Part shown: positions 1 to 64,000 of the stretch, piece after piece | Layout: every line of letters starts with the position of its first letter | Position numbering within the stretch: position 1 is the stretch's first letter | Assembly (NCBI RefSeq): GCF_000317515.1 | Contig: NC_019738.1 | Coordinates: forward strand, 781,501-845,500 | Origin: Allocoleopsis franciscana PCC 7113 | GTDB taxonomy: Bacteria; Cyanobacteriota; Cyanobacteriia; Cyanobacteriales; Coleofasciculaceae | Direction: 5' to 3' | Length of the DNA: 64,000 bases | The notes under the pieces: generated by a model | What the model saw: only the letters and a program-made list of their open reading frames with translations | Told to the model about the DNA's origin: nothing | Database searches by the model: none | Position numbers and translations under genes: made by a program

Positions 1-301
1 CTTCGGAAGCCTTAGGTGCTGGAGGCTCTATGGCATTATCGTTGTCGTCTACACGCAAACGATCGCAGGGAATCGTATCTGAAAGGATGGCACTGGCCAT
101 CATGCCAGAGTGAATTTCCAATTGAGCTTTAGCCAGGGCTTCAAACACCAGGCGCTGTCCTGGAAACACAACACGCTCAAAATACCAGTTTGGAATGTTT
201 GTTATACGAGCGATCTGTATATGGCTAGTGGCATTCACATAGCAGCAGAGAATTTGTTGATTTTGGTTATCAGGTGGGAGAGGATCAAGGATTTGAGCCA
301 T
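1..301 (-). CDS. DUF1830 domain protein (3' end cut by window edge)
   Basis: The reverse strand from an ATG at 301-299 is open to the window edge, giving about 100 codons that begin MAQILDPLPP. The core reads CCYVNATSHIQIARI, then IPNWYFERVVFPGQRLVFEA, which is characteristic of the cyanobacterial DUF1830 family. These are short soluble proteins of unknown function found almost only in cyanobacteria. The C-terminal part seen here is acidic and proline-rich and the stop lies outside the window. The forward reading of the same bases is only a shadow. Confidence 0.85.
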   Translation of the reverse strand, partial: MAQILDPLPPDNQNQQILCCYVNATSHIQIARITNIPNWYFERVVFPGQRLVFEALAKAQLEIHSGMMASAILSDTIPCDRLRVDDNDNAIEPPAPKASE

Positions 302-826
302 AACTGCCAGTGCGATTAACGAATTTAGCTTTTTATTACATCCCTCAAGTTAGCACCTGCGATCCCCACTGGCTGTAAACCCCACTACCAATCACATTCT
401 CTCAACCTGGGCTATTTAGGAATTGGCAGGGGAATTTCCTAATTTTTTCGGCTTTTGCGCCTTTTTTAAGCAAAACTTGGGAAATTCAAGAAACAATGAA
501 GGCATCAGCCCACTGTATCTTACCCTGTGGTCTGATTAGTCTCACTTTTACTCTTTTTGGCTTCCTCAAAAAAAATACCACAGAGTTGAGAGAACTCGGT
601 AATCTTGTTAAAGTTAAGTTATATGAATAATTTTTTCAGAATTTGAGTGGCTCTCCCCGGTCAAACAGCGAGGATCGGTCAGAAGCAAGCGGACTCTGAA
701 AGTGGGGTAACAGCTCAAAACCCCTTCATCAAGCCAATACAACGCCATCTGATCTCATGATTACTCTAATGTTTATGTTTGAGTCAGTGACTTATAAAAA
801 AGAACATCCGTAACACAACGTTAACA
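302..826. other. 525-bp intergenic region between divergent genes
   Basis: This stretch separates the leftward DUF1830 gene from the rightward radical SAM gene, so promoters for both should lie here. It is AT-rich with several T and A runs. No tRNA, known riboswitch or strong terminator is evident. It contains one 44-codon open frame at 496-630, listed separately. Confidence 0.5.
496..630 (+). CDS. Candidate small membrane protein, 44 aa (weak)
   Basis: An ATG at 496 opens 44 codons ending with TAA at 628-630. The translation starts MKASAHCILPCGLISLTFTL and ends in a charged tail, so it has one hydrophobic stretch of about 15 residues with two cysteines. There is no clear Shine-Dalgarno sequence and I recognise no family. 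It may be chance. Confidence 0.18.
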   Translation: MKASAHCILPCGLISLTFTLFGFLKKNTTELRELGNLVKVKLYE

Positions 827-2407
827 ATGCCACAAAAAATCCTCTATGTTCGGCTTCCCTGCAACCCCATCTTTCCCATTGGTGTCGTTTACTTAGCCGA
901 TCACGTCCATAAGCTATTTCCCGAAGTTGAGCAGCGCATCTTTGACTTAGGAACGGTGCCTCCCCTCGATTTTGCCAACGCCCTTGATACCTGCGTAGAC
1001 GAGTTTCAACCCACCCTGTTGGTATTTTCTTGGCGTGATATTCAAATTTATGCGCCCGTAGGGGGACGAGGGGGCAACCCCCTACAAAATGCCTTTGAGT
1101 TTTACTATGCTCGCAACCCCTTGATCAAGCTCAGAGGAGCTTTGGGGGGGTTGCGTCTAGCCGCGTCTTACTACACGGAACTCTGGCGCAACCTCGGCTT
1201 AATTCGGCAAGGGGTCAAACGCGCTCAAAAATACCACCCAGAGGCGCGTGCCATTGTCGGTGGGGGGGCAGTGAGTGTGTTTTATGAACAACTGGAAAAT
1301 AAGCTCCCCACCAGAACCATTGTTTCCGTGGGTGAAGGGGAAGCCCTCCTAGAGAAAATTCTGCGAAATCAAGAGTTTCAGGATGAGCGCTGCTATGTGG
1401 TTGGGGAGACAAAACCACGAGATCGCTTAATCCATGAACAACCCGCCCCCCTAGAAAAAACCGCTTGTAATTACGATTACATCGAACAAATATGGCCTAG
1501 TTTTGATTATTACTTACAAGAAAACGACTTTTATATTGGTGTACAAACCAAGCGAGGTTGTCCGCACAACTGCTGCTATTGCGTCTATACCGTAGTGGAA
1601 GGCAAACAGGTACGGATTAACCCCGCTGCGGAAGTGGTAGCTGAAATGCGCCAGCTTTATGATCGTGGCGTTCGTAACTTCTGGTTTACCGACGCTCAAT
1701 TCATCCCGGCACGCAGGTTTATGGATGATGCCATTGAACTGTTGCAGAAAATTGACGATTCCGGCATGAATGATATTCATTGGGCGGCTTATATTCGGGC
1801 AGACAATTTAACGCCCCAATTGTGCGACCTAATGGTGAAAACCGGCATGAATTACTTTGAAATAGGCATCACCAGTGGTTCTCAAGAACTGGTGCGGAAG
1901 ATGCGGATGGGTTACAACTTGCGTACCGTCTTGCAAAACTGCCGGGATTTGAAAGCCGCTGGCTTTAACGACCTGGTTTCTGTCAACTACTCGTTTAATG
2001 TAATCGATGAACGACCGGAAACCATCCGTCAGACAATTGCCTATCATCGGGAGTTAGAGCGGATTTTTGGAGCGGATAAAGTGGAGCCTGCTATCTTCTT
2101 TATTGGGTTACAACCCCACACCCACCTGGAAGAGTATGCATTTGAAAATAATGTTCTCAATCGAGATTATGACCCAATGAGCTTAATGCCTTGGACAGCG
2201 AAGAAACTGCTGTGGAATCCAGAACCCTTAGGTTCGTTCTTCGGGGAAGTTTGTCTCCAAGCATGGCGGCAAAACCCGAATGACTTTGGGCGGGAAGTCA
2301 TGAAGATTCTTGAAGAACGATTGGGTTGTGCAGAGTTAGAGGAAGCGCTAACCGCTCCCCTTGAACCGAAACAGAAACAAGATAAACAACTGGTTACTGT
2401 TGCATAG
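827..2407 (+). CDS. B12-binding-type radical SAM protein
   Basis: The 526-residue product has an N-terminal part resembling the cobalamin-binding Rossmann region of B12-dependent radical SAM enzymes (LYVRLPCNPIFPIG..., then AIVGGGAVSVFYEQL and VSVGEGEALLEKIL). A radical SAM TIM barrel follows, with the 4Fe-4S motif CPHNCCYC (Cx3Cx2C) near residue 245. The barrel continues through FWFTDAQF and the YFEIGITSGSQELV segment. I recall a cyanobacterial family of this length and layout annotated as a photosystem II high-light acclimation radical SAM protein. I think this belongs there, but that name is memory and not proof. The substrate is unknown. The gene stands alone and is followed by a hairpin at 2414-2435. 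The ATG start has no strong ribosome-binding site. Confidence 0.85.
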   Translation: MPQKILYVRLPCNPIFPIGVVYLADHVHKLFPEVEQRIFDLGTVPPLDFANALDTCVDEFQPTLLVFSWRDIQIYAPVGGRGGNPLQNAFEFYYARNPLIKLRGALGGLRLAASYYTELWRNLGLIRQGVKRAQKYHPEARAIVGGGAVSVFYEQLENKLPTRTIVSVGEGEALLEKILRNQEFQDERCYVVGETKPRDRLIHEQPAPLEKTACNYDYIEQIWPSFDYYLQENDFYIGVQTKRGCPHNCCYCVYTVVEGKQVRINPAAEVVAEMRQLYDRGVRNFWFTDAQFIPARRFMDDAIELLQKIDDSGMNDIHWAAYIRADNLTPQLCDLMVKTGMNYFEIGITSGSQELVRKMRMGYNLRTVLQNCRDLKAAGFNDLVSVNYSFNVIDERPETIRQTIAYHRELERIFGADKVEPAIFFIGLQPHTHLEEYAFENNVLNRDYDPMSLMPWTAKKLLWNPEPLGSFFGEVCLQAWRQNPNDFGREVMKILEERLGCAELEEALTAPLEPKQKQDKQLVTVA

Positions 2408-2413
2408 GAACAT

Positions 2414-2435
2414 GGGCAACTCTTTCAAGTTGCCC
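2414..2435 (+). terminator. Hairpin after the radical SAM gene
   Basis: GGGCAACT (2414-2421) and AGTTGCCC (2428-2435) form a perfect 8-bp stem with a 6-nt loop, starting 7 bp after the stop codon. There is no long T run after it, so it is a weak intrinsic terminator or a stabilising hairpin. Confidence 0.5.
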
Positions 2436-2542
2436 GTACAATGACTGGAAAAGCAAGCGCTCTTTTTTTCGGTTACCTATTAGAGATTCTTTTTTAAGAG
2501 CGTCCTTTATATGTTTGTGGTTGGAGATTATAAAATCTAACA

Positions 2543-3943
2543 ATGCTGGAAGGTTCGATTTTACAAAAGTTAGAAGCAGCCCATCGAGGAAGTAAAAGAC
2601 CTCTAAACTTTGGGGTTTATTACAAAAACACACTCGTTGCTCTGTGCCATGCTCTGGAAGACTTCATTCTGGAGTCTGGCGGTACACCTCTGATGATTAC
2701 AGCTTTCCAGCGAGGTAAGTGGTATTTGCAAGAGGCAGAGCGTTATGGAGATTTAGCCGCGAAAGCTTCTCAGGTGGTGATTATGGCAGCAGCCGATGCT
2801 GGCTTTGCCGAACACCCGACAAGCCAACGGTCGAATGTGGAACTGGTGAGTCTGACACCGGATGATCCAGTGGCTCAAGAGTGGCACCTGATTATTTTGT
2901 CTGAAACGTACTCCGCGATGGTGCTCTGTCAAGAGTTATCGTCCACGGATTATGGGCCAACTGGAGTACCAGAAAATGACCTGGAACGCAAGTTCTACGG
3001 ATTTTGGACGTTTGAGGCTGAACTGGTACAAGAGACAATGGACTTAGCGATCGCCCATGTCGGTCGTTATGCTCCAGAATTACAGCAAGCCTTGAGGAGC
3101 CAAAAACAAAAGATTACCGCTGCCTATGGGACTAAACCAAGAGACGACATTGGCATAGTGGTGACCCGTGTGGTGGACTATCTTCAACATAGTCAAGAAG
3201 ATGTCTCTCACCTTGGGGAAAGCGAACTGTTTGCCTCGCCCATGCATGAACAGGCGTTGGAAGACAACCTGGTGTCTAGCGAGATGCAGGCATTTTTGCG
3301 GATGGCGCAGCTAATCGACCAAGCGAATGCAGCCAATCCCTTGGCGGCGGCAGAAATAGCAGCGCTCGCAGAATCCATGGGACAATTGCTGGATATCCCG
3401 TCGTGGCAATTGAAGCGTCTGCGTCTGGCGGCGTTGCTGCACGGATTGGGTTCTTCCTTCGTGACAGCGGTTCATTCCCAGGAAGAAGCTCCCAGTTGTC
3501 CTCTAACGACGGCAGTGCAGGCATTACGAGTGATGCCCCGCATGAGAGCGATCGCCCAAATTATCACTCATCAAACCGAGTGGTGGGATGGCACAGGTAC
3601 GCCTGCGGGGTTAGCTTATGATGCTATTCCTTTAGAATCGAGAATTTTAGGACTGGTGACCCACTTTCAGTGGCACGTCAGACAGCTACGGATGTCGCAA
3701 GAAGGAGAGGAGACCACGATTAATCTCGAAGAAACCTTATCCAAAGCGTTAGCTGAATGTCAGCGCCAAGCAGGCGAAGCGTTTGATCCCAAACTCATTG
3801 AAGCTCTATCTTTACTGGTTATGGGGATGCAACAGGGCATGAGCTTGCAGGTGAATCAACCTAAAATTGCAGCAGGGATGTGGTTGCTCGATTCCCATCC
3901 CAATGAAGAGTTGAAGGTTAGCAAGTTGAAGCTTCAAGATTAA
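2543..3943 (+). CDS. DICT sensory domain protein with degenerate HD-GYP-like domain
   Basis: The product is 466 residues. Residues about 15-170 match the DICT domain seen in cyanobacterial signalling proteins (RPLNFGVYYKNTLVALCHAL, later WHLIILSETYSAMVLCQEL and ERKFYGFWTFE). After a helical linker, residues about 265-420 resemble an HD-GYP phosphodiesterase: LRLAALLHGLGSSF in place of the HD dyad, then HQTEWWDGTGTP and ESRILGLVTHF. The HD dyad reads HG and the GYP segment reads GTP, so cyclic-di-GMP hydrolysis is doubtful. A sensory or scaffold role is inferred. The last codons (EELKVSKLKLQD) are encoded by a dispersed short repeat, so the C-terminus looks extended by repeat DNA. Confidence 0.8.
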   Translation: MLEGSILQKLEAAHRGSKRPLNFGVYYKNTLVALCHALEDFILESGGTPLMITAFQRGKWYLQEAERYGDLAAKASQVVIMAAADAGFAEHPTSQRSNVELVSLTPDDPVAQEWHLIILSETYSAMVLCQELSSTDYGPTGVPENDLERKFYGFWTFEAELVQETMDLAIAHVGRYAPELQQALRSQKQKITAAYGTKPRDDIGIVVTRVVDYLQHSQEDVSHLGESELFASPMHEQALEDNLVSSEMQAFLRMAQLIDQANAANPLAAAEIAALAESMGQLLDIPSWQLKRLRLAALLHGLGSSFVTAVHSQEEAPSCPLTTAVQALRVMPRMRAIAQIITHQTEWWDGTGTPAGLAYDAIPLESRILGLVTHFQWHVRQLRMSQEGEETTINLEETLSKALAECQRQAGEAFDPKLIEALSLLVMGMQQGMSLQVNQPKIAAGMWLLDSHPNEELKVSKLKLQD

Positions 3944-4012
3944 AACATTCAACTTTCAACCTTTTAAGGTTCAACGTTTATGTAGGTCAACCTAATTTTT
4001 TTGAGTTAAGTG

Positions 4013-4729
4013 ATGGAGATAGAAGCAATTCGCTCTGGGAAACTCAAGCAGCTGCCAGGAGTCGATTTAGAAGAGGAAGACCTTTCTGTCAGTCAACTGG
4101 AGCGTATTAACCTGGCTGGGGCGACACTGGCGGGAACCAATTTTTCGGGTTCCAATCTCAATGGTGCCCGTTTAGATGGCGCTAACTTGGTTGGAGCCAA
4201 ACTCGCCGCCGCCGATTTACGAGCCAATTTCCTCGGTGCCAACTTGATGCAAGCCGATTTGAGCAGTGCAGATTTGCGCGGCAGCAACCTCCGAGGTGCC
4301 AACTTGATGGGCGCAAAGCTGGCGAAGGCGACATTGGCCGGTGCGTTTTTGAGTGGTGCCAACCTGATGGGGGTGAACTTGCAGGGGGTTGATTTACGCG
4401 GTGCCGACCTGCGAGGTGCTAATCTCAACAGTGCTAATCTCAAAGGGGCTGATTTGTCTCAAGCGGATTTACAAGGAGCTAGCTTGAGTAATGCCAATCT
4501 GGAGGAGACAGACTTACGCGGTGCCAACCTCGCTGGTGCGAACTTGAGGGAGGCTAATCTCCTGTGCGCGGAGTTAGAGGGGGCTAATTTGGAGGGGGTT
4601 AATTTAGCGGAGGCTTGTTTAATTGGCACATCTCATGCAAAGGTAACCCCACCATTGGAACAGGTGAAAATTCCCTTGAGGCTGACTGAAATGGAGCCTA
4701 CTTCTGTCCAAGATTTCACACAAGAATAA
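4013..4729 (+). CDS. Pentapeptide-repeat protein
   Basis: From about residue 33 to 200 the protein is an almost unbroken run of A(D/N)LxG pentapeptides (GANLVGAKLAAADLRANFLG and so on). These are expected to fold as a right-handed quadrilateral beta-helix. The N-terminus (MEIEAIRSGKLKQLPGVDLE) and C-terminus lack repeats. No signal peptide or extra domain is present. Cyanobacteria carry many such genes and most have no assigned function. An ATG at 4013 is preferred over a GTG one codon upstream. The long open frame on the opposite strand is produced by the repeat bias. Confidence 0.9.
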   Translation: MEIEAIRSGKLKQLPGVDLEEEDLSVSQLERINLAGATLAGTNFSGSNLNGARLDGANLVGAKLAAADLRANFLGANLMQADLSSADLRGSNLRGANLMGAKLAKATLAGAFLSGANLMGVNLQGVDLRGADLRGANLNSANLKGADLSQADLQGASLSNANLEETDLRGANLAGANLREANLLCAELEGANLEGVNLAEACLIGTSHAKVTPPLEQVKIPLRLTEMEPTSVQDFTQE

Positions 4730-4761
4730 ACCTCTTGCACTAATAAAAAGAACTTCTTTCT

Positions 4762-4786
4762 ATCCCTTCCCATAACGGGGAGGGAT
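4762..4786 (+). terminator. GC-rich hairpin downstream of the pentapeptide gene
   Basis: ATCCCTTCCC (4762-4771) pairs with GGGGAGGGAT (4777-4786) around a 5-nt loop, with one G-T wobble. It sits 32 bp after the stop. No T run follows, so it may be a repeat-type hairpin serving as a transcript end. Confidence 0.45.
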
Positions 4787-4883
4787 CAAGGTTCATTTGT
4801 CTATTTCGGGGAATTGATAGCACAGTGAGACGTAGTTCAGGCTAAATGTAACAATTGGGTTAGTTCGTGTTGATAGGGTGATT

Positions 4884-5075
4884 ATGTCAGAAGAAGAGAA
4901 GACGGTAAATTTCAGAGTGTTTCTGTCAGAGTCGGAACGAACTCAATTTAAAGTCGCCTGTGCCAAGACTCGGACAACGATGAGTCAGCAGGCGGTGGCA
5001 TTGATTCGGGAATGGCTGAACACTCAGGAAAACGAAACACCCTCACCGAGTAATAAGGGTAAGGGGGCCGAATGA
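4884..5075 (+). CDS. Small ribbon-helix-helix-like protein
   Basis: The 63-residue product starts MSEEEKTVNFRVFLSESERT. A beta strand (VNFRVFLS) is followed by two helices (ERTQFKVACAKTRT and TMSQQAVALIREWLN), the arrangement of ribbon-helix-helix DNA-binding proteins of the ParG/CopG type. No partner gene (parA or toxin) lies next to it. The C-terminal tail is polar and disordered. The ATG at 4884 is chosen over the GTG two codons earlier, with AGGG upstream. Function as a regulator or partition protein is inferred from fold only. Confidence 0.6.
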   Translation: MSEEEKTVNFRVFLSESERTQFKVACAKTRTTMSQQAVALIREWLNTQENETPSPSNKGKGAE

Positions 5076-5213
5076 GGTGATGAGCTTAAGTCTCTAAAAA
5101 AATATGAGTGGGGAATGGATAAAATCTAGTTATTTTATTCAAGCCCCTTGATTGATGGAGAGGAGTTTGTCCGGCTATAGCTGGGTAACTTTATTATGAA
5201 AGGAGAACAAACT

Positions 5214-6065
5214 TTAGAGCCGTATTTTACCCGAATTCTTCCTGAAAGCCGATCGCTTCCTCATCCAAACAGCAAGAACACTCAAAAATAACAAACCCAT
5301 CACTCCCGCGATCGGGTTATTATCAACACCCGTAATCCAAGGAGAAACGTTGTTAGAATACTTCACCAATTGCCCTACATTAAGGATGTAATAAGCCCAA
5401 ACTAAACCCGCGTGCAAACCAATTGACAAACCCAAATGACCTCCAGATGACCGTTTCGCCCAAACTAACGTTAACCCTAGCAGTACTAAAGCGGGAAATG
5501 TTGGTAATGTGCGAATCACCTCTGAGAGAGGTTTGAGAAAGTGCAATATCGCAAAGATAATCGCATCAGCCCAAAGAGAGGCTTTAAGGGTATAGTCTCG
5601 TTGCAACTCATCCAACACCCAACCCCGAAACACCAATTCTTCTGCAAAACCAATACCGAGGGCACTGACAAATCCCTCTAAAATGACTTTAGCTAATACA
5701 GCTTGAGGGGTTTGGAATTGAATCCAACCGAGTAACCCTTCCACCACAAATAGGGAAAAGGTAAATAATAGACCAATACCCAATCCTTGGAGTAGGTCTA
5801 ACCCATTTTGCCGCGATCGCACCAACCCATACTGTCTCAGTAGATGCGATCGTCCATAAACGTTCTTTCCCCACCATCTCAGCAACAACAAAAATGCCCC
5901 GAACAATAGCCCCATCGTCAGAATGGTCACTAAGTTCGGGTCGTGAGCCAATAATAAATAAATGGGTGCCGCTACGGGTAGCCAAAGCAGCGATAAAATC
6001 ACCAGAAATATCCCCAGCCTTGCGGGTGCTGGGTATTGGGCAAATTGAGTAAGTTTAGATTTCAA
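5214..6065 (-). CDS. CPBP (Abi/CAAX-type) intramembrane glutamic endopeptidase
   Basis: The 283-residue protein is strongly hydrophobic with about eight membrane segments. It carries the CPBP motifs: EELVFRGWVLDEL (motif 1, with the catalytic EExxxR) near residue 140 and AILHFLKP (motif 2 His) near residue 172, with GLHAGLVWA later as the motif-3-like His. Members are intramembrane proteases; specific substrates in cyanobacteria are mostly unknown. The reading frame opens with TTG at 6065. The gene is convergent with the upstream RHH gene and 111 bp downstream of clpS on the same strand. Confidence 0.85.
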   Translation of the reverse strand: MKSKLTQFAQYPAPARLGIFLVILSLLWLPVAAPIYLLLAHDPNLVTILTMGLLFGAFLLLLRWWGKNVYGRSHLLRQYGLVRSRQNGLDLLQGLGIGLLFTFSLFVVEGLLGWIQFQTPQAVLAKVILEGFVSALGIGFAEELVFRGWVLDELQRDYTLKASLWADAIIFAILHFLKPLSEVIRTLPTFPALVLLGLTLVWAKRSSGGHLGLSIGLHAGLVWAYYILNVGQLVKYSNNVSPWITGVDNNPIAGVMGLLFLSVLAVWMRKRSAFRKNSGKIRL

Positions 6066-6176
6066 ACGGCTTGGGATGTGAGCAGTTGGCGAAGAACCAA
6101 AGATAGTATTTTAAACCAGGCTTTTAAACTTGAGGTTATGCCTACCCTCGACACCCTCAAGACAAATCTTAACCCC

Positions 6177-6458
6177 TTACTCATCCGGTTCAATCGTGCT
6201 GGTTAAACCGTGGTTCTTCAGCGTTTCGCAATAGAACTCCGCATGTTCTTGAGCACAAGTAATCACCAAGCCTATCCCCGTCATATGAGCTTCCATCATA
6301 ATGTTGACGGCTTGAGGCTGAGTTAGACTCGCTACTGTCGTCATTAAGGTTTGCACCACATGCTCCATTGAATTGAAGTCATCATTATGGAGCAAAACGC
6401 GATAGCGAGGCGCGTGTTTCCGGACGGTTGAACGCTTCTCAATTGTTTCGACAGACAC
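6177..6458 (-). CDS. clpS: ATP-dependent Clp protease adaptor ClpS
   Basis: The 93-residue protein matches the ClpS core: YRVLLHNDDFNSMEHVVQTL (substrate-binding pocket with the conserved NDD), MMEAHMTGIGLV and ITCAQEHAEFYCETL. ClpS delivers N-degron substrates to ClpC/ClpP in the cytoplasm. The length is typical. The GTG start at 6458 is supported by AGAGGA about 8 nt upstream. No clp gene lies beside it. Cyanobacteria often carry two ClpS paralogues and I cannot tell which this is. Confidence 0.92.
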   Translation of the reverse strand: MSVETIEKRSTVRKHAPRYRVLLHNDDFNSMEHVVQTLMTTVASLTQPQAVNIMMEAHMTGIGLVITCAQEHAEFYCETLKNHGLTSTIEPDE

Positions 6459-6761
6459 AACTCTATCCTCTTGTGTTCATAGGTTTGCATGGATTCCCGC
6501 TGAAACAGGGAAAGATACTCGCTTTGTCTTTATATTACTAAACATTGTGGGATTCAAGACAGTAGCAAGAGTAAATTGTTGCTACAAAATGAGCGCTAAA
6601 ATGCACATTGTCTTGAAATATGGTAAAGAGTGCAAGAACCTAAGCCAGTCAACCGAAGGTAAGGGCAAACGCGAAATTGCCACCTACAACTTTCAACCGG
6701 CAGCCTCCAACCCGCCAACCCCAGCTAAAATAAGAAAAGTTAACGTTAATTAACATTTCTC
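6459..6761. other. 303-bp intergenic region, no supported gene
   Basis: It separates leftward clpS from the rightward hydrolase gene and should hold both promoters. One open frame (6547-6753) has poor composition and no recognisable family, so I do not call it. No riboswitch or tRNA is seen. Confidence 0.5.
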
Positions 6762-7694
6762 GTGACGACACAGGCAATCCGAGAGACCGCAGCCAGCCCA
6801 GCACCCGGTACTTACTGGCAATGGCGGGGACAATCTATTTACTATGTACAAGCGGGGCAGAAACGATCAGGACGCCTCCCTTTACTGCTGATTCATGGCT
6901 TTGGCGCATCCACAGACCACTGGCGCAAGAATATTGCTGAACTTTGTAACGACTTTGACGTTTGGGCAATTGACTTGTTGGGATTTGGACGTTCAAGCAA
7001 ACCCGATTGGCAGTATGGGGGTGACTTGTGGCGAGACCAGTTGCATGACTTCATCACCGAGGTGATTGGTCAGTCCGTCGTGTTGGCGGGAAACTCTTTA
7101 GGTGGCTATTCAGCGCTGTGTGTTGCCGCCCAGCGTCCTAATACTGCCGCTGGTGTAGTGTTGCTCAACAGTGCTGGCCCTTTCACCGATACCAAGGTGC
7201 CGACTCAAAAGAGTCCCTTACAACAATTCATCGGCGACCTCACGCGGTCAGTTTTGCTGCAACCTTGGGCAAGTTTTCTCTTGTTTCAGTACGTGCGGCA
7301 ACGCTCAATGATTCGTAAAACCCTCTCCCAAGTGTATCTGGATCAGAGTGCGGTCACAGACCAGTTAGTGGAAGAGATTTACCGCCCCTCTTGCGATGAG
7401 GGTGCCCATAAAGTATTTGCCTCGGTGTTCAAATCTCCCCAAGGTGAAAAAATTGATGTTCTGTTAAACCAGCTAACCTGTCCCCTGTTACTGTTATGGG
7501 GAGAAGCTGACCCTTGGATGAATGCCAAACAGCGGGGGGCTATGTTCCGTCAATACTATCCTCAACTCACAGAACACTATCTCCAAGCTGGGCACTGTCC
7601 CCATGATGAGGTGCCAGAACAGGTGAATGCGATTCTACGAGATTGGATATTGGCGCTGGACCCAGTTGAAGCATCGAGTGCGAACGAACTTTGA
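6762..7694 (+). CDS. Alpha/beta hydrolase
   Basis: The 310-residue protein has the alpha/beta hydrolase fold: LLLIHGFGASTDHW (HG oxyanion-hole motif) near residue 42, the nucleophile elbow GNSLGGYS (Ser about residue 112), LLLWGEADPW (acid Asp about 250) and AGHCPHDEVPEQV (catalytic His about 276). A cytoplasmic hydrolase of unknown substrate is likely. The cyanobacterial group resembles chlorophyll-dephytylase-like hydrolases, but that is a loose impression. Translation starts at GTG 6762. A hairpin at 7716-7745 follows the stop. Confidence 0.85.
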   Translation: MTTQAIRETAASPAPGTYWQWRGQSIYYVQAGQKRSGRLPLLLIHGFGASTDHWRKNIAELCNDFDVWAIDLLGFGRSSKPDWQYGGDLWRDQLHDFITEVIGQSVVLAGNSLGGYSALCVAAQRPNTAAGVVLLNSAGPFTDTKVPTQKSPLQQFIGDLTRSVLLQPWASFLLFQYVRQRSMIRKTLSQVYLDQSAVTDQLVEEIYRPSCDEGAHKVFASVFKSPQGEKIDVLLNQLTCPLLLLWGEADPWMNAKQRGAMFRQYYPQLTEHYLQAGHCPHDEVPEQVNAILRDWILALDPVEASSANEL

Positions 7695-7715
7695 GGCGAG
7701 ACGAGACGAGATGAG

Positions 7716-7745
7716 ATCCCCGGCTTCTTTAAAAAAGTCGGGGAT
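7716..7745 (+). terminator. Probable terminator hairpin after the hydrolase
   Basis: ATCCCCGGCTT (7716-7726) pairs with AAGTCGGGGAT (7735-7745), an 11-bp stem with one G-T pair and a loop rich in T and A. It lies 22 bp past the stop codon, after a short GAGAC tandem run. Confidence 0.6.
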
Positions 7746-8112
7746 GTGAACTGCCAGCGTAATACTCTGAGCGCAGTAAAACCATTAATCTAAAAAAAAT
7801 TCCATTTTTCCTTATTTTTGCGACACTTCTAACTACAAAAAATACTTTTTTCAAAAAGACTCGCGGTATTACATGTCTTACTGATATTGTCAATAAATTC
7901 CCCATTCTCTGGACATTTTCCCCGCTTTCTGAAGCCTTGGTGTTTAAACCTAAAGGCAGCGGGGAAATTCCTTTTAAGATGCCCAGCCCACAATTAGAGA
8001 ATTTTCTTTCTTGTGGGATGGGCATCTTGCCCGTCTGAGCCATGCAAGTAAAATGCACAAAAGCTGTGACTACCAAGGATTGCCAATCATTGTATAGCTG
8101 TAGCCATCTTCA
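7746..8112. repeat. Intergenic region with an 18-bp REP-like inverted repeat (7976-8028)
   Basis: Arms at 7976-7993 and 8011-8028 are complementary over 18 positions with one mismatch (outer ends AAGATGCCCA and GGGCATCTT), around a 17-nt AT-rich loop. The GGGCATCTTGCCC core recurs in related form at 13383-13405 and 27740-27764. The rest of this stretch is AT-rich and no gene is supported; an open frame at 7729-8076 on the minus strand looks accidental. Confidence 0.6.
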
Positions 8113-8946
8113 TTAGGACGCTGCCTGCTTGAGAACGGATTCGATCGCATCCCGTAAACTAGCCGATTGGGGTAACCGTTTACGAATCCGACTTTTCAAC
8201 CATGCCCAACACTTTTCAATCCGATTGAGATCTGGCGAATAAGGCGGCAGATAGACGATCTGACACCCTGCGGCTTCAATTCCCTTGGGCAATGCGACCG
8301 CCTTTCTGGAAACGTCGCGTTCCTGCGCTTTTTCCACTAAACCCACCAGATTGCCCCGTAACTGTACAGAACCGCCGATATCCGACTGCTTTGTAGTGGA
8401 AGCATCAGCGGTGCCGGAAAGCACTAGCGTACCTGGAGACTGGGGCACCACAAGACCTGAATCAGTGAGTACCACCTGACCGACATCATTCACCGTCAAT
8501 CCCTTGGCTGGAGAACCCGCATTACCAGTCAGTAACTGGGGTAGGGAGAGAGGAGTGGGGAGTAGGGCGTTAGAGGTGGCAGGAAGGGTGCAATTCGTCG
8601 AACTCCCGCAGGGTTGAATCTCTAAATTGAGCAAGTGACCCGATAGAGAAATTCGTATCAGGTTTTGTCCCGGCACAGCCGCAATGCTCAGGTTCCCGCC
8701 GGGTGCCTTTAGCTCACCTGTACTGAGCACTGTGCCGCCCAGTAAGGTGAGATTTTTCCCTTCACTGACAGCCAGTTGACCCGTATTAATGATCGCTCCG
8801 GGTGCTCCGGAGGTGCCAAAGGCAAAGGTACTGGGCGTCTCAATTAAGGCAGAATAATCATTTGTACCAACAGCGTTGAACCCGTTGTTGTTACCAAACC
8901 CAATTCTGGTGGCTGTCGTGGCAGTAAAGTCACCCGGAACGTTCAA
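8113..8946 (-). pseudogene. Haemagglutinin-like secretion fragment fused to an IS630 transposase tail
   Basis: One continuous frame joins two unrelated proteins. The first part (8946 down to about 8335) reads VPGDFTATTATRIGFG, FNAVGTNDYSALIETPS, GKNLTLLGGTVLSTG and GGNLSIAAVPG. This is typical of the haemagglutination-activity region of cyanobacterial two-partner-secretion exoproteins, but the N-terminus with signal peptide and the repeat-rich C-terminus are missing. The last roughly 60 residues (about 8330-8113) read AGCQIVYLPPYSPDLNRIEK and WAWLKSRIRKRLP, the C-terminal DDE motif of IS630 transposases. The frame opens with TTG and a stop lies just upstream. It is best read as debris from an IS630-type rearrangement in an exoprotein gene. 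Confidence 0.8.
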
Positions 8947-9187
8947 CTGAATAGATGTTTCCCTTTACAAAAACTGATGAAATGATTAAGAAATTCTATG
9001 TACCAGCTCTATGACTTCGGTATTAAAACTAAAGAAAGGGTTAATAGCTTGTATTACAAGGGTTGAGCGCCTTTGCGGGTTACTCTCTCCAAGCTAGCCC
9101 AATGCCTCGGTACGTGAGGAGCTGGATTGCTGAGTTCTTCACAGTTTGTTACAAAGATATAGAGAACTCTCGTGGATCAACAGCGGT

Positions 9188-9982
9188 ATGTTTGGTGGCT
9201 TTACCGGTTCAAAAACTCCTACTGGCACGGACTGGGGAGAGCAAATGCTCAATACCGTCGCCAGCAAAACGATTCGCCACCTATTCACTCAAAGCGAGTC
9301 AGTGGAGGTTTCGGTGCGCTGCTATCCTTCAAGCAAATTGTTGCAGGGTAGCATTGACAGCCTCAAGATGAGTGGTCGTGGTTTGGTGATTCGCCAGCAG
9401 TTCCGGACGGAGGAAATGTCCTTTGAAACGGATGCCATCTCCCTTGACTTTAGCTCGGTTCTCAAGGGTCAGATGAACATCAAGCAGCCCACCCAGGCGA
9501 TCGCACAGGTTGTCCTCACGGAAGAGGATATCAATAAATCCTTTAAAGCAGAACTGGTCAGGAAGCAACTAGAGAATATTACCAGCCCAGCCTTGAGCGA
9601 GTTGTCCGGGGGTGAGCCAATTTCTTTTACTGATGTGCAAGTTACTTTGCAACCCAACAACCAATTACGTTTGTTTGCCAAAGCCAATCTGCCTGAGCAG
9701 GGTCTAGTGCCGATTAGTATGAAATCTACCCTGGCGGTTGAGCGGCGGCGTCGTATCCTGTTTCAAAACTCCCAATTTGAACCAGAGGATATACCAGAGT
9801 CTTTGCGGGAAATATCACAAAAGTTAGCAACCGCACTGGATGAGATCTTGAATAATATGGTGGATCTGGATCGGTTCAACCTTGATGGCGTCACGCTGCG
9901 AATTAATCGTCTGGAAACTCATGGCAAAAAGCTGATTTTCAGTGGTTACGCCCAAATTGAGCGCGTTCCCAATACTCCATAA
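9188..9982 (+). CDS. DUF2993 (LmeA-like lipid-binding) protein
   Basis: The product from ATG 9188 is 264 residues beginning MFGGFTGSKTPTG. It shows the cyanobacterial DUF2993 signature: SVEVSVRCYPSSKLLQGSID, ALIR-like KMSGRGLVIR, and EEMSFETDAISLDF. DUF2993 includes mycobacterial LmeA, a lipid-binding envelope protein; the cyanobacterial role is unknown. The frame can be extended to a TTG at 9146, but MFGG is the usual family start. It is the first gene of a tight cluster, with tolQ/exbB starting 15 bp after its stop. No signal peptide is visible. Confidence 0.82.
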   Translation: MFGGFTGSKTPTGTDWGEQMLNTVASKTIRHLFTQSESVEVSVRCYPSSKLLQGSIDSLKMSGRGLVIRQQFRTEEMSFETDAISLDFSSVLKGQMNIKQPTQAIAQVVLTEEDINKSFKAELVRKQLENITSPALSELSGGEPISFTDVQVTLQPNNQLRLFAKANLPEQGLVPISMKSTLAVERRRRILFQNSQFEPEDIPESLREISQKLATALDEILNNMVDLDRFNLDGVTLRINRLETHGKKLIFSGYAQIERVPNTP

Positions 9983-9996
9983 CCTGAAAGCACATA

Positions 9997-10656
9997 ATGT
10001 CAATTAGTGGTTTCTTTGCGGCGGGTGGGGTTGTAATGTGGCCCCTTTTGGTGTTATCTATCCTTGCGAGCGCACTGATTTTGGAGCGCATTATCTTTTG
10101 GCAACAAGTCACCAAGCGTCAGAAGCCCATCATTCAAGCCTCTCTTAGGCTTTACCTACAAGACCCTCAATCCGCCTACAATATCCTAGAAAAAAATAGC
10201 GACCTGCCGATCGCACGAATTTTTCTGGCAGCGCTAGAAATGGAAAACCCCACGCCAGAGGAATTTCGGCTAGCACTAGAAAGTGCGGCTCAAGCGGAGA
10301 TGCCTATCCTCAAGCGTTTCAATACAGGATTTGAAACGATTATCGCGGTTTCTCCCTTGCTCGGTCTTTTAGGTACCATTCTGGGCTTGATTACCTCTTT
10401 TGCCGCGATGCGAGTGGGCGATATTGGCACGAGCAATACCCCTGGTGTTACAGGCGGAATCAGTGAGGCTTTAATCTCAACCGTAGGGGGGTTGTGTGTT
10501 GCCATCTTTACCCTGATATTTGCCAACTCCTTTCGAGGGCTATATCGTCGTCAACTCGCCTTAATTCAGGAGTATGGTGGTAAGCTAGAGCTGCTCTATC
10601 GTCGTTACTATGCCTATGGGAGACTACCTTATGTAGCAGCTCAGGAGCCAGAATGA
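9997..10656 (+). CDS. MotA/TolQ/ExbB proton-channel family protein
   Basis: The 219-residue protein has an N-terminal membrane helix (about 10-30), a cytoplasmic loop, and two C-terminal helices: VSPLLGLLGTILGLITSF and ALISTVGGLCVAIFTLI. The order and the LLGLLGTILGLI motif are those of TolQ/ExbB. In known systems this subunit pairs with an ExbD/TolR protein to use the proton gradient at the inner membrane. No exbD/tolR follows here; the next gene is a GNAT enzyme overlapping by 4 bp. The partner must be encoded elsewhere or the complex is unusual. Confidence 0.88.
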   Translation: MSISGFFAAGGVVMWPLLVLSILASALILERIIFWQQVTKRQKPIIQASLRLYLQDPQSAYNILEKNSDLPIARIFLAALEMENPTPEEFRLALESAAQAEMPILKRFNTGFETIIAVSPLLGLLGTILGLITSFAAMRVGDIGTSNTPGVTGGISEALISTVGGLCVAIFTLIFANSFRGLYRRQLALIQEYGGKLELLYRRYYAYGRLPYVAAQEPE

Positions 10657-11498
10657 AACTCAAGCATCTCACTCAGGCAAATCAAGATTACGAACAAACC
10701 CGAAACTTCTTACTTCAGCACGAAGCGTATCACAGCTTGATGTTTGGTCTGCTGGATACCATCGTTTACTCTCCCCATCGCTTCAAATCTCAACCCTATG
10801 TCGCCATGGTGGAAAAGAATGATACGGTTTTAGCGGTTGCCCTGCAAACACCACCTCGCAAGCTTTTGCTATCGCGAGTTGAGGACGTTCAGGCGATCGC
10901 ACTCATCGCCCAAGACTTGTATTCTAGGCAAGCACAACTACCGGGAGTGATGGCTACAGCATCAGCCGCTAAAGCCTTTGCCCAACATTGGCAAGAATTG
11001 ACGGGACAACCTTACCACGAAGGAACGCGAGAGCGCTTCTATCAACTCGAAACCGTACAGCCTACTCCCGTTGTCAACGGACATTTACGACAGGCTACAC
11101 TGGGCGATCGCGAATTATTGATTGATTGGTGTCGTGCCTTTATGGAAGAAGTCTCAGAGGAAATCGTCGATTGGGAGGCGGAGGAAGTTGTGGATCGCTA
11201 TTTGGCGGAAGGAAGTCTGCATTTTTGGCAAGATAACATTCCCTTATCCTTGGCTAACTTCTATAGTTCAACACCCAATGGCGTGAGAATTAATTTAGTT
11301 TACACTCCACCAGAGCATCGAAGAAAGGGTTATGCTACCGCTTGTGTGGCGGCGTTGAGTCAAGCCTTACTGGATCGGGGATATAAATATTGTTTCTTGT
11401 CTACAGATTTAACTGATCCTGCCCCAAATCACCTTTATCAGGCGATCGGATATCAGCCTTTGGATGATTATATGCAGCACTACGGGTTTGATAGCTGA
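10653..11498 (+). CDS. GNAT-family N-acetyltransferase
   Basis: The 281-residue product starts with an ATG inside the upstream stop (ATGA overlap), suggesting translational coupling. The acetyl-CoA-binding region is visible as INLVYTPPEHRRKGYATACV (motif A, with the RRKGYA loop) near residue 215, then CFLSTDLTDPAPNHLYQAIG. The N-terminal half (about 1-135) is a divergent second GNAT-like domain common in this family. The substrate is unknown. Co-transcription with DUF2993 and tolQ/exbB is likely from spacing. Confidence 0.85.
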   Translation: MKLKHLTQANQDYEQTRNFLLQHEAYHSLMFGLLDTIVYSPHRFKSQPYVAMVEKNDTVLAVALQTPPRKLLLSRVEDVQAIALIAQDLYSRQAQLPGVMATASAAKAFAQHWQELTGQPYHEGTRERFYQLETVQPTPVVNGHLRQATLGDRELLIDWCRAFMEEVSEEIVDWEAEEVVDRYLAEGSLHFWQDNIPLSLANFYSSTPNGVRINLVYTPPEHRRKGYATACVAALSQALLDRGYKYCFLSTDLTDPAPNHLYQAIGYQPLDDYMQHYGFDS

Positions 11499-11768
11499 TA
11501 CAGGGGAATATAGGTGCAGTTGCTCTACTGTCACTCGTGATGTAAGCTTCTGCCAGTTTCGTGCTAAAACATGTGGGAAGTATGTATATGCTGTGATGTG
11601 TCTAATCTATCGGCAATTTCCCTTTTTGATTAGCGCTCTTGTTACCCGCGAAATCAACTGAAAGAGTATAAGGCTAAAGGTTATTCCTAAAAAAACAAAC
11701 ATCTGCTATTGAAATACTTGAATTCTTAAAAAATTAATCGCTTAATTCGGTGTGAGGATTGAAATTTA

Positions 11769-13370
11769 ATGCGAGTTTTACTGATTTATCCCCTGTTTCC
11801 TAAAAGCTTTTGGTCTTTTGAAAAAACGTTAGCCTTGCTGGGTCGCAAGGCAATGCTTCCCCCCTTAGGATTAGTCACAGTGGCAGCTATTCTGCCCCAA
11901 ACCTGGGAATTTAAGCTGGTGGATCGCAATGTCAGCCAGGTAACGGAAGCCGAGTGGGAGTGGGCAGATTTAGTGATTCTTTCTGCCATGATTGTGCAAA
12001 AGGAAGATTTCTTAGCGCAAATTCAGGAAGCGAAACGGCGAGGGAAAGCGGTTGCTGTCGGTGGTCCTTACCCAACAGCGTTACCCCACGAAGCCGAAGC
12101 ATCGGGTGCTGACTATTTGATTTTAGATGAAGGGGAAATTACTTTACCCTTGTTTATAGACGCCATTGAACGGGGTGAGTCCTCTGGTATCTTCCGATCT
12201 GGGGGAGAGAAACCGGATGTCACGAACACTCCGATTCCTCGCTTCGATTTACTGGAATTTGACGCTTATTCGGAAATGTCCGTTCAGTTTTCGCGAGGCT
12301 GTCCGTTTCAGTGCGAATTCTGTGACATTATTGTCCTCTATGGTCGCAAACCCCGGACTAAAACCCCAGCTCAACTTTTGGCGGAATTAGAACGCCTTTA
12401 TGAGTTAGGTTGGCGACGCAGTATTTTTATGGTGGATGATAACTTCATTGGCAATAAGCGTAATGTCAAGTTATTTCTGAAAGAATTAAAACCCTGGATG
12501 GTAGAACACGGGTATCCGTTCTCATTTGCCACTGAGGCATCAGTGGATTTGGCTAAAGACCAAGAACTGATGGATTGGATGGTTCAATGTAATTTTGGGG
12601 CGGTGTTTTTAGGGATTGAGACACCGGATGAAGAAAGTTTAGCCTTGACACAAAAGTATCAGAATACGAGAGACTCTTTAAGTGAGGCCGTACATGCGAT
12701 TACTCGCTCAGGATTGCGAGTGATGGCTGGGTTTATTATTGGCTTTGATGGGGAAAAATCGGGCGCAGGCGATCGCATTGTCCAATTTGTGGAAAAAACG
12801 GCAATTCCTACCGCCTTATTCAGCATGTTGCAAGCCCTACCCGACACTGCTTTGTGGCATCGATTAAAGAAAGAAGGACGGCTGCGAATCGAATCCGCAA
12901 ATATCAATCAAACGACATTGATGAACTTTGTGCCAACTCGTCCGTTGGAAGAGATTGCTAATGAATATATTGATGCCTTTTGGAGATTATATGAACCAGC
13001 GTGTTTTTTAGATCGCACCTACCGTCACTATCGCATTTTAGGTGAAGCCACCTATCCGAAGAAGGAAAAATCTGTTAAGAAAAAGTTAAATTGGGTGGTG
13101 GTTCGAGCGCTACTGACTATTTGCTGGCGGCAGGGAGTTGTTCGTAATACTCGTTGGCAATTCTGGCGCAATTTTATGAATATGTATCGCTACAATCGGG
13201 GTGGTTTGAGCAGTTATCTATCTACTTGTGCTCAAATTGAACATTTTATGGAGTATCGCCAGATTGTTAAGGAACAAATTGAAGCGCAATTAGCCGAGTT
13301 TTTAGCGCAGGAAGCCCAATTAAAGGAAACTTCCGAGGATACTAAAATGCCTGCGCGTCTTAGTGCGTAG
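11769..13370 (+). CDS. B12-binding radical SAM protein with DUF4070-like C-terminus
   Basis: The 533-residue enzyme has an N-terminal cobalamin-binding-like domain (MRVLLIYPLFPKSFWSFE, PPLGLVTVAAILP, VAVGGPYPTALPHEAE, residues about 1-150). The radical SAM barrel follows, with QFSRGCPFQCEFCDI (Cx3Cx2C) near residue 180, then FMVDDNFIGNKRNVKLF and AVFLGIETPDEESL. The C-terminal 150 residues are helical and resemble DUF4070, found in B12-dependent methylase-like proteins such as the hopanoid methylase HpnP group. I cannot assign HpnP itself. The substrate is unknown. The gene is monocistronic with an AT-rich leader. Confidence 0.85.
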   Translation: MRVLLIYPLFPKSFWSFEKTLALLGRKAMLPPLGLVTVAAILPQTWEFKLVDRNVSQVTEAEWEWADLVILSAMIVQKEDFLAQIQEAKRRGKAVAVGGPYPTALPHEAEASGADYLILDEGEITLPLFIDAIERGESSGIFRSGGEKPDVTNTPIPRFDLLEFDAYSEMSVQFSRGCPFQCEFCDIIVLYGRKPRTKTPAQLLAELERLYELGWRRSIFMVDDNFIGNKRNVKLFLKELKPWMVEHGYPFSFATEASVDLAKDQELMDWMVQCNFGAVFLGIETPDEESLALTQKYQNTRDSLSEAVHAITRSGLRVMAGFIIGFDGEKSGAGDRIVQFVEKTAIPTALFSMLQALPDTALWHRLKKEGRLRIESANINQTTLMNFVPTRPLEEIANEYIDAFWRLYEPACFLDRTYRHYRILGEATYPKKEKSVKKKLNWVVVRALLTICWRQGVVRNTRWQFWRNFMNMYRYNRGGLSSYLSTCAQIEHFMEYRQIVKEQIEAQLAEFLAQEAQLKETSEDTKMPARLSA

Positions 13371-13517
13371 GCTATTTTCCGTGGGGTGAGCATCTTGCTT
13401 ACCCTATTTATATCGTTAATGAGAGCGAATCAGTGGGTAGGCAAATTGTAGGTTTTTAACGCAGAGTTCGCAGTGGCTCGCGCAGAGGAGCGCAGAGGTT
13501 TTGGGAGAAGAGGTTAG
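13371..13517. repeat. Short repeats between convergent genes
   Basis: A REP-like hairpin, GGGTGAGCATCTTGCTTACCC, lies near 13384-13404. A run of CGCAGAG-type repeats lies at about 13459-13500. Both kinds are common noncoding cyanobacterial repeats. The region separates two convergent genes, so the hairpin may end transcripts. Confidence 0.5.
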
Positions 13518-14819
13518 TTAGTTGTGATGCCATAAGTTCTTGAAAAGCTGATTCTCCCGGATAGCATCAAAGGAAGAATCAGTTTTGGCTTTTTCCCTAA
13601 GTTGTTCTGGGTTGAAGTTGATCGCATGTTTTAGGGTTTCAATGGCTGTGGATACATTGCCTAACAAGGCATAACAACAAGCTTTGTTGTACCAAGCATC
13701 AGGATAATTGGGTTTAATTTGAATGGCTTTATCATAGGATGCGATCGCGTCTTCATACCGCTTCCACTTCTCAAGTGTCTTAGCTCTGTAAAACCAAACT
13801 TCATCTAGGTTTTCCTCGATTTCAATAGCCTTATCGTATGAAGCAATGGCTTGGTCGTATTGTTGTAATTCTCCGAGTATCCAGCCTCTGACAAACCAAG
13901 CATGAGCCTCCTCTGGCTGGATTTGAATTATCTTTTCATAGGCAACCAAGGCTTCTTCATATCGTTGTAATTGATAAAGTAAGGAAGCTTTTGCATACCA
14001 AGCTTCGGAGTATTTGGGTTGAATTTTAATCGCTGCCTCATAGGATGCGATCGCCTCCTCATAACGTTGCGATTTTCGTAACTTTTCACCTCGGTTATAC
14101 CACCCAACTTCTTTACGTCTAAATAGCCATAAACAACCCACCAATCCTAAGATTAAAATATTCGATTGTTGTCGAAAAAGATAATATCCATGACCTGCCA
14201 TCTGTGGAGATATACCCAGAAAATCACTAATGGTATAAGTCCAATTCCAAAACAATTGATTTAATGGCTGAACATACCAAAGCAAGGCAAAAAGAATCCA
14301 TATTCCATACTTGCTAAATTTGTTCAGCTTAATCTGTGTTTTTCGGGGTAACCATGGCTCAATAATTCCATAACCATCCAGGGGGGGAATGGGCAGTAAA
14401 TTGAGCAAGACACTCGCAATTTCTAAGAGGACTAGAAATGCCAAACTGGGCCAAATCCAGTGTTCTACAGATGGCGTCGCCCAACCTAACCCAAAAGGAA
14501 TCGTCAGTAGTATCGTGACAACGATGCTGGCAAAGGGGCCGGCGGCTGAAACAGCACTTTTCCACCAGCGGCTGCGTAAGCGACGATGATTAATATAAAC
14601 AGCCCCTCCCGGCAGTGCAATACCACCCATCAAGAGAAAAAGAATTGGTAGGAGGAGGCTATAAACGGGGTGGGTATATTTGAGCGGGTTTAATGTTAAA
14701 TATCCCTTATCTTTTACTGACTTATCTCCACCCAAATAAGCTACTACCGCGTGTCCGAACTCATGTATGCAAACTGATAAAATCCAACCGAGACAAATGA
14801 ACACGGCGATCAGCCACAC
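13518..14819 (-). CDS. M50 (site-2-type) metalloprotease fused to TPR repeats
   Basis: The 433-residue protein starts at GTG 14819 with AGGAGG about 9 nt upstream. Residues 1-225 form a membrane domain with the zinc motif HEFGHAVVAYLGG (HExxH, residues about 19-23) and the second motif LLPIPPLDGYGI (about 146-157), both diagnostic of M50/site-2 proteases. Residues about 238-425 hold at least four tetratricopeptide repeats (YEEAIASYEAAIKIQPKYSE and similar), predicted to be cytoplasmic. This suggests intramembrane cleavage of a substrate recruited by the TPRs. The gene is divergent from the c-di-AMP riboswitch transcript. Confidence 0.88.
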   Translation of the reverse strand: MWLIAVFICLGWILSVCIHEFGHAVVAYLGGDKSVKDKGYLTLNPLKYTHPVYSLLLPILFLLMGGIALPGGAVYINHRRLRSRWWKSAVSAAGPFASIVVTILLTIPFGLGWATPSVEHWIWPSLAFLVLLEIASVLLNLLPIPPLDGYGIIEPWLPRKTQIKLNKFSKYGIWILFALLWYVQPLNQLFWNWTYTISDFLGISPQMAGHGYYLFRQQSNILILGLVGCLWLFRRKEVGWYNRGEKLRKSQRYEEAIASYEAAIKIQPKYSEAWYAKASLLYQLQRYEEALVAYEKIIQIQPEEAHAWFVRGWILGELQQYDQAIASYDKAIEIEENLDEVWFYRAKTLEKWKRYEDAIASYDKAIQIKPNYPDAWYNKACCYALLGNVSTAIETLKHAINFNPEQLREKAKTDSSFDAIRENQLFKNLWHHN

Positions 14820-15002
14820 GGTTTCTTCCTCCTAAGATGAAAAACTAATTGATACTAAGATAGCGGTCTTGCAGGGTAATTCACCTAACTTGATAAATCT
14901 GAAGAATTATTACTTTAACTAGACAAATCCTACACAAGGGAGTAATACTCTTAAAAAGTAAGTGGGTAGCCTAATTTTCTTCAAGATTGACCCATTCAAT
15001 CA
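14820..15002. other. Divergent promoter region before the riboswitch
   Basis: This AT-rich stretch lies between the M50 gene start and the riboswitch. It should hold the leftward promoter for the protease and the rightward promoter for the riboswitch RNA. No specific operator is recognised. Confidence 0.4.
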
Positions 15003-15140
15003 AGTCTTAACTTGGAGAAGAACGGAGGAACCAATTTTTGGGGCAAATCTCACTCAGCGTGAGACAGACACCTTCCAGTCTGAGTCCGTCAGCTAACTCC
15101 GTAGGCAATGGAAGGAGCACCATTGACATCAGCTTAAGGT
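15003..15140 (+). ncRNA. c-di-AMP riboswitch (ydaO/yuaA type)
   Basis: The conserved ydaO elements appear in order. AACGGAGGAACCAA is at about 15021-15034 and TTTTTGGGGCAAATC follows at once. A CTCAC/GTGAG hairpin is at about 15050-15063. The diagnostic GTCCGTCAGCTAAC and CCGTAGGC close the core at about 15084-15107. CTTAA (15006-15010) can pair with TTAAG (15134-15138) as the closing stem. In known cases this aptamer binds c-di-AMP and switches expression of potassium or osmolyte transport and cell-wall genes off. Here no such gene follows directly. A possible expression-platform hairpin lies at 15167-15203, followed by TTTCTTG. Confidence 0.9.
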
Positions 15141-15642
15141 AAGCCGTTGTCCTTGGGGTCTCCTAGCGAATAATATGATCACTTAGTTAGTGTCAGCTAT
15201 TCGTTTCTTGACCCACCTCGCAAAACGCCACAAGTATAAAGGGGTATGGATGATGACTTACAAAGAATGGCTTCGGCAAGAACGAGTATAAGATTAATTG
15301 ATTGACTGCTGATCATACTGATTGAATTGCATTCTTTGCATCAAATTTCCTCTGTCGATTTTAAAGATTATGGAAAATGGAAACGAAAATGAATAGCACT
15401 GCACCATTACGAACTGAACACACTTCACAACATGAATTTTTAAATTCAGCCAACTTTCCTAAAGTGAATACAATGAAATATGCTCTTCATCAATCTTCCT
15501 TTGAAATTGAAGGTATTCCTAATATATTGAGTCATAATCACAATTTGAAAAGAAAATATCAAAATAGAAGTAGATTTATTTGACTTACCCACTTAACACT
15601 GAGCGATAGTCATTGTTGAAGAACTGAAGAGGAAGAGCGAAA
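15141..15642 (+). other. Long leader or degenerate region after the riboswitch
   Basis: A stem CGAATA (15167-15172) with TATTCG (15198-15203) may be the riboswitch terminator. Two very short frames follow (ATGATGACTTAC at 15250, 13 codons; ATGGAAAATGGA at 15370, 8 codons). I see no conserved gene until 15643. One explanation is that the original riboswitch target has been lost; another is that it is a tiny peptide or the 80-aa gene downstream. Confidence 0.4.
15377..15583 (+). CDS. Candidate small protein, 68 aa (weak)
   Basis: The frame begins METKMNSTAPLRTEH and ends in basic residues (LKRKYQNRSRF). It has no recognisable domain and no clear ribosome-binding site. It lies in the region controlled by the riboswitch, which is the only reason to list it. 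Confidence 0.2.
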   Translation: METKMNSTAPLRTEHTSQHEFLNSANFPKVNTMKYALHQSSFEIEGIPNILSHNHNLKRKYQNRSRFI

Positions 15643-15885
15643 ATGAGAATAAAAAATCGTAGCTTTTTTAATTACGTAGATTTTTTTACGGCTGACAATT
15701 TCCGCCTAATTGGAGAATATGCTGATCAAAAGCTGTTTTTAATTGGTAGAGCCAAAGGATACGGCGATCCAATTGTTGCCATCTGCCAAACTGACGAGCC
15801 AAGTCAGGAAGAATTATCCGCTTATGACCTTTACGAGCTAATGAAGTTTAGCCATAGTCCTGTCAAACTGACTGAAGCTATTTAG
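15643..15885 (+). CDS. Hypothetical protein, 80 aa
   Basis: The 80-residue product starts MRIKNRSFFNYVDFFTADNF and contains LIGEYADQKLFLIGRAKGYG and an acidic C-terminal half. A purine-rich ribosome-binding site (GAAGAGGAAGAG) sits just upstream. It looks like a small soluble alpha/beta protein; I do not recognise the family. It is the first well-supported gene downstream of the c-di-AMP riboswitch, about 500 bp away, so it is a candidate target. Confidence 0.6.
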   Translation: MRIKNRSFFNYVDFFTADNFRLIGEYADQKLFLIGRAKGYGDPIVAICQTDEPSQEELSAYDLYELMKFSHSPVKLTEAI

Positions 15886-16031
15886 GACAAGAGATCCTCT
15901 GCTGTTTGTGATCTATCCCGTTTGAGCGCAACTTCGTATAACATGACGCCGGGATCATGCTTGTTCTGGGAGTCCTTCATGGCAAAGTTGAGCGTCTGGT
16001 GTAGAGTGGTTTAGCGAACAAGCTCCACATC

Positions 16032-17759
16032 ATGGATAACCGCAAAAACCTCTCTCTACATTATTGGGCGTTGGCTGGAGTCATGGCTCTAGGAGTAGCG
16101 CTGCGATTTTGCAATCTCGATCTTAAACTTCTATGGCTCGATGAGGTGCTGACAGCTTTACTCAGCTTAGGGCACCGTTACAAAGATGTACCTTTAGAGG
16201 TGGTATTCCCGGCTTCAACCTTGCAGGAGTTGTTTACGCTTCAACCCCATCGTAGTTGTGCCGCGATTGCCCAAGCCGTTGCCACCGAATCCACCCATCC
16301 TCCTCTGTTTTTTTGCTTAATGCATCAATGGCTGAATGGGATGGAACCCGTCGCCCACACGCTCTCGTGGAAACTCAGGGCGCTTCCTGCTCTCTTGGGG
16401 GTGGGTGCGATCGCAGCCACTTATGCTTTCAATCGTATCGTTTTTTCCCCCATCGCCGGTCTGCTCGGAGCCGCTTTCATGGCGGTTTCTCCCTTTGCCG
16501 TCTACCTCTCCCAAGAAGCACGTCACTACACGTTACCGATGCTGTTGATTATCCTGGCGCTACTGGGATTAATGCAGATTCAGCACGCCCTCTACAATCG
16601 GCAGCAGTTGCCAAAACCCTTCGTTTGGTTGTTGTGGGGCATCATTAACAGTATCGGTTGCTATGTCCACTACTTTTTTATTCTGGCATTCATTGCCCAG
16701 CTTTTGACCCTAACCGGACTGATGTACTGGCGTCGTCGGCTTTTACCCAAGGGAAGTTGGCTAGCCGTTACGCTGGTAATCGTCGGCGTGGCAGTGAGTT
16801 ATTTGCCTTGGCTATCTGTGATGTTGGGCAGTTTTGGGCGTGCTGAAACAGGGTGGCTTCCCAAACCTCAACATATTGCTCCCTTGTATCAAACCGTTTT
16901 AGCTTGGCTGAGCATGGCGATCGCGCTGCCAGTCGAAAGTCAACCGTTGTGGATTCAGATCCCAGCCGTGTTATTGACTATTGTGTTTGGGGGTTGGGTG
17001 GGTTGGCAAGGCTGGCGAGGACTAAAGTTACTCTGGCAGCAGCCGGAAACGCATCTGGCAATCTTAACCCTCTCCGGTTTCATCCTTTGTGTGCTGCTGC
17101 AATTTGCAGGGATTATTTATCTGCTAGGCAAGGATATTACTGTTGCCCCTCGCTATCACTTTGTTTACTACCCAGCCTTATGTGTTTTGCTCGGAGCTAG
17201 CTTTAGCTCCAGAAAATTGAAGGTTATTCTTCCCTGGGGTTCCCAAAAGATGGGTTCAAATCCGTCTTCTCAGCTACAACCTGCAACCATTTTTTTGTCT
17301 GTTTCCTTATTGAGTTGTATTTTTGTCATTTCTAACTTAGCGTTTCTCAAATCCTTCCATCCTCAGCAGGTAGCCAGGAATATGTCCGTGGATGGAGATG
17401 TTCCCATCATGATGGTAGTGGGATATCAAAACTTTCAAGATGTTGCTTTGGGATTAAGTTTTGCGTTAGCTATTGACCAATTACATCGAGGTAATTTGGA
17501 GGGAATGACAGAGGCTTCTTTTGCCTTTTTACACCGAGAACCCTCCTATGAATTCGTTTGGCAAAAACTGTCTAAACTGCCCTTTTTATCAGTTTCTCGT
17601 TTGAATCTTTGGGTGGTTGCGCCTGGGTTGAGGCGTCGGGAATATCCTCCAAAACTTGCCATTGGGAACCAATCCCGCTGCACAATTGACCCTTCTCAAC
17701 ATTACCGAATAGGGATTCCCTATCAGCTTTATCGTTGTGTTTCAACACCTGATTTATAG
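16032..17759 (+). CDS. Membrane glycosyltransferase, GT39/PMT-like
   Basis: The 575-residue protein has about 11-12 membrane helices. Near the N-terminus it has LWLDEVLTALLSLG, the DE motif in the first periplasmic loop typical of GT-C enzymes that use polyprenyl-phosphate sugars, followed by THPPLFFCLMHQWL. Such proteins move a sugar from a lipid carrier to protein or lipid outside the membrane. The soluble C-terminal part (about 440-575) is variable. The ATG at 16032 is the natural start. There is no operon partner. Confidence 0.8.
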   Translation: MDNRKNLSLHYWALAGVMALGVALRFCNLDLKLLWLDEVLTALLSLGHRYKDVPLEVVFPASTLQELFTLQPHRSCAAIAQAVATESTHPPLFFCLMHQWLNGMEPVAHTLSWKLRALPALLGVGAIAATYAFNRIVFSPIAGLLGAAFMAVSPFAVYLSQEARHYTLPMLLIILALLGLMQIQHALYNRQQLPKPFVWLLWGIINSIGCYVHYFFILAFIAQLLTLTGLMYWRRRLLPKGSWLAVTLVIVGVAVSYLPWLSVMLGSFGRAETGWLPKPQHIAPLYQTVLAWLSMAIALPVESQPLWIQIPAVLLTIVFGGWVGWQGWRGLKLLWQQPETHLAILTLSGFILCVLLQFAGIIYLLGKDITVAPRYHFVYYPALCVLLGASFSSRKLKVILPWGSQKMGSNPSSQLQPATIFLSVSLLSCIFVISNLAFLKSFHPQQVARNMSVDGDVPIMMVVGYQNFQDVALGLSFALAIDQLHRGNLEGMTEASFAFLHREPSYEFVWQKLSKLPFLSVSRLNLWVVAPGLRRREYPPKLAIGNQSRCTIDPSQHYRIGIPYQLYRCVSTPDL

Positions 17760-18309
17760 CGATCGCTTTGAAATATAAAGGAATAAGATGAATTCTAAAT
17801 TTGTATTTTTGTAAAATTCAAGAATTTTTAATCCATTCCCTGCTATATTTGGCACCCAAAAGACTCTCACTGTTTCATGATTCAATAGGTTTATTAGAGA
17901 GAATCAGCAAAGTGTTTGCAGTCAAGTAAAATTTTGGTGTAGTTGGATACATATTTCAGACCTAGCCTATTGGTTCACAAAATATTCACAAATTAGCCTT
18001 ATCTTCATAATTAAAACAGTATCAAGTTAACTCCCTATCGATACTCCCAACTAACTCGACTAATGTCATTCTCGGTTGGGGCTTGAAAAGAAAAATCCTC
18101 TAGAGTAACCCTTGTCTATCCCACTTAGGAAGGAATTTCTCAAAAGTAACCAAGTTCTAAATTAGCATTTGGTATTTATTCCCTGACCTGACTGCGTTGA
18201 ACGAAGCGTTAGCCTCGTAAGGCACAAGCAGAGGCAGGGATAGGAACTCTTACCGAGGTGGTTTGAAAACGATTCTGTTGGTAATTGTTGTAATACCCAT
18301 TCTAGGAAG
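17760..18309. other. 550-bp intergenic region, nothing recognised
   Basis: The stretch is AT-rich for its first 350 bp. Near 18190-18240 it has a segment bounded by TCCCTG and CAGGGA that could fold, which resembles common cyanobacterial repeats. No gene, tRNA or known riboswitch is visible. Confidence 0.4.
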
Positions 18310-18642
18310 ATGACGGCAGTAGCCGGAGGAAAAGCCATGCTTTGTCATACACAGGAATGCAAGTCTTATGCTGATTTAGCCTTTAAGGCTTTAAGAAACA
18401 AAAGACAGCCATTGGTGAAATCTTTAAAGAATTTTCTCAGTACCTTTCCCAAAACTGACTTAATCGGCGATATCCTGACAACAGCCTTACATCAATTAGC
18501 TGAATCTGACCCAACTGCTTGTCGTTGGACGATTTGGATTTTGCAGAATTCTTCTGATTTGCAACCTTATTTTCCCCTAATAGAGGAATCTCTGGATTTA
18601 ACGGTGAAAGAGTTACAGGATAGAGGAATAATTCTAACTTAA
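18310..18642 (+). CDS. Hypothetical protein, 110 aa
   Basis: The product starts MTAVAGGKAMLCHTQECKSY and continues as a helical soluble protein (LVKSLKNFLSTFP, ILTTALHQLAESDP, WILQNSSDL). I recognise no domain. The composition is normal and the frame is clean, so a real gene is likely. An internal ATG at residue 10 (MLCHTQECK) is an alternative start. Function is unknown. Confidence 0.5.
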   Translation: MTAVAGGKAMLCHTQECKSYADLAFKALRNKRQPLVKSLKNFLSTFPKTDLIGDILTTALHQLAESDPTACRWTIWILQNSSDLQPYFPLIEESLDLTVKELQDRGIILT

Positions 18643-18720
18643 AATTTGTGAGTGGGGTATCTTTTCGCTGTCCCTACAACTCCACTCACCCGTGTTGTTA
18701 TTCAATGTAGAATCACTTAT

Positions 18721-19797
18721 CTAATGTCCATCACTAGACCAATGAGGTCGATCGCTCGCTAACTTAATCACGCCATAGGTAGCACCGACACGCCAAAGTG
18801 CTGAGTTTTCATAACTAGAGCGGGGAGAAGCTATACTCACCATTCGTCCCTTTGCATCCTTAATATTGAGCGTACCTTGCCAAGTGACAAGCCAGTCGAT
18901 CGCCAGCCCCTGTGTGTGACGAGACTGTAATGCCGGGGGAAAAGCAATATCATAGGCATCCACCATCTGCTGAGCCGCCTGAATCGATATGGCGTTGGTG
19001 TAATGCACCCAACTAATATCAACACCAATGCGAGAGGGGACATTTTGGGGAGCAATTTCCCTTCTCGTAATTTTGGAGGCATAGTGCATCAAGTATGCCC
19101 GTTGGGGTGGTCGAAGCGTATTGGCAATTTCAATTTTTGCCCCAGCTGCCAGCAAGGCTTTCTCAAACGCTTGTACCTTTTGGCGAAACGGTGAAGCCAA
19201 ATCATCGATAGAGGTACTCGCCAAAAAATACTTAACCCAGTGAGCACCACTGAGACGTTGGCGTTGCCGTCTGGCATATTCGGTGATTGTATCTAAGGCT
19301 GGCTCGAAGTCAGCACCGAGTTTGAGTTTAGTCGAAGCAGAGAGCTTTTGCGCCAGTGCTGGGCGAAAGCTGACATCTAGCTTTTTGTAAGCTTCTGCTA
19401 ATCCTCTAGCACTATTAAGTCCAAAGTCACCATCACTGGCTAAGGGTGGTGTGAGTTGGGCGATGGCATTCAAACTCTGCTGTAAGTCTTTCACTTGTGC
19501 CTCGCCAAAGTTGAGACATTCCAGAAGCATAGCAGCCGTGAGGTTTGCCACATAAAAAATGAACCCCTGGGTTAAAGCTTTCGTATAGCTGCCAGCGCCC
19601 ACAACCCCATCCGCCAACAACCCATTTTTTTCCTGATAGGCACGAGTAGCAATATCTGTGCCGTTGCCAAAATTACCATCAATCGCCCCAATTGGAAATC
19701 CCGCATCCTGTATAAATCTCTGCCAAGCCGCTACAGCAGCTTCCGTAGAGCCTTTTTTAATTACAGATAAATTCAGAGGACGAGGATTAAAAGCCAT
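18721..19797 (-). CDS. Peptidoglycan-binding protein with M15-type peptidase domain
   Basis: The 358-residue protein has an N-terminal peptidoglycan-binding domain (AAVAAWQRFIQDAGFPIGAI, GNFGNGTDIATRAYQEKNGL, residues about 15-75) and a second, weaker copy near 95-140 (DGDFGLNSARGLAEAYKKL). The C-terminal region has SRHTQGLAIDWLVTW and RPHWSSDGH, which match the SRHxxGxAxD and H-W zinc motifs of M15 D,D-/L,D-carboxypeptidases. No classical signal peptide is seen at the annotated ATG. It probably acts on cell-wall peptides, possibly exported by another route. Confidence 0.8.
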   Translation of the reverse strand: MAFNPRPLNLSVIKKGSTEAAVAAWQRFIQDAGFPIGAIDGNFGNGTDIATRAYQEKNGLLADGVVGAGSYTKALTQGFIFYVANLTAAMLLECLNFGEAQVKDLQQSLNAIAQLTPPLASDGDFGLNSARGLAEAYKKLDVSFRPALAQKLSASTKLKLGADFEPALDTITEYARRQRQRLSGAHWVKYFLASTSIDDLASPFRQKVQAFEKALLAAGAKIEIANTLRPPQRAYLMHYASKITRREIAPQNVPSRIGVDISWVHYTNAISIQAAQQMVDAYDIAFPPALQSRHTQGLAIDWLVTWQGTLNIKDAKGRMVSIASPRSSYENSALWRVGATYGVIKLASDRPHWSSDGH

Positions 19798-20086
19798 AGA
19801 TCAAACCCATTAAATTGAATGCCGCCAAGGACTACAGCCAAAACAGGGTAGCAACCTGTGTGCCGAGATCAAGCGCAGGTGGTCAGCCGATGCTGATCGT
19901 AATCTATCATTCGTTTTGAGTCACCCTTCCTTGAGCGGATGACTGGAGCGTTTGTAGTTAGAAGTGAGTTGCAAACATTCAGATGCTATGGCAATTTTGG
20001 CGGCGATTTAGTTCCTTTTCCGATAAAGTTTTACAGCATGTCTTTTGACAAGAGCGATCGCACTCCTTAAAATCTGGGAGAAAATT
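19798..20086. other. Intergenic region left of the insertion sequence
   Basis: This region separates the M15 gene start from the IS5-like element. No gene is supported; a minus-strand open frame at 19979-20284 crosses the IS end and looks accidental. Confidence 0.4.
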
Positions 20087-20211
20087 AAGTAGGGTTTGCT
20101 GTAAAAACCGGAAACCCTTAGCTATAAATAGTTTGAGCGGTCTTGAAAGTTGTTCAGCTCCCAGGAAATCTGGTAGAATCCCACAAAATCCTTGTACCAA
20201 GAGCAGGGAAA

Positions 20212-20697
20212 ATGTACAGAAAAGCTTCCTCAAGCCCGACCCCACCGGAAAACTTTGAGCTGCCCTTTGAGGGAAAGTTATCACAAGATAACCGTTGGGT
20301 AATCATGGCAAATCTGATACCCTGGGATGAATTTGAAGAGGAATACGCCAAAATTTTTTCTATTGATATGGGGGCACCTGCGCTGCCATTTCGGATGGCA
20401 TTGGGTTCATTAATAATCAAAGAAAGATTAGGAATAAGCGATCGGGAAACAGTAGAACAAATAAAAGAAAACCCTTACTTACAATACTTTATAGGGAGAA
20501 AGCATTACAGCAACGAAGCCCCTTATGATGCCTCACTTTTGGTAAGATTTAGAGAAAGGATAAATGTTGATTTAGTAAATCAAATAAATCAAAGAATGGT
20601 AAAGAAGATTCAGGAAGAAACAGAGGAGGAATCTAAAAAAAAAGCTCACTCTCAGAAAGGCAAGAAACAAGAGAAAGCCCGAATCAAGGGAAATTAA
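20212..20697 (+). CDS. IS5-family transposase, N-terminal frame (orfA)
   Basis: From ATG 20212 (MYRKASSSPTPPENF) this frame encodes the DUF772-like N-terminal domain of IS5-type transposases: NLIPWDEFEEEYAKIF, ALPFRMALGSLIIKERLG and YLQYFIGRKHYSNEAPYDAS. After a lysine-rich stretch over an A9 run (20635-20643) it stops at 20697. The catalytic domain continues in the -1 frame, so a product needs either a -1 frameshift at the A9 run or repair of an indel. Confidence 0.85.
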   Translation: MYRKASSSPTPPENFELPFEGKLSQDNRWVIMANLIPWDEFEEEYAKIFSIDMGAPALPFRMALGSLIIKERLGISDRETVEQIKENPYLQYFIGRKHYSNEAPYDASLLVRFRERINVDLVNQINQRMVKKIQEETEEESKKKAHSQKGKKQEKARIKGN

Positions 20698-21653
20698 TTC
20701 TGGATGCTACCTGTGCGCCAGGAGATATCAGCTATCCCAATGACTTGGGTCTATTAAATCAAGCCAGAGTCAAAACGGAAAAGATAATAGATACTCTCTA
20801 TAAGCCCCTAAAAGGGAGACTAAAGAAAAAGCCAAAAACTTATAGAAACCTCGCTCGGAAAGATTACTTGAAAGTCGCCAAAAAACGGAGATCGTCAAGA
20901 AAAGAGAGAAGAAAAGCTATAAAAAAACAACTGAAATATATAAAAAGAAATTTATCACACATTGACCAGCTCCTTCAGACAGGAGAAGCACTTGAGGGTT
21001 TGAGCATCTCTCAATATAAGAGCTTGCTGGTGGTGGCGGAAGTTTACCGTCAACAGCAATGGATGTATGAGAATAAAGCCCAGAGAATTGACGACAGAAT
21101 AGTCAGTTTAAGTCAGCCCCATATCCGTCCAATTGTGAGAGGAAAAGCCGGAAAACCTGTAGAATTTGGAGCTAAACTAGCAGCAAGCGTCAGAGATGGA
21201 TATGTCTTTTTAGACCGTATAAGCTGGGATAACTTTAATGAAGCCGGAGACTTAAAAGCCCAAATAGAAGCATTTAAACAGCACACAGGAGTCTATCCCG
21301 AATCAGTACATGTAGATAGAATTTATCGAAATCGCGAGAATCGAGCATTCTGTAAAGAAAGAGGGATTAGAATAAGTGGCCCCCCCTTAGGCAGACCTCC
21401 AGCTAATGTCAGCTCAGACAAAAAGAAACAAGCCTTAGACGACGAGAAGGTTCGCAATGCTATTGAAGGAAAATTTGGCATCTCAAAGCGAAGATTTAGC
21501 TTGAATCGCGTCATGGCTAAACTGCCTCATACTTCTCAAACGGCTATTGCTATCACTTTTTTAGTCATGAATCTTTCCACCCTGCTACGGCAGTTTTTTT
21601 GTCTTTTTTTGTGCAATACACAACATCACGCCTTTTTTCTCGATAACTATTAA
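20637..21653 (+). CDS. IS5-family transposase, catalytic frame (orfB)
   Basis: In the -1 frame relative to orfA, translation from the A9 run reads ESPNQGKLILDATCAPGDIS, then YRNLARKDYLKVAKKRR, SVHVDRIYRNRENR and EGKFGISKRRFSLNRVMAKL. These are the three DDE segments (LDAT, HVDR, EGKFG) of the transposase. A stop at 20634-20636 in this frame shows that it opens only after the A9 run. Any independent start would be near 20745 and would lose the first Asp, so a frameshifted fusion with orfA is the likely active product. Confidence 0.85.
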   Translation, partial: KKSSLSERQETRESPNQGKLILDATCAPGDISYPNDLGLLNQARVKTEKIIDTLYKPLKGRLKKKPKTYRNLARKDYLKVAKKRRSSRKERRKAIKKQLKYIKRNLSHIDQLLQTGEALEGLSISQYKSLLVVAEVYRQQQWMYENKAQRIDDRIVSLSQPHIRPIVRGKAGKPVEFGAKLAASVRDGYVFLDRISWDNFNEAGDLKAQIEAFKQHTGVYPESVHVDRIYRNRENRAFCKERGIRISGPPLGRPPANVSSDKKKQALDDEKVRNAIEGKFGISKRRFSLNRVMAKLPHTSQTAIAITFLVMNLSTLLRQFFCLFLCNTQHHAFFLDNY

Positions 21654-21837
21654 TTCGGCTTATGCTTGTGGGAATTAACAACAACAAAAGCTCATTATTA
21701 TTCCAGGATTAAATAACTGATTAATCCATCGGTTGTTTTTCGCCGACTTATTCAGCAAGCCCTAAGTAAATTTCCCTAAACCAGCCATTAAAACTTTCTC
21801 AACTGTTTAGGCGCTCTCTGGGTGATTACCAAGGAAT

Positions 21838-23064
21838 ATGCTACTAGACGTAGACTTTTTTCTGCTTATGACCCTAGGATTCCTAGGGAGTTTTGGTCAT
21901 TGTGTGGGGATGTGTGGCCCCATTACCGTGGCTTTTTCCCTATCTCAGAAGCGAGAGAACCCCAAAGGATTACTCCTCGGATTTCACCTTTTGCTGAATT
22001 TGGGACGCCTTGTCAGCTATACCTTGGTGGGTGCTGGGATTGGGGGGTTGGGTTCTCTGTTGCTAGCTAGTGGACAATTAGCAGGAATTGGGAGTGGCTT
22101 ACGTCAGGGGATGGCAATTCTCACGGGTTTGATGCTGATTTGGTTTGGCTTGGTACAAATTAAACCCGACTTTCTCCCGCATCTACCTTTGTTGCACCCA
22201 CTCACTCAGGGCAAATGGCATCAGCGGCTGAGTGCAGCCATGAGTGAACTATCTGCCAAACCCTACTGGTGGACACCGGCTCTTTTGGGTGGTGTTTGGG
22301 GTTTGATGCCCTGTGGTTTTTTGTATGCCGCTCAAATTCGGGCGGCACAAACCGGTGATCTCTGGCTGGGTGCCGCGACAATGCTGGCTTTTGGCTTGGG
22401 AACGATGCCCATGATGATGGGAGTGGGGGTGTCAGCGTCTAAACTCAGTGCTGATAAACGCAGTCAACTGTTTCGTCTGGGAGGCTGGGTGACACTCACC
22501 ATTGGGATCTTAACCCTGTTGCGAACGGATGCAATGGTCGATTATACTGGGCACGCCTCGCTCATCCTGCTGATGTTAGCGCTAATTGCCCGTCCGATAC
22601 ATCGCTTCTGGGCACAACCTTTGCGTTATCGCCGTGCGATTGGGGTGGGGGCTTATGTGTTGGCTTTAGCCCATACTGGTCACATGCTGGAGCATACCTT
22701 GCAGTGGAATTTTGAGGCAATTTCCTTCATGTTGCCGATGCATCAGATGGGGATTTGGGCGGGAATTGTGGCACTGGTATTGATAACACCCGCCGCGCTG
22801 ACGAGTTTTGACCTGCTTCAGAAGGCTTTGGGAACACGCTGGCGATACATTCACTTGCTATCGGTTCCCGCTTTAGTGCTTGCGGCTATGCATACGGTGC
22901 TCATTGGTTCCCATTACCTCGGTGACTTTGAAGGAATATGGGAGAATAAACTGATGGTTGCGATCGCGTCTTTTTTGGTCATCGCTGTTTTACTGATACG
23001 CTTACCCCAATTCTGGTCACTGGTATCTCTACAGAAGTTCTATCTCCCACCTAACCTCAAGTAA
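21838..23064 (+). CDS. SafE/DsbD-like membrane protein fused to a ferric-reductase-like domain
   Basis: The 408-residue protein starts at ATG 21838 with AAGGA upstream. Residues about 1-235 hold six helices with GHCVGMCGPITVAFSL and GLMPCGFLYAAQIRAA, the paired Cys motifs of the TauE/SafE-annotated family related to DsbD/CcdA, often tied to copper or thiol handling. Residues about 255-400 add helices with LAHTGHMLEHTLQW and AAMHTVLIGSHYLG, whose spaced histidines resemble haem ligands of ferric-reductase or MsrQ-type domains. The fusion suggests electron transfer across the membrane. The exact role is unknown. Confidence 0.75.
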   Translation: MLLDVDFFLLMTLGFLGSFGHCVGMCGPITVAFSLSQKRENPKGLLLGFHLLLNLGRLVSYTLVGAGIGGLGSLLLASGQLAGIGSGLRQGMAILTGLMLIWFGLVQIKPDFLPHLPLLHPLTQGKWHQRLSAAMSELSAKPYWWTPALLGGVWGLMPCGFLYAAQIRAAQTGDLWLGAATMLAFGLGTMPMMMGVGVSASKLSADKRSQLFRLGGWVTLTIGILTLLRTDAMVDYTGHASLILLMLALIARPIHRFWAQPLRYRRAIGVGAYVLALAHTGHMLEHTLQWNFEAISFMLPMHQMGIWAGIVALVLITPAALTSFDLLQKALGTRWRYIHLLSVPALVLAAMHTVLIGSHYLGDFEGIWENKLMVAIASFLVIAVLLIRLPQFWSLVSLQKFYLPPNLK

Positions 23065-23148
23065 CCCACGGAGCAAAAGTTGGCTTACTGTCACTGCCAC
23101 CCGACTCTAATCAGAATGTCAGAATGGCAATGACTAACCTGGCTGGTT

Positions 23149-25719
23149 TCAACCCACAACAAAATTCACCAGCTTCCCAGGCACCACAATCACCTTCTTA
23201 ATTTCCTTGCCTTCAAGGTAACGCTGGGCAACCTCCGACTCCCGCGCATATTGTTCCAACGCTTGCTTATCCGCTTGCGATGGCACTTGAACTGTCCCGC
23301 GAGTTTTGCCCATAATTTGAATCACCAAGGTAATCTCATCAGCCACTAAAGCATCTGGGTCATATTGAGGCCAAGGAGCAGTATGAACTGACTCACTATG
23401 ACCCGTCTGACGCCACAACTCCTCAGCAATATGGGGGGCAAAGGGTGCCAACATCAGTATTAAAGTTTCAATTCCTTCAACATATACGGGTGAGTCTTTG
23501 CAATTCGCATCCGTCAAAGCATTACTCAGTTTCATCAACTCTGAAACCGCCGTGTTGAATTGGTACTCATCCCCTAAATCTTCAGTGACAGCTTTAATGG
23601 CAGTGTGAATAGCCCGTCTCAAGTCCTTTTCAGCTTTCGTCAAGTCACCCTCTGTAGGAGTGTTAGGCTTTGCGCCCTTCACGGCTACAAAATCTGTCAC
23701 CAAACGCCAGACGCGATTCAGGAAGCGGAATTGCCCTTCCACATCCGCCTCATCCCATTCCAAATCTTTTTCCGGCGGTGCCTTAAACAAGATGAACATC
23801 CGGGCTGTATCTGCGCCGTACTTGTTAATTACAGCCTCCGGTGCGACGCCGTTATACTTAGATTTCGACATCGTTTTGTAGGAAACTTCCAACTTTTCCC
23901 CCGTTTCGGGGTCTTTCGGGTCGTTGGGGTCTACCTGTGCCGAAGGAATCCACTTGCCAGTGGTGGGGTTCATGTAGGTTAACCCCTGCACCATGCCTTG
24001 AGTTAACAGGCGTTGGAACGGTTCATCGAAGTTGAGCAAACCGCGATCGCGCAACACTTTAGTAAAGAACCGCGAGTACAATAAGTGCAAAATCGCGTGT
24101 TCAATTCCCCCGACATATTGATCAACTGGCATCCAGTCATTCGTTTTGTTGGGGTCAAACACTTGATTGTCATTCTTGGCATCCGTAAAGCGCAAGAAAT
24201 ACCACGAAGAATCGATAAACGTATCCATCGTGTCCGTCTCCCGCTTCGCTGCGGTGCCACAACTGGGACAAGGCACATTTGCCCAACCTTCAAGTTGTGC
24301 TAAGGACGAAACACGCCCCCCCTTAAATTCCACATCTTCCGGCAACTGCACCGGCAAATCAGCTTCCGGCACCGGCACTATCCCGCAATTCGGACAGTGA
24401 ATCACCGGAATCGGGGCACCCCAGTAGCGTTGCCGGGAGATTAACCAATCCCGCAAACGATACTGGATTCGGGCTTTCCCCCATCCTTGTCTTTCGGCAT
24501 ATTTAATAATTTCTTCCTTGGCATGAGGGGATTCCATCCCGTTAAATAGGTCAGAATTCACCACAATACCTGGCTCAGTGTAAGCCTGCTTCGGAGCAAC
24601 CTTGGCATCAGCCGCATCAGCCCGCACAATCGCCACTTGAATCGGCAACTTTTGCTCTGTGGCGAATTGGAAATCCCTGGTATCGTGAGCAGGAACACCC
24701 ATCACCGCACCGGTGCCATACTCATACAGTACGTAGTCGGCAATCCAGATGGGGATTTCTTCCCCAGTAAACGGATTGATGGCTTTACCCCCCGTGGGAA
24801 TCCCGCGTTTCGGCTTATCCTCCGCTGTGCGTTCCAGTTCGCTTTCTTCAGAAACTTCTTGGATAAAGGCGTCAACCGCCACTTTCCGGTCTTGGGTTGT
24901 CACTTTCGGCGTTAAGGGATGTTCTGGCGCTAACACAACATAAGTCACGCCATAAACCGTATCCGGACGAGTCGTGAACACGCCGATTTTTTCATCCATC
25001 CCAACAATGGGAAATTCTAAATAGGCACCAACCGATTTCCCAATCCAGTTGGCCTGCATGAGTTTCACCCGTTCCGGCCAACCCGTCAACTTATCCAAGT
25101 CGTTGAGCAATTCCTCGGCATAGTTGGTAATTTTAAAGAACCATTGCCGCAACAATTTACGTTCGACTTTGGCACCGGAACGCCAAGAACGTCCCTCACT
25201 ATCCACTTGCTCGTTGGCGAGTACAGTTTGATCGATCGGGTCCCAGTTTACAGCGGCTTCTTTCTGATAAGCCAATCCTGCTTTGAGAAATTGCAAGAAA
25301 ATCCACTGTGTCCACTTGTAATAGTCTGGAGAACAAGTAGCGAGTTCGTGATTCCAGTCGATGGAAAAACCCAACGGCTTTAACTGCCCCTTCATATGGG
25401 CAATGTTTTCATACGTCCACTTCGCCGGATGAACGCCACGCTGGATTGCCGCATTTTCCGCCGGTAAACCAAAGGCATCCCAACCCATCGGGTGCAGTAC
25501 CCGATAGCCCTGCATCCGGTGAGTTCTAGCAATCACATCCGTAATCGTATAATTACGAACATGACCCATGTGCAGGTTACCCGATGGATAGGGAAACATC
25601 GACAGGGCGTAGAATTTCGGTTTATCGCTCTCTGTCTGGGTCTGATCGATTCCTTGCTCAGACCAAATCTTTTGCCAATGTGCCTCTATCTCGGCGGGGT
25701 TGTAACGGGACTCCACAAC
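23149..25719 (-). CDS. leuS: Leucyl-tRNA synthetase
   Basis: This is a full-length class I LeuRS that charges tRNA-Leu in the cytoplasm. The signature HMGH is in [18 protein letters not shown], the KMSKS loop is TMSKSKYNG, and the CP1 editing domain ([20 protein letters not shown]) and the C-terminal anticodon and binding domains ([15 protein letters not shown]) are present. The frame extends to an ATG at 25773. I prefer the GTG at 25719 (protein starts [11 protein letters not shown]) because AGGAG lies 8 nt upstream and family members start there. No T-box is expected or seen. Confidence 0.96.
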
Positions 25720-25826
25720 ACTTGCTCCTACGGGACTCGCTATCTGCCTTTGCTTGTTGTAATTTTGACACATCCCCGATGGCGAATTTTGCCGATATCA
25801 CTCAGGGATAATCATGACCTGCAACT

Positions 25827-25845
25827 ATACTACTAATTGTAGTAT
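25827..25845. promoter_or_regulatory. Palindrome in the leuS/GGCT divergent promoter
   Basis: ATACTAC (25827-25833) and GTAGTAT (25839-25845) form a perfect 7-bp inverted repeat with a 5-nt spacer TAATT. It lies between divergent genes, ending 3 bp before the GGCT start. It could be an operator for a dimeric repressor, or a chance AT-rich palindrome overlapping a -10 element. Confidence 0.35.
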
Positions 25846-25848
25846 GTA

Positions 25849-26277
25849 TTGACTAGCGCTCGAACCTTGAATCTTATTAAAGTTTTCGTATACGGCACCC
25901 TCAAACCCGGAGAGATTAATTACCATCGCTACTGTGCAGGAAAGGTCGTGGAGGAGCAACCTGCGATCGCATACGGTCAACTGTATCACCTATCGCGGGG
26001 CTATCCAGGAATGATACTTGGAGACAGTCAGGTGCAGGGTTTTTTGCTCACCTTTGCTGATTCCGCCATCTTCGATAGTTTGGATCAACTAGAAGATTAC
26101 GACCCAAACCGCCGACCGGAAGACAACGAATATAATCGAGAGCAAATTGAAGTTTATGACAAAGCAGGGCAATCACTCGGATTGGCTTGGGTCTACTTCA
26201 TGACACTGGGAAAGGTGCAAAATTTCCAGGGTATTTACATTAATTCGGGGTGTTGGAGTAGCGATATTCCTATCTAA
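25849..26277 (+). CDS. Gamma-glutamylcyclotransferase-like (AIG2-like) protein
   Basis: The 142-residue protein has the GGCT fold markers: VFVYGTLKPGEINYH (the YGTL substrate loop), YPGMILGDSQVQGFLL, and SLDQLEDYDP, where the first Glu fits the catalytic position. Such enzymes cyclise gamma-glutamyl groups to 5-oxoproline or process gamma-glutamylamines. Translation starts at TTG 25849, since the ATG just before is followed by a stop. The gene is divergent from leuS. Confidence 0.82.
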   Translation: MTSARTLNLIKVFVYGTLKPGEINYHRYCAGKVVEEQPAIAYGQLYHLSRGYPGMILGDSQVQGFLLTFADSAIFDSLDQLEDYDPNRRPEDNEYNREQIEVYDKAGQSLGLAWVYFMTLGKVQNFQGIYINSGCWSSDIPI

Positions 26278-26375
26278 AAATGGGAATAGAAAATGGGTAA
26301 TCGCGTGTTTCATACTTGATATTTTATACCTTATCGTTCACACTTTAGCTGACCCATTTTCCATTACCGCAATTG

Positions 26376-27290
26376 TTAGTCAACAGAGATGGGGAAAACC
26401 CAGTCTTGGTAATTAGAGTCTCGATTTTCTGTAATAGCCGTTAGCTTATCTCTGAGTTTTTCCGTAATCGGTCGGTTCTGGGATAATTCATAATTTTCTA
26501 CTCGTTTCACTGGGGTAATCCGGGCGGCTGTTCCACTCAGGAAAACTTCATCGGCTATCAAAAGTTCTGATTTATCAACAGGTCTTTCTACAGTAGGAAT
26601 TTCCAAGTCTCTGGCAAGGGTGAGAATACTATCTCTGGTAATTCCCTCTAAAATATCTTGATCGAATCCAGGGGTAATGAGTTGTCCATTTCTCACGATA
26701 AAGATATTCATCCCAGAGGCTTCGCAGACTTTACCTTGAGAATTAATCAAAATAGCCTCATCAAAACCTGATTCTACGGCTTCCGTTTTCGCTAATGAAG
26801 AAGTAATGTAAGCGCCACTAATCTTGGCTCTTAAAGGTAAGCTACGGTCTTCTTGACGATACCAAGAACTAATGCGACAACTGACTCCATCCGGAGATAA
26901 ATAATCTCCCAACTCTAGCCCATAAACAAAGAAATCTTTTTCAATGTTATGTAGCCTAGGCGCAATTCCTAAATCTGATGTGTAGACAAAAGGTCGAATA
27001 TAAAAAGAAGTGGCTGGGTTATTTTTTTTAACAAAATTAACGATAACGTTCTGAATTTTATCAGGGGGCAAATTGTAATTAAGAACTTTAGCGCTATGGC
27101 TTAATCGTTGGCAATGGCGATCTAAGCGAAACAACAGGATTTGCTTTTCATTTTGAGGGTCAGGAATTCCCCTTAATCCTCCAAAAGCTCCAGTTCCATA
27201 GTGTAGCGCATGGGTGGCAATTGAAATTTTGGCATCAGCAAAGGGGACAAAATTCTTTTGAAAGTAAGCGATGGGCAAAAAATTATGCAT
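26376..27290 (-). CDS. ilvE: Branched-chain amino acid aminotransferase
   Basis: The 304-residue class IV PLP aminotransferase shows ATHALHYGTGAFGGLRGI, FYIRPFVYTSDLGI, the PLP-lysine region LRAKISGAYITSSLAKTEA (Lys about residue 155), CEASGMNIFIVRNG and EITR-like ILEGITRDSIL. It carries out the last step of valine, leucine and isoleucine synthesis. The length and motif set are normal for the enzyme. It is monocistronic. Confusion with D-amino-acid transaminase is possible but the FGGLRG motif favours IlvE. Confidence 0.9.
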   Translation of the reverse strand: MHNFLPIAYFQKNFVPFADAKISIATHALHYGTGAFGGLRGIPDPQNEKQILLFRLDRHCQRLSHSAKVLNYNLPPDKIQNVIVNFVKKNNPATSFYIRPFVYTSDLGIAPRLHNIEKDFFVYGLELGDYLSPDGVSCRISSWYRQEDRSLPLRAKISGAYITSSLAKTEAVESGFDEAILINSQGKVCEASGMNIFIVRNGQLITPGFDQDILEGITRDSILTLARDLEIPTVERPVDKSELLIADEVFLSGTAARITPVKRVENYELSQNRPITEKLRDKLTAITENRDSNYQDWVFPISVD

Positions 27291-27911
27291 TGTCAGAGCG
27301 AAGGATGAGTATTACCATCAAGTGAAGATTACTCTAATTTAACAGATGTGAGCTAGAAATCATCCTAATGCGTCAGGTATGCTTGGGATGGCAGGGAAAG
27401 GGAATCAATGCTGCGGGGAGTCCTGCTTGTTGATGTATTTCTAAATCATCTTCGATGGCGTGCCATCACAAGAAACAATAAATTTTTGGATTTCCATTGG
27501 TTTTGTAATAGACCGCATTGAAGTCAGTCTCAAATTCAGTTTGTATCATTTTTTGGGTTTCAGACTGGAGGCTTTTGACCAACTGAGAGATGTCTTGAAA
27601 ATGGGTAATCGGTAATCGGTAATGGGTAATCGGGTAAAGAGATTTTCATTGTTTGTTGTGAGCGCTAGCTCATGGGGAGTCTTGCACCCAAGGCTCCGAC
27701 AGGCGGGAAGCCTATCCCAAAATCTTTGATTTGTCGGCTGGAGTAGGCATCCTGCCTGCCCGACGAAGCAATCGTTTGGTGATTTTAAACCAAAAGTTCA
27801 TCCTTCCTAAGATATACTTTCATCTATCTTTAGGTATACTTGGCAAAACGACGAGTCTTCTGGAGAGACCGTAGACAGGCACACCTTAGGCACAAAACAC
27901 AAAAGCCAAGT
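27291..27911. repeat. Repeat-rich intergenic region (about 620 bp)
   Basis: Three repeats are visible. A GGTAATC-type short tandem run lies at 27603-27637 and recurs near 56391. A dispersed 45-bp repeat lies at 27644-27688 and is about 41/45 identical to 31005-31048. A REP-like inverted repeat lies at about 27694-27764, with arms near CCGACAGGCGGGAAGCC and GCATCCTGCCTGCCCGAC. No gene is supported before 27912. Confidence 0.6.
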
Positions 27912-28265
27912 ATGAACCCACTAGAGTTAGATCAAGAAATCGGTAAGATAGCGAGGGCGATGATGACCCGTAACACCCAAATTGGGGCAGATATCATCGC
28001 CCATCTGAGCAGTCAGATGACAATTGAAGAAGTAGCCGGGATGGTGCTTGTCAGTTTCGAGCGGTTACTCTGGTTTGATGAAGAGGCTATTCTCTGGTCG
28101 ATAGAAAATCTCATTCCTGCGGTTGTGTTGCAAGCCATCCAGAAAATTACTTCAGTCGCTGTGTTTCAGCAGTTGATTCGTAAGGGATATGTGCCAGGAA
28201 AAGACATGAGTGTTGATGCCAATGGTAAACTGCTTGTAAAGGCAAAGATGAGAACAGTAGCCTGA
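27912..28265 (+). CDS. Hypothetical protein, 117 aa
   Basis: The frame extends back to TTG 27840, but the ATG at 27912 (MNPLELDQEIGKIARAMM) is a better start. The protein is helical and soluble (TIEEVAGMVLVSFERLLWFD, ENLIPAVVLQAIQKI) with a basic tail. I recognise no family. A perfect hairpin at 28311-28344 follows and may end the transcript. Confidence 0.5.
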   Translation: MNPLELDQEIGKIARAMMTRNTQIGADIIAHLSSQMTIEEVAGMVLVSFERLLWFDEEAILWSIENLIPAVVLQAIQKITSVAVFQQLIRKGYVPGKDMSVDANGKLLVKAKMRTVA

Positions 28266-28310
28266 GTAACAATTTTGAGGCGTTAGGAAGCGATCGCGCC
28301 CTATGTTGTA

Positions 28311-28344
28311 GAGTCACTCATCCCTTAGCTTCAATGAGTGACTC
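28311..28344 (+). terminator. Perfect 11-bp stem hairpin
   Basis: GAGTCACTCAT (28311-28321) and ATGAGTGACTC (28334-28344) are exact complements with a 12-nt loop, 46 bp after the stop of the preceding gene. GGTAAAAAAT follows on the plus strand, not a T run, so termination may rest on the stem alone or it may act on the minus strand. Confidence 0.5.
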
Positions 28345-28820
28345 GGTAAAAAATATTTCATTCTAAACCTAATTTAGGTGCTTTAGCCGTATCGCGAGAG
28401 GCTTGGGCACCCTTTGTGCTTTTAGCGTGTTTCATAGCTTCTTCATCAATTTTTTACAGGTTTCCTCATCGATTTTTTACACTAAAGCTGAAAAATCTCC
28501 GGAATCATCAGCTTGGTTTGTGTAACTTTGAAAGCTAGCTCAAGTAATACACTCCTAAAAATCCGGTGAACTGATTTGAAATAATACTAAGTTTTTTTAT
28601 TGTTCAATAGTGGCAGTCTAGGCATAGAAAAAACTTGGTCAATTATTTAGGTACTGATGGTCTCAAGTTTAGACCTATGACTCCTCGCGTCATAAATCAT
28701 GAAGCTTTTACCTTACAGGCAACCTAAATAACATCATTCAACAGTTGCAAATATTCTGCAATATCCATTGCAGATAGATAAACAACAATATAAATTAATT
28801 GATTCGTTCTGCGCTTTTTT
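28345..28820. other. Intergenic region with a tiny minus-strand frame
   Basis: It is AT-rich. A 25-codon minus frame at 28358-28435 is listed separately. A duplicated block of about 24 bp (TTTTTTACA-type) lies at about 28445-28490. Nothing else is recognised before the ribosome-binding site AAGGAA at the next gene. Confidence 0.4.
28358..28435 (-). CDS. Candidate micro-protein or C-terminal remnant, 25 aa
   Basis: Reading leftward from ATG at 28435-28433, the frame gives MKHAKSTKGAQASRDTAKAP and ends KLGLE. The composition (Lys/Ala-rich with TKGAQASRDTAKAPK) looks protein-like rather than random. There are only 25 codons and no firm ribosome-binding site, so it may be the tail of a lost gene. 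Confidence 0.2.
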   Translation of the reverse strand: MKHAKSTKGAQASRDTAKAPKLGLE

Positions 28821-29339
28821 ATGGAAGGAAAATCTCTTGTGTATAGGCCAATAACTCAACCGACTGAAATCTTGAGTCAGTTGCAGACTGGTCAACTACT
28901 CAGAGTCAAGGGTACTCCTGGCAATGCTCTGATTATTTGCAATCCTCACCATTCAGAACTGGCGGGGCCAGGTGCTGCTGTTGGTAGTGTTTTCGACCTT
29001 AAATGTAGTCGAGTCATTCCTATCGGCAAAGTTTCTATCGTTTATCCCGAAACTCGGATTGAACGCAAGAAAGCCTATGCTCTGCGTCAACAATGGATTC
29101 TTTTTACTCATAAAGCAATGGAGACTTGGGTACCATTGCAGCGAGCAGAAAAACTGTTGATTATGCTGTATCAATACTTTGACCCTCAACTCATTGACGA
29201 GTTGCCTGATGAAGTTCTTGCCCGGTTGGTAGGAGTTTTGCCTAAAACAATAGGTATAGTGCGTCAAGCTTTGGTGTCTGAAAGATTGCTGAGGGCAACC
29301 AGCGAAGCTGAGCGGGTACACTGCAAGATGCCGAACTGA
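28821..29339 (+). CDS. Hypothetical protein, 172 aa
   Basis: The protein starts MEGKSLVYRPITQPTEILSQ. The N-terminal half looks beta-rich (LLRVKGTPGNALIICNP) and the C-terminal half helical (AEKLLIMLYQYFDPQLIDEL, VLARLVGVLPKTIGIVRQAL), a possible DNA-binding helix pair. I do not recognise a family. AAGGAA lies just before the ATG. A regulatory role is only a guess. Confidence 0.55.
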   Translation: MEGKSLVYRPITQPTEILSQLQTGQLLRVKGTPGNALIICNPHHSELAGPGAAVGSVFDLKCSRVIPIGKVSIVYPETRIERKKAYALRQQWILFTHKAMETWVPLQRAEKLLIMLYQYFDPQLIDELPDEVLARLVGVLPKTIGIVRQALVSERLLRATSEAERVHCKMPN

Positions 29340-29465
29340 TGGAAGTGGGATAACTCTTAAGAAACACATTCTCAAACCCTTATAGTTGAATGATTTCAGC
29401 TAATTGTGTTTCTTCCATCTGTTGGGGATGCGCGAAGCGTCCCTTGGAGGCTCACATCTTGCATC

Positions 29466-29537
29466 ACCCCCCTAACCCCCCTTAATAAGGGGGGTATTGA
29501 GCTCCCTCCCCTTACCAAGGAAAGGGCTGGGGAGGGG
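29466..29537 (-). repeat. C/G-rich hairpin pair downstream of petL
   Basis: The segment contains CCCCCCTTAATAAGGGGGG and, next to it, a stem formed by CCCTCCCC with GGGGAGGGG around a CCTTGG-type loop. These paired hairpins are a common noncoding repeat in cyanobacteria. On the minus strand they follow petL and may terminate it. Confidence 0.5.
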
Positions 29538-29632
29538 TGAAAAAGCTTGGTGCAAGATCTGAGATAAGAAACAGAGAATTGGGGACTGGTGAGGGAAATC
29601 CTTGTGTCGCAGTCCCCAGTCCCAAGTGAGTG

Positions 29633-29728
29633 TTAAATCAATTTGACAGCCTTCAAACCAAAAAAGAGCGCCAGAGCAACACCTGTAGCACCACCGAGCA
29701 ATAAAAAGTAAGCAACGACTCCAGACAT
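29633..29728 (-). CDS. petL: Cytochrome b6f complex subunit VI (PetL)
   Basis: The frame from ATG 29728 encodes 31 residues, [16 protein letters not shown] then [15 protein letters not shown]. This is one membrane helix with the basic KAVKLI tail typical of PetL. PetL is a small single-helix subunit that stabilises the cytochrome b6f dimer in the thylakoid membrane. GGAG lies 10-13 nt upstream of the start. The gene is divergent from aroB and is too short for routine gene finders. PetM and PetG were considered and fit less well. Confidence 0.8.
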
Positions 29729-29820
29729 TTACGTTTCTCCACAAAAAACCATATATCTCCATTGAATCATTGGGTGGGATAAAATACAGCGCACAAGTGC
29801 TCGGAAGGGGTCAAGGCGCA

Positions 29821-30921
29821 ATGGATTCTGTGATTGGAGTGAATTTGCCGGAGCAGTCTTATCAGATTGCCGTAGTGGCAGGTGGATTAGATGATTTAGG
29901 GGTGTGGATGAGCCGCTTAAAACTGGGGAAGAAGGTTTTGGTGGTATCGAATCCTGTGATATTCAAGAAATATGGCGAACGGACGCTTGCAGCCCTAAAG
30001 TTAGTGGGATATGAGGTATCCACCTGTACTCTCCCGGCGGGTGAACGCTACAAAACCCTCAAGTCTGTGCAAAAAATCTATGATGTTGCATTAGAAAACC
30101 GTTTAGAGCGTTCCTCTACCGTCGTCGCTTTAGGGGGTGGCGTGGTTGGGGATATGGCGGGTTTTGCGGCGGCTACCTGGCTACGGGGGATTAATGTAGT
30201 GCAGGTGCCGACATCGCTGTTGGCAATGGTGGATTCCTCGGTGGGTGGCAAGACTGGGGTGAATCATCCCCAAGGTAAGAACTTAATTGGGGCATTTTAT
30301 CAACCGAAATTTGTTTTAATTGACCCCTCTGTATTAAAAACATTACCACCTCGCGAATTTCGGGCAGGGATGGCAGAGGTAATTAAATATGGGATTATTT
30401 GGGATGCTGAGCTATTCGACAAACTAGAAGCGGCAAAGCGTCTCGATCAATTGCGTTATGTGGATGAGGAGTTGTTGTCTCTGATTCTCGCTCGTTCCTG
30501 TCAAGCCAAAGCAGATGTGGTAGGGAAAGATGAGAAGGAAGCAGGGTTAAGGGCAATTCTCAACTATGGTCACACGATTGGTCATGCGGTAGAAAGCTTA
30601 ACGGGATATAAGTTAGTCAATCATGGGGAAGCGGTGGCAATTGGCATGGTTGCAGCCGGTCAGATTGCAGTGCAACTCAAGATGTGGAAGTCAGAGGAGG
30701 CACAGCGTCAAGACGCATTAATTGAGAAAACAGGATTACCGACTCAGTTACCTTCTGGACTGGATATTGATGCAATTGTGGATAGTCTACAAACGGATAA
30801 GAAAGTGAAAGATGGGAAGGTACGGTTTATTTTACCGACTCAGATTGGTGCGGTAACGATTACAGATCAAGTGCCTGCGGATGTGATTCGGCAAGTGCTC
30901 AGGCAAATGCAAGTATCATAA
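29821..30921 (+). CDS. aroB: 3-dehydroquinate synthase
   Basis: The protein from ATG 29821 ([16 protein letters not shown]) is 366 residues, normal for AroB, which converts DAHP to 3-dehydroquinate in the shikimate pathway using NAD and a metal ion. Motifs seen are [40 protein letters not shown], and the metal-binding [17 protein letters not shown] and [10 protein letters not shown]. The frame extends 17 codons upstream to TTG 29770, but family members start at the chosen ATG. It is divergent from petL. Confidence 0.94.
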
Positions 30922-31004
30922 GTGCGATCGCGTCCGTTAGAGGCTCACATCTGTCTTGAAAGGCAGAAGGCAAAAGGTAAAAGGTAAAAGTGAAGAAGAA
31001 TCAC
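30922..31004. other. Spacer between aroB and the repeat block
   Basis: It contains a GCAAAAGGTAAAAGG short tandem stretch and one HIP1-like site. No gene. Confidence 0.4.
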
Positions 31005-31048
31005 TTTCATTGTTTGCTGTGAGCGTCAGCTCATGGGGGTCTTGCACC
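31005..31048. repeat. Dispersed repeat, second copy of the 27644-27688 element
   Basis: The two copies share TTTCATTGTTTG, TGTGAGCG, AGCTCATGGGG and TCTTGCACC in the same order with about four differences. A shorter partial match (TGTTTGTCGTGAGCGCT) occurs near 36048. All copies are intergenic. Confidence 0.7.
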
Positions 31049-31060
31049 AATCGCAATAAC

Positions 31061-31281
31061 CCGCCAGGGTTTAAACCCTTGGCTGACAGATAAAGTTGTC
31101 TAAAAACGACTGAGTATGAATTTCAGTCCATTGAAACTGAGATCTTGCATCAGTTGCAACAACCGCCAGTGGTTAAAACCACTGTCTCATAGCTCGCATT
31201 CGTCTTCATACGACTAGATAAAACTTTCAGTCCATTTCAATGGACTTGAACTATAAGCCAAGAAATTAATTTCTTAGCGGG
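31061..31281. repeat. Multi-hairpin repeat cluster
   Basis: Several short perfect palindromes are strung together: AGGGTTTAAACCCT (31066-31079), CAGTGGTTAAAACCACTG (31167-31184), AGTCCATTTCAATGGACT (31229-31246) and AAGAAATTAATTTCTT (31260-31275). Two tandem units are visible, each beginning CCGCCAG and containing a CAGTCCATT-type stem. The whole block starts with CCGCC and ends with GCGGG. This looks like a repetitive non-coding element, possibly a structured RNA or MITE family. Confidence 0.7.
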
Positions 31282-31347
31282 TATGGAGGCTTACTGACAA
31301 AGGTGCACGAGTCTCACAAATCACTTTTCCTGGGTGGGTTCATCACT

Positions 31348-31680
31348 CTAAGCGTTGGATGCCTCTATTTGTCTGACTGCTTCGACATCTAAACCTAACG
31401 CCTCTGCCACTTGCTCCACACTCATCTGTGATGCCAACAGATGGGACACTGCCGCCTGCCTCACTTGCTCGACATCTAAACCTATCCCTTGTGCTATTTG
31501 CTCCACACTCGCTCCTAACGTCAACATAAAGGGAACTGTTTCTAATTTGGCCTCTTCTACGGTCTCCTGATACACTCTGGTTTGCCTGAAATCGCTCAAT
31601 CCCAACATTTCCGCTATCTCCTCTCGGCTTTTCTGGGTAAATTTATAAACAACTATCGTTTCTATTAATTGAATGAATTC
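31348..31680 (-). pseudogene. C-terminal remnant of an Rpn-family nuclease/transposase-like protein
   Basis: Reading leftward from 31680 the frame gives EFIQLIETIVVYKFTQKSRE, then EIAEMLGLSDFRQTRVYQE and two copies of a helix-turn-helix-like SVEQIAQGIGLDVEQVRQA segment. This is the tail of the Rpn (PD-(D/E)XK nuclease) proteins frequent in cyanobacteria. A TAA precedes position 31680 in frame and the nuclease core is gone, replaced by AT-rich sequence. An ATG at 31608 could still make an 86-residue product. Confidence 0.7.
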
Positions 31681-31931
31681 TTAAAGATTTATATTTGAGC
31701 AAATTATCTACATTTAATGAAGATTTTTATATTGCTTTAAGCCTAAATGAAGTTTCATGGAAATAAATTTGTTTGCCATATAAAAGACAAATCTTTTTTG
31801 CAGAAAATGCTTGATTTTTATTTAATAAAATTATACTCTTCAATTAAGAGCGAAGCGATTAGGTGCTAGCACACACTAACCGCCTCTAACTCCCAACTAA
31901 CGAACACTTAGCGAGGAGCTAATTTACTATT
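31681..31931. other. AT-rich intergenic region
   Basis: The sequence is strongly AT-rich, with T runs and no open frame of note. It replaces the N-terminal part of the Rpn-like gene. Confidence 0.4.
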
Positions 31932-32183
31932 ATGACGCGCATTGATGTTACACTCTCGGTCGCAGAAATTCCCGCCCACTGGCAACCTCCCCGTTACCCC
32001 TACGGACAGGTGATTGTTTACAATAAAAAATTCTGCGAAATCGTTGGACGTAAATACATCAGTCCGTTGAGTGCAGCGGGAAAATCCGACCCCGACATTG
32101 TGGGGTGGCATTACGCCATCTACGAAACGCCAGATGCTCTCAACTCCATCGAAATCCATGAAACTGAGGTGATGACAAGCTAA
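31932..32183 (+). CDS. Hypothetical protein, 83 aa
   Basis: The product starts MTRIDVTLSVAEIPAHWQPP and continues RYPYGQVIVYNKKFCEIVG. It is a small soluble protein with aromatic residues in its central part and an acidic end. GCGAGGAG lies upstream of the ATG. A hairpin at 32193-32214 follows. I do not recognise a family. Confidence 0.6.
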   Translation: MTRIDVTLSVAEIPAHWQPPRYPYGQVIVYNKKFCEIVGRKYISPLSAAGKSDPDIVGWHYAIYETPDALNSIEIHETEVMTS

Positions 32184-32192
32184 AAACACAGG

Positions 32193-32214
32193 AGGGTGCG
32201 TTCCGGCGCACCCT
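32193..32214 (+). terminator. Terminator-like hairpin
   Basis: AGGGTGCG (32193-32200) pairs perfectly with CGCACCCT (32207-32214) around a 6-nt loop, starting 9 bp after the stop codon. Only TTCTAAA follows, so the T run is weak. Confidence 0.6.
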
Positions 32215-32495
32215 TCTAAAGGACAGGAGATGATGTTTTTTGGGTTGGATGCGATCGCCTGGATGCTGGTGAGAGTGCGTGAAGCGATCGCAACCGCTTT
32301 GGCATCTTGAGAGCCATTAGCTACAGTGGTTATGGGTAGGAGAGTTCTGCATCTTACTCAAGAAGTAATGGGTATGTGATCTAAAAAGATAGTTAATTCT
32401 TAAGCAGTTTCGGTTGCTCAGGAGAACCCGGACAGTGTTGATATGGTAACTCAATTAAGGAGACAGATTAACGCGAGCGCCGATGGAGTAATACA
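32215..32495. other. Intergenic region, nothing recognised
   Basis: It contains two HIP1 sites (GCGATCGC) and no supported gene or RNA. Confidence 0.4.
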
Positions 32496-32870
32496 GTGGC
32501 AAAGCCGTCTGATATTGATTTTCAGCCTTATTTGACTGCGATCGCAACCACCGATGAAAAGTGGTGGCAGTTTTACACGTTGACGGATGCCACAGGGAAG
32601 CAACGGCAGTCGAAGGAAGTGGCACCGATTTTTGACGTTGGGTTGATGGTGCAGACGGTAAAAAAGGAGGAGCGAGAACAGCGGCAGGAAGAGAAAATTG
32701 AGCGATTTTCGGTGCTGGAAGGGCTTCGCAAGTATGCTGAGCAGCAGGTTTTGTTAGTGGGGCGACCGGGTTCGGGCAAGTCTACGGCGTTGGCGCGGCT
32801 GATGTTGGAAGTAGTGACAGTGTCCAAAATCAAATTTCTCGTATCCTCCAACCCAGCCGTCAGGGGTTAG
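32496..32870 (+). pseudogene. N-terminal fragment of a NACHT-type ATPase
   Basis: The frame encodes 124 residues. The segment KIERFSVLEGLRKYAEQQV, then LLVGRPGSGKSTALARLMLE, is the Walker A region of cyanobacterial NACHT/STAND ATPases, and the upstream part (IATTDEKWWQFYTLTDATG) matches their usual N-terminus as I recall it. After about 32815 the match ends and the rest of the ATPase, including Walker B, is absent. Intact NACHT proteins of this type are often linked to defence or signalling. This copy cannot function as an ATPase. Confidence 0.7.
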
Positions 32871-32981
32871 ATGCCATTCTGTATATTCGTCGCTTGCTGC
32901 CATAGTTCTCAAGGTTTGCAGGTTATGCAGTCTAGCGTCTGCTGGCAGTGGGAATTCTAGCCCCAACAACTCAGCTTTCAC
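32830..32981 (-). pseudogene. Fragment of an unknown gene, truncated at the NACHT junction
   Basis: From GTG 32981 the minus strand reads MKAELLGLEFPLPADARLHN, then TLRTMAASDEYTEWHLTPDG and WVGGYEKFDFG, a sequence with strong protein character. Beyond about 32830 it runs into the NACHT fragment and loses sense. It begins 24 bp after the stop of the leftward gene at 33006-33794, so it was probably the second gene of that operon. Confidence 0.45.
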
Positions 32982-33005
32982 ACATCACCAGAACCAATAT
33001 TTGTG

Positions 33006-33794
33006 TTACTCAAGTCTGATACCGTACTCTGAATCTAAATACTTAGGCATCTGAGAGAGTTTGTTCGCTATTTGTTTAAGACGCGCTTGTAGCTGTTCTA
33101 TATTCATCGCTGTATCAGCATCTAGCCGAGCGCGTGAACCTTCTGCCTTGATCGCACTCGAAGCGCCACCTGCAAAACCGCCTACCAAACACTTACCAAG
33201 AGCGCCCAACGGAGTCTCCGCCTCCATTCCTGAACTTACACAAGCAGTGAGGGCATCAGCGCCAAGAGCACTGTCTTGCTCGGTTACTTGCTGTTGGTAC
33301 GTATCAATGAGCTGATAAAAGTCTGTAAAGACATCTTCACTCTCATCTATTAACTCCACCAGCTGAGGGTCTACATTGGCGGTTGAGATGCTCGCGATAT
33401 CATTCACAGCATTCTTGAAGAGAAGAGATATATCAGATGCATTCTTATTTCCGCCAGGTTGATTGAGTTGATTGAAAGATATGTAGACATTCAGTAAGTC
33501 TTTCCATGCCTGTGTTGTACTAGCGATCCTTTGCTCTCGTGCGCGTTGCTGCGCTGCTTCTTCTTGCTGACGCAGCTCTTCTAACCGACGTTTCTCTGCT
33601 TCTAGTTCAGCTCTTTCTTTGGCAAGTAAATCATCGGAGTCTTTTGTATCCGGTTCTGGCTCCACCAAAGAATCCTTTTCAATCGGTGGTGTATACGATG
33701 CAGGCTTTTCTAATACAGTGCTGGCTATAAGCGCTCCCAGCCCAAGCATGACAAAGCTGCCTAGACCTATTGCAAAAACATGAGACTTTCTCAT
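33006..33794 (-). CDS. Membrane-anchored coiled-coil protein, unknown function
   Basis: From ATG 33794 (MRKSHVFAIGLGSFVMLGLG) the 262-residue protein has one N-terminal membrane helix, an acidic linker, and a charged coiled coil (AKERAELEAEKRRLEELRQQ, about 60-95). A helical C-terminal domain follows, with GADALTACVSSGMEAET, GKCLVGGFAGGASSAI and a last helix ending in YGIRLE. AGGA sits 5 nt before this ATG, which is why I prefer it to the TTG at 33815. The body is probably outside the membrane. I recognise no family. Confidence 0.6.
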   Translation of the reverse strand: MRKSHVFAIGLGSFVMLGLGALIASTVLEKPASYTPPIEKDSLVEPEPDTKDSDDLLAKERAELEAEKRRLEELRQQEEAAQQRAREQRIASTTQAWKDLLNVYISFNQLNQPGGNKNASDISLLFKNAVNDIASISTANVDPQLVELIDESEDVFTDFYQLIDTYQQQVTEQDSALGADALTACVSSGMEAETPLGALGKCLVGGFAGGASSAIKAEGSRARLDADTAMNIEQLQARLKQIANKLSQMPKYLDSEYGIRLE

Positions 33795-34013
33795 AGTGAT
33801 CCTGGAAGGAAGCAAGACCTAACATGAGTTTACACTGAAAGACGAACTATTCAGAAGACAACCAGCTTCTTGAGAAGAAGCAAAAAAGGCACTGTCGAAA
33901 TTAGACACTAAAAATGGAGAGCAAGAGGCTGCGGTTGGACAGACGACCACTATTTTCAACATCGAAACCCTCAACGCTCCCAATGGTGCCGTCAATGATA
34001 AAAAGGTAAGGCG

Positions 34014-34577
34014 ATGACAACAGTATTGAATTTAGAGCCAATTACCACCCTGACGCGGGAGCAGTTTTTTCAATTGTGTCAGGCGAATCCGGATTTACAG
34101 CTTGAACGTTCGCCTCAAGGAGAGTTGATAATTGTGACACCTATTGGTGGTGAAGGTGGCAATCAAGAAGCAAGTTTGATTGCGAAGGTCGTTATCTGGA
34201 ATGAACAAACTCAGTTAGGAGTAGTGTTTAGCTCTCAGACTGTTTTTAGTTTACCCGAAGGGGGCGATCGCTCTCCCGATGTGGCTTGGGTGCAGTTGTC
34301 TAGGTGGCAAGGGTTGAGTCAGGAGGAACGGGAGGGATTTCCCCCGATTTGCCCGGATTTTTTGATTGAATTGCGTTCTCGTAGTGATCGGTTAAAGCCG
34401 CTACAGAACAAGATGCAGGAGTATTTAGCGAGTGGACTGCGCTTGGGTTGGCTGATTAATAGTAAGGATAAACAGGTGGAGATTTATCGCATGGGGCAAG
34501 AAGTGGAAGTGGTGGGAATACCTGTGGTGTTGTCGGGGGAGGATGTTTTGCCGGGGTTTAGTTTAGAGGTAAGTTAG
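34014..34577 (+). CDS. Uma2 (DUF820) family protein
   Basis: The 187-residue protein has the Uma2 PD-(D/E)XK-like nuclease layout: LTREQFFQLCQANPDLQLER, GELIIVTPIGGEGG, GDRSPDVAWVQLSRW, CPDFLIELRSRSDRLKPL and MQEYLASGLRLGWLI. The D...ExR/K residues of the fold are present. Uma2 genes exist in dozens of copies in cyanobacteria and are suspected restriction-like or mobile proteins; the function is not established. A second, divergent copy lies at 34733-35299 in opposite orientation. Confidence 0.88.
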   Translation: MTTVLNLEPITTLTREQFFQLCQANPDLQLERSPQGELIIVTPIGGEGGNQEASLIAKVVIWNEQTQLGVVFSSQTVFSLPEGGDRSPDVAWVQLSRWQGLSQEEREGFPPICPDFLIELRSRSDRLKPLQNKMQEYLASGLRLGWLINSKDKQVEIYRMGQEVEVVGIPVVLSGEDVLPGFSLEVS

Positions 34578-34732
34578 GTAAGGATGAGGTTGTGATTGTT
34601 GATTGAGATCAGTTGATTAGAATAGCAGATTTTGGGTGAGCGATGGTCGCGAAGCGTTTGCAAAGCATGGTCGAAGAGCATACCGCCTTCGGCATTGCAC
34701 CAGGGATTCAGAAAGTTGCGGATGAGCGATCG

Positions 34733-35299
34733 CTAAAAATCCCACTCTTCAAACAGTTCAGCAACAGACATGGAAAAGCCCGGAACGATCGCTTCACCTT
34801 CTAACGCATCTTGAGGACGAAGAAAGCGATCGGGTTCGGGCGAATGGTAAACCAGCACATATTTTTCATCGGGATGAATCACCCAGACTAAGCGAGTATC
34901 GTTCTCAAAATATTCAACAATCTTGTCGTGAATTTCCTCAACGGTGTTGCTAGGTGAAAGAATTTCAACCGCGAGATCAGGAGAGCCTTGAAAGAAACCA
35001 CGAGGCGGACGCTTTAAGCCCTTGAGCTGTTCTCTAGAAACGAAAGATACATCCGGCGATCGCTTATTCCCATTCTTTAAGGTAAACGCTGTACTCGAAT
35101 CGCAAACCGTTCCCAACTTTTGTTGCCGAACATAGATTGCCAGAAGCCCCCCCAGCAATGAGCCAATTCCACCATGCTCCATCCCTGAATTGCCCATATC
35201 CACAAGCGCCCCATTCACCAACTCATAGCGATGTCCATCTTTGGACAGTGCCATAAATTCCTCATCTGTCCAAACCTTTTTCTCGGTAGAGATTGTCAT
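34733..35299 (-). CDS. Uma2 (DUF820) family protein, second copy
   Basis: From ATG 35299 (MTISTEKKVWTDEEFMALSK) the 188-residue protein shows HRYELVNGALVDMG, the GNKRSPDVSFVSREQL motif, SPDLAVEILSPSNTVEEIHD and YFENDTRLVWVIHPDEK. This is the more common Uma2 subtype, with the catalytic-like D and ExL residues. AGGAAG lies about 10 nt upstream of this ATG. The two Uma2 genes here are only distantly alike and convergent, so they are not a recent duplication. Confidence 0.88.
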   Translation of the reverse strand: MTISTEKKVWTDEEFMALSKDGHRYELVNGALVDMGNSGMEHGGIGSLLGGLLAIYVRQQKLGTVCDSSTAFTLKNGNKRSPDVSFVSREQLKGLKRPPRGFFQGSPDLAVEILSPSNTVEEIHDKIVEYFENDTRLVWVIHPDEKYVLVYHSPEPDRFLRPQDALEGEAIVPGFSMSVAELFEEWDF

Positions 35300-35397
35300 A
35301 ACCCAAGCTTCCTGAGATCTGCCCAAATCCTTGCTTCTAGTGTGGCATGTTAGACAAAAGGCAAAGAGCGATTCCTCTTTCCTTCAATCAAGTGAGA

Positions 35398-35646
35398 TTA
35401 TTGCGAGCGCAAATTCAACTTTTGCGGTAATTGCTCAAACGGAACACCCAGTAACTCACAAAATACGGCCCACTGTTCGCGAGTCATTGCCGGTTCAACA
35501 TCCCCGTTTTCCCAACGTCTCAGCGTAGACGTGGAGACTCCTAAACCAACTGACAACTGCTCCTGAGTCAGATTTGCCTGTTCGCGCAGCCTTTTCAACG
35601 GAGAGTCATTTTCCTCTGGCTGTTGACTTGATTTTCTCGCTGACAT
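35398..35646 (-). CDS. XRE-family helix-turn-helix regulator
   Basis: The 82-residue protein (from ATG 35646, or a TTG at 35667) contains one Cro/C1-type helix-turn-helix: LKRLREQANLTQEQLSVGLG, then VSTSTLRRWENGD, followed by REQWAVFCELLGVPFEQLP. Its N-terminus is polar. It is a probable small transcriptional repressor. No toxin partner lies adjacent; the neighbour at 35810 runs the other way and belongs to an unrelated family. Confidence 0.82.
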   Translation of the reverse strand: MSARKSSQQPEENDSPLKRLREQANLTQEQLSVGLGVSTSTLRRWENGDVEPAMTREQWAVFCELLGVPFEQLPQKLNLRSQ

Positions 35647-35809
35647 ATCATCATATACGCGATTCAAATCAATCGCTTCATTTAATCGATTGTAGTAATC
35701 TTTTCACGAACATAACAGTGGGCAGACACCCCTCGATACTCACCTGCGTTTCCGGTAAAGGTCTGCCCAATTTTTCAGTGTCTTCATCATAATGGATTCC
35801 AGGGATTCT

Positions 35810-35995
35810 ATGAGCTACAAAGAACGTCTCCAAGCTTGGACGATTGTCCGCCTCCTTCCCGATATGCAACGAACCATTGTGGGTCGGTTCCGCCATCGCT
35901 CTGATGCAGACGGACACGTCCACTTTTTACGCCAACAAATACCCAACGCTTCCTTTGTCGTGGTCTTTGACTCTCAATCAGGAATCGAAGGATAA
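35810..35995 (+). CDS. Conserved small cyanobacterial protein, 61 aa
   Basis: From ATG 35810 the protein reads MSYKERLQAWTIVRLLPDMQ, then RTIVGRFRHRSDADGHVHFL and IPNASFVVVFD. I recall similar short proteins in many cyanobacteria, of unknown function. AGGG lies 5 nt before this ATG, so I prefer it to the ATG at 35792. It has a simple beta-alpha layout. Confidence 0.65.
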   Translation: MSYKERLQAWTIVRLLPDMQRTIVGRFRHRSDADGHVHFLRQQIPNASFVVVFDSQSGIEG

Positions 35996-36201
35996 GCCCT
36001 TGCAACGTATCAGATGTTCAGTTGATTAGCCTTAATCGAAGCATGTTTGTCGTGAGCGCTTCATAGCACCACTTCCAGGAACTCGCATTCCTCACGACCA
36101 ACTCCCGCATCGTGTGGTTCTCTAACAAGACATGATATTTAGTTGGAAAAAAAGCTAGAGGTTCCTGTAGAGTTTGCCCTGCTTATCTCTGTATGCAGAA
36201 G
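35996..36201. other. Short intergenic region
   Basis: It includes a partial copy of the dispersed repeat seen at 27644 and 31005 (TGTTTGTCGTGAGCGCT near 36048). Otherwise nothing is recognised. Confidence 0.4.
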
Positions 36202-36447
36202 TCAACCTGTTTTGCCGGAACCTCTCCACACCGTCACCTCAAAATTGAACTGAAACCCAAGGTAGAACAGTCGTTCAAACCGCAACACATCTGGAGTTTT
36301 ATCTAAATCCAACCCTATACTGGTAAAGAAGTCCGGATCGCTACGCCTCGATTGAGTAGCTTGGTTGTACATGCCTGCCATAGTAAAATACATCCGGTCT
36401 GTCATCTGCCGACTACAATCTCTGGGTGCCCAATTAACGATGTCCAT
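36202..36447 (-). CDS. Hypothetical protein or remnant, 81 aa (weak)
   Basis: The frame from ATG 36447 reads MDIVNWAPRDCSRQMTDRMY and ends FYLGFQFNFEVTVWRGSGKT. The end looks protein-like, but I recognise no family and there is no clear ribosome-binding site. It may be a remnant. Confidence 0.3.
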   Translation of the reverse strand: MDIVNWAPRDCSRQMTDRMYFTMAGMYNQATQSRRSDPDFFTSIGLDLDKTPDVLRFERLFYLGFQFNFEVTVWRGSGKTG

Positions 36448-36555
36448 TGCTCGGCAGAGGGTTACCACACTTTAACACCAACATCAAATTGCATCGTTTA
36501 ACGGTTAAGTCAGTAAAATAACCATCGCTCTACAATAAAAGACCCCCAGGGGAAT

Positions 36556-36654
36556 AGGTGCATCCTAATTTAACCAATCTAGTTCCTGGGGTATTGGTGA
36601 AATGAAGTTTACAGGCGTGCGTGAGCTATATCCTTGCAAATTTGGGATGCACCT
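36556..36654. mobile_element. Possible 99-bp MITE-like element abutting the kinase start
   Basis: AGGTGCATCC (36556-36565) and GGATGCACCT (36645-36654) are perfect 10-bp terminal inverted repeats. The 4-bp sequence GAAT flanks both sides (36552-36555 and 36655-36658). The right-hand GAAT contains the first two bases of the kinase ATG at 36657. The element has no coding capacity. A second stem (CCCCAGG with CCTGGGG) crosses the left boundary, which weakens the case. It would supply the whole 5' leader next to the start codon. Confidence 0.45.
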
Positions 36655-36656
36655 GA

Positions 36657-38702
36657 ATGAACCTTTTACGTATGTTTCAGCCGACCGATCCAGATCGACC
36701 CCTGGGCGGACGCTACAAAGTCATTAGTCAATTGGCCGCCGGTGGGTTTGGTCAAACCTTTGTCGCACACGATTTGCACATGCCGGGTCAACCCCAATGT
36801 GTAGTCAAACAGCTCAAGCCTCAAGTCAGTGATGTCGAGAGCCTGCAAACAGCAAGACGCCTGTTCGATACGGAAGCTCAAGTTCTCTATAATCTGGGCA
36901 ATCACGACCAAATTCCCCGCTTATTAGCTCACTTTGAAGATAATCAAGAATTCTATCTAGCCCAGCAATTAATTGAGGGCAATCCACTCACCGAGGAACT
37001 CGCATCAGGTCAGCCTTGGTCGGAAGCTAAAGTGATCGCCCTGCTGCAAGATCTCTTAAACGTCCTATCGTTTGTCCATCAACAGCAGGTGATCCACCGT
37101 GACATCAAGCCATCCAATCTCATCCGCCGCCGACGAGATGGCAGAATCGTCCTCATTGACTTTGGGGCTGTCAAGCAAGTCAGCACCCAGATGATCAATT
37201 CCAAAACGGGACGAACCAATATGACGATTTCCATTGGCACTCACGGTTACATGCCAAAGGAACAATTACTGGGAAATCCCCGGTTTAGCAGTGATGTCTA
37301 CGCCGTCGGCATGATTGGCATTCAGGCGTTAACGGGTGTTCACCCCAGGCTCCTACCCGAAGATGGGAATACAGGTGAAGTGGTGTGGCATGACCGCATC
37401 CAACAGGTGAGTCCTGAATTCGTCTCTATTCTTGACAGGATGGTGCGCTATGAATTTCGCGCTCGTTACGTGTCAGCGATCGATGCTTTACAAGCATTGC
37501 GGAGTTTACCCGCCCATTTGTTGGAATCGGTGCCTCTCCCCCAACCGCTACCAGAAGCTTCGGGCGCAGTCCCTGGATTGGAACGGCAAGCTCCTGCCAC
37601 AGCTACTGGGGCGACAGTACCGATTAGGGGCGTCGCGCCAAGTCCTACCCCTCCCACAGTACCCAATGCCGCGCCAACCTCAGAACACTCCACTCCTACC
37701 ATTGCCGCTGGCACCGAACCTTTCCCCCAGCCCACTACCCCCACGTCAGGCTCTCAACACTCCACTCCTACCATTGCCGCTGGCACCGAACCTTTCCCCC
37801 AGCCCACTCCCCCCACGTCAGGTTCTCAACACTCAGAACCCACTGTTGCTACTGGCCCCAAGCCGTTATCCCCGCCTGTCGCCAGATCAAAACCAACCGC
37901 GACTTTGCCAGGAAGCGGACAGCAATCTCCCAATCAGCTTTTGCCGATTATGGGTGGCGTTGTCGCGCTGGGTGCCAGTTTGTGGGTGGTTAAGGGTTTG
38001 TTATTTCCTCAAACGCCTCAAACCACTACTCCAGGAAATAGTGTTGCTGCTGTTAGTGGAAATAAAAGCGCCGATCCTCAACAGGCAACAGAACTCTTGA
38101 GTCAAGCCGATCGCCTGCGGGAAGCTGAAAATTATCAGGAAGCGATCGCGACTTACGAAAAAGCGATCGCACTCAATGCCAATGAGGCAAAAGCTCATTG
38201 GGGACTGTGCTACAGCCTTAACCAGATGCTCAAGCCACAAGATGCAATTGCGGCTTGCGATCAAGCACTTGCCCTTAACCCCGACTACCCAGAAGCGCTG
38301 TGGAGCAAAGGTAACGCCCTTCACCAAGAACAGAACTACCAGGAAGAACTCAAACTCTACGAGAAAGCGCTGCAACTTAAGCCCGATTTTGCAGACGCTT
38401 GGAATAATCAGGGAGTCGCCCTCTTGAAATTGAATCGCTTCGATGAGGCATTTGCGGCTTTGGACAAAGCGACTCAACTCAAGCCCAAGGGGGCAGATGC
38501 CTGGGCCAACCGGGGTAATGCTCTCTTCGGACTTAGGCGCTATGATGAGGCGTTTGCCTCACTCGAAAAGGCCATCGAAATTGACCCTAATCACACAAAT
38601 GCTAATAATTTGTTACAGAAAGCACGACGAGAACTTGGTCGCTATGACGACAATCAAGAAAAGGAAACAGGTAAAAGCAAGAAAGAAAAAGGTAAACAAT
38701 AA
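36657..38702 (+). CDS. Membrane Ser/Thr protein kinase with C-terminal TPRs
   Basis: The 681-residue protein has a Hanks-type kinase domain (about 17-285): GGRYKVISQLAAGGFGQTF glycine loop, CVVKQLKP catalytic Lys, VIHRDIKPSNLI catalytic loop and LIDFGAVKQVS DFG motif. A proline/threonine-rich linker with 24-residue tandem repeats follows, then one membrane helix (LLPIMGGVVALGASLWVVKG, about 425-447) and four to five TPRs (about 475-660) outside. It probably senses an envelope signal through the TPRs. The 725-residue gene at 40516 is a paralogue. Confidence 0.92.
   Translation: MNLLRMFQPTDPDRPLGGRYKVISQLAAGGFGQTFVAHDLHMPGQPQCVVKQLKPQVSDVESLQTARRLFDTEAQVLYNLGNHDQIPRLLAHFEDNQEFYLAQQLIEGNPLTEELASGQPWSEAKVIALLQDLLNVLSFVHQQQVIHRDIKPSNLIRRRRDGRIVLIDFGAVKQVSTQMINSKTGRTNMTISIGTHGYMPKEQLLGNPRFSSDVYAVGMIGIQALTGVHPRLLPEDGNTGEVVWHDRIQQVSPEFVSILDRMVRYEFRARYVSAIDALQALRSLPAHLLESVPLPQPLPEASGAVPGLERQAPATATGATVPIRGVAPSPTPPTVPNAAPTSEHSTPTIAAGTEPFPQPTTPTSGSQHSTPTIAAGTEPFPQPTPPTSGSQHSEPTVATGPKPLSPPVARSKPTATLPGSGQQSPNQLLPIMGGVVALGASLWVVKGLLFPQTPQTTTPGNSVAAVSGNKSADPQQATELLSQADRLREAENYQEAIATYEKAIALNANEAKAHWGLCYSLNQMLKPQDAIAACDQALALNPDYPEALWSKGNALHQEQNYQEELKLYEKALQLKPDFADAWNNQGVALLKLNRFDEAFAALDKATQLKPKGADAWANRGNALFGLRRYDEAFASLEKAIEIDPNHTNANNLLQKARRELGRYDDNQEKETGKSKKEKGKQ
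37686..37829 (+). repeat. 72-bp tandem repeat in the kinase linker
   Basis: Two nearly identical 72-bp units (37686-37757 and 37758-37829) encode the 24-residue unit HSTPTIAAGTEPFPQPT plus TPTSGSQ. A decayed third unit follows from 37830. The near identity indicates recent expansion, and the length of the linker may vary between strains. Confidence 0.85.
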
Positions 38703-38939
38703 ATAGATAAAACCTTAAATTTTGGTTTTTATGAGGGTGACCCTATTATATGCAGGCGTACTATTTCTGTTTGTGAAAATGGATATAACTTTCTGAGTAT
38801 GTCCAAAAAATAATCCCTCTACTGACTTATTCAATTCATCAGAAAGGGATTAAGCACTTCATTTACTCATAATCATAACGAAGCGACGGTTGCTCCAATC
38901 TCTTTAAGAAATGGACTTTCCCGTCGCATTTTTGTAATA
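38703..38939. other. Intergenic region between convergent genes
   Basis: It is AT-rich. No gene and no strong hairpin is seen. Confidence 0.4.
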
Positions 38940-39287
38940 TTACCCAAGCGCTCTTATCGGTCTAATTACCCTCACGGTCGTTGCCACACCCCGCGAATTG
39001 ACTCTTACGGCAATTCGAGAGCCGGCTCTCAAACCCAGGCGATTAATGACTCGCCGACTAATGGTGATGTTTCTGGTTTGACCATTCGACTGGGCAAACT
39101 CTACTGTTTGACCGTTAATGCTATTGATAGATCCGGCAAGCTCTCCTGCCTGAGTTGCTTGACTGATCAAGAATTTAGGTGACTTTGCATCATCTAAATT
39201 GATAGCGTTGGCTGGATGCGCTGACACTGCCGAAATCAAAAGTGGCAGCATTAGACCAGTGAATACTGTCTTGGTATGAATCCGCAC
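38940..39287 (-). CDS. Small secreted protein, unknown function
   Basis: The 115-residue protein has a clear signal peptide (TVFTGLMLPLLISAVSAHPA, cleavage near AHPANA). The mature part is beta-rich (GELAGSINSINGQTVEFAQS, TRNITISRRVINRLGLRAGS, AVRVNSRG), with a small OB- or SH3-like look. It lies between the first kinase and the L,D-transpeptidase and runs opposite to both. It may be an envelope protein; no family is recognised. Confidence 0.65.
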   Translation of the reverse strand: MRIHTKTVFTGLMLPLLISAVSAHPANAINLDDAKSPKFLISQATQAGELAGSINSINGQTVEFAQSNGQTRNITISRRVINRLGLRAGSRIAVRVNSRGVATTVRVIRPIRALG

Positions 39288-39514
39288 GTTCTCCTCACTT
39301 TAAAGCGTCGATAATCAGACACCAACCTAACAACGGTATTCAAGGTTGGCAAGGTTTTTCTTGTAAAAAAACATTCTGAGAAAACCTATACATTATTAAT
39401 ACAATTAAGAACAAAAACATCCGGAAAAAAATAATGCAATTCTGGAGAAATGGTTATAGGGTAGCTATAAAACCTTGATTTTTGTAAATATTCTTTCGCC
39501 AAAAATATTGAGCG

Positions 39515-40246
39515 ATGCTGAGACAGAAATTCCAAGTTGCAGGTTTCATGTTGCTCGGCTTGAGTGGAATGATTTTTCTGCTTATTCGTCAGCCCCAAAC
39601 AACGACACCCATCGCGGTGAAAGACACGGCGAAAATCAGCCAGCCTCAGCCGCCAGCAAAGACACCCATCGTTGCCAAAAAGACGGTGCCAACCAACCCA
39701 CCTCAGTCGCCAGCAAAGACACCCATCGTTGCCAAAAAGACGGTGCCAACCAACCCACCTCAGTCCCTAAAGCCTTATGGGAAACAAAAACCGCCTGCTT
39801 CTAAAAAGTCATCGGTAAAGCGTCCCTCTCAGGTGATCGATCCAAAAAGTCTGAGTAAGGGTACTCACTTGGTGATTAAACTAGGCGATCGCCGAGTCTA
39901 TGTCTATAAGAACAAAAAGTTGAAAATCAGTTACCCGATCGGCATTGGCAAAGCGGGATGGGAAACCCCCACAGGTAACTATAAAGTGATGGATATGCAG
40001 CCCCATCCCATTTGGGAGGAGCCTTGGACAGGTAAAGTTATCTTGGAAGGCCCTGATAATCCATTAGGAGCCAGGTGGATCGGTTTTTGGACGGATGGAC
40101 GTAACTCCATTGGCTTTCATGGCACTCCTGCCGAAAAGTTGGTGGGACAGGCAGTTTCCCACGGCTGCATCCGGATGCGTAATCGAGATGTTGTTGCCTT
40201 GTACGAGCAAGTCAAACTGGGTACACCCGTCACGGTGAAGCCTTAA
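39515..40246 (+). CDS. L,D-transpeptidase (YkuD domain)
   Basis: The 243-residue protein has an N-terminal membrane anchor (VAGFMLLGLSGMIFLLI, about 8-24) and a Lys/Pro-rich linker with a duplicated 19-residue unit. The YkuD domain spans about 115-240. The active-site motif HGTPAEKLVGQAVSHGCIRM with the catalytic Cys is intact, and YPIGIGKAGWETPTGNYKV is typical. It forms 3-3 cross-links in peptidoglycan or attaches proteins to it, acting in the periplasm. It lies between two Ser/Thr kinase genes, which may be meaningful. Confidence 0.9.
   Translation: MLRQKFQVAGFMLLGLSGMIFLLIRQPQTTTPIAVKDTAKISQPQPPAKTPIVAKKTVPTNPPQSPAKTPIVAKKTVPTNPPQSLKPYGKQKPPASKKSSVKRPSQVIDPKSLSKGTHLVIKLGDRRVYVYKNKKLKISYPIGIGKAGWETPTGNYKVMDMQPHPIWEEPWTGKVILEGPDNPLGARWIGFWTDGRNSIGFHGTPAEKLVGQAVSHGCIRMRNRDVVALYEQVKLGTPVTVKP
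39652..39765 (+). repeat. 57-bp tandem duplication in the L,D-transpeptidase linker
   Basis: Units 39652-39708 and 39709-39765 are identical except at the last bases. They encode PAKTPIVAKKTVPTNPPQS twice. The near-perfect identity marks a recent duplication that lengthens the tether between membrane and catalytic domain. Confidence 0.9.
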
Positions 40247-40515
40247 AAAAATTGGGTGAAGTTTGAGTTCCTCAGATTTTTAGATGTCATCACGGCTTCA
40301 AAGGGCGATCGCTTCAATTTTCCAACGTCCGTAGCCTAAACTAAAAACACGGGTTGGCATCTAATTAATCGATTTAAACGTCTCAAACCTAAGCGGCTAT
40401 GTATATTAAGCTGAGGTAACTAATACCTGAAACGCTGTCAGGGTTCATAAGTCCTGTGAAAATCTGAAACGCTTTACTCGCTTGATTTGGACTGGCTGAG
40501 AGTAGAACAATCGAA

Positions 40516-42693
40516 ATGAAAGCTTTATTTAAACGAACAAACCCAGATCAGCCCTTAGGCGGACGCTACAAAATTATTGGCGAACTAGGGGCGGGTGGAT
40601 TCGGTCAAACCTTTTTGGCACAAGACCTGCATCTGCCCGATCATCCTCAATGTGTCGTCAAACAGCTAAAGCCCCAAGTTAGTGATGCTGAAAGTTTTCA
40701 AACAGCAACACGCCTGTTTGATGTAGAAGCGAGAGTCCTCTACCAGTTGGGCAACCACGACCAAATTCCCCGCTTGTTGGCACACTTTGAAGAAAATCAG
40801 GAGTTCTATCTCGCCCAGGAATTAATTGATGGGGAACCCCTGACTCAGGAGATGAAGGGAGGACAGCCTTGGTCGGAAACTCAGGTGATTGCCTTTTTGC
40901 AAGACCTCCTGCCGATTTTGACCTTTGTCCACGAGCAAAACGTGATTCACCGCGACCTCAAGCCTTCCAATCTGATGCGTCGCCGACAGGATGGCAAAAT
41001 TGTCCTAATTGACTTTGGGGCGGTCAAGCAAGTCAGCACACAAATTGTTAATCCTCAAACGGGGCAGACAAGAACGATTTCCATTGGCACTCAAGGTTAT
41101 ACCCCCAAAGAACAATTGGGCGGAAATCCCCGCTTTAGCAGCGATATTTACTCGGCTGGCATTATTGCGATTCAGATGTTGACAGGGATTCATCCCAGGA
41201 ACTTGGCTGAAGACGACCAGACGGGGGAAATTAGCTGGCGCGATCGCGCCCCTCATGTCAGCGCTGAACTCGCGGAGTTTCTTGACCGCATGGTGCGTTA
41301 TGACTTCCGTGCCCGTTATCCCACAGCGGCAGAAGCACTTGTGGCACTGCGGAATCTATCAACATCAAGAACACAATTTGGCCCGATTTCCCCGCCCTTC
41401 TCGGAAGATTTAGGAGAACTGCCGACGCAAAAACGGCAATCCTCAGCCAATAGTCACGAATCCACAGGTTCTGGTTTAGGGCAAGCCCCCACAAACCCCT
41501 TCCCGCCGCCCCAAACAATGGAATCCACGGGGTCTGGTTATGAGCAATCGGCGACGAATTTTTTGGCACCCTCAGCAGCATCCTCTCACTCCCAAACACC
41601 AAGCACCCACACAGACCCTACAGTTCCTGTGGGTAAATTCCCTTGCCCTGAGCACTCATCCGTCAGTGCAGTACCCACTGCCGTTGCCCCCCAAAAAGGA
41701 GGCCAGAGACGACTGCTCATTCCTTTGTCGATTCTGGCTGTTTTAGGGACTGTGGGGGCGACGTTCTTGATGACGAAAACCTTCTTATCCCCGCAATTTG
41801 CCAATCAAACCATTGACCGTCGTGAGGTACCTGGGGTTAGTTCTAATCCAAGTTCTGGCGAATCGTCTGTGTCGCCCACAGAGGCCAGTTCACCCACGGC
41901 AAGTCCCAGCGAGACGCCGGATGAAACGCCTGCATCACCAACAGTGGCTAGTTCACCCACGGCAAGTTCTGAGGCAACCGCCAGCCCAACCTCTACAGCC
42001 CCTTCTCCTACTGCTTCACCTGTTGCCACCCCAACCTCTCCGACTCCCAGCGCCGCACCGTCCGCCCCAAAATCAGCACCCGCCTCAGTGCCGACGACGG
42101 TTAAATCTGCTCCTTCTCCGGCAGCCCCTCAGGTGGGAGAATTTGTGAAGCAAGCCGATCGCGCACGGGAAGCCGGACAGTTCCAGAAAGCGATCGAATT
42201 ATATGACCAAGCGATCGCCCTCAATCCTAAACTGGCAGAAGCGCACTGGGGACGCTGCTATAGCCTGAATTCCGTGCAACAACCAGATGATGCGATCGCA
42301 GCTTGCAATCAAGCCCTCGCTATCAACCCTAACTACCCAGAAGCCCTGTGGAGCAAAGGTAGCGCCCTCGACCAAAAGCAGCGCTTCAATGAGTCGCTCA
42401 AACTCTACCAACAGGCGACGGCGGTCAAACCCAATTTTGCGGAAGCCTGGAATAACCAGGGCGTGTCACTCTTAGCACTCGATCGCATTACCGAGGCAGT
42501 TACCGCCTTTGATAAAGCCACAGCACTCAAGCCCGGTTTTGCCAATGCCTGGGGGAATCGGGGTGCCGCCCTCTGGAAACTCGGACGATTTGATGATGCG
42601 ATCGTTTCTATGGACAAAGCCCTACAAATTCAACCGAATAACCCAGACATCATCAACCTGCGCCAGCAGGCACGGGAAAAGCTAGGGCGTTAG
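40516..42693 (+). CDS. Membrane Ser/Thr protein kinase with C-terminal TPRs (paralogue)
   Basis: The 725-residue protein repeats the architecture of the gene at 36657: kinase domain (about 17-280) with ELGAGGFGQTFLAQDL, CVVKQLKP, VIHRDLKPSNLM and LIDFGAVKQVS; a linker; a membrane helix (LSILAVLGTVGATFLM, about 395-415); a Ser/Thr/Pro-rich spacer (about 430-535); and four TPRs (about 545-720). The kinase and TPR regions are closely similar to the neighbour while linkers differ, pointing to duplication followed by divergence. It probably phosphorylates cytoplasmic targets in response to an extracytoplasmic cue. Confidence 0.92.
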   Translation: MKALFKRTNPDQPLGGRYKIIGELGAGGFGQTFLAQDLHLPDHPQCVVKQLKPQVSDAESFQTATRLFDVEARVLYQLGNHDQIPRLLAHFEENQEFYLAQELIDGEPLTQEMKGGQPWSETQVIAFLQDLLPILTFVHEQNVIHRDLKPSNLMRRRQDGKIVLIDFGAVKQVSTQIVNPQTGQTRTISIGTQGYTPKEQLGGNPRFSSDIYSAGIIAIQMLTGIHPRNLAEDDQTGEISWRDRAPHVSAELAEFLDRMVRYDFRARYPTAAEALVALRNLSTSRTQFGPISPPFSEDLGELPTQKRQSSANSHESTGSGLGQAPTNPFPPPQTMESTGSGYEQSATNFLAPSAASSHSQTPSTHTDPTVPVGKFPCPEHSSVSAVPTAVAPQKGGQRRLLIPLSILAVLGTVGATFLMTKTFLSPQFANQTIDRREVPGVSSNPSSGESSVSPTEASSPTASPSETPDETPASPTVASSPTASSEATASPTSTAPSPTASPVATPTSPTPSAAPSAPKSAPASVPTTVKSAPSPAAPQVGEFVKQADRAREAGQFQKAIELYDQAIALNPKLAEAHWGRCYSLNSVQQPDDAIAACNQALAINPNYPEALWSKGSALDQKQRFNESLKLYQQATAVKPNFAEAWNNQGVSLLALDRITEAVTAFDKATALKPGFANAWGNRGAALWKLGRFDDAIVSMDKALQIQPNNPDIINLRQQAREKLGR

Positions 42694-42813
42694 GGCAAGG
42701 CAGTGGTTGAGTCATTCAATTCCCCTGCCACTATAGCGAAGCTTAGTGGCAGTAACTTTTCAGTTATTTCAGATGGAATGTCCTGCCACAGAGAGCATCC
42801 CAAATGTGCAAGA

Positions 42814-43068
42814 TTAAAGAATAGTTTCTGTTTCTGGCGCAACAATCTCGCCTTCAGTTTTAATTAGGGCGTCTTGTTCTGTAATTAAATCGGTGAGTTC
42901 ATTAAATGTAACGCCCATATCATCGCAAGCTTGCTTCAGTTCTTGACTGAACCTGTGAAGATTATCGCCATAACCACACTGCATGGCCGCCGTTTCAATT
43001 CCCTGCTTAGCATTAGCTCTCGCACAATCAACTAATTCCAATCCTTGAAGGGGAGTAGAGGATGCCAT
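42814..43068 (-). CDS. Conserved small cyanobacterial protein, 84 aa
   Basis: From ATG 43068 the protein reads MASSTPLQGLELVDCARANA, then KQGIETAAMQCGYGDNLHRF and ELTDLITEQDALIKTEG. I recall similar helical proteins of about this length in many cyanobacteria; the function is unknown. The frame extends 10 codons further upstream, but the chosen ATG is the usual start. It is 53 bp downstream of and parallel to the M20 gene's stop? No: the M20 gene lies upstream on the same strand, and its stop (43152) is 84 bp before this start. Confidence 0.6.
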   Translation of the reverse strand: MASSTPLQGLELVDCARANAKQGIETAAMQCGYGDNLHRFSQELKQACDDMGVTFNELTDLITEQDALIKTEGEIVAPETETIL

Positions 43069-43151
43069 ATCTACAGATTTTTCCTGTGTTCGAGACAATC
43101 CTAGATTAGTCGAAACACGACCGAGGCTAATCTGTCAGTAGGTAGAACATC

Positions 43152-44330
43152 CTAACGGCGTTTTTGCCAATATTGGTAAATTGTGTAGGCCATAGTGACA
43201 ACACCCGTCACGATCGCAGACTCATTCACTTCAAATTCAGGGTGATGCAGTGGGTAGTTGGGTTTATCCGGGAACCCCACACCTAGGCGAAACATAGTAC
43301 CAGGGGCATTTTCTAGATAGATGGAAAAGTCTTCAGCACCCATTGATGGTTCGGGCAAAATTTGCACCCGTTCGCTTCCCCACGCTTCTTTGGCTGACTC
43401 CTCCAATAATTGAGTTAAAGCCAAGTCATTTTGTACCGAAGGCACTCCCCGGCGGTAATTAATTTCGTAACGAGCACCGTACATGTTGCAGACATTCGCG
43501 ACAATCTTTTCCACCCACTGCGGTAAATCGGCATGAGTGTCAGGATGGAGCGATCGCACTGTTCCCGCCAATCGTACTTGGTCGGCAATCACATTCGGTG
43601 CCCTTCCACCACTAATCTGTCCAATTGTCAAGACTATTGGTCGCAACGGATTCTGGGTGCGGCTAATCGCTTGCTGAAGCGTGGTAATCACCTGCGAGGC
43701 AATCCAAATCGCATCAACAGCCTCATGGGGACGAGCACCATGACCGGATTCTCCCATAATAAAAATTTCTAAATCATCCGCTGCCGCTGTCAATGCCCCA
43801 TAACGAATTCCTAATGAACCACCGGGAATGGAGGGGAATACATGAACGCTAAAAATTGCACTCACATCATTCATCGCCCCATCTTGCACCATCCAATTGG
43901 CACCTTGGGCAATTTCCTCCGCCGGTTGGAATAAAAAGCGGGTATTACCGGGTAACATTTCGCCCAACTGGGACAGCACCATTGCTGTGCCTAACCCAAC
44001 TGTCGTGTGCACATCATGACCGCAGGCGTGCATAATTCCTGGCTTGCGGGACGCGAATTCGAGACAGGTGCGTTCGGTAATGGGTAGCGCGTCCATATCT
44101 GTGCGGATTGCCACCAAGCGGTCATCCGTACCACCCACCAATTCGCCAATCACCCCGGTTTTACCGATCGCCTCTTGCACAACGATACCGCAGGAAGACA
44201 GCACACCCGCCACATAAGCGGCTGTCTGCTGTTCCTGTCCACTCAGTTCAGGGTGGGAGTGGAGATGACGCCGGATTTCAATCAGGCGCGGTGCTAATTT
44301 TTCAGCTAAGTCTTTAATACGAGAAAGCAT
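43152..44330 (-). CDS. M20-family amidohydrolase
   Basis: The product from ATG 44330 is 392 residues. It has the M20D zinc-peptidase motifs: IRRHLHSHPELSGQEQQTA, VAIRTDMDALPITE (metal Asp), MHACGHDVHTTVGLGTAMVL (metal His), FLFQPAEEIAQGA (catalytic Glu), and a C-terminal EPSMGAEDFSIYLE. Members hydrolyse N-acyl amino acids, hippurate or auxin conjugates; the exact substrate cannot be told. AGGAAG lies upstream of the chosen ATG. The frame extends 13 codons to a GTG at 44369. Confidence 0.9.
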   Translation of the reverse strand: MLSRIKDLAEKLAPRLIEIRRHLHSHPELSGQEQQTAAYVAGVLSSCGIVVQEAIGKTGVIGELVGGTDDRLVAIRTDMDALPITERTCLEFASRKPGIMHACGHDVHTTVGLGTAMVLSQLGEMLPGNTRFLFQPAEEIAQGANWMVQDGAMNDVSAIFSVHVFPSIPGGSLGIRYGALTAAADDLEIFIMGESGHGARPHEAVDAIWIASQVITTLQQAISRTQNPLRPIVLTIGQISGGRAPNVIADQVRLAGTVRSLHPDTHADLPQWVEKIVANVCNMYGARYEINYRRGVPSVQNDLALTQLLEESAKEAWGSERVQILPEPSMGAEDFSIYLENAPGTMFRLGVGFPDKPNYPLHHPEFEVNESAIVTGVVTMAYTIYQYWQKRR

Positions 44331-44610
44331 GGGGTTGTTCTTCCTGCGACTGCATCTGGACTTACGCACCTAATCTCAATGTAGGCGTCGAGATGTACCC
44401 TACTCATCCTGGGGATATCGAGTGGTCAATTTGACGTAAGTCCTATTTATAAAATCTTCTACAGTATTATCCAGATTTCTAGAATGATCATGCTCTGTGA
44501 GGATAAGCCTCTGAGTTAAGCATGATCTTTTACAGGGTAATCCTTTCTGAATAGCATTCACTCCTTCGGTAAAGTGGTTAAGGGTATTTTAATCACGTTC
44601 GCTAAACTCT
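44331..44610. other. Divergent promoter region
   Basis: It separates the leftward M20 gene from the rightward small gene. No known regulatory element was recognised. Confidence 0.4.
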
Positions 44611-44973
44611 ATGAACCAAGACAAGCCAAACCGTATTGACCAACCTGAAGGCAGCCAGAATTTATACCGCCGTCCTTCTCGCCCTACTCGCCCAGAACCC
44701 AAGCCGATTCAGGTACTCGACAGCGCAACGAACCAGGCGGGAGAGGTGTTTAACGCGGGAGACATGATTCAAGTCACTTCGCCTTGGGGGAGTAAAGCGA
44801 AAGCAGAAATTACGGATTTTTATCAAGATACGGAGGGCAAGGCTTGGGCGCACTATACCCCCAACGAATCCCGGGAAGGCTGGGATTGGGAAGGTGGATG
44901 CATCTTGGCATCGCTACTCGTGAAAGCGGCTGAAGCACCTTCAGAATCAACATCTGTGCCACTTCCTGAGTAA
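44611..44973 (+). CDS. Hypothetical protein, 120 aa
   Basis: The N-terminal third is basic and disordered (LYRRPSRPTRPEPKPIQVLD). The rest resembles a small SH3-like beta barrel (GEVFNAGDMIQVTSPWGSKA, ITDFYQDTEGKAWAHYTPNE) ending in an acidic tail. I recognise no family. It is a soluble protein of unknown role. A clear terminator at 45115 lies about 140 bp downstream. Confidence 0.55.
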   Translation: MNQDKPNRIDQPEGSQNLYRRPSRPTRPEPKPIQVLDSATNQAGEVFNAGDMIQVTSPWGSKAKAEITDFYQDTEGKAWAHYTPNESREGWDWEGGCILASLLVKAAEAPSESTSVPLPE

Positions 44974-45114
44974 TATTGCTGAGAAAACCAAAGAAATTGT
45001 AAAGAAAACGAGCGAAATGAACAAATTCCTGATAAAAATTAACTTAAGTTCAAATGGAGTCAGCCTTATAAAGACTCTAAACATAAATCACTCTGATTAA
45101 TATTTGTTGGGAAA

Positions 45115-45136
45115 CAGCCCCTGTTTTTAGGGGCTG
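45115..45136 (+). terminator. Rho-independent terminator
   Basis: CAGCCCCT (45115-45122) and AGGGGCTG (45129-45136) form a perfect 8-bp GC-rich stem, followed directly by AATTTTTATTTT. It is the best plus-strand intrinsic terminator in this area. It sits 141 bp after the stop of the 120-aa gene, so a short RNA ending here is also possible. Confidence 0.75.
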
Positions 45137-45274
45137 AATTTTTATTTTGTATCCTATGAAAATAGCTCTCTTAAACCAGCGTTAATCTATGGTCTCTTGA
45201 TGTCAGGCTTTATCAGTTCGTCTTTCCAGCAAGGTAGATTTTGCTTGTAAATGTATCGATCTAAAGGAATATTA

Positions 45275-45817
45275 CTACGCAACTCCTGTGAATTTTTCTT
45301 CAAAGAAGGTAGTGATGCGTTTTGGCTCAAACTGGTAAAAGTCTTCGAGAAGTCCAGCAGTACAATAGGTGTGATATCGATCAATCAAAGACATCAAACC
45401 CTCCTGCACAACCTCGATATGATATAGCGTCGCGTTGTACTCATCGGTCAAGGCAGCTAGATCCAGTTGGATGGTGTCTAAATTGAGTTCTCGATGCATT
45501 TGCTTCAGCTTTGATAAGCGCCGTCTAAAGGCGGCAAGAAGCTTTTCTTGGGGGACATGATTAATGGATGCTTCCAAGTGCGCGGATGCTAGTTGCAGGT
45601 TGCAACTCTGGCAAGCTTGCCTTGCTTGTAGGCAGGCGACTTTACTATCTAGGACTTGTGCGCGACAGTTTTGTAGTACCCAAGTTAGGTTAGCAAGTTG
45701 TTGGTGAGCTTCAAAGGATAAAGGTGAAAACATGGGATGCCATCTTCTCCAAGTAATTGCGTGGATTAAATCGGTTCTACTTAATGAATCAACGGGGTTG
45801 AAGAGTATTCCGTACAT
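45275..45817 (-). CDS. Hypothetical protein, 180 aa
   Basis: The frame opens at ATG 45817, with an alternative ATG at 45733 (MFSPLSFEAHQQ). The body is helical with several cysteines (LQNCRAQVLDSKVACLQARQ, ACQSCNLQLASAHLEASINH) and heptad-like spacing, ending near FYQFEPKRITTFFEEKF. The cysteines do not form a recognised metal motif. No family is recognised. Confidence 0.55.
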   Translation of the reverse strand: MYGILFNPVDSLSRTDLIHAITWRRWHPMFSPLSFEAHQQLANLTWVLQNCRAQVLDSKVACLQARQACQSCNLQLASAHLEASINHVPQEKLLAAFRRRLSKLKQMHRELNLDTIQLDLAALTDEYNATLYHIEVVQEGLMSLIDRYHTYCTAGLLEDFYQFEPKRITTFFEEKFTGVA

Positions 45818-46098
45818 TCAGACATAATGAATCCGATCACCTACTCTTGTATCCTCAGGAAGATTGATATTCTCAGGAGGAATCTTTATTGGCAATGCCT
45901 AAATCCTACTTAGGATAGACAACCCTATTCACCGTTATTGCTTAAGAGAGGTGAATGGAAAAAGTACAGAGATAGAATTTTCGCATCAAACACCTTTTTG
46001 AGCAAGCCAACCTAACGGCTTCACCTTGAACCCAAAAACTCTAACACTTCCTTAAAGTCACTTTAAGTGATATTATTAACCAGGTTATCTAAAAGCTC
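45818..46098. other. Divergent promoter region
   Basis: It is AT-rich. A palindromic stretch CTTAAAGTCACTTTAAG lies near 46052-46068, 30 bp before the methyltransferase start. It could be an operator. Confidence 0.4.
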
Positions 46099-46860
46099 TT
46101 GTTGTTAGAAAATCAAGTCATCCATAACGAGTACTACAAAGAAGACCTCGCGTTTATTCATGATGTTGGTTTTGCGGACTATGCGCTCAAGTCTGCTCCT
46201 GGTCTATTGGAAATCCTCAAACAAAACCAAATCGGCGAGGGCTTAGTCGTAGATTTAGGTTGCGGAAGCGGATTATGGGCGCTAGAACTCACCAAAGCTC
46301 ATTATCAGGTTCTCGGAGTTGATCTCTCTAAGTCGTTGATTGCCATTGCACGTCAGAGAGTGCCAGAGGCTGAGTTTCGCATCGGTTCCTTATTCCAGGC
46401 TGATATTCCACCCTGTAATGCGGTGACATCGATTGGCGAATGCCTCAACTACCTTTTTGACTCAAACAACAATCATCAAACGCTAATTCAGTTATTTAGT
46501 GGCATTTATCGCGCCTTAACGCCTGGGGGTGTCTTCATTTTCGATATGGCAGAACCGGGACAGGTTCTACAGGAAACCCCAACCCAAGGATTTACTGAAG
46601 GAGATGATTGGATAGTACTGGTGGAAAAAGCGGAGAATCGAGAGCAAAAAACCTTAACCCGTCGAATTATCACCTTTCGCAAGGTTGGAGGACACTACAG
46701 ACGGGATGATGAAGTACACCATTTGCAGTTATACGATGCAACCGAGGTGGCACAAGAATTGAGTGCAATCGGCTTCCAAGTTCAGATGATGCCTAGTTAT
46801 GGTCATTACTCTTTGCCCAAAGCACACACGGCGTTTATTGCCCGGAAACCCACAAAATAG
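46099..46860 (+). CDS. Class I SAM-dependent methyltransferase
   Basis: The 253-residue protein has motif I VVDLGCGSGLWALELTKAHY (about 50-70), the acidic VLGVDLSKSLIAIARQRVPE and post-I region, and GECLNYLFDS with LTPGGVFIFDMAEPG. It fits the Methyltransf_25/11 families. The substrate is unknown. Translation starts at TTG 46099. It is convergent with the ABC exporter gene, 23 bp apart. Confidence 0.85.
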   Translation: MLLENQVIHNEYYKEDLAFIHDVGFADYALKSAPGLLEILKQNQIGEGLVVDLGCGSGLWALELTKAHYQVLGVDLSKSLIAIARQRVPEAEFRIGSLFQADIPPCNAVTSIGECLNYLFDSNNNHQTLIQLFSGIYRALTPGGVFIFDMAEPGQVLQETPTQGFTEGDDWIVLVEKAENREQKTLTRRIITFRKVGGHYRRDDEVHHLQLYDATEVAQELSAIGFQVQMMPSYGHYSLPKAHTAFIARKPTK

Positions 46861-46883
46861 AGTCCGTCTCTTGATTTTCCTCC

Positions 46884-48731
46884 TTACTGATATCCTGCGG
46901 CTTGAAGTGAGAACAACCTCGCGTAACGTCCTTCGAGTTGCAATAACTTCTCATGGGTTCCCTGTTCAATAATTTCTCCCCCAGCCATCACCACAATCGT
47001 GTCAGCCATCCGCACTGTCGAGAAACGGTGAGAAATTAACACCACCATTTGATTTTGGGTAATGGTGCGGAAATGGTTAAAAATTCGCACCTCAGCCTCC
47101 GCATCCATCGCTGCTGTGGGTTCATCCAGAACTAAGATGTCTGCACCTGTCCGCATAAACGCACGAGATAAGGCGATTTTCTGCCATTGCCCTCCGGAGA
47201 GTTCCTGTCCTCCCTTGAACCATCGACCCAACTGAGTGCCAAAACCCTCTGGCAACAATTCAATAAACGGTTTAGCCATCCCTTTGTCGGAGGCATCTTC
47301 CCAACGTTCTGCATCTTCTAAGTGGTTGACATCCCCCACACCTACGTTTTCACCAACTGTAAAGTGGTAACGCACGAAATCCTGAAAAATCACACCAATT
47401 CTTTGGCGCAGTACCTCAATATCCCACTCTTGCAAATCCAAACCATCCAGGAGAATTTGTCCCGAATCTGGGGTATATAACCGGGTTAACAGCTTAATCA
47501 GAGTGGTCTTGCCCGAACCATTTTCACCCACGATCGCTAATTTCTCACCCGGTTTAAGATGAAGTGAGACGTTTCTCAGGGCGGGTTTGGTAATTCCTGG
47601 ATAGGTGAAGGAAACATCGATAAAGCGCATTCCATCCCCCGGAATTAAACCCTGACGCGCCTTTCCCCTGGGTTTAGGTACATTCTGCTCCAAAAATTCG
47701 TAGAGATTGGAGAGATACAGATTATCTTCATACATGCCGCCAATCGACGTTAAGGCACCCGCAAAGGTGGATTGTCCTTGCCGGAACACGGTGAGGTACA
47801 TGGTCATATCCCCCAAGGAAATGCGACCCCAGATGGTTTCCAGCACAATCCAAGCGTAAGCGGCGTAAAAGGTTGCCGTACTCAGCAAGCCCAAAAGGTA
47901 ACCCGAAATTCCTCGACGGATGGTGAGGTCGCGGTCTTCGTCGTAAAGGCGATGAAAGATATCACGATAACGTTGTAGCATTGTGGAGCCAAGTTGGTAA
48001 AGCTGAACCTCCTTGGCATAGTCTTCGCGGGCAATTAAGGTTTCTAAATAATGCTGCTGTCGGGTTTCCGGCGATCGCCAACGGAACAGGCGAAACGCTT
48101 CCCCAGCAAAGCGAGTTTCGGCAATGAAGGGAGGAACCGCCGCGACAACCAAGACTAATACCGCCCAAAATGAGAAATTCAGCAGTAAACCGCCATACGT
48201 CACTAAGGAAAGGGCAGACTGAATCAGTCCAAAGGTTCGCATCACCAAGGAAAGAGGACGATGGGATGCTTCATGGCGTGCCTGAGTGATTTTGTCATAA
48301 AACTCAGAGTTCTCGAAGTGGGTGAGGTCGAGAGTCAGTGCTTTTTCCAAAATCAAAACATTCACCCGTTGTCCCAGCAAGACTCGCAGCAGGGATTGGC
48401 AGACGGTGAGTCCTCGTTGGGTTGCCGCTAGTGCCATAACGGCGATCGCTTCTAACCCCACATACCTTAAAGCCATCCAACGCTGGGTTTGTGCCCCTGA
48501 CTGCGAAGCCAAAACGACGCTATCTACAATTAACTTACCCACGTAGGCGATCGCACCAGGTAACAAACCGGCTACTAAGGTTAGAATCGCCAGCACAATG
48601 GTTAGGGTATGGCTCGTTGTCCAGACTAATTCTAATGCTCGTCCACTGTAGCGGAAGACGGAGAGGGATTGACGCAACCCCCTTGTAGGAACTCTCAAGT
48701 TCTCTAGAGATTGTTTTCTTGGTCTACTCAT
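46884..48731 (-). CDS. ABC exporter, fused membrane and ATPase domains
   Basis: The 615-residue half-transporter has a six-helix membrane domain (about 35-340) and an ATPase domain (about 370-605). The ATPase carries Walker A IVGENGSGKTTLIKLLTRLY, Q-loop GVIFQDFVRYHF, signature LSGGQWQKIALSRAF, Walker B ADILVLDEPTAAMD and H-loop VLISHRFSTV. It should work as a homodimer exporting a lipid, peptide or small molecule. Nothing nearby reveals the substrate. The start codon lies at 48731 and overlaps an upstream open frame in the opposite direction that I regard as the leader of the channel gene. Confidence 0.9.
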   Translation of the reverse strand: MSRPRKQSLENLRVPTRGLRQSLSVFRYSGRALELVWTTSHTLTIVLAILTLVAGLLPGAIAYVGKLIVDSVVLASQSGAQTQRWMALRYVGLEAIAVMALAATQRGLTVCQSLLRVLLGQRVNVLILEKALTLDLTHFENSEFYDKITQARHEASHRPLSLVMRTFGLIQSALSLVTYGGLLLNFSFWAVLVLVVAAVPPFIAETRFAGEAFRLFRWRSPETRQQHYLETLIAREDYAKEVQLYQLGSTMLQRYRDIFHRLYDEDRDLTIRRGISGYLLGLLSTATFYAAYAWIVLETIWGRISLGDMTMYLTVFRQGQSTFAGALTSIGGMYEDNLYLSNLYEFLEQNVPKPRGKARQGLIPGDGMRFIDVSFTYPGITKPALRNVSLHLKPGEKLAIVGENGSGKTTLIKLLTRLYTPDSGQILLDGLDLQEWDIEVLRQRIGVIFQDFVRYHFTVGENVGVGDVNHLEDAERWEDASDKGMAKPFIELLPEGFGTQLGRWFKGGQELSGGQWQKIALSRAFMRTGADILVLDEPTAAMDAEAEVRIFNHFRTITQNQMVVLISHRFSTVRMADTIVVMAGGEIIEQGTHEKLLQLEGRYARLFSLQAAGYQ

Positions 48732-48759
48732 TCTATTGGTATAACAAATTCATGCTCTT

Positions 48760-48836
48760 GAGAGAGTGGGAGAGATGGGGAGCGGGGGAGATGGGGAGAT
48801 GGGGAGATGGGGCGCGGGGGAGTGGGGAGAGAGGAA
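48760..48836 (+). repeat. GGGGAGAT short tandem repeat run
   Basis: The segment repeats variants of GGGGAGAT about eight times. It lies between the divergent ABC exporter and channel genes. Runs of this kind are common noncoding repeats in large cyanobacterial genomes. They can be read through as an artificial N-terminal extension of the channel frame (GAGEMGRWGDGARGSGE). Confidence 0.8.
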
Positions 48837-48877
48837 AAAGTCTGCTATTTTTGACTGCAACTGGGTATGAGACAAAA

Positions 48878-49813
48878 ATGGATAAAAAGCCTCGACCGCT
48901 TCGCCCTGCCCTATCGGGGCAATCGCTCCTCCCCACGCGCCGAGAAAACCGCAAGAAACGGTTCGATATTGTGAGTAATCGCCGCTTTGATGTTAAAAGA
49001 ATTGGTGTATCGCACTCTCATTGGCGCGACCCTTACCATTTGCTGCTCACCCTTGATTGGCCTCAGTTCTTTTTGCTGACGGTGGTTTCCTATCTCGCCA
49101 CTAATACCCTGTTTGCTCTGTTGTACCTGGCAGGAGGCGATTGTATTAAGAATGCTCGTCCTGGATCGTTCTTGGATGCCTTTTTTTTCAGCGTTCAGAC
49201 GATGGCGACGATCGGCTACGGGGCGATGTATCCCAGCACAGACTACGCCAATCTATTAGTTACCCTGGAAGCGCTAATCGGTTTGTTGGGCGTAGCGATG
49301 ACTACTGGACTGATGTTTGCTCGTTTCTCCCGTCCTACAGCTAGAGTTCTCTTCAGTCGTGTAGCTGTGATTGCACCCCATAATGGGTTGCCCACTCTAA
49401 TGTTACGGGTTGCCAATGAGCGGCGTAACCAGATTCTCGAAGCTCAAATCGGGTTAAGTTTACTACGGGATGAAGTCACGACGGAGGGTATTTTCATCCG
49501 TCGCTTCTACGACCTCAAACTGCTTCGGAGTCAAACAAGAACCTTTGCTCTGAGTTGGATCGTCATGCATGTGATTGATGAAAATAGCCCTTTGTATGGG
49601 ATGACACCAGAGTTACTCGAAGAGGCAAAAACGGATATTATTGCCACCCTGACCGGTATTGATGAAACCGTTTCACAAACGGTTCACGCTCGTCACTATT
49701 ACATAACGGACGAAATTTTGTGGAATATGCATTTTGTGGATATTTTCTCGCACAAACCAGATGGGCGGCGCGTACTCGATTTAACCCGCTTTCATGATGT
49801 GACGCCGATTTAG
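48878..49813 (+). CDS. Inward-rectifier-type potassium channel (KirBac-like)
   Basis: From ATG 48878 the product is 311 residues. It has a slide-helix-like start (FDVKRIGVSHSHWRDPYHLL), outer helix M1 (FFLLTVVSYLATNTLFALLY) and a pore loop with selectivity filter TMATIGYGAMYP. Inner helix M2 (VTLEALIGLLGVAMTTGLMF) and a C-terminal beta-sandwich (PTLMLRVANERRNQILEAQI and on) follow, as in KirBac/Kir channels. It should form tetramers moving potassium across the plasma membrane. A longer frame from 48719 would add 53 residues encoded by the tandem repeat, so I use the internal start. Confidence 0.9.
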   Translation: MDKKPRPLRPALSGQSLLPTRRENRKKRFDIVSNRRFDVKRIGVSHSHWRDPYHLLLTLDWPQFFLLTVVSYLATNTLFALLYLAGGDCIKNARPGSFLDAFFFSVQTMATIGYGAMYPSTDYANLLVTLEALIGLLGVAMTTGLMFARFSRPTARVLFSRVAVIAPHNGLPTLMLRVANERRNQILEAQIGLSLLRDEVTTEGIFIRRFYDLKLLRSQTRTFALSWIVMHVIDENSPLYGMTPELLEEAKTDIIATLTGIDETVSQTVHARHYYITDEILWNMHFVDIFSHKPDGRRVLDLTRFHDVTPI

Positions 49814-49831
49814 AGCCAGTTTGGCTTAACA

Positions 49832-50758
49832 TCAGTTCATGGGTTGCAGGACTGGGGTGAGGGTGGGTAACCACTCTTGTCGCAACTTAGCGATCGCGTC
49901 TTCTTTGTGTTTCGCTTCAATCTCAATCCATGGCGCATGGCGATAGGAAGTCGGCATCACCGTAATCAAGTCGCTATGGTTGCGGTCATTAAATGCCTCG
50001 CGTCCGTTGGAGATATGCACCATCTGCCATTCAGGCATCGACCAAGTGCTTCGTGCACTGTGCAGCATCTGGGCAACGCTGGGATGATCGTAACTATCTA
50101 AACCTTCATGAATCACATGGTGGTGGGCGTCAAAAACCATAGGCACCCCAGCTTGGCGACAAACAGCTAAAATTTCTTCAGCGCTGTAGGCATATTCGTC
50201 GTTTTCCAATGCAAGTCGGGAGCGAATCGCCTCTGGTAAGTTACGGATGACTTGGACTAATGTGGAGGAGCGATCGCTTTTCCCCCCATGAATTTCTATC
50301 GTCGCCCAAGGCGATCGCGGTTGCCCTAGCTTATCCATAATCATGGCGTGCATTTGCAGAATTTTGATGCTATTGGCAACGACTTCTGGCTTATCCGAAC
50401 TGAGAACAACGAACTGATCAGGATGCACGACAATGCGGATACCTGCTGTCAGCGCACGTTGACCCGTTTGCAGAAGTTCTGCATTCAATTCATTGAGAAT
50501 TTTTTCCCCTAATTCAGTATCAGCGAAGGGAAAAAGACTAGAGGTAATTCGATAAAGTCGGAGTTCATGATTGAGGCAAAAATCGATGGCTTGATTCAAG
50601 CTTTGGAGATTTTTAGCATACAAATTCCGCAGAATTTCGGCTTGTTCTGTTTCTGACAACTGTAATAAACGCTTGCGGGTAACCGTGGAATAACGCACCT
50701 CTTTGGATACAGTGATACACACTAACCCCAGTTGAGGAATGATGCTCGTCGAACTCAT
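49832..50758 (-). CDS. uvsE: UV damage endonuclease UvsE/UVDE
   Basis: The 308-residue protein matches UVDE TIM-barrel enzymes: PQLGLVCITVSKEVRYSTVT, NLQSLNQAIDFCLNHELRLY, RITSSLFPFAD, RIVVHPDQFVVLSS, ATIEIHGGKSDR, LALENDEYAYSAEEIL, VFDAHHHVIHEG and WIEIEAKHKEDAI. The metal-binding His and Glu residues of the fold are in place. UVDE nicks DNA 5' to UV photoproducts and abasic sites, an alternative to UvrABC. The length is normal. It is monocistronic and convergent with the channel gene, 18 bp apart. Confidence 0.92.
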   Translation of the reverse strand: MSSTSIIPQLGLVCITVSKEVRYSTVTRKRLLQLSETEQAEILRNLYAKNLQSLNQAIDFCLNHELRLYRITSSLFPFADTELGEKILNELNAELLQTGQRALTAGIRIVVHPDQFVVLSSDKPEVVANSIKILQMHAMIMDKLGQPRSPWATIEIHGGKSDRSSTLVQVIRNLPEAIRSRLALENDEYAYSAEEILAVCRQAGVPMVFDAHHHVIHEGLDSYDHPSVAQMLHSARSTWSMPEWQMVHISNGREAFNDRNHSDLITVMPTSYRHAPWIEIEAKHKEDAIAKLRQEWLPTLTPVLQPMN

Positions 50759-50868
50759 TATTTTCTCTTCATATTCCCTACTATTTTAGGAATAACAAAC
50801 AATTTCTGGTTAGGACACCCACCGCAAGAGGGAACTCTCCCTCAAAATTAGCAGACATAGATGATTAA

Positions 50869-52314
50869 TTAATGACCCTCACTTAGGAGATACTCTTGTG
50901 CGATCGGAATCTCTACGATAAATTCTGTCCCTTCTCCAGGAGCAGAAATACAGCGGATTTGACCCTGATGTTTTTCTACCACAACTTGGTAACAAATCGC
51001 TAACCCCAAACCCGTGCCACTGCCGACAGCCTTGGTGGTAAAAAACGGGTCAAAGATTTGCTTTTGCACGTTTTCGCTCATACCAGAACCGTTGTCAGCA
51101 ATCCGAATCACAACATATTGGGTATATTTATCCTTGTCTTTTGAGAGATTCTCTTTTTCCCTATCTTCCTTCCACTCCCCAGTTCCCACCTCAGTGCTGA
51201 TGGTAATTCGGCGGGGAGGCGGTTGGTTTTCTAGGGCATCAATGGCGTTTGAAAGCAAATGCATAAACACCTGATTGAGCTGACTCACATAACAGGTTAC
51301 TTTAGGCAATTGACCATACTCTTTAATCACCTCAATTTCCGGACAACTGACTCTATGGCTATAGCTTTCTGCCCTGAATCGGTACTGCAAAATCTCTAAC
51401 GTATGGTTGATACCCTCATGAATATCCACGGGTTTTAGATCGGATTTATTCAAGCGGGAGAAGTTTTGCAGCGATAAGACAATCTCTTGAATCCGTTCCG
51501 CCCCTACTTGCATCGAATTTATCATTTTTTGCCAATCTTCTTTTAAAAACTGTAAATCTAGCTCAGCAATAATCTCCTGAATTTCAGGTGTTGAATTAGG
51601 GTAAGCCTTTTGATAAAGTTCAACCAGTTTACTGAGGTCTTGAAAATATTGACGAGCGATAAACAGATTGCTGTAAATAAAGCCAACTGGGTTGTTAATT
51701 TCGTGGGCAACACCTGCCACCATTTGCCCCAGACTTGACATTTTTTCGGATTGAATTAATTGGGATTGGGTGCGTCTTAATTCGCTCAAAGTTAGTTCGA
51801 GGGCTTGCGACTTTTCTCGTTCTCGTGCTTCCGATTGTCGCAGAGCGTTCTCCACTTGCTGGCGTTCACAAATTTCCTGTTGCAGGCGTATATTTTGGTC
51901 ACTCAGTTGCTTAGAAAACCAACGCAAGGTCAACTGATTCTTGACACGGGCCAAAACTTCTTCACATTGGAATGGCTTGGTGATGTAGTCTACACCTCCA
52001 ACTTCAAAAGCTCTGACTTTATCCCACACATCATCGAGCGCACTGATAAAAATTACCGGAATTTGCGAAGTTCTTGGGTCGGCTTTCAGCTTTTCACAAA
52101 CCTCATAACCATTCATTTGGGGCATATTAATATCGAGTAAAATCAGGTCGGGCGAAGCTACCGAAACCACTCTCAAGGCTAGCGGCCCACTCATAACTTT
52201 CCGCACTTTATACCCTTGTTCACTCAACATGGTAGAAAGAAGGCGCAGGTTGTCGGGTGTATCGTCAACAACAAGGAGGTCTGCCAAAGGAACTAATGCC
52301 GAGTTGCTATTCAT
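50869..52314 (-). CDS. Response regulator-histidine kinase (REC-HisKA-HATPase)
   Basis: The 481-residue protein has an N-terminal receiver domain (about 10-128: [38 protein letters not shown] with phospho-Asp, DYITKPF with Lys). A coiled coil follows, then a HisKA domain ([20 protein letters not shown], His about 203) and a HATPase (N-box [44 protein letters not shown]). The kinase type with HEINNP is common in cyanobacteria. The ATG overlaps the stop of the 1340-residue kinase (ATGA), so the two are translationally coupled and probably partners. Confidence 0.92.
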
Positions 52315-55300
52315 GGCTTAGTGGGTTCGGTCAAATTGATGATTTGTTCGAGCATAAAGTTATCGACCAAGGCTCTCAATGCTCGACGCAAAGAGTCATA
52401 TTCTAAAGGTATTTGCTCAATGAGCTGTTTCATCAATTCGTCATCCGCGTAGAGTGCAGCTTGATGGAGCTCGGTGACCCAAGATACAGGCATGACCGTT
52501 AAAGCCTTAGGTGCCATCGGCTGAAGTGGAGTTGGTGACTGGCATAAGTTGGGTGTTCCCTGCTGTTCATAGACGTAGCGCACTCCCAAGTGATGAGCAA
52601 TCTTTTCTAAAAGTACCTCTCGCTGAAAAGGTTTAGGTAAAAAGTCGTCACACCCAGCTTTTAAGATGGCTTCTTGCTGCTCTTCAAAAGCATTAGCCGT
52701 TAGAGCAATAATGACTGTTTTTTGGCCTTTGGGGGTTTGTTTAATGTGTTGGGTTGCCTCATACCCGTCCATGATTGGCATGATTACATCCATCCAAATC
52801 AGATGGGGTGACCAACTCTCCCACAAGGCAACCCCTTCCTGTCCATTGGTTGCCGTGCGGACTTCAAACCCTAAGGGTTCAAGTATCTTAACCAGCAGTT
52901 TGCGATTGACAGCACCATCCTCAACAATCAAGAGGCGATAGGACGGTTGGTTTGGCTCTAAACCCATCACCTGCCGTTTACCGGATACGGGTTTTTCATC
53001 CGCCGTTGTGGCTAAGCCAATCTGGATATCAAATCTAAAAATGGCTCCTTGACCGGGGGTACTAATAACCGTTATTTCTCCCCCCATCAGGCGCACAAAT
53101 TGTTGGCTAATCGGTAGACCTAATCCCGTACCTTCCATAGACTGGCGACCGGTTGCGCTTTGCACGAAGGGATCAAATAAGCTACTGAGTTCTTCAAGGG
53201 AAATTCCAGGGCCGGTGTCTTCAACGGCAAACCACAGGCGGGTATGGGGGAGAGGGCATTGTGAGAGAGGAAACATCCCTGCCTGGTTTCCTGTTGATCC
53301 CATGCCTACACGCAGTGTGACACGACCCGCGTGAGTAAATTTAATCGCGTTTCCCAAGAGGTTAATCAAGGTTTGACGTAATTTACTGTCATCGGTTTGG
53401 ATGTATCGGGGGACATCGGAGGCTCGTTCAAAGATGAGTTTCAGACCTTTTGATGTTGCTTTGAATCCTAGCATTTCTTCTAAAGAGTCAAGCAGGCGAT
53501 ACAAGTCAAAGCAATTTTGATTCAACGTGACTTGACCGGCCTCGATTTGGGACATTGACAAAATGTCATTGATTAGCTCTAGTAAATGCTCTCCACTGCG
53601 ATTAATAATTCCCAAGTATTCTTTATGTTCTGGGGTCATTGACTCGTCACGAGCCATCACCTGAGTAAAACCAAGGATAGCGTTGAGGGGAGTACGCAGT
53701 TCATGACTCATTTTGGAGAGAAAGTGGCTTTTGGCACGGTTGGCAGATTCTGCCTCAAGTTTAGCTTTCTCTAAAGCATGATTTTGCAGCGCTAGTTCTT
53801 GACGCTGTTGTTTTTCCTGTTCTAAAAGATTCGCTTGGGCGATAGCAATTCCTAGTTGTGCGGCTACCGATTCAATGAAATTAATTTCTTCTGAAGTCCA
53901 ATGGCGGAAGGAATCATACTGATGCAAACCAATCGCCCCATTGGGTTTTCCTTGATAAGAAGTCCGAACGGCTAGCATGGATTTGAGACTTAATTTCTGG
54001 CATAGGGGTAAAGCGCCTTTTAACAGTGGCTCGGTGTAGATATTATCAGAGGCAATAGCTTGGTCTTGGGCTAACATCGCTTGTACATGGGGATTGCCAA
54101 TCACTGGAATTTCTAGATTCAGCAGCGAAACTAATCCGGGTGGCTTGTACTCTGCTACTAAAGGAATCAGGGGAGTTGGGTACTCGATGTAAGTATGAAT
54201 TAGGCAACGATTCACGCCAAAGGCTTCACCAATTTGGATGGCAGCCGTCTGAAACACTTGCTTAGAATTCAAGCTAGAGCGGATTTCTTGAGTAATTCTT
54301 TCTTGCAACAACACTCGTTGGATATGCCGTTCTAGAGTGGTTTTAGCGGCCTGAAGTTCCAGTTCTGTGGCTTTGCGATCGCTCACATCAATCACTAAAC
54401 CATGCCAAAGTATCTCTCCATCACCACACCGTTCGGGTTGAGCCGCGCCTCGAATCCATTTGAGCCTTCCAGAGGGTGTAATGATTCGCCCTTCCCATAC
54501 CCAAGGTTCTAAGGTTTGGGCGCTGGTTTCAATCGATTCAAAGAGGCTGGCTACGTCATCTGGATGAGTGAGTTCAAAGCCTAGTGCAGGATTCTCTAAA
54601 ATCTGCTTTGGCTCCAATTCATTAATGTGTCTGCAACCGGAACTTACATAAGTAAAACGATAGGAACCATCTGGATAACGCAGAAATTCATAGAGCATTC
54701 CGGGTACATTGGCGGCTAAGTTTTGGATACGAGCTTCACTTTGCTGCAAGGCGATTTCAATGGCTTTGCGATCGCTAATATCCGCCGCCGTACCGAGAAT
54801 CTGCGTCGGCTTCCCGTCAGTGTTTCTGGCAAATACCGTCTCTCGTGCCAACAGCCAACGCCAGTCACCGTGCTTGTATCTCATCCGATACTCAAACTCT
54901 AAAATTTCGCCATCTTTAGCAGACTCAAATCGTTGAAAATGTTCCGGAATTTCCACGAAATCCTCCGGATGCATCAGGGTTTGCAAGAGTGCCGTTCCCA
55001 TCTGCTGCACTTGTTCAGGGGTATAGCCCAGAATCGTGTAAACTTCTCGATTAATAAAAAAGTTGCGCTGTTCGATTAGGTCATAAACATAGACAATATT
55101 GGGATTTGCGTCCGTGATGGCAGAGAGCCAATGTTGACTTTCTTGCAGTTTGGCTTCGACTTGCTTGCGTTGGGTGATGTCGCTTAGGGAACCAATGCAC
55201 TCCAAGGGATTTCCCTCCTCGTCGCGCACTAATTTGATCACATCCAACAACCAACGGTAAGTGCCATCTTTGTGTAAAAAGCGGTATTCGGCAGAGTGCT

Positions 55301-56333
55301 GTCCCCGTTCAAATAGCTGTGGGAGTTCGGCAAAAACGCCTTCTCTGTCGTCTGGATGAATATGCGTCACCCAAAAACTGGCATCCTCTAAAAATTCCTG
55401 GGCTTCGTAACCCAGAACCAGATTAACATTCTCACTGACAAAGGTAGAACTGTAGTCGTCAGGCTTGCAGCTATAAATAATTGCTGGGCTAGAAGAGAGT
55501 AAATATTCTAGACGTTTTTGAGCGATCAACAAAGCATCAGCCGCCTGCTTTTGCTCGGTAATATCCCGAAAGGTTACCGCGAAGCCATCACCCAACTTAA
55601 CCGCAACATGGACAAACCAAGCCTTGATGCCGTCATAGTCATAATAGAATTCCTGCTCTTGGGGTATACCGGTTTCAACGACACTGACATACCGCTCAAA
55701 TAAGCCTGCCTCACAATTTCCCGGTAGTTCCACGAGTAGTTGCTTTCCTAGCAAATCCTGAGGGGTTCGCCCCGTCATTTTTTCGGTAACCGGATTGGCC
55801 AAAATCCACTTAAAATCGACAATTTCCCCTCTACTATCCCGCATCGCCTCAAATACCATCACCCCATCCTGGGATGTATTTAAAATACCCGTGAGTAAAG
55901 ATTGGGATTGTTGAAGTTTTTGATTTTGTAATTCAAGTTGCACAGAGAGTCTGCGGATTTTCAGTTGATTCTCAATCCGGGCTAACACTTCTTCTTGCTG
56001 GAAGGGTTTTGTAATATAATCAACCGCACCAACTTTTAATCCTTTAATCTTATCCAGGGACTCAGACAGAGCAGTCATAAAAATCACTGGAATATCTTGG
56101 GTTTCGGCCGTTGCTTTCAGACGCCGACAAGTTTCAAACCCATCGAGTCCAGGTAACATTACATCTAACAAGATTAAGTCTGGTGCTACCTTTTTTAGCT
56201 TGGTAATAGCACTTTCCCCACTCTGTGCCACCAGAACTTTAAAGCCAGACTCTTGCAAGAAGCTAAACAGCATCTTGAGATTCGTCGGTTGGTCATCAAC
56301 AATCAAGATGGTGCTGGGATTGGCAGTTAACAT
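52311..56333 (-). CDS. Large hybrid histidine kinase (REC-4xPAS-GAF-HisKA-HATPase-REC)
   Basis: The 1340-residue protein starts with a receiver (about 7-125; ILLDVMLPGLDGFETCRRL, DYITKPF), like its coupled partner. Four PAS domains with PAC tails follow (about 145-660; FRDITEQKQ, SLSDITQRKQ, TAADISDRKA, VIDVSDRKA), then a GAF domain (about 680-830) and HisKA with [19 protein letters not shown] (His about 876). A HATPase, a second receiver (IWMDVIMPIMDGYEAT, Asp about 1181) and a helical C-terminal region that might be a decayed HPt domain complete it. No transmembrane helix is seen, so it is a cytoplasmic sensor, probably phosphorelay-based. Confidence 0.92.
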   Translation of the reverse strand: MLTANPSTILIVDDQPTNLKMLFSFLQESGFKVLVAQSGESAITKLKKVAPDLILLDVMLPGLDGFETCRRLKATAETQDIPVIFMTALSESLDKIKGLKVGAVDYITKPFQQEEVLARIENQLKIRRLSVQLELQNQKLQQSQSLLTGILNTSQDGVMVFEAMRDSRGEIVDFKWILANPVTEKMTGRTPQDLLGKQLLVELPGNCEAGLFERYVSVVETGIPQEQEFYYDYDGIKAWFVHVAVKLGDGFAVTFRDITEQKQAADALLIAQKRLEYLLSSSPAIIYSCKPDDYSSTFVSENVNLVLGYEAQEFLEDASFWVTHIHPDDREGVFAELPQLFERGQHSAEYRFLHKDGTYRWLLDVIKLVRDEEGNPLECIGSLSDITQRKQVEAKLQESQHWLSAITDANPNIVYVYDLIEQRNFFINREVYTILGYTPEQVQQMGTALLQTLMHPEDFVEIPEHFQRFESAKDGEILEFEYRMRYKHGDWRWLLARETVFARNTDGKPTQILGTAADISDRKAIEIALQQSEARIQNLAANVPGMLYEFLRYPDGSYRFTYVSSGCRHINELEPKQILENPALGFELTHPDDVASLFESIETSAQTLEPWVWEGRIITPSGRLKWIRGAAQPERCGDGEILWHGLVIDVSDRKATELELQAAKTTLERHIQRVLLQERITQEIRSSLNSKQVFQTAAIQIGEAFGVNRCLIHTYIEYPTPLIPLVAEYKPPGLVSLLNLEIPVIGNPHVQAMLAQDQAIASDNIYTEPLLKGALPLCQKLSLKSMLAVRTSYQGKPNGAIGLHQYDSFRHWTSEEINFIESVAAQLGIAIAQANLLEQEKQQRQELALQNHALEKAKLEAESANRAKSHFLSKMSHELRTPLNAILGFTQVMARDESMTPEHKEYLGIINRSGEHLLELINDILSMSQIEAGQVTLNQNCFDLYRLLDSLEEMLGFKATSKGLKLIFERASDVPRYIQTDDSKLRQTLINLLGNAIKFTHAGRVTLRVGMGSTGNQAGMFPLSQCPLPHTRLWFAVEDTGPGISLEELSSLFDPFVQSATGRQSMEGTGLGLPISQQFVRLMGGEITVISTPGQGAIFRFDIQIGLATTADEKPVSGKRQVMGLEPNQPSYRLLIVEDGAVNRKLLVKILEPLGFEVRTATNGQEGVALWESWSPHLIWMDVIMPIMDGYEATQHIKQTPKGQKTVIIALTANAFEEQQEAILKAGCDDFLPKPFQREVLLEKIAHHLGVRYVYEQQGTPNLCQSPTPLQPMAPKALTVMPVSWVTELHQAALYADDELMKQLIEQIPLEYDSLRRALRALVDNFMLEQIINLTEPTKP

Positions 56334-56452
56334 TGTTATGATTTAGAAATATATTGTTCAACACGACGCCTAAGCAGTTCTGGATTTTCGGTAATCGGTA
56401 ATCGGTAAATCCCTAATAATGACCTATTACCAATCACCAATGTTGACAAAAA
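56334..56452. repeat. Short GGTAATC tandem repeat
   Basis: CGGTAATCGGTAATCGGTAA near 56389-56408 repeats the heptamer seen at 27603-27637. It lies between the ftsH terminator and the start of the hybrid kinase gene, so it is within the kinase promoter region. Confidence 0.6.
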
Positions 56453-56478
56453 AGGGTAGCGTACATCTACGCTACCCT
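56453..56478 (-). terminator. Rho-independent terminator of ftsH
   Basis: AGGGTAGCGTA (56453-56463) and TACGCTACCCT (56468-56478) are perfect 11-bp complements around a 4-nt loop. On the minus strand the stem is followed by TTTTTTG. It lies about 75 bp past the ftsH stop codon and is a textbook intrinsic terminator. Confidence 0.9.
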
Positions 56479-56553
56479 GAGAGTTATTGCAATGACAAAA
56501 TTAAGAACTAAGCTAAACCAGGAACCCTACTTTTAAGTCCCTCTCACGCCTCC

Positions 56554-58392
56554 TTAGGCAATGGCAGCGATCTTAACGTCGTTATTGGCTAAAAGTTCTT
56601 GCAGTTCATCGGAATCTACTGTTTCTTTCTCAATCAACATTCCGGCTAATTTGTCAAGAATATGCTTGTTGCCGAGTAAGACATTCTTAGCGCGTTCGTA
56701 GGCTTCATCCACCAGCCTACGCACTTCTTCATCAATGGTCGCCGCTGTTGTATCCGAGAAATCTCGGTCTGAGGCAATCTCCCGACCTAAGAACATATTG
56801 CCATTCTGGCGTCCTAGAGCAACAGGGCCTAAGCGATCGCTCATGCCAAAGCGAGTCACCATTTGCCGTGCGACGCGAGTCACTTGTTGCAAGTCGTTGG
56901 AAGCACCGGTGGTGACTTCTTCTTCACCGAAGATAATCTCTTCAGCCAGACGACCGCCCAAAGCCACTGCCATTTGATTTTGCAGGTAAGAACGGGAGTA
57001 TAAACCCGTATCCATCCGGTCTTCACTGGGTGTGAACCAAGTCAAACCACCAGCACGACCGCGAGGGATAATGCTAATCTTCTGCACGGGGTCATAATCC
57101 GGCATCAAGGCACCCACCAACGCGTGACCGGCTTCGTGATAGGCAACCAGCGTCTTGCGCTTCTCGCTCATCACGCGGTCTTTCTTCTCTGGTCCTGCCA
57201 ACACGCGATCAATCGCATCGTTCACCTCATCCATAGAGATTTCCGTGAGGTTGCGACGTGCTGCCAAAATTGCCGCTTCATTCAACAGGTTGGATAAATC
57301 TGCACCGGTGAACCCAGGAGTCCGACGGGCAATTTTCTCCAAGTCCACATCCTTCGCCAGTGTCTTACCACGAGCATGAACTCTGAGAATTTCCAAACGT
57401 CCCGCATAATCCGGACGATCAACAACCACCTGACGGTCAAATCGACCGGGACGCAATAAAGCGGCATCCAAAACATCTGGGCGGTTGGTCGCAGCAATAA
57501 TAATGATGCCTGTATTGCCCTCAAAACCATCCATCTCGGTCAGCAACTGGTTGAGGGTTTGCTCCCGTTCATCGTTACCGCCGCCTAAACCCGCTCCCCG
57601 TTGACGCCCTACGGCATCAATTTCATCGATGAACACGATACAAGGCGCATTGGTCTTCGCTTGCTCGAACAAGTCACGCACGCGAGAGGCACCGACGCCC
57701 ACGAACATCTCAACGAACTCGGAACCAGAGATGGAGAAGAAGGGCACGCCCGCTTCACCGGCAACGGCACGAGCGAGGAGGGTTTTACCCGTTCCCGGAG
57801 GGCCAACCAACAGCACGCCTTTAGGAATTTTGGCTCCCACCGCCGTGAAGCGATCGGCATTTTTCAGGAAGTCTACAACTTCATTGAGTTCCAGCTTGGC
57901 TTGGTCAATCCCTGCGACATCGCCAAAAGTCACCTGAGTTTGAGGCTCCATTTGCACTCTCGCTCTGGATTTGCCAAAGTTCATCGCCTGAGAACCGGGG
58001 CCATTCTGAGCGCGGCGCAGCAAGAAAAACAATCCAACCAGCAGAAGCACTGGGAAGAATAGGCTGCTTAATGCTCTAAACCAAAAGCTTTCATCACTCT
58101 GGGGCAGAACCGAAATATCATCAACTTTTTCAGCGAGGATGCTAATGAGCTGAGGGTCATTGGGCAAGTTGACCAAGACTTGTTTGCCGTCTTGAGCGGT
58201 GACGAGTGCTCTGGTGCGATCGGCGCTGAGTTTAACGGTCTCAATTTTGCCGTCTTGAACTTCCTGTATCAGCCGACTATACTTCCAAGTCTCCCGACTT
58301 TGGGAGGGTTTCTCTAAAAATGCTGTCCCTAATGCAATGACTACGATTGCTAATAGCGCGTATAGCCCTGCGTTTCTCCACTTCTTATTCAC
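56554..58392 (-). CDS. ftsH: Membrane AAA+ metalloprotease FtsH
   Basis: The 612-residue protease has two N-terminal membrane helices (about 8-26 and 105-125) and the AAA module: Walker [21 protein letters not shown], Walker [17 protein letters not shown] with [12 protein letters not shown]. The zinc site is [13 protein letters not shown] (HExxH), with [20 protein letters not shown] further on. FtsH hexamers degrade damaged membrane proteins, notably photosystem II D1 in cyanobacteria. From memory the sequence is closer to the FtsH3 (slr1604) type than to FtsH2, but that is not tested. The GTG start has AGGAGGT 9 nt upstream. It ends with a strong terminator. Confidence 0.95.
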
Positions 58393-58614
58393 TACTTACT
58401 TACCTCCTAAGGCTTAGGATGTCGGAACGTCGAATGGGTTTCTTAATATTAACTAATGTTAACGTCTCTCAGGATTAGTTGGCGAAATTGTATTCACAAT
58501 TGCCTTTTAATCTTCTAATCGCCTTCTTTATGGTAATATGTCTGACTTCAGACTGTGGAACAAAGGGGGTCTGGAGTTCGCTTAAAAGTAATGTCTTCAT
58601 CCCTAGGGTAGATG

Positions 58615-59415
58615 TTAGTGGTGTTGTTGCCACAAACTTCGCAATGACTCCAGCATCGGGTGAAAGGCTTCGTAGGTGAGAGACTGGGAGGAAGTCAGGA
58701 CAGTGTGAATGGGAATCACTTGTACAACACTGTTGGTGTAGGCGATCGCTTCAAACTGCAACACCCGTTCCTGATCCCAGGGGGCTTCTTGAACGGGATA
58801 ATCTTGTGTTTTCAACCAGTCCATGAGTTGCGATCGCACCACGCCCGGTAAGATACCCACTTCTAAGGGTGGCGTCCACCAACATCCCTCTTGCCAGCCC
58901 CAAAGATTGCCCGTACTCGTCTCTAACCAACTTCCTGTAGCATCCACTAAAATCGCCTCAGCCGCCCCCTGCTGCCGTGCCGCTTGTCCAGCCAGCCAAG
59001 CGGAGAGATAGTTCCCTGTTTTATGAGCTGCAAGCGATCGCTGATACTCAGGGGCAAATGCCCCCCATGCGGTAATGCCTTGCTGTTGGCGTTGTGCCAA
59101 GTCAGAAGGGAGAGAACGCCCGGTAATCCACTCCCGCCCATCGGGGAAAATGGTGATTCTGAGTACTGGATAGGATTCACTTAATTGATTTGCCCCATGG
59201 CATAAGCGCTCCCAGTCCGGTTGTTGCCAACCGAAGGTTTGTAAACTGGAGGTGAGGCGATCGCAATGACTCCTCCAATGGGTCAGGGGATGATGCAACG
59301 ACTGCTGATAAACACGCAGTGTTGTAAAAACTGTCGCACCATAAAGTAAGCCAGGGTTATCAATGGTGAGTTCCAGCCTACTGCCACCAATGAGCTGACC
59401 ATCATACCAAAACAA
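58615..59415 (-). CDS. pabC: Class IV aminotransferase, probable aminodeoxychorismate lyase
   Basis: The 266-residue PLP enzyme has the class IV pattern: GLLYGATVFTTLRVYQQSLH, LRITIFPDG, AAHKTGNYLSAWLAGQAARQ (PLP Lys about residue 135), EAILVDATGSWLETSTGNLW and ILPGVVRSQLMDWLK. The motif set favours aminodeoxychorismate lyase (folate synthesis, making 4-aminobenzoate) over IlvE, which is encoded separately in this window. D-amino-acid transaminase remains possible. The frame begins with TTG 59415. It lies 222 bp upstream of ftsH on the same strand. Confidence 0.78.
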   Translation of the reverse strand: MFWYDGQLIGGSRLELTIDNPGLLYGATVFTTLRVYQQSLHHPLTHWRSHCDRLTSSLQTFGWQQPDWERLCHGANQLSESYPVLRITIFPDGREWITGRSLPSDLAQRQQQGITAWGAFAPEYQRSLAAHKTGNYLSAWLAGQAARQQGAAEAILVDATGSWLETSTGNLWGWQEGCWWTPPLEVGILPGVVRSQLMDWLKTQDYPVQEAPWDQERVLQFEAIAYTNSVVQVIPIHTVLTSSQSLTYEAFHPMLESLRSLWQQHH

Positions 59416-59496
59416 CGTTTTATCCTGTTAGATCGCTTTCGTTTATAGAATCATTATTCATCGTTGCTCCCCCGCTCCCCAGCTCCCTGGGTGTAC

Positions 59497-59703
59497 TCAG
59501 GCGCTATTGATAGCCGCCAATTGGCTGCGATTATCGCGATCGCAAATCACATTCATTTTTACTTGTTCCTGTGGCTGTAACTGGTGATAAATTTCCATAA
59601 ACTCCTGATAGGAGTAATCTTCCATCAAGGCATACATCTCACCTAAAGTTTGAGCATAGAGCATAGCCTGCTTGAGTGGTGCGATTGCTTCGTTCTGATT
59701 CAT
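59497..59703 (-). CDS. Hypothetical protein, 68 aa
   Basis: The product starts MNQNEAIAPLKQAMLYAQTL, then GEMYALMEDYSYQEFMEIYH. It is helical and acidic with no recognised domain. The composition and length are like many small cyanobacterial proteins, but the ribosome-binding site is weak. It is moderately supported. Confidence 0.45.
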   Translation of the reverse strand: MNQNEAIAPLKQAMLYAQTLGEMYALMEDYSYQEFMEIYHQLQPQEQVKMNVICDRDNRSQLAAINSA

Positions 59704-60148
59704 CTTAAGTTCAGCAAATCCAGGAGGCAGATCGTACTACTCCTTGGCGTGTTTATCGATAAATCTTTCATACTTCTTAAGAAGTATCCCTTGATTCAGC
59801 TCATTGATTCCGTTAATGTTATTTTCTCATCAAACTTTTTTAAAGATTCACAAGATGCACAGACAAATCAATAAACAATCATATCTAGGATGAGATTAAT
59901 TGCCGGATACTCCAGGAAACTCTGTAGCTGAGTCGCTATCGCCTCAGGGTCATCAATATATAGAACCAGAGGATAGAAAAAATCCAATTGACTCAATGAT
60001 TAGGAGACTTCTTCCGACATCAACGGCATCTACCGATTTACCAAAGGTCATTTTGTATCAACCCGGTGGCCTGTGCAAGCTAAAGGCTACTGAACTATCG
60101 ACCAATCGTTAGTCCAGTAGCTGGAGTACCAGCGTTGTCAATCTCTCC
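59704..60148. other. 445-bp intergenic region upstream of the kinase-phosphatase gene
   Basis: It is AT-rich. One 70-codon plus frame (59900-60112, TTG start, AGGA nine nt upstream) reads MPDTPGNSVAESLSPQGHQY and shows no recognisable domain, so I do not call it a gene. The promoter of the downstream signalling operon should lie here. Confidence 0.4.
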
Positions 60149-63130
60149 ATGCAATCCCGGACTCAATGGGTTTCAACAATGTTTGGAAGGCTGACTAATA
60201 CTTCTATGAAAAATCATGTTTTTCCCTATGTCGCTGCTTCATTAACCGCCGCGAGCATTCTGGCCTTGACTTGGGTAATTAATCACTCAGAACAAGACCG
60301 CTTTCACCAGCGTAATCGCGCCGATGTCCTCAATCAACTGAGTGCCGTAAGAGCTCGTCTCGAAGGCAAGTTAAATCAGCGACTTTTTCTGTCACGGGGT
60401 TTAGTCGCTTACATCTCTACCATCAATCCGGACATTGACCGTGAAAAATTTGACAACCTGTCCAAAGTCATCGTGGCACAGCAAACGGGTATCCGTGGCG
60501 TAGCCCTGTATAAAAATACAGTCGTTACTTATATGTATCCTTTAGCGGGCTGGGAAAAAGCGATCGGGTTTGACCCGATGACGATTCCAGCCGAACGAGA
60601 AGCCATTAAACGGGCAATTAGAACCAAACAAAGTATATTTGCCGGACCCATTAACCTAGTGCCGACGGGTGTGGGATTCGTGAGTCGTACTCCCATTTTT
60701 CTGACTCCCCCCAATGCGGCAGCCGAAAGTGGTCGATTTTGGGGAATGGTGGGCATCATCATCGACCGGGATACTTTGTTTAAAGAGGCAGGGTTGATCG
60801 ATTCTCAGGCCAACCTCCAATATGCGATCCGAGGCAAAGATGGATTAGGAGTGGCTGGAGAAGTCTTTTTCGGGGATGGCAAAATTTTTCAGCAACAGCC
60901 AGAAACATCCGAGGTGACTCTACCCAATGGTTCATGGCAGTTAGCTGCCGTTCCAATCGGCGGATGGCCGAAAAGTGCCCCCACCTCCCAGTGGTTTTGG
61001 TTAGGGGGTGGGTTGCTGGCGTTCTTGGCGGGAGGCTTGGTGTTCATTTTAGTCAGTGCTCCGGCGCAATTGCGAAAAGCTGTGGAACGAGCAACCGCTG
61101 CACTCAGGGAGAGTGAGGAAGCGCTGTTGCAGGCGAATGCTGACTTGCAACGCTTGGACAAACTCAAAGATGAGTTTTTAGCGAATACATCTCATGAACT
61201 GCGTACTCCCCTGAATGGGATTATTGGCATCGCTGAGTCCCTAATGGATGGGGTTACAGGCTCACTGCCACCAGCCACTCGTTTCAATCTCAGCCTCATC
61301 GTTTCCAGTGGTCGGCGTCTTGCGACCTTGGTCAATGATATTCTGGATTTTTCTAAACTGAAGCACGAAACCATTGAGTTGCAACTCAAGCCAGTGGAAA
61401 TGCGATCGCTGGCAGAAGTTGTTCTGACGCTCTGCCAGCCGCTGATTGGACAAAAAAATTTGCAGTTAATTAATCATATTTCCCCAGATCTGCCAGCGGT
61501 GAGTGCGGATGAAAATCGTATGCAACAAATTCTGCATAACTTAGTCGGTAATGCAATTAAATTTACCGACAGTGGCACGGTGGAAATTTCAGCCGAATTA
61601 ATAGGGCAAGGAAATCCTAATCCCCAAATGGCGATTACTATCTCTGATACAGGAATCGGCATTCCTGAGGATAAATATGACCGCATTTTTGAATCCTTTG
61701 AACAAGCCGATGGAACAACTGCCCGTCAGTACGGCGGTACGGGGTTAGGGTTAGCAATTACCAAAACTTTGGTGGAATTACATGGGGGAAAAATTGGGGT
61801 TGAATCTACTGTTGGAGTTGGGTCACGGTTTACGTTTACCCTCCCTTTAGCAGAACAGTTGAGTGCCAAACCAGAGGAAGGATTGAAGGTTGGCAAACTG
61901 AGAATTGAAAGTTCCCCAGAGTTGAACGTTGAGAGTTCCTCACAGCCTGCTCATTTGCCACCGACTAACCTGCAACCTGTAATTTTTGATGGCTCGAAGA
62001 TTAACATCCTAATTGTAGATGACGAACCTGTGAATCGTCAGGTATTTGCTAATTATTTAGCTTTGCACAATTATGGCATCAACCAAGCCAGCAACGGTCT
62101 AGAAGCTTTAGCTTTGCTTGAAAGGGGTTTGAAACCAGATTTGGTTTTACTCGATGTGATGATGCCACGATTGACGGGTTATGAAGTCACGCGGAAAATT
62201 CGTGAAACTTGGCAAGCGAATGAATTACCAGTTTTGCTCCTGAGTGCCAAAAATCAAGTGTCAGACTTGGTCGTTGGATTAGAGGTGGGGGCAAATGATT
62301 ATTTAACTAAACCGATTTCTAAAGATGAACTTCTAGCTCGGATAAAAACCCACTTAAATATCCAAAAACTTAAAGCGGAAAATCTACGTCTGGCGGCTGA
62401 ATTGGACATCACACGCCAACTTCAGCAAATGCTATTACCCAGAGAACGGGAACTGGGAACCATTGCTGGCTTAGACATTGCTGGCTTTATGGAACCTGCC
62501 GAGGAGGTTGGGGGTGACTACTATGACGTACTCAAGTACAATGGCAGCCTTAAAATTGGCATCGGAGATGTGACCGGACATGGTTTGGAAAGTGGAGTAT
62601 TAATGATTATGGTGCAAACGGCTGTAAGGACTTTGTTGTGCAACAACGAAACCGACCCAACTCAATTCTTAAGCACTGTGAACCGGACGATTTATGATAA
62701 CGTACAGCGGATGAATTCTGATAAAAACCTCAGCCTTTCCTTACTGGATTACCAACAGGGTCAATTATGTTTAAGCGGACAGCATGAAGAGATGATTGTG
62801 GTGCGTGCTGACGGCTCTTTGGAGCGGGTCGATACAATTGATTTAGGTTTTCCCATTGGTCTGGAGGAAGACATTGCTGATTTCATATCCCACACTCAGG
62901 TGCAACTTCACCCAGGAGATGTGGTTGTCCTCTATACTGACGGGATTACGGAAGCGGAGAATTTAGGGGGAGAACAATACGGAATTGAAAGACTGTGTGC
63001 AGTAGTTAGAGATAATAGGCAACAAAATGCTGAACAAATCAAGCAGATAGTGCTAGAGAATGTGCGCTCACATATCGGTAAACAAAAAGTTTATGATGAC
63101 ATCACTTTGCTGGTACTTAAACAAAAGTAG
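60149..63130 (+). CDS. CHASE-histidine kinase-receiver-PP2C (SpoIIE) fusion
   Basis: The 993-residue protein combines an entire pathway. It has a membrane helix (about 27-45), an extracytoplasmic CHASE domain (about 75-280; [34 protein letters not shown]) and a second helix (about 288-308). HisKA follows ([20 protein letters not shown], His about 348), then HATPase ([33 protein letters not shown]). A receiver ([31 protein letters not shown], Asp about 669) and a SpoIIE-type PP2C phosphatase ([49 protein letters not shown]) complete it. The signal should set phosphatase activity on a partner protein. It is followed by slr1658- and slr1659-type genes. Starts at 60182 and 60206 are alternatives. 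Confidence 0.93.
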
Positions 63131-63236
63131 TCATTTTTTTAAAAGGGATGACATTGATACGTTGATGCGTTGATTTGCTCTAATCTCAAACATTTAATCT
63201 TCAACTTTCAAACTTTTCACCAATGACCAAGGAGCA

Positions 63237-63833
63237 ATGACCAAAATCGATATGACCCAGATATTTGGTGATTTTACTGACACTCTGCCCGACGGTCAGG
63301 AAGGTCTGACCATGGTATTTTCGCCAACCTCTGTCCCACTTAAGCAGCGTTGGCGCAATAATGGTTTATCTGCGGATTTTATGGCAGATTATTTTGCCAC
63401 CTTTTTTCCTGGTAGTGAGGAGGCTAACTGCGAAACGGTCACCCAAGAGCAGGTTAAAAGCGCCGTTAGTTTTATCGCCAATGAGTTATTAGAAAATGCC
63501 ATGAAGTTTAATGACGAATCATTACCACAACCGATCAGTATTAGACTTCAAATGGATAGCCATAGACTGGTTTTCCTGGCAACTAATAGTGTCCATCCCC
63601 AAAGAGCCAAACAATTCCAGCAATTCATTCAAGAGTTAACGACCTCAGACCCTAGCGAGTTATACCTTTGTCATCTGGAAAAAGATCCGGAAGACACCAA
63701 TGAAAATCTCTCTGGGTTAGGCTTGTTAACGATGATTAATGATTATCAGGCTAAGCTTGGCTGGAAGTTTGAGATGGTTGATCAAAATCCGGATGAAATC
63801 GCCGTGACTACAATGGTGCAGTTAACAGTATAG
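63237..63833 (+). CDS. slr1658-type ATP-binding switch regulator
   Basis: The 198-residue protein starts MTKIDMTQIFGDFTDTLPDG. It contains FSPTSVPLKQRWRNNGLSAD, FIANELLENAMKFNDESLPQ (an N-box like that of HATPase/anti-sigma kinases), NLSGLGLLTMINDYQAKLGW (a G-box-like segment) and VTTMVQLTV. I recall this family from Synechocystis Slr1658 and related DUF6272/SiaB-like proteins. AAGGAG precedes the ATG. By analogy with RsbW/SiaB it would be a kinase or anti-regulator of the next protein, opposed by the upstream phosphatase. Confidence 0.8.
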   Translation: MTKIDMTQIFGDFTDTLPDGQEGLTMVFSPTSVPLKQRWRNNGLSADFMADYFATFFPGSEEANCETVTQEQVKSAVSFIANELLENAMKFNDESLPQPISIRLQMDSHRLVFLATNSVHPQRAKQFQQFIQELTTSDPSELYLCHLEKDPEDTNENLSGLGLLTMINDYQAKLGWKFEMVDQNPDEIAVTTMVQLTV

Positions 63834-63866
63834 GTCACTAAAATGATGATAAGGAGTTCATGTTTC

Positions 63867-64000
63867 ATGGAGATTCAGTCTAAAGATTACAGCATCTTTT
63901 ACGACTCAGTGACCACAACAATTAGCTGCCAGGGTTCGCTTCGTCTCAATGGAATGGAAGAGTATGCATCTATCGTCAAGTTACTCAATGATGTAGCTGA
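63867..64000 (+). CDS. slr1659-type (STAS-like) regulator, cut by the window end
   Basis: From ATG 63867, with AAGGAG ten nt upstream, 44 codons run to the window edge: MEIQSKDYSIFYDSVTTTIS, then CQGSLRLNGMEEYASIVKLL and NDVA. This matches the start of slr1659-type proteins, which resemble anti-sigma-factor antagonists with a phosphorylatable Ser/Thr. It lies 33 bp after the slr1658-type gene and is surely co-transcribed with it. The rest of the protein lies outside the window. Confidence 0.7.
   Translation, partial: MEIQSKDYSIFYDSVTTTISCQGSLRLNGMEEYASIVKLLNDVA

Follow-up and report, generated by a model that had tools for sequence, protein, structure and literature searches.

A cyanobacterial c-di-AMP riboswitch proposed to have passed from one small-protein gene to another

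The stretch of Allocoleopsis franciscana PCC 7113 DNA analysed here (64 kb, referred to as the window, with coordinates counted from its first nucleotide) contains a complete c-di-AMP riboswitch of the ydaO/yuaA class together with the broken remains of one small gene and an intact copy of another. Based on comparisons among cyanobacterial genomes, we propose, with a probability that we put at about 0.7, that this is a working riboswitch that has passed from the first gene, family A, to the second, family B, such that its original target has been lost at this locus and B is the gene that it would now control. New here are the gene history of the riboswitch and two families of small proteins linked to c-di-AMP control.

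The aptamer and its lost first target

The Rfam covariance model RF00379 matches the forward strand of the window at 14993-15122 with 74.3 bits (E 2.2e-15, model positions 1-134 of 134), where the gathering score is 38 bits, and this is the sole Rfam match above threshold in the 64 kb. The ydaO/yuaA riboswitch that a sequence-only reading had recognised from its conserved boxes is therefore present. The span given for it, 15003-15140, is too short at the 5′ end, as P1 starts at 14969; the Rfam alignment itself misregisters the 5′ arm of the aptamer, and the true arm lies upstream of the covariance-model placement. From the Rfam match and the pairings read from the sequence, the complete aptamer occupies 14969-15115 (+) and includes both P1 strands, a long P2 and the 3′ pseudoknot strand. 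In P1, GCCT at 14969-14972, which is contained in TAGCCTAAT at 14967-14975, pairs with AGGC at 15103-15106, an extended P2 is formed by ~14975-14985 and 15011-15021, and the pseudoknot is formed between CCTTCCA at 15071-15077 and TGGAAGG at 15109-15115, a layout that recurs in relatives. The boxes quoted in the sequence-only reading are present, and GTCAGCTAAC is a box of the aptamer. Judged by these features, the window element is an ordinary member of the RF00379 riboswitch class, and the genome encodes one gene with a diadenylate cyclase (DAC) domain (135 bits, cut-off 27). There are six RF00379 copies in the whole genome, among which that in the window scores highest; others, at G000:C1:1202992, 2926163, 2929604 and 6914785, lie upstream of two GT4-like glycosyltransferases, an ABC permease and a Usp-like gene. 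On the other side of the window riboswitch, upstream and divergently oriented, is a gene for an M50-type membrane peptidase fused to TPR repeats (13518-14819, -).

We define family A as a protein of ~65 aa with the consensus MNYKQW..L.K.ELNGIAVDYTDPEGK.YSEPFCFYTLDEAL.YGK.CIDR.IRT. In the genomes searched, ten of its eleven close homologues have a same-strand aptamer 130-139 nt upstream, and no aptamer was found near diverged A-like proteins of other families. The exception among the eleven is a second A gene (L075; G000:C1:6911686-6911853, -), which has no aptamer of its own; the glycosyltransferase riboswitch at 6914785 is 2.9 kb away. The window genome has an intact riboswitch-A unit elsewhere (L003), the leader of which is the same as that in the window. 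Searched with the DNA of 14950-15620, relatives show a conserved leader that extends well beyond the aptamer, and in one of them (G035/L010) the similarity to the window covers the leader and continues past the start codon of an intact A gene. At the window locus the intact ~65-aa ORF is absent, intact copies being found only elsewhere, and its place is taken by MMTYKEWLRQERV (15250-15291, +), 13 codons and then a stop, which we assign as a family A remnant from the homology of its leader and start to those of intact A. The A locus of the congener G001 begins MMTYKQWLQ and then continues into unrelated sequence and a stop, a 354-nt gap in the window-congener alignment begins within the A remnant, and G004 has a broken A copy that is longer than the remnant in the window. 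In all three genomes A is broken at this locus, yet each has an intact riboswitch-A unit elsewhere (L003 in the window genome, and L058 and L035 in the other two). On this comparative evidence family A is the first target of the window riboswitch, and it has since been lost.

Family B and two riboswitch lineages

The gene for family B (15643-15885, +) encodes an 80-aa protein of unknown function. That it is a real gene, as had been supposed from the open reading frame alone, is indicated by a dN of 0.032 compared with a dS of 0.27 against the congener, which reflects purifying selection, and the window protein has full-length homology to its relatives, the conserved motifs YGDPIV and DLYELMK, and a c-di-AMP aptamer upstream. 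When 84,980 species genomes were scanned by pattern, 17 full-length homologues of B emerged, some in Coleofasciculus-like genomes and others in Nostocales; for 16 of these, RF00379 precedes the start codon by 121 to 1796 nt on the same strand. With the window and its congener added, 18 of 19 full-length B genes lie behind a same-strand c-di-AMP aptamer (L090 is the one without), although the B loci are phylogenetically related and these linkages represent fewer than 18 independent events; the chance of an aptamer lying within 2 kb of any one gene is about 5-8e-4. The sequence-only reading had named the lack of any conserved downstream gene as counting against it, and B is conserved. Its view that the riboswitch has no recognisable target holds for the Pfam and NCBIfam databases but not for comparative genomics, which links B to aptamers, and the two outcomes between which it had hesitated, a lost target or a new small protein, are each correct in part, since this locus has lost A and has conserved B as its next gene. 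The membrane glycosyltransferase at 16032 was considered as a target and set aside, as it is not adjacent to B outside the genus.

The aptamers and leaders fall into two types that are separated in their tree with support of 100/100, type 1 being common to glycosyltransferase and ABC-permease leaders and type 2 to A and Usp leaders, and B genes are found behind both. The B protein tree has two clades that follow taxonomy (support 100/98), each of which includes both riboswitch types, and trees that force either type into a single B clade are rejected (AU tests, p 9e-7 and 2e-84). With each B clade containing both types and single origins rejected, riboswitch and B have probably been joined anew, or swapped, more than once. 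Other than the riboswitch, no neighbour gene is common to both B clades. In several genomes the original gene can still be traced between riboswitch and B, as A in L081 and L082 and as a glycosyltransferase in L093 and L095. In Nostoc T09 (L094) the order is riboswitch, glycosyltransferase, C and B, with the glycosyltransferase intact; in Mojavia (L095) the glycosyltransferase has a large internal deletion, in Dendronalium (L093) a fragment with stop codons is left of it, HT-58-2 (L082) has an A copy interrupted by stops, and in a Centralia MAG (L084) the leader runs almost straight into B. C is a further unannotated protein of ~65 aa (MLNIGDYALHQETGQFGQVFGYGHQIINGAYFTTLKV...), found in three Nostocaceae with its gene between B and the riboswitch (L093-L095, 3724-3923). 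The loci display intermediate stages of gene change behind a riboswitch, from the intact original gene through internal deletion and fragments to the junction of leader and new gene, and so make the evolution of a riboswitch regulon observable. That B is the reason for keeping the aptamer is argued most strongly by the 13 Nostocales genomes that have B: none has an intact A, and eight still carry an A/Usp-type aptamer, of 60-72 bits, before B.

None of A, B, C and D (an ORF discussed below) has a match above cut-off in Pfam, nor do A and B among NCBIfam models or PDB sequences. AlphaFold confidently predicts B to be a small strand-rich domain (pLDDT 86.6), for which Foldseek found no solved structure at E <= 0.001 and the best VIA-align Z was 2.8. 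A domain with weak similarity to B is N-terminal in larger proteins in two genomes of the same order (L077 697-1710 and L078 685-1710, -), and the protein of L077 also contains DUF7352 and GUN4 domains. Downstream of the riboswitch and B in Cyanobacteria bacterium UBA8803 is a gene (L079 4993-6120) for a putative bicarbonate transporter resembling SbtA; a link between B and SbtA was set aside, as this neighbour was seen at that locus only and was not repeated in other genomes. As to function, we infer that A and B might act in the c-di-AMP response as small regulators or adaptors.

A possible route from aptamer to B

The region between riboswitch and B had been described as about 500 bp of short or decayed frames. 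There is indeed no known gene in it, but it contains a conserved leader (15113-15249), the A remnant and an ORF, here termed D (15389-15583, +). The leader starts with a hairpin, H1 (15113-15164, +; AGGAG.ACC with GGTCTCCT, and inner stems; -21.6 kcal/mol), which is identical in the window and its congener and whose almost invariant pairs are maintained in 92% of cells across 12 leaders. A second hairpin, H2, follows at 15165-15206 (+; -12.5 kcal/mol, z -3.3), and the last part of the leader (15210-15249, +), conserved in the 12 leaders, may serve to sequester a ribosome site. Within it, GACCC at 15210-15214 is complementary to GGGTC at 15156-15160, and ACCTC at 15215-15219 to the Shine-Dalgarno stretch GGGGT at 15241-15245, both complementarities being conserved in the 12 leaders. 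Two mutually exclusive pairings are possible, either H1, in which GGAG.ACC pairs with GGTCTCC, or GGGTC with GACCC, and the latter adjoins the stretch able to cover the first ribosome site. In a covariation test of the 12 leaders both alternatives were conserved and gained no covariation support; since the pairs are nearly invariant such a test is uninformative, and the pairing scheme is a model only. A terminator scan found no intrinsic terminator between aptamer and B, which leaves a plain terminator switch unsupported. In Brasilonema the platform downstream of H1 is lost, so the same switching mechanism cannot apply there.

We propose that a unit of riboswitch and A was duplicated and that the window locus is the second copy, in which A would have decayed to its 13 codons while an intact unit stayed elsewhere in the genome. 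The aptamer would have been retained because the same transcript reads through to B, past the genus-specific D, and the riboswitch would set the expression of B by the level of c-di-AMP. In the RF00379 class high c-di-AMP lowers expression, and by analogy c-di-AMP would repress B. In the most likely switching step, GGTCTCC would pair with GGAG.ACC or the GACCC pairing would form instead, and the alternative pairing would alter how readily the first ribosome site can be reached or how stable the transcript is. The weakest step is the way in which this would act on B, another 400 nt downstream, for which transcript stability or coupling through D may be suggested. Conservation points to B as most likely the present target of the riboswitch.

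Any such mechanism must be weighed against the view that the riboswitch is a relic of A that now controls nothing, with B merely the next gene and served by its own promoter. The truncation of A and the presence of an intact riboswitch-A unit elsewhere would fit this view, as would the distance to B, which at 521 nt in the window, and as much as 1.8 kb in other genomes, is long for a leader; a -10/-35-like site lies between them at 15501-15528 (10 of 12 positions match; the scan gave six sites where 3.1 were expected), from which B could be transcribed. Against this view, the aptamer has diverged from that of the congener at only 4.1% of positions (96% identity), compared with 7.0% for B, 12.8% for D, ~21% for the spacers and 30% for the 3′ flank; the values for the 5′ flank (8.8%) and the platform (9.6%) fall in between, making the contrast clear rather than extreme. 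The aptamers kept by eight Nostocales that lack an intact A, and the ties of B to two separate riboswitch lineages, also argue against a relic, and we regard this explanation as unlikely.

The controlled product could instead be D, or the 13-codon remnant peptide, with B co-transcribed by accident. D (64 aa, alternative start 15377) is the first normal-sized ORF past the leader, it is intact in both congeners, and its dN of 0.08 and dS of 0.41 against G001 (dN/dS ~0.2) indicate mild constraint, so that a genuine small gene probably lies here, between riboswitch and B; in both congeners the remnant has likewise kept its leader and start codon. D is restricted to the genus, however, with no clear homologue outside it in 291 genomes of the order, and in all other genomes B follows the aptamer without an intervening D, while the remnant peptides vary in both length and sequence, which makes control of either product highly improbable. 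Nor do we favour, at a scarcely better chance, an inherited neighbourhood, in which an ancestral cluster carried both riboswitch types and B stands beside one of them by descent rather than by selection for c-di-AMP control. An ancestral tandem followed by differential loss would also place both types in both B clades, and Nostoc T09 retains the order from riboswitch to B intact; on the other hand, no genome examined has both types in tandem before B, all other neighbours of B have changed, and the aptamers persist while the genes between decay. We therefore retain the transfer of a working riboswitch from A to B as our preferred reading. Its extension to cyanobacteria in general, to which we give a little less than even odds, is that their c-di-AMP riboswitches are reusable modules, that B was captured repeatedly through two lineages in each of two clades while the earlier target, A or a glycosyltransferase, eroded, and that A and B are two unrecognised small-protein families of the c-di-AMP response.

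Relation to known riboswitches

The window element resembles other RF00379 riboswitches in its full aptamer, boxes, P1, pseudoknot and same-strand upstream position, and in the diadenylate cyclase of its genome. It differs in that its original target has been lost and the gene that it probably serves now encodes an unannotated small protein; its ligand, c-di-AMP, is predicted from the class. The canonical regulon of K+, osmolyte and cell-wall genes is not matched here, given the lack of Pfam matches for B and D and of an NCBIfam match for B. Cyanobacterial c-di-AMP riboswitches were assigned to osmoprotectant synthesis and transport by Nelson et al. (2013), as that work is cited in PMC5986932. 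The window genome agrees with this assignment in the RF00379 copies before its glycosyltransferases, permease and Usp-like gene and departs from it in A and B, two further target families without a known domain. In the literature searched, neither A, B nor small-protein targets of c-di-AMP riboswitches were found. Orphan riboswitches are classes whose ligand is unknown (PMC7266159), and the window locus is like them in having a downstream gene of unknown function; it is also their reverse, as here the class of ligand is known and the gene is not. Cyanobacteria require c-di-AMP for diurnal growth (reviewed in PMC10117731), the genes under their c-di-AMP riboswitches are poorly charted, and the near-exclusive linkage of A and B to such riboswitches makes these families direct, testable entry points into the c-di-AMP response.

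One further locus in the congener concerns the succession of riboswitch targets. Behind a c-di-AMP riboswitch at G001:C24:37333-37501 (L063) is a 134-aa ORF in which a ComFB domain was suspected, a suspicion that Pfam did not bear out. The ORF starts like a glycosyltransferase and is unlike one in its remainder, and it is possibly a further replaced riboswitch target.
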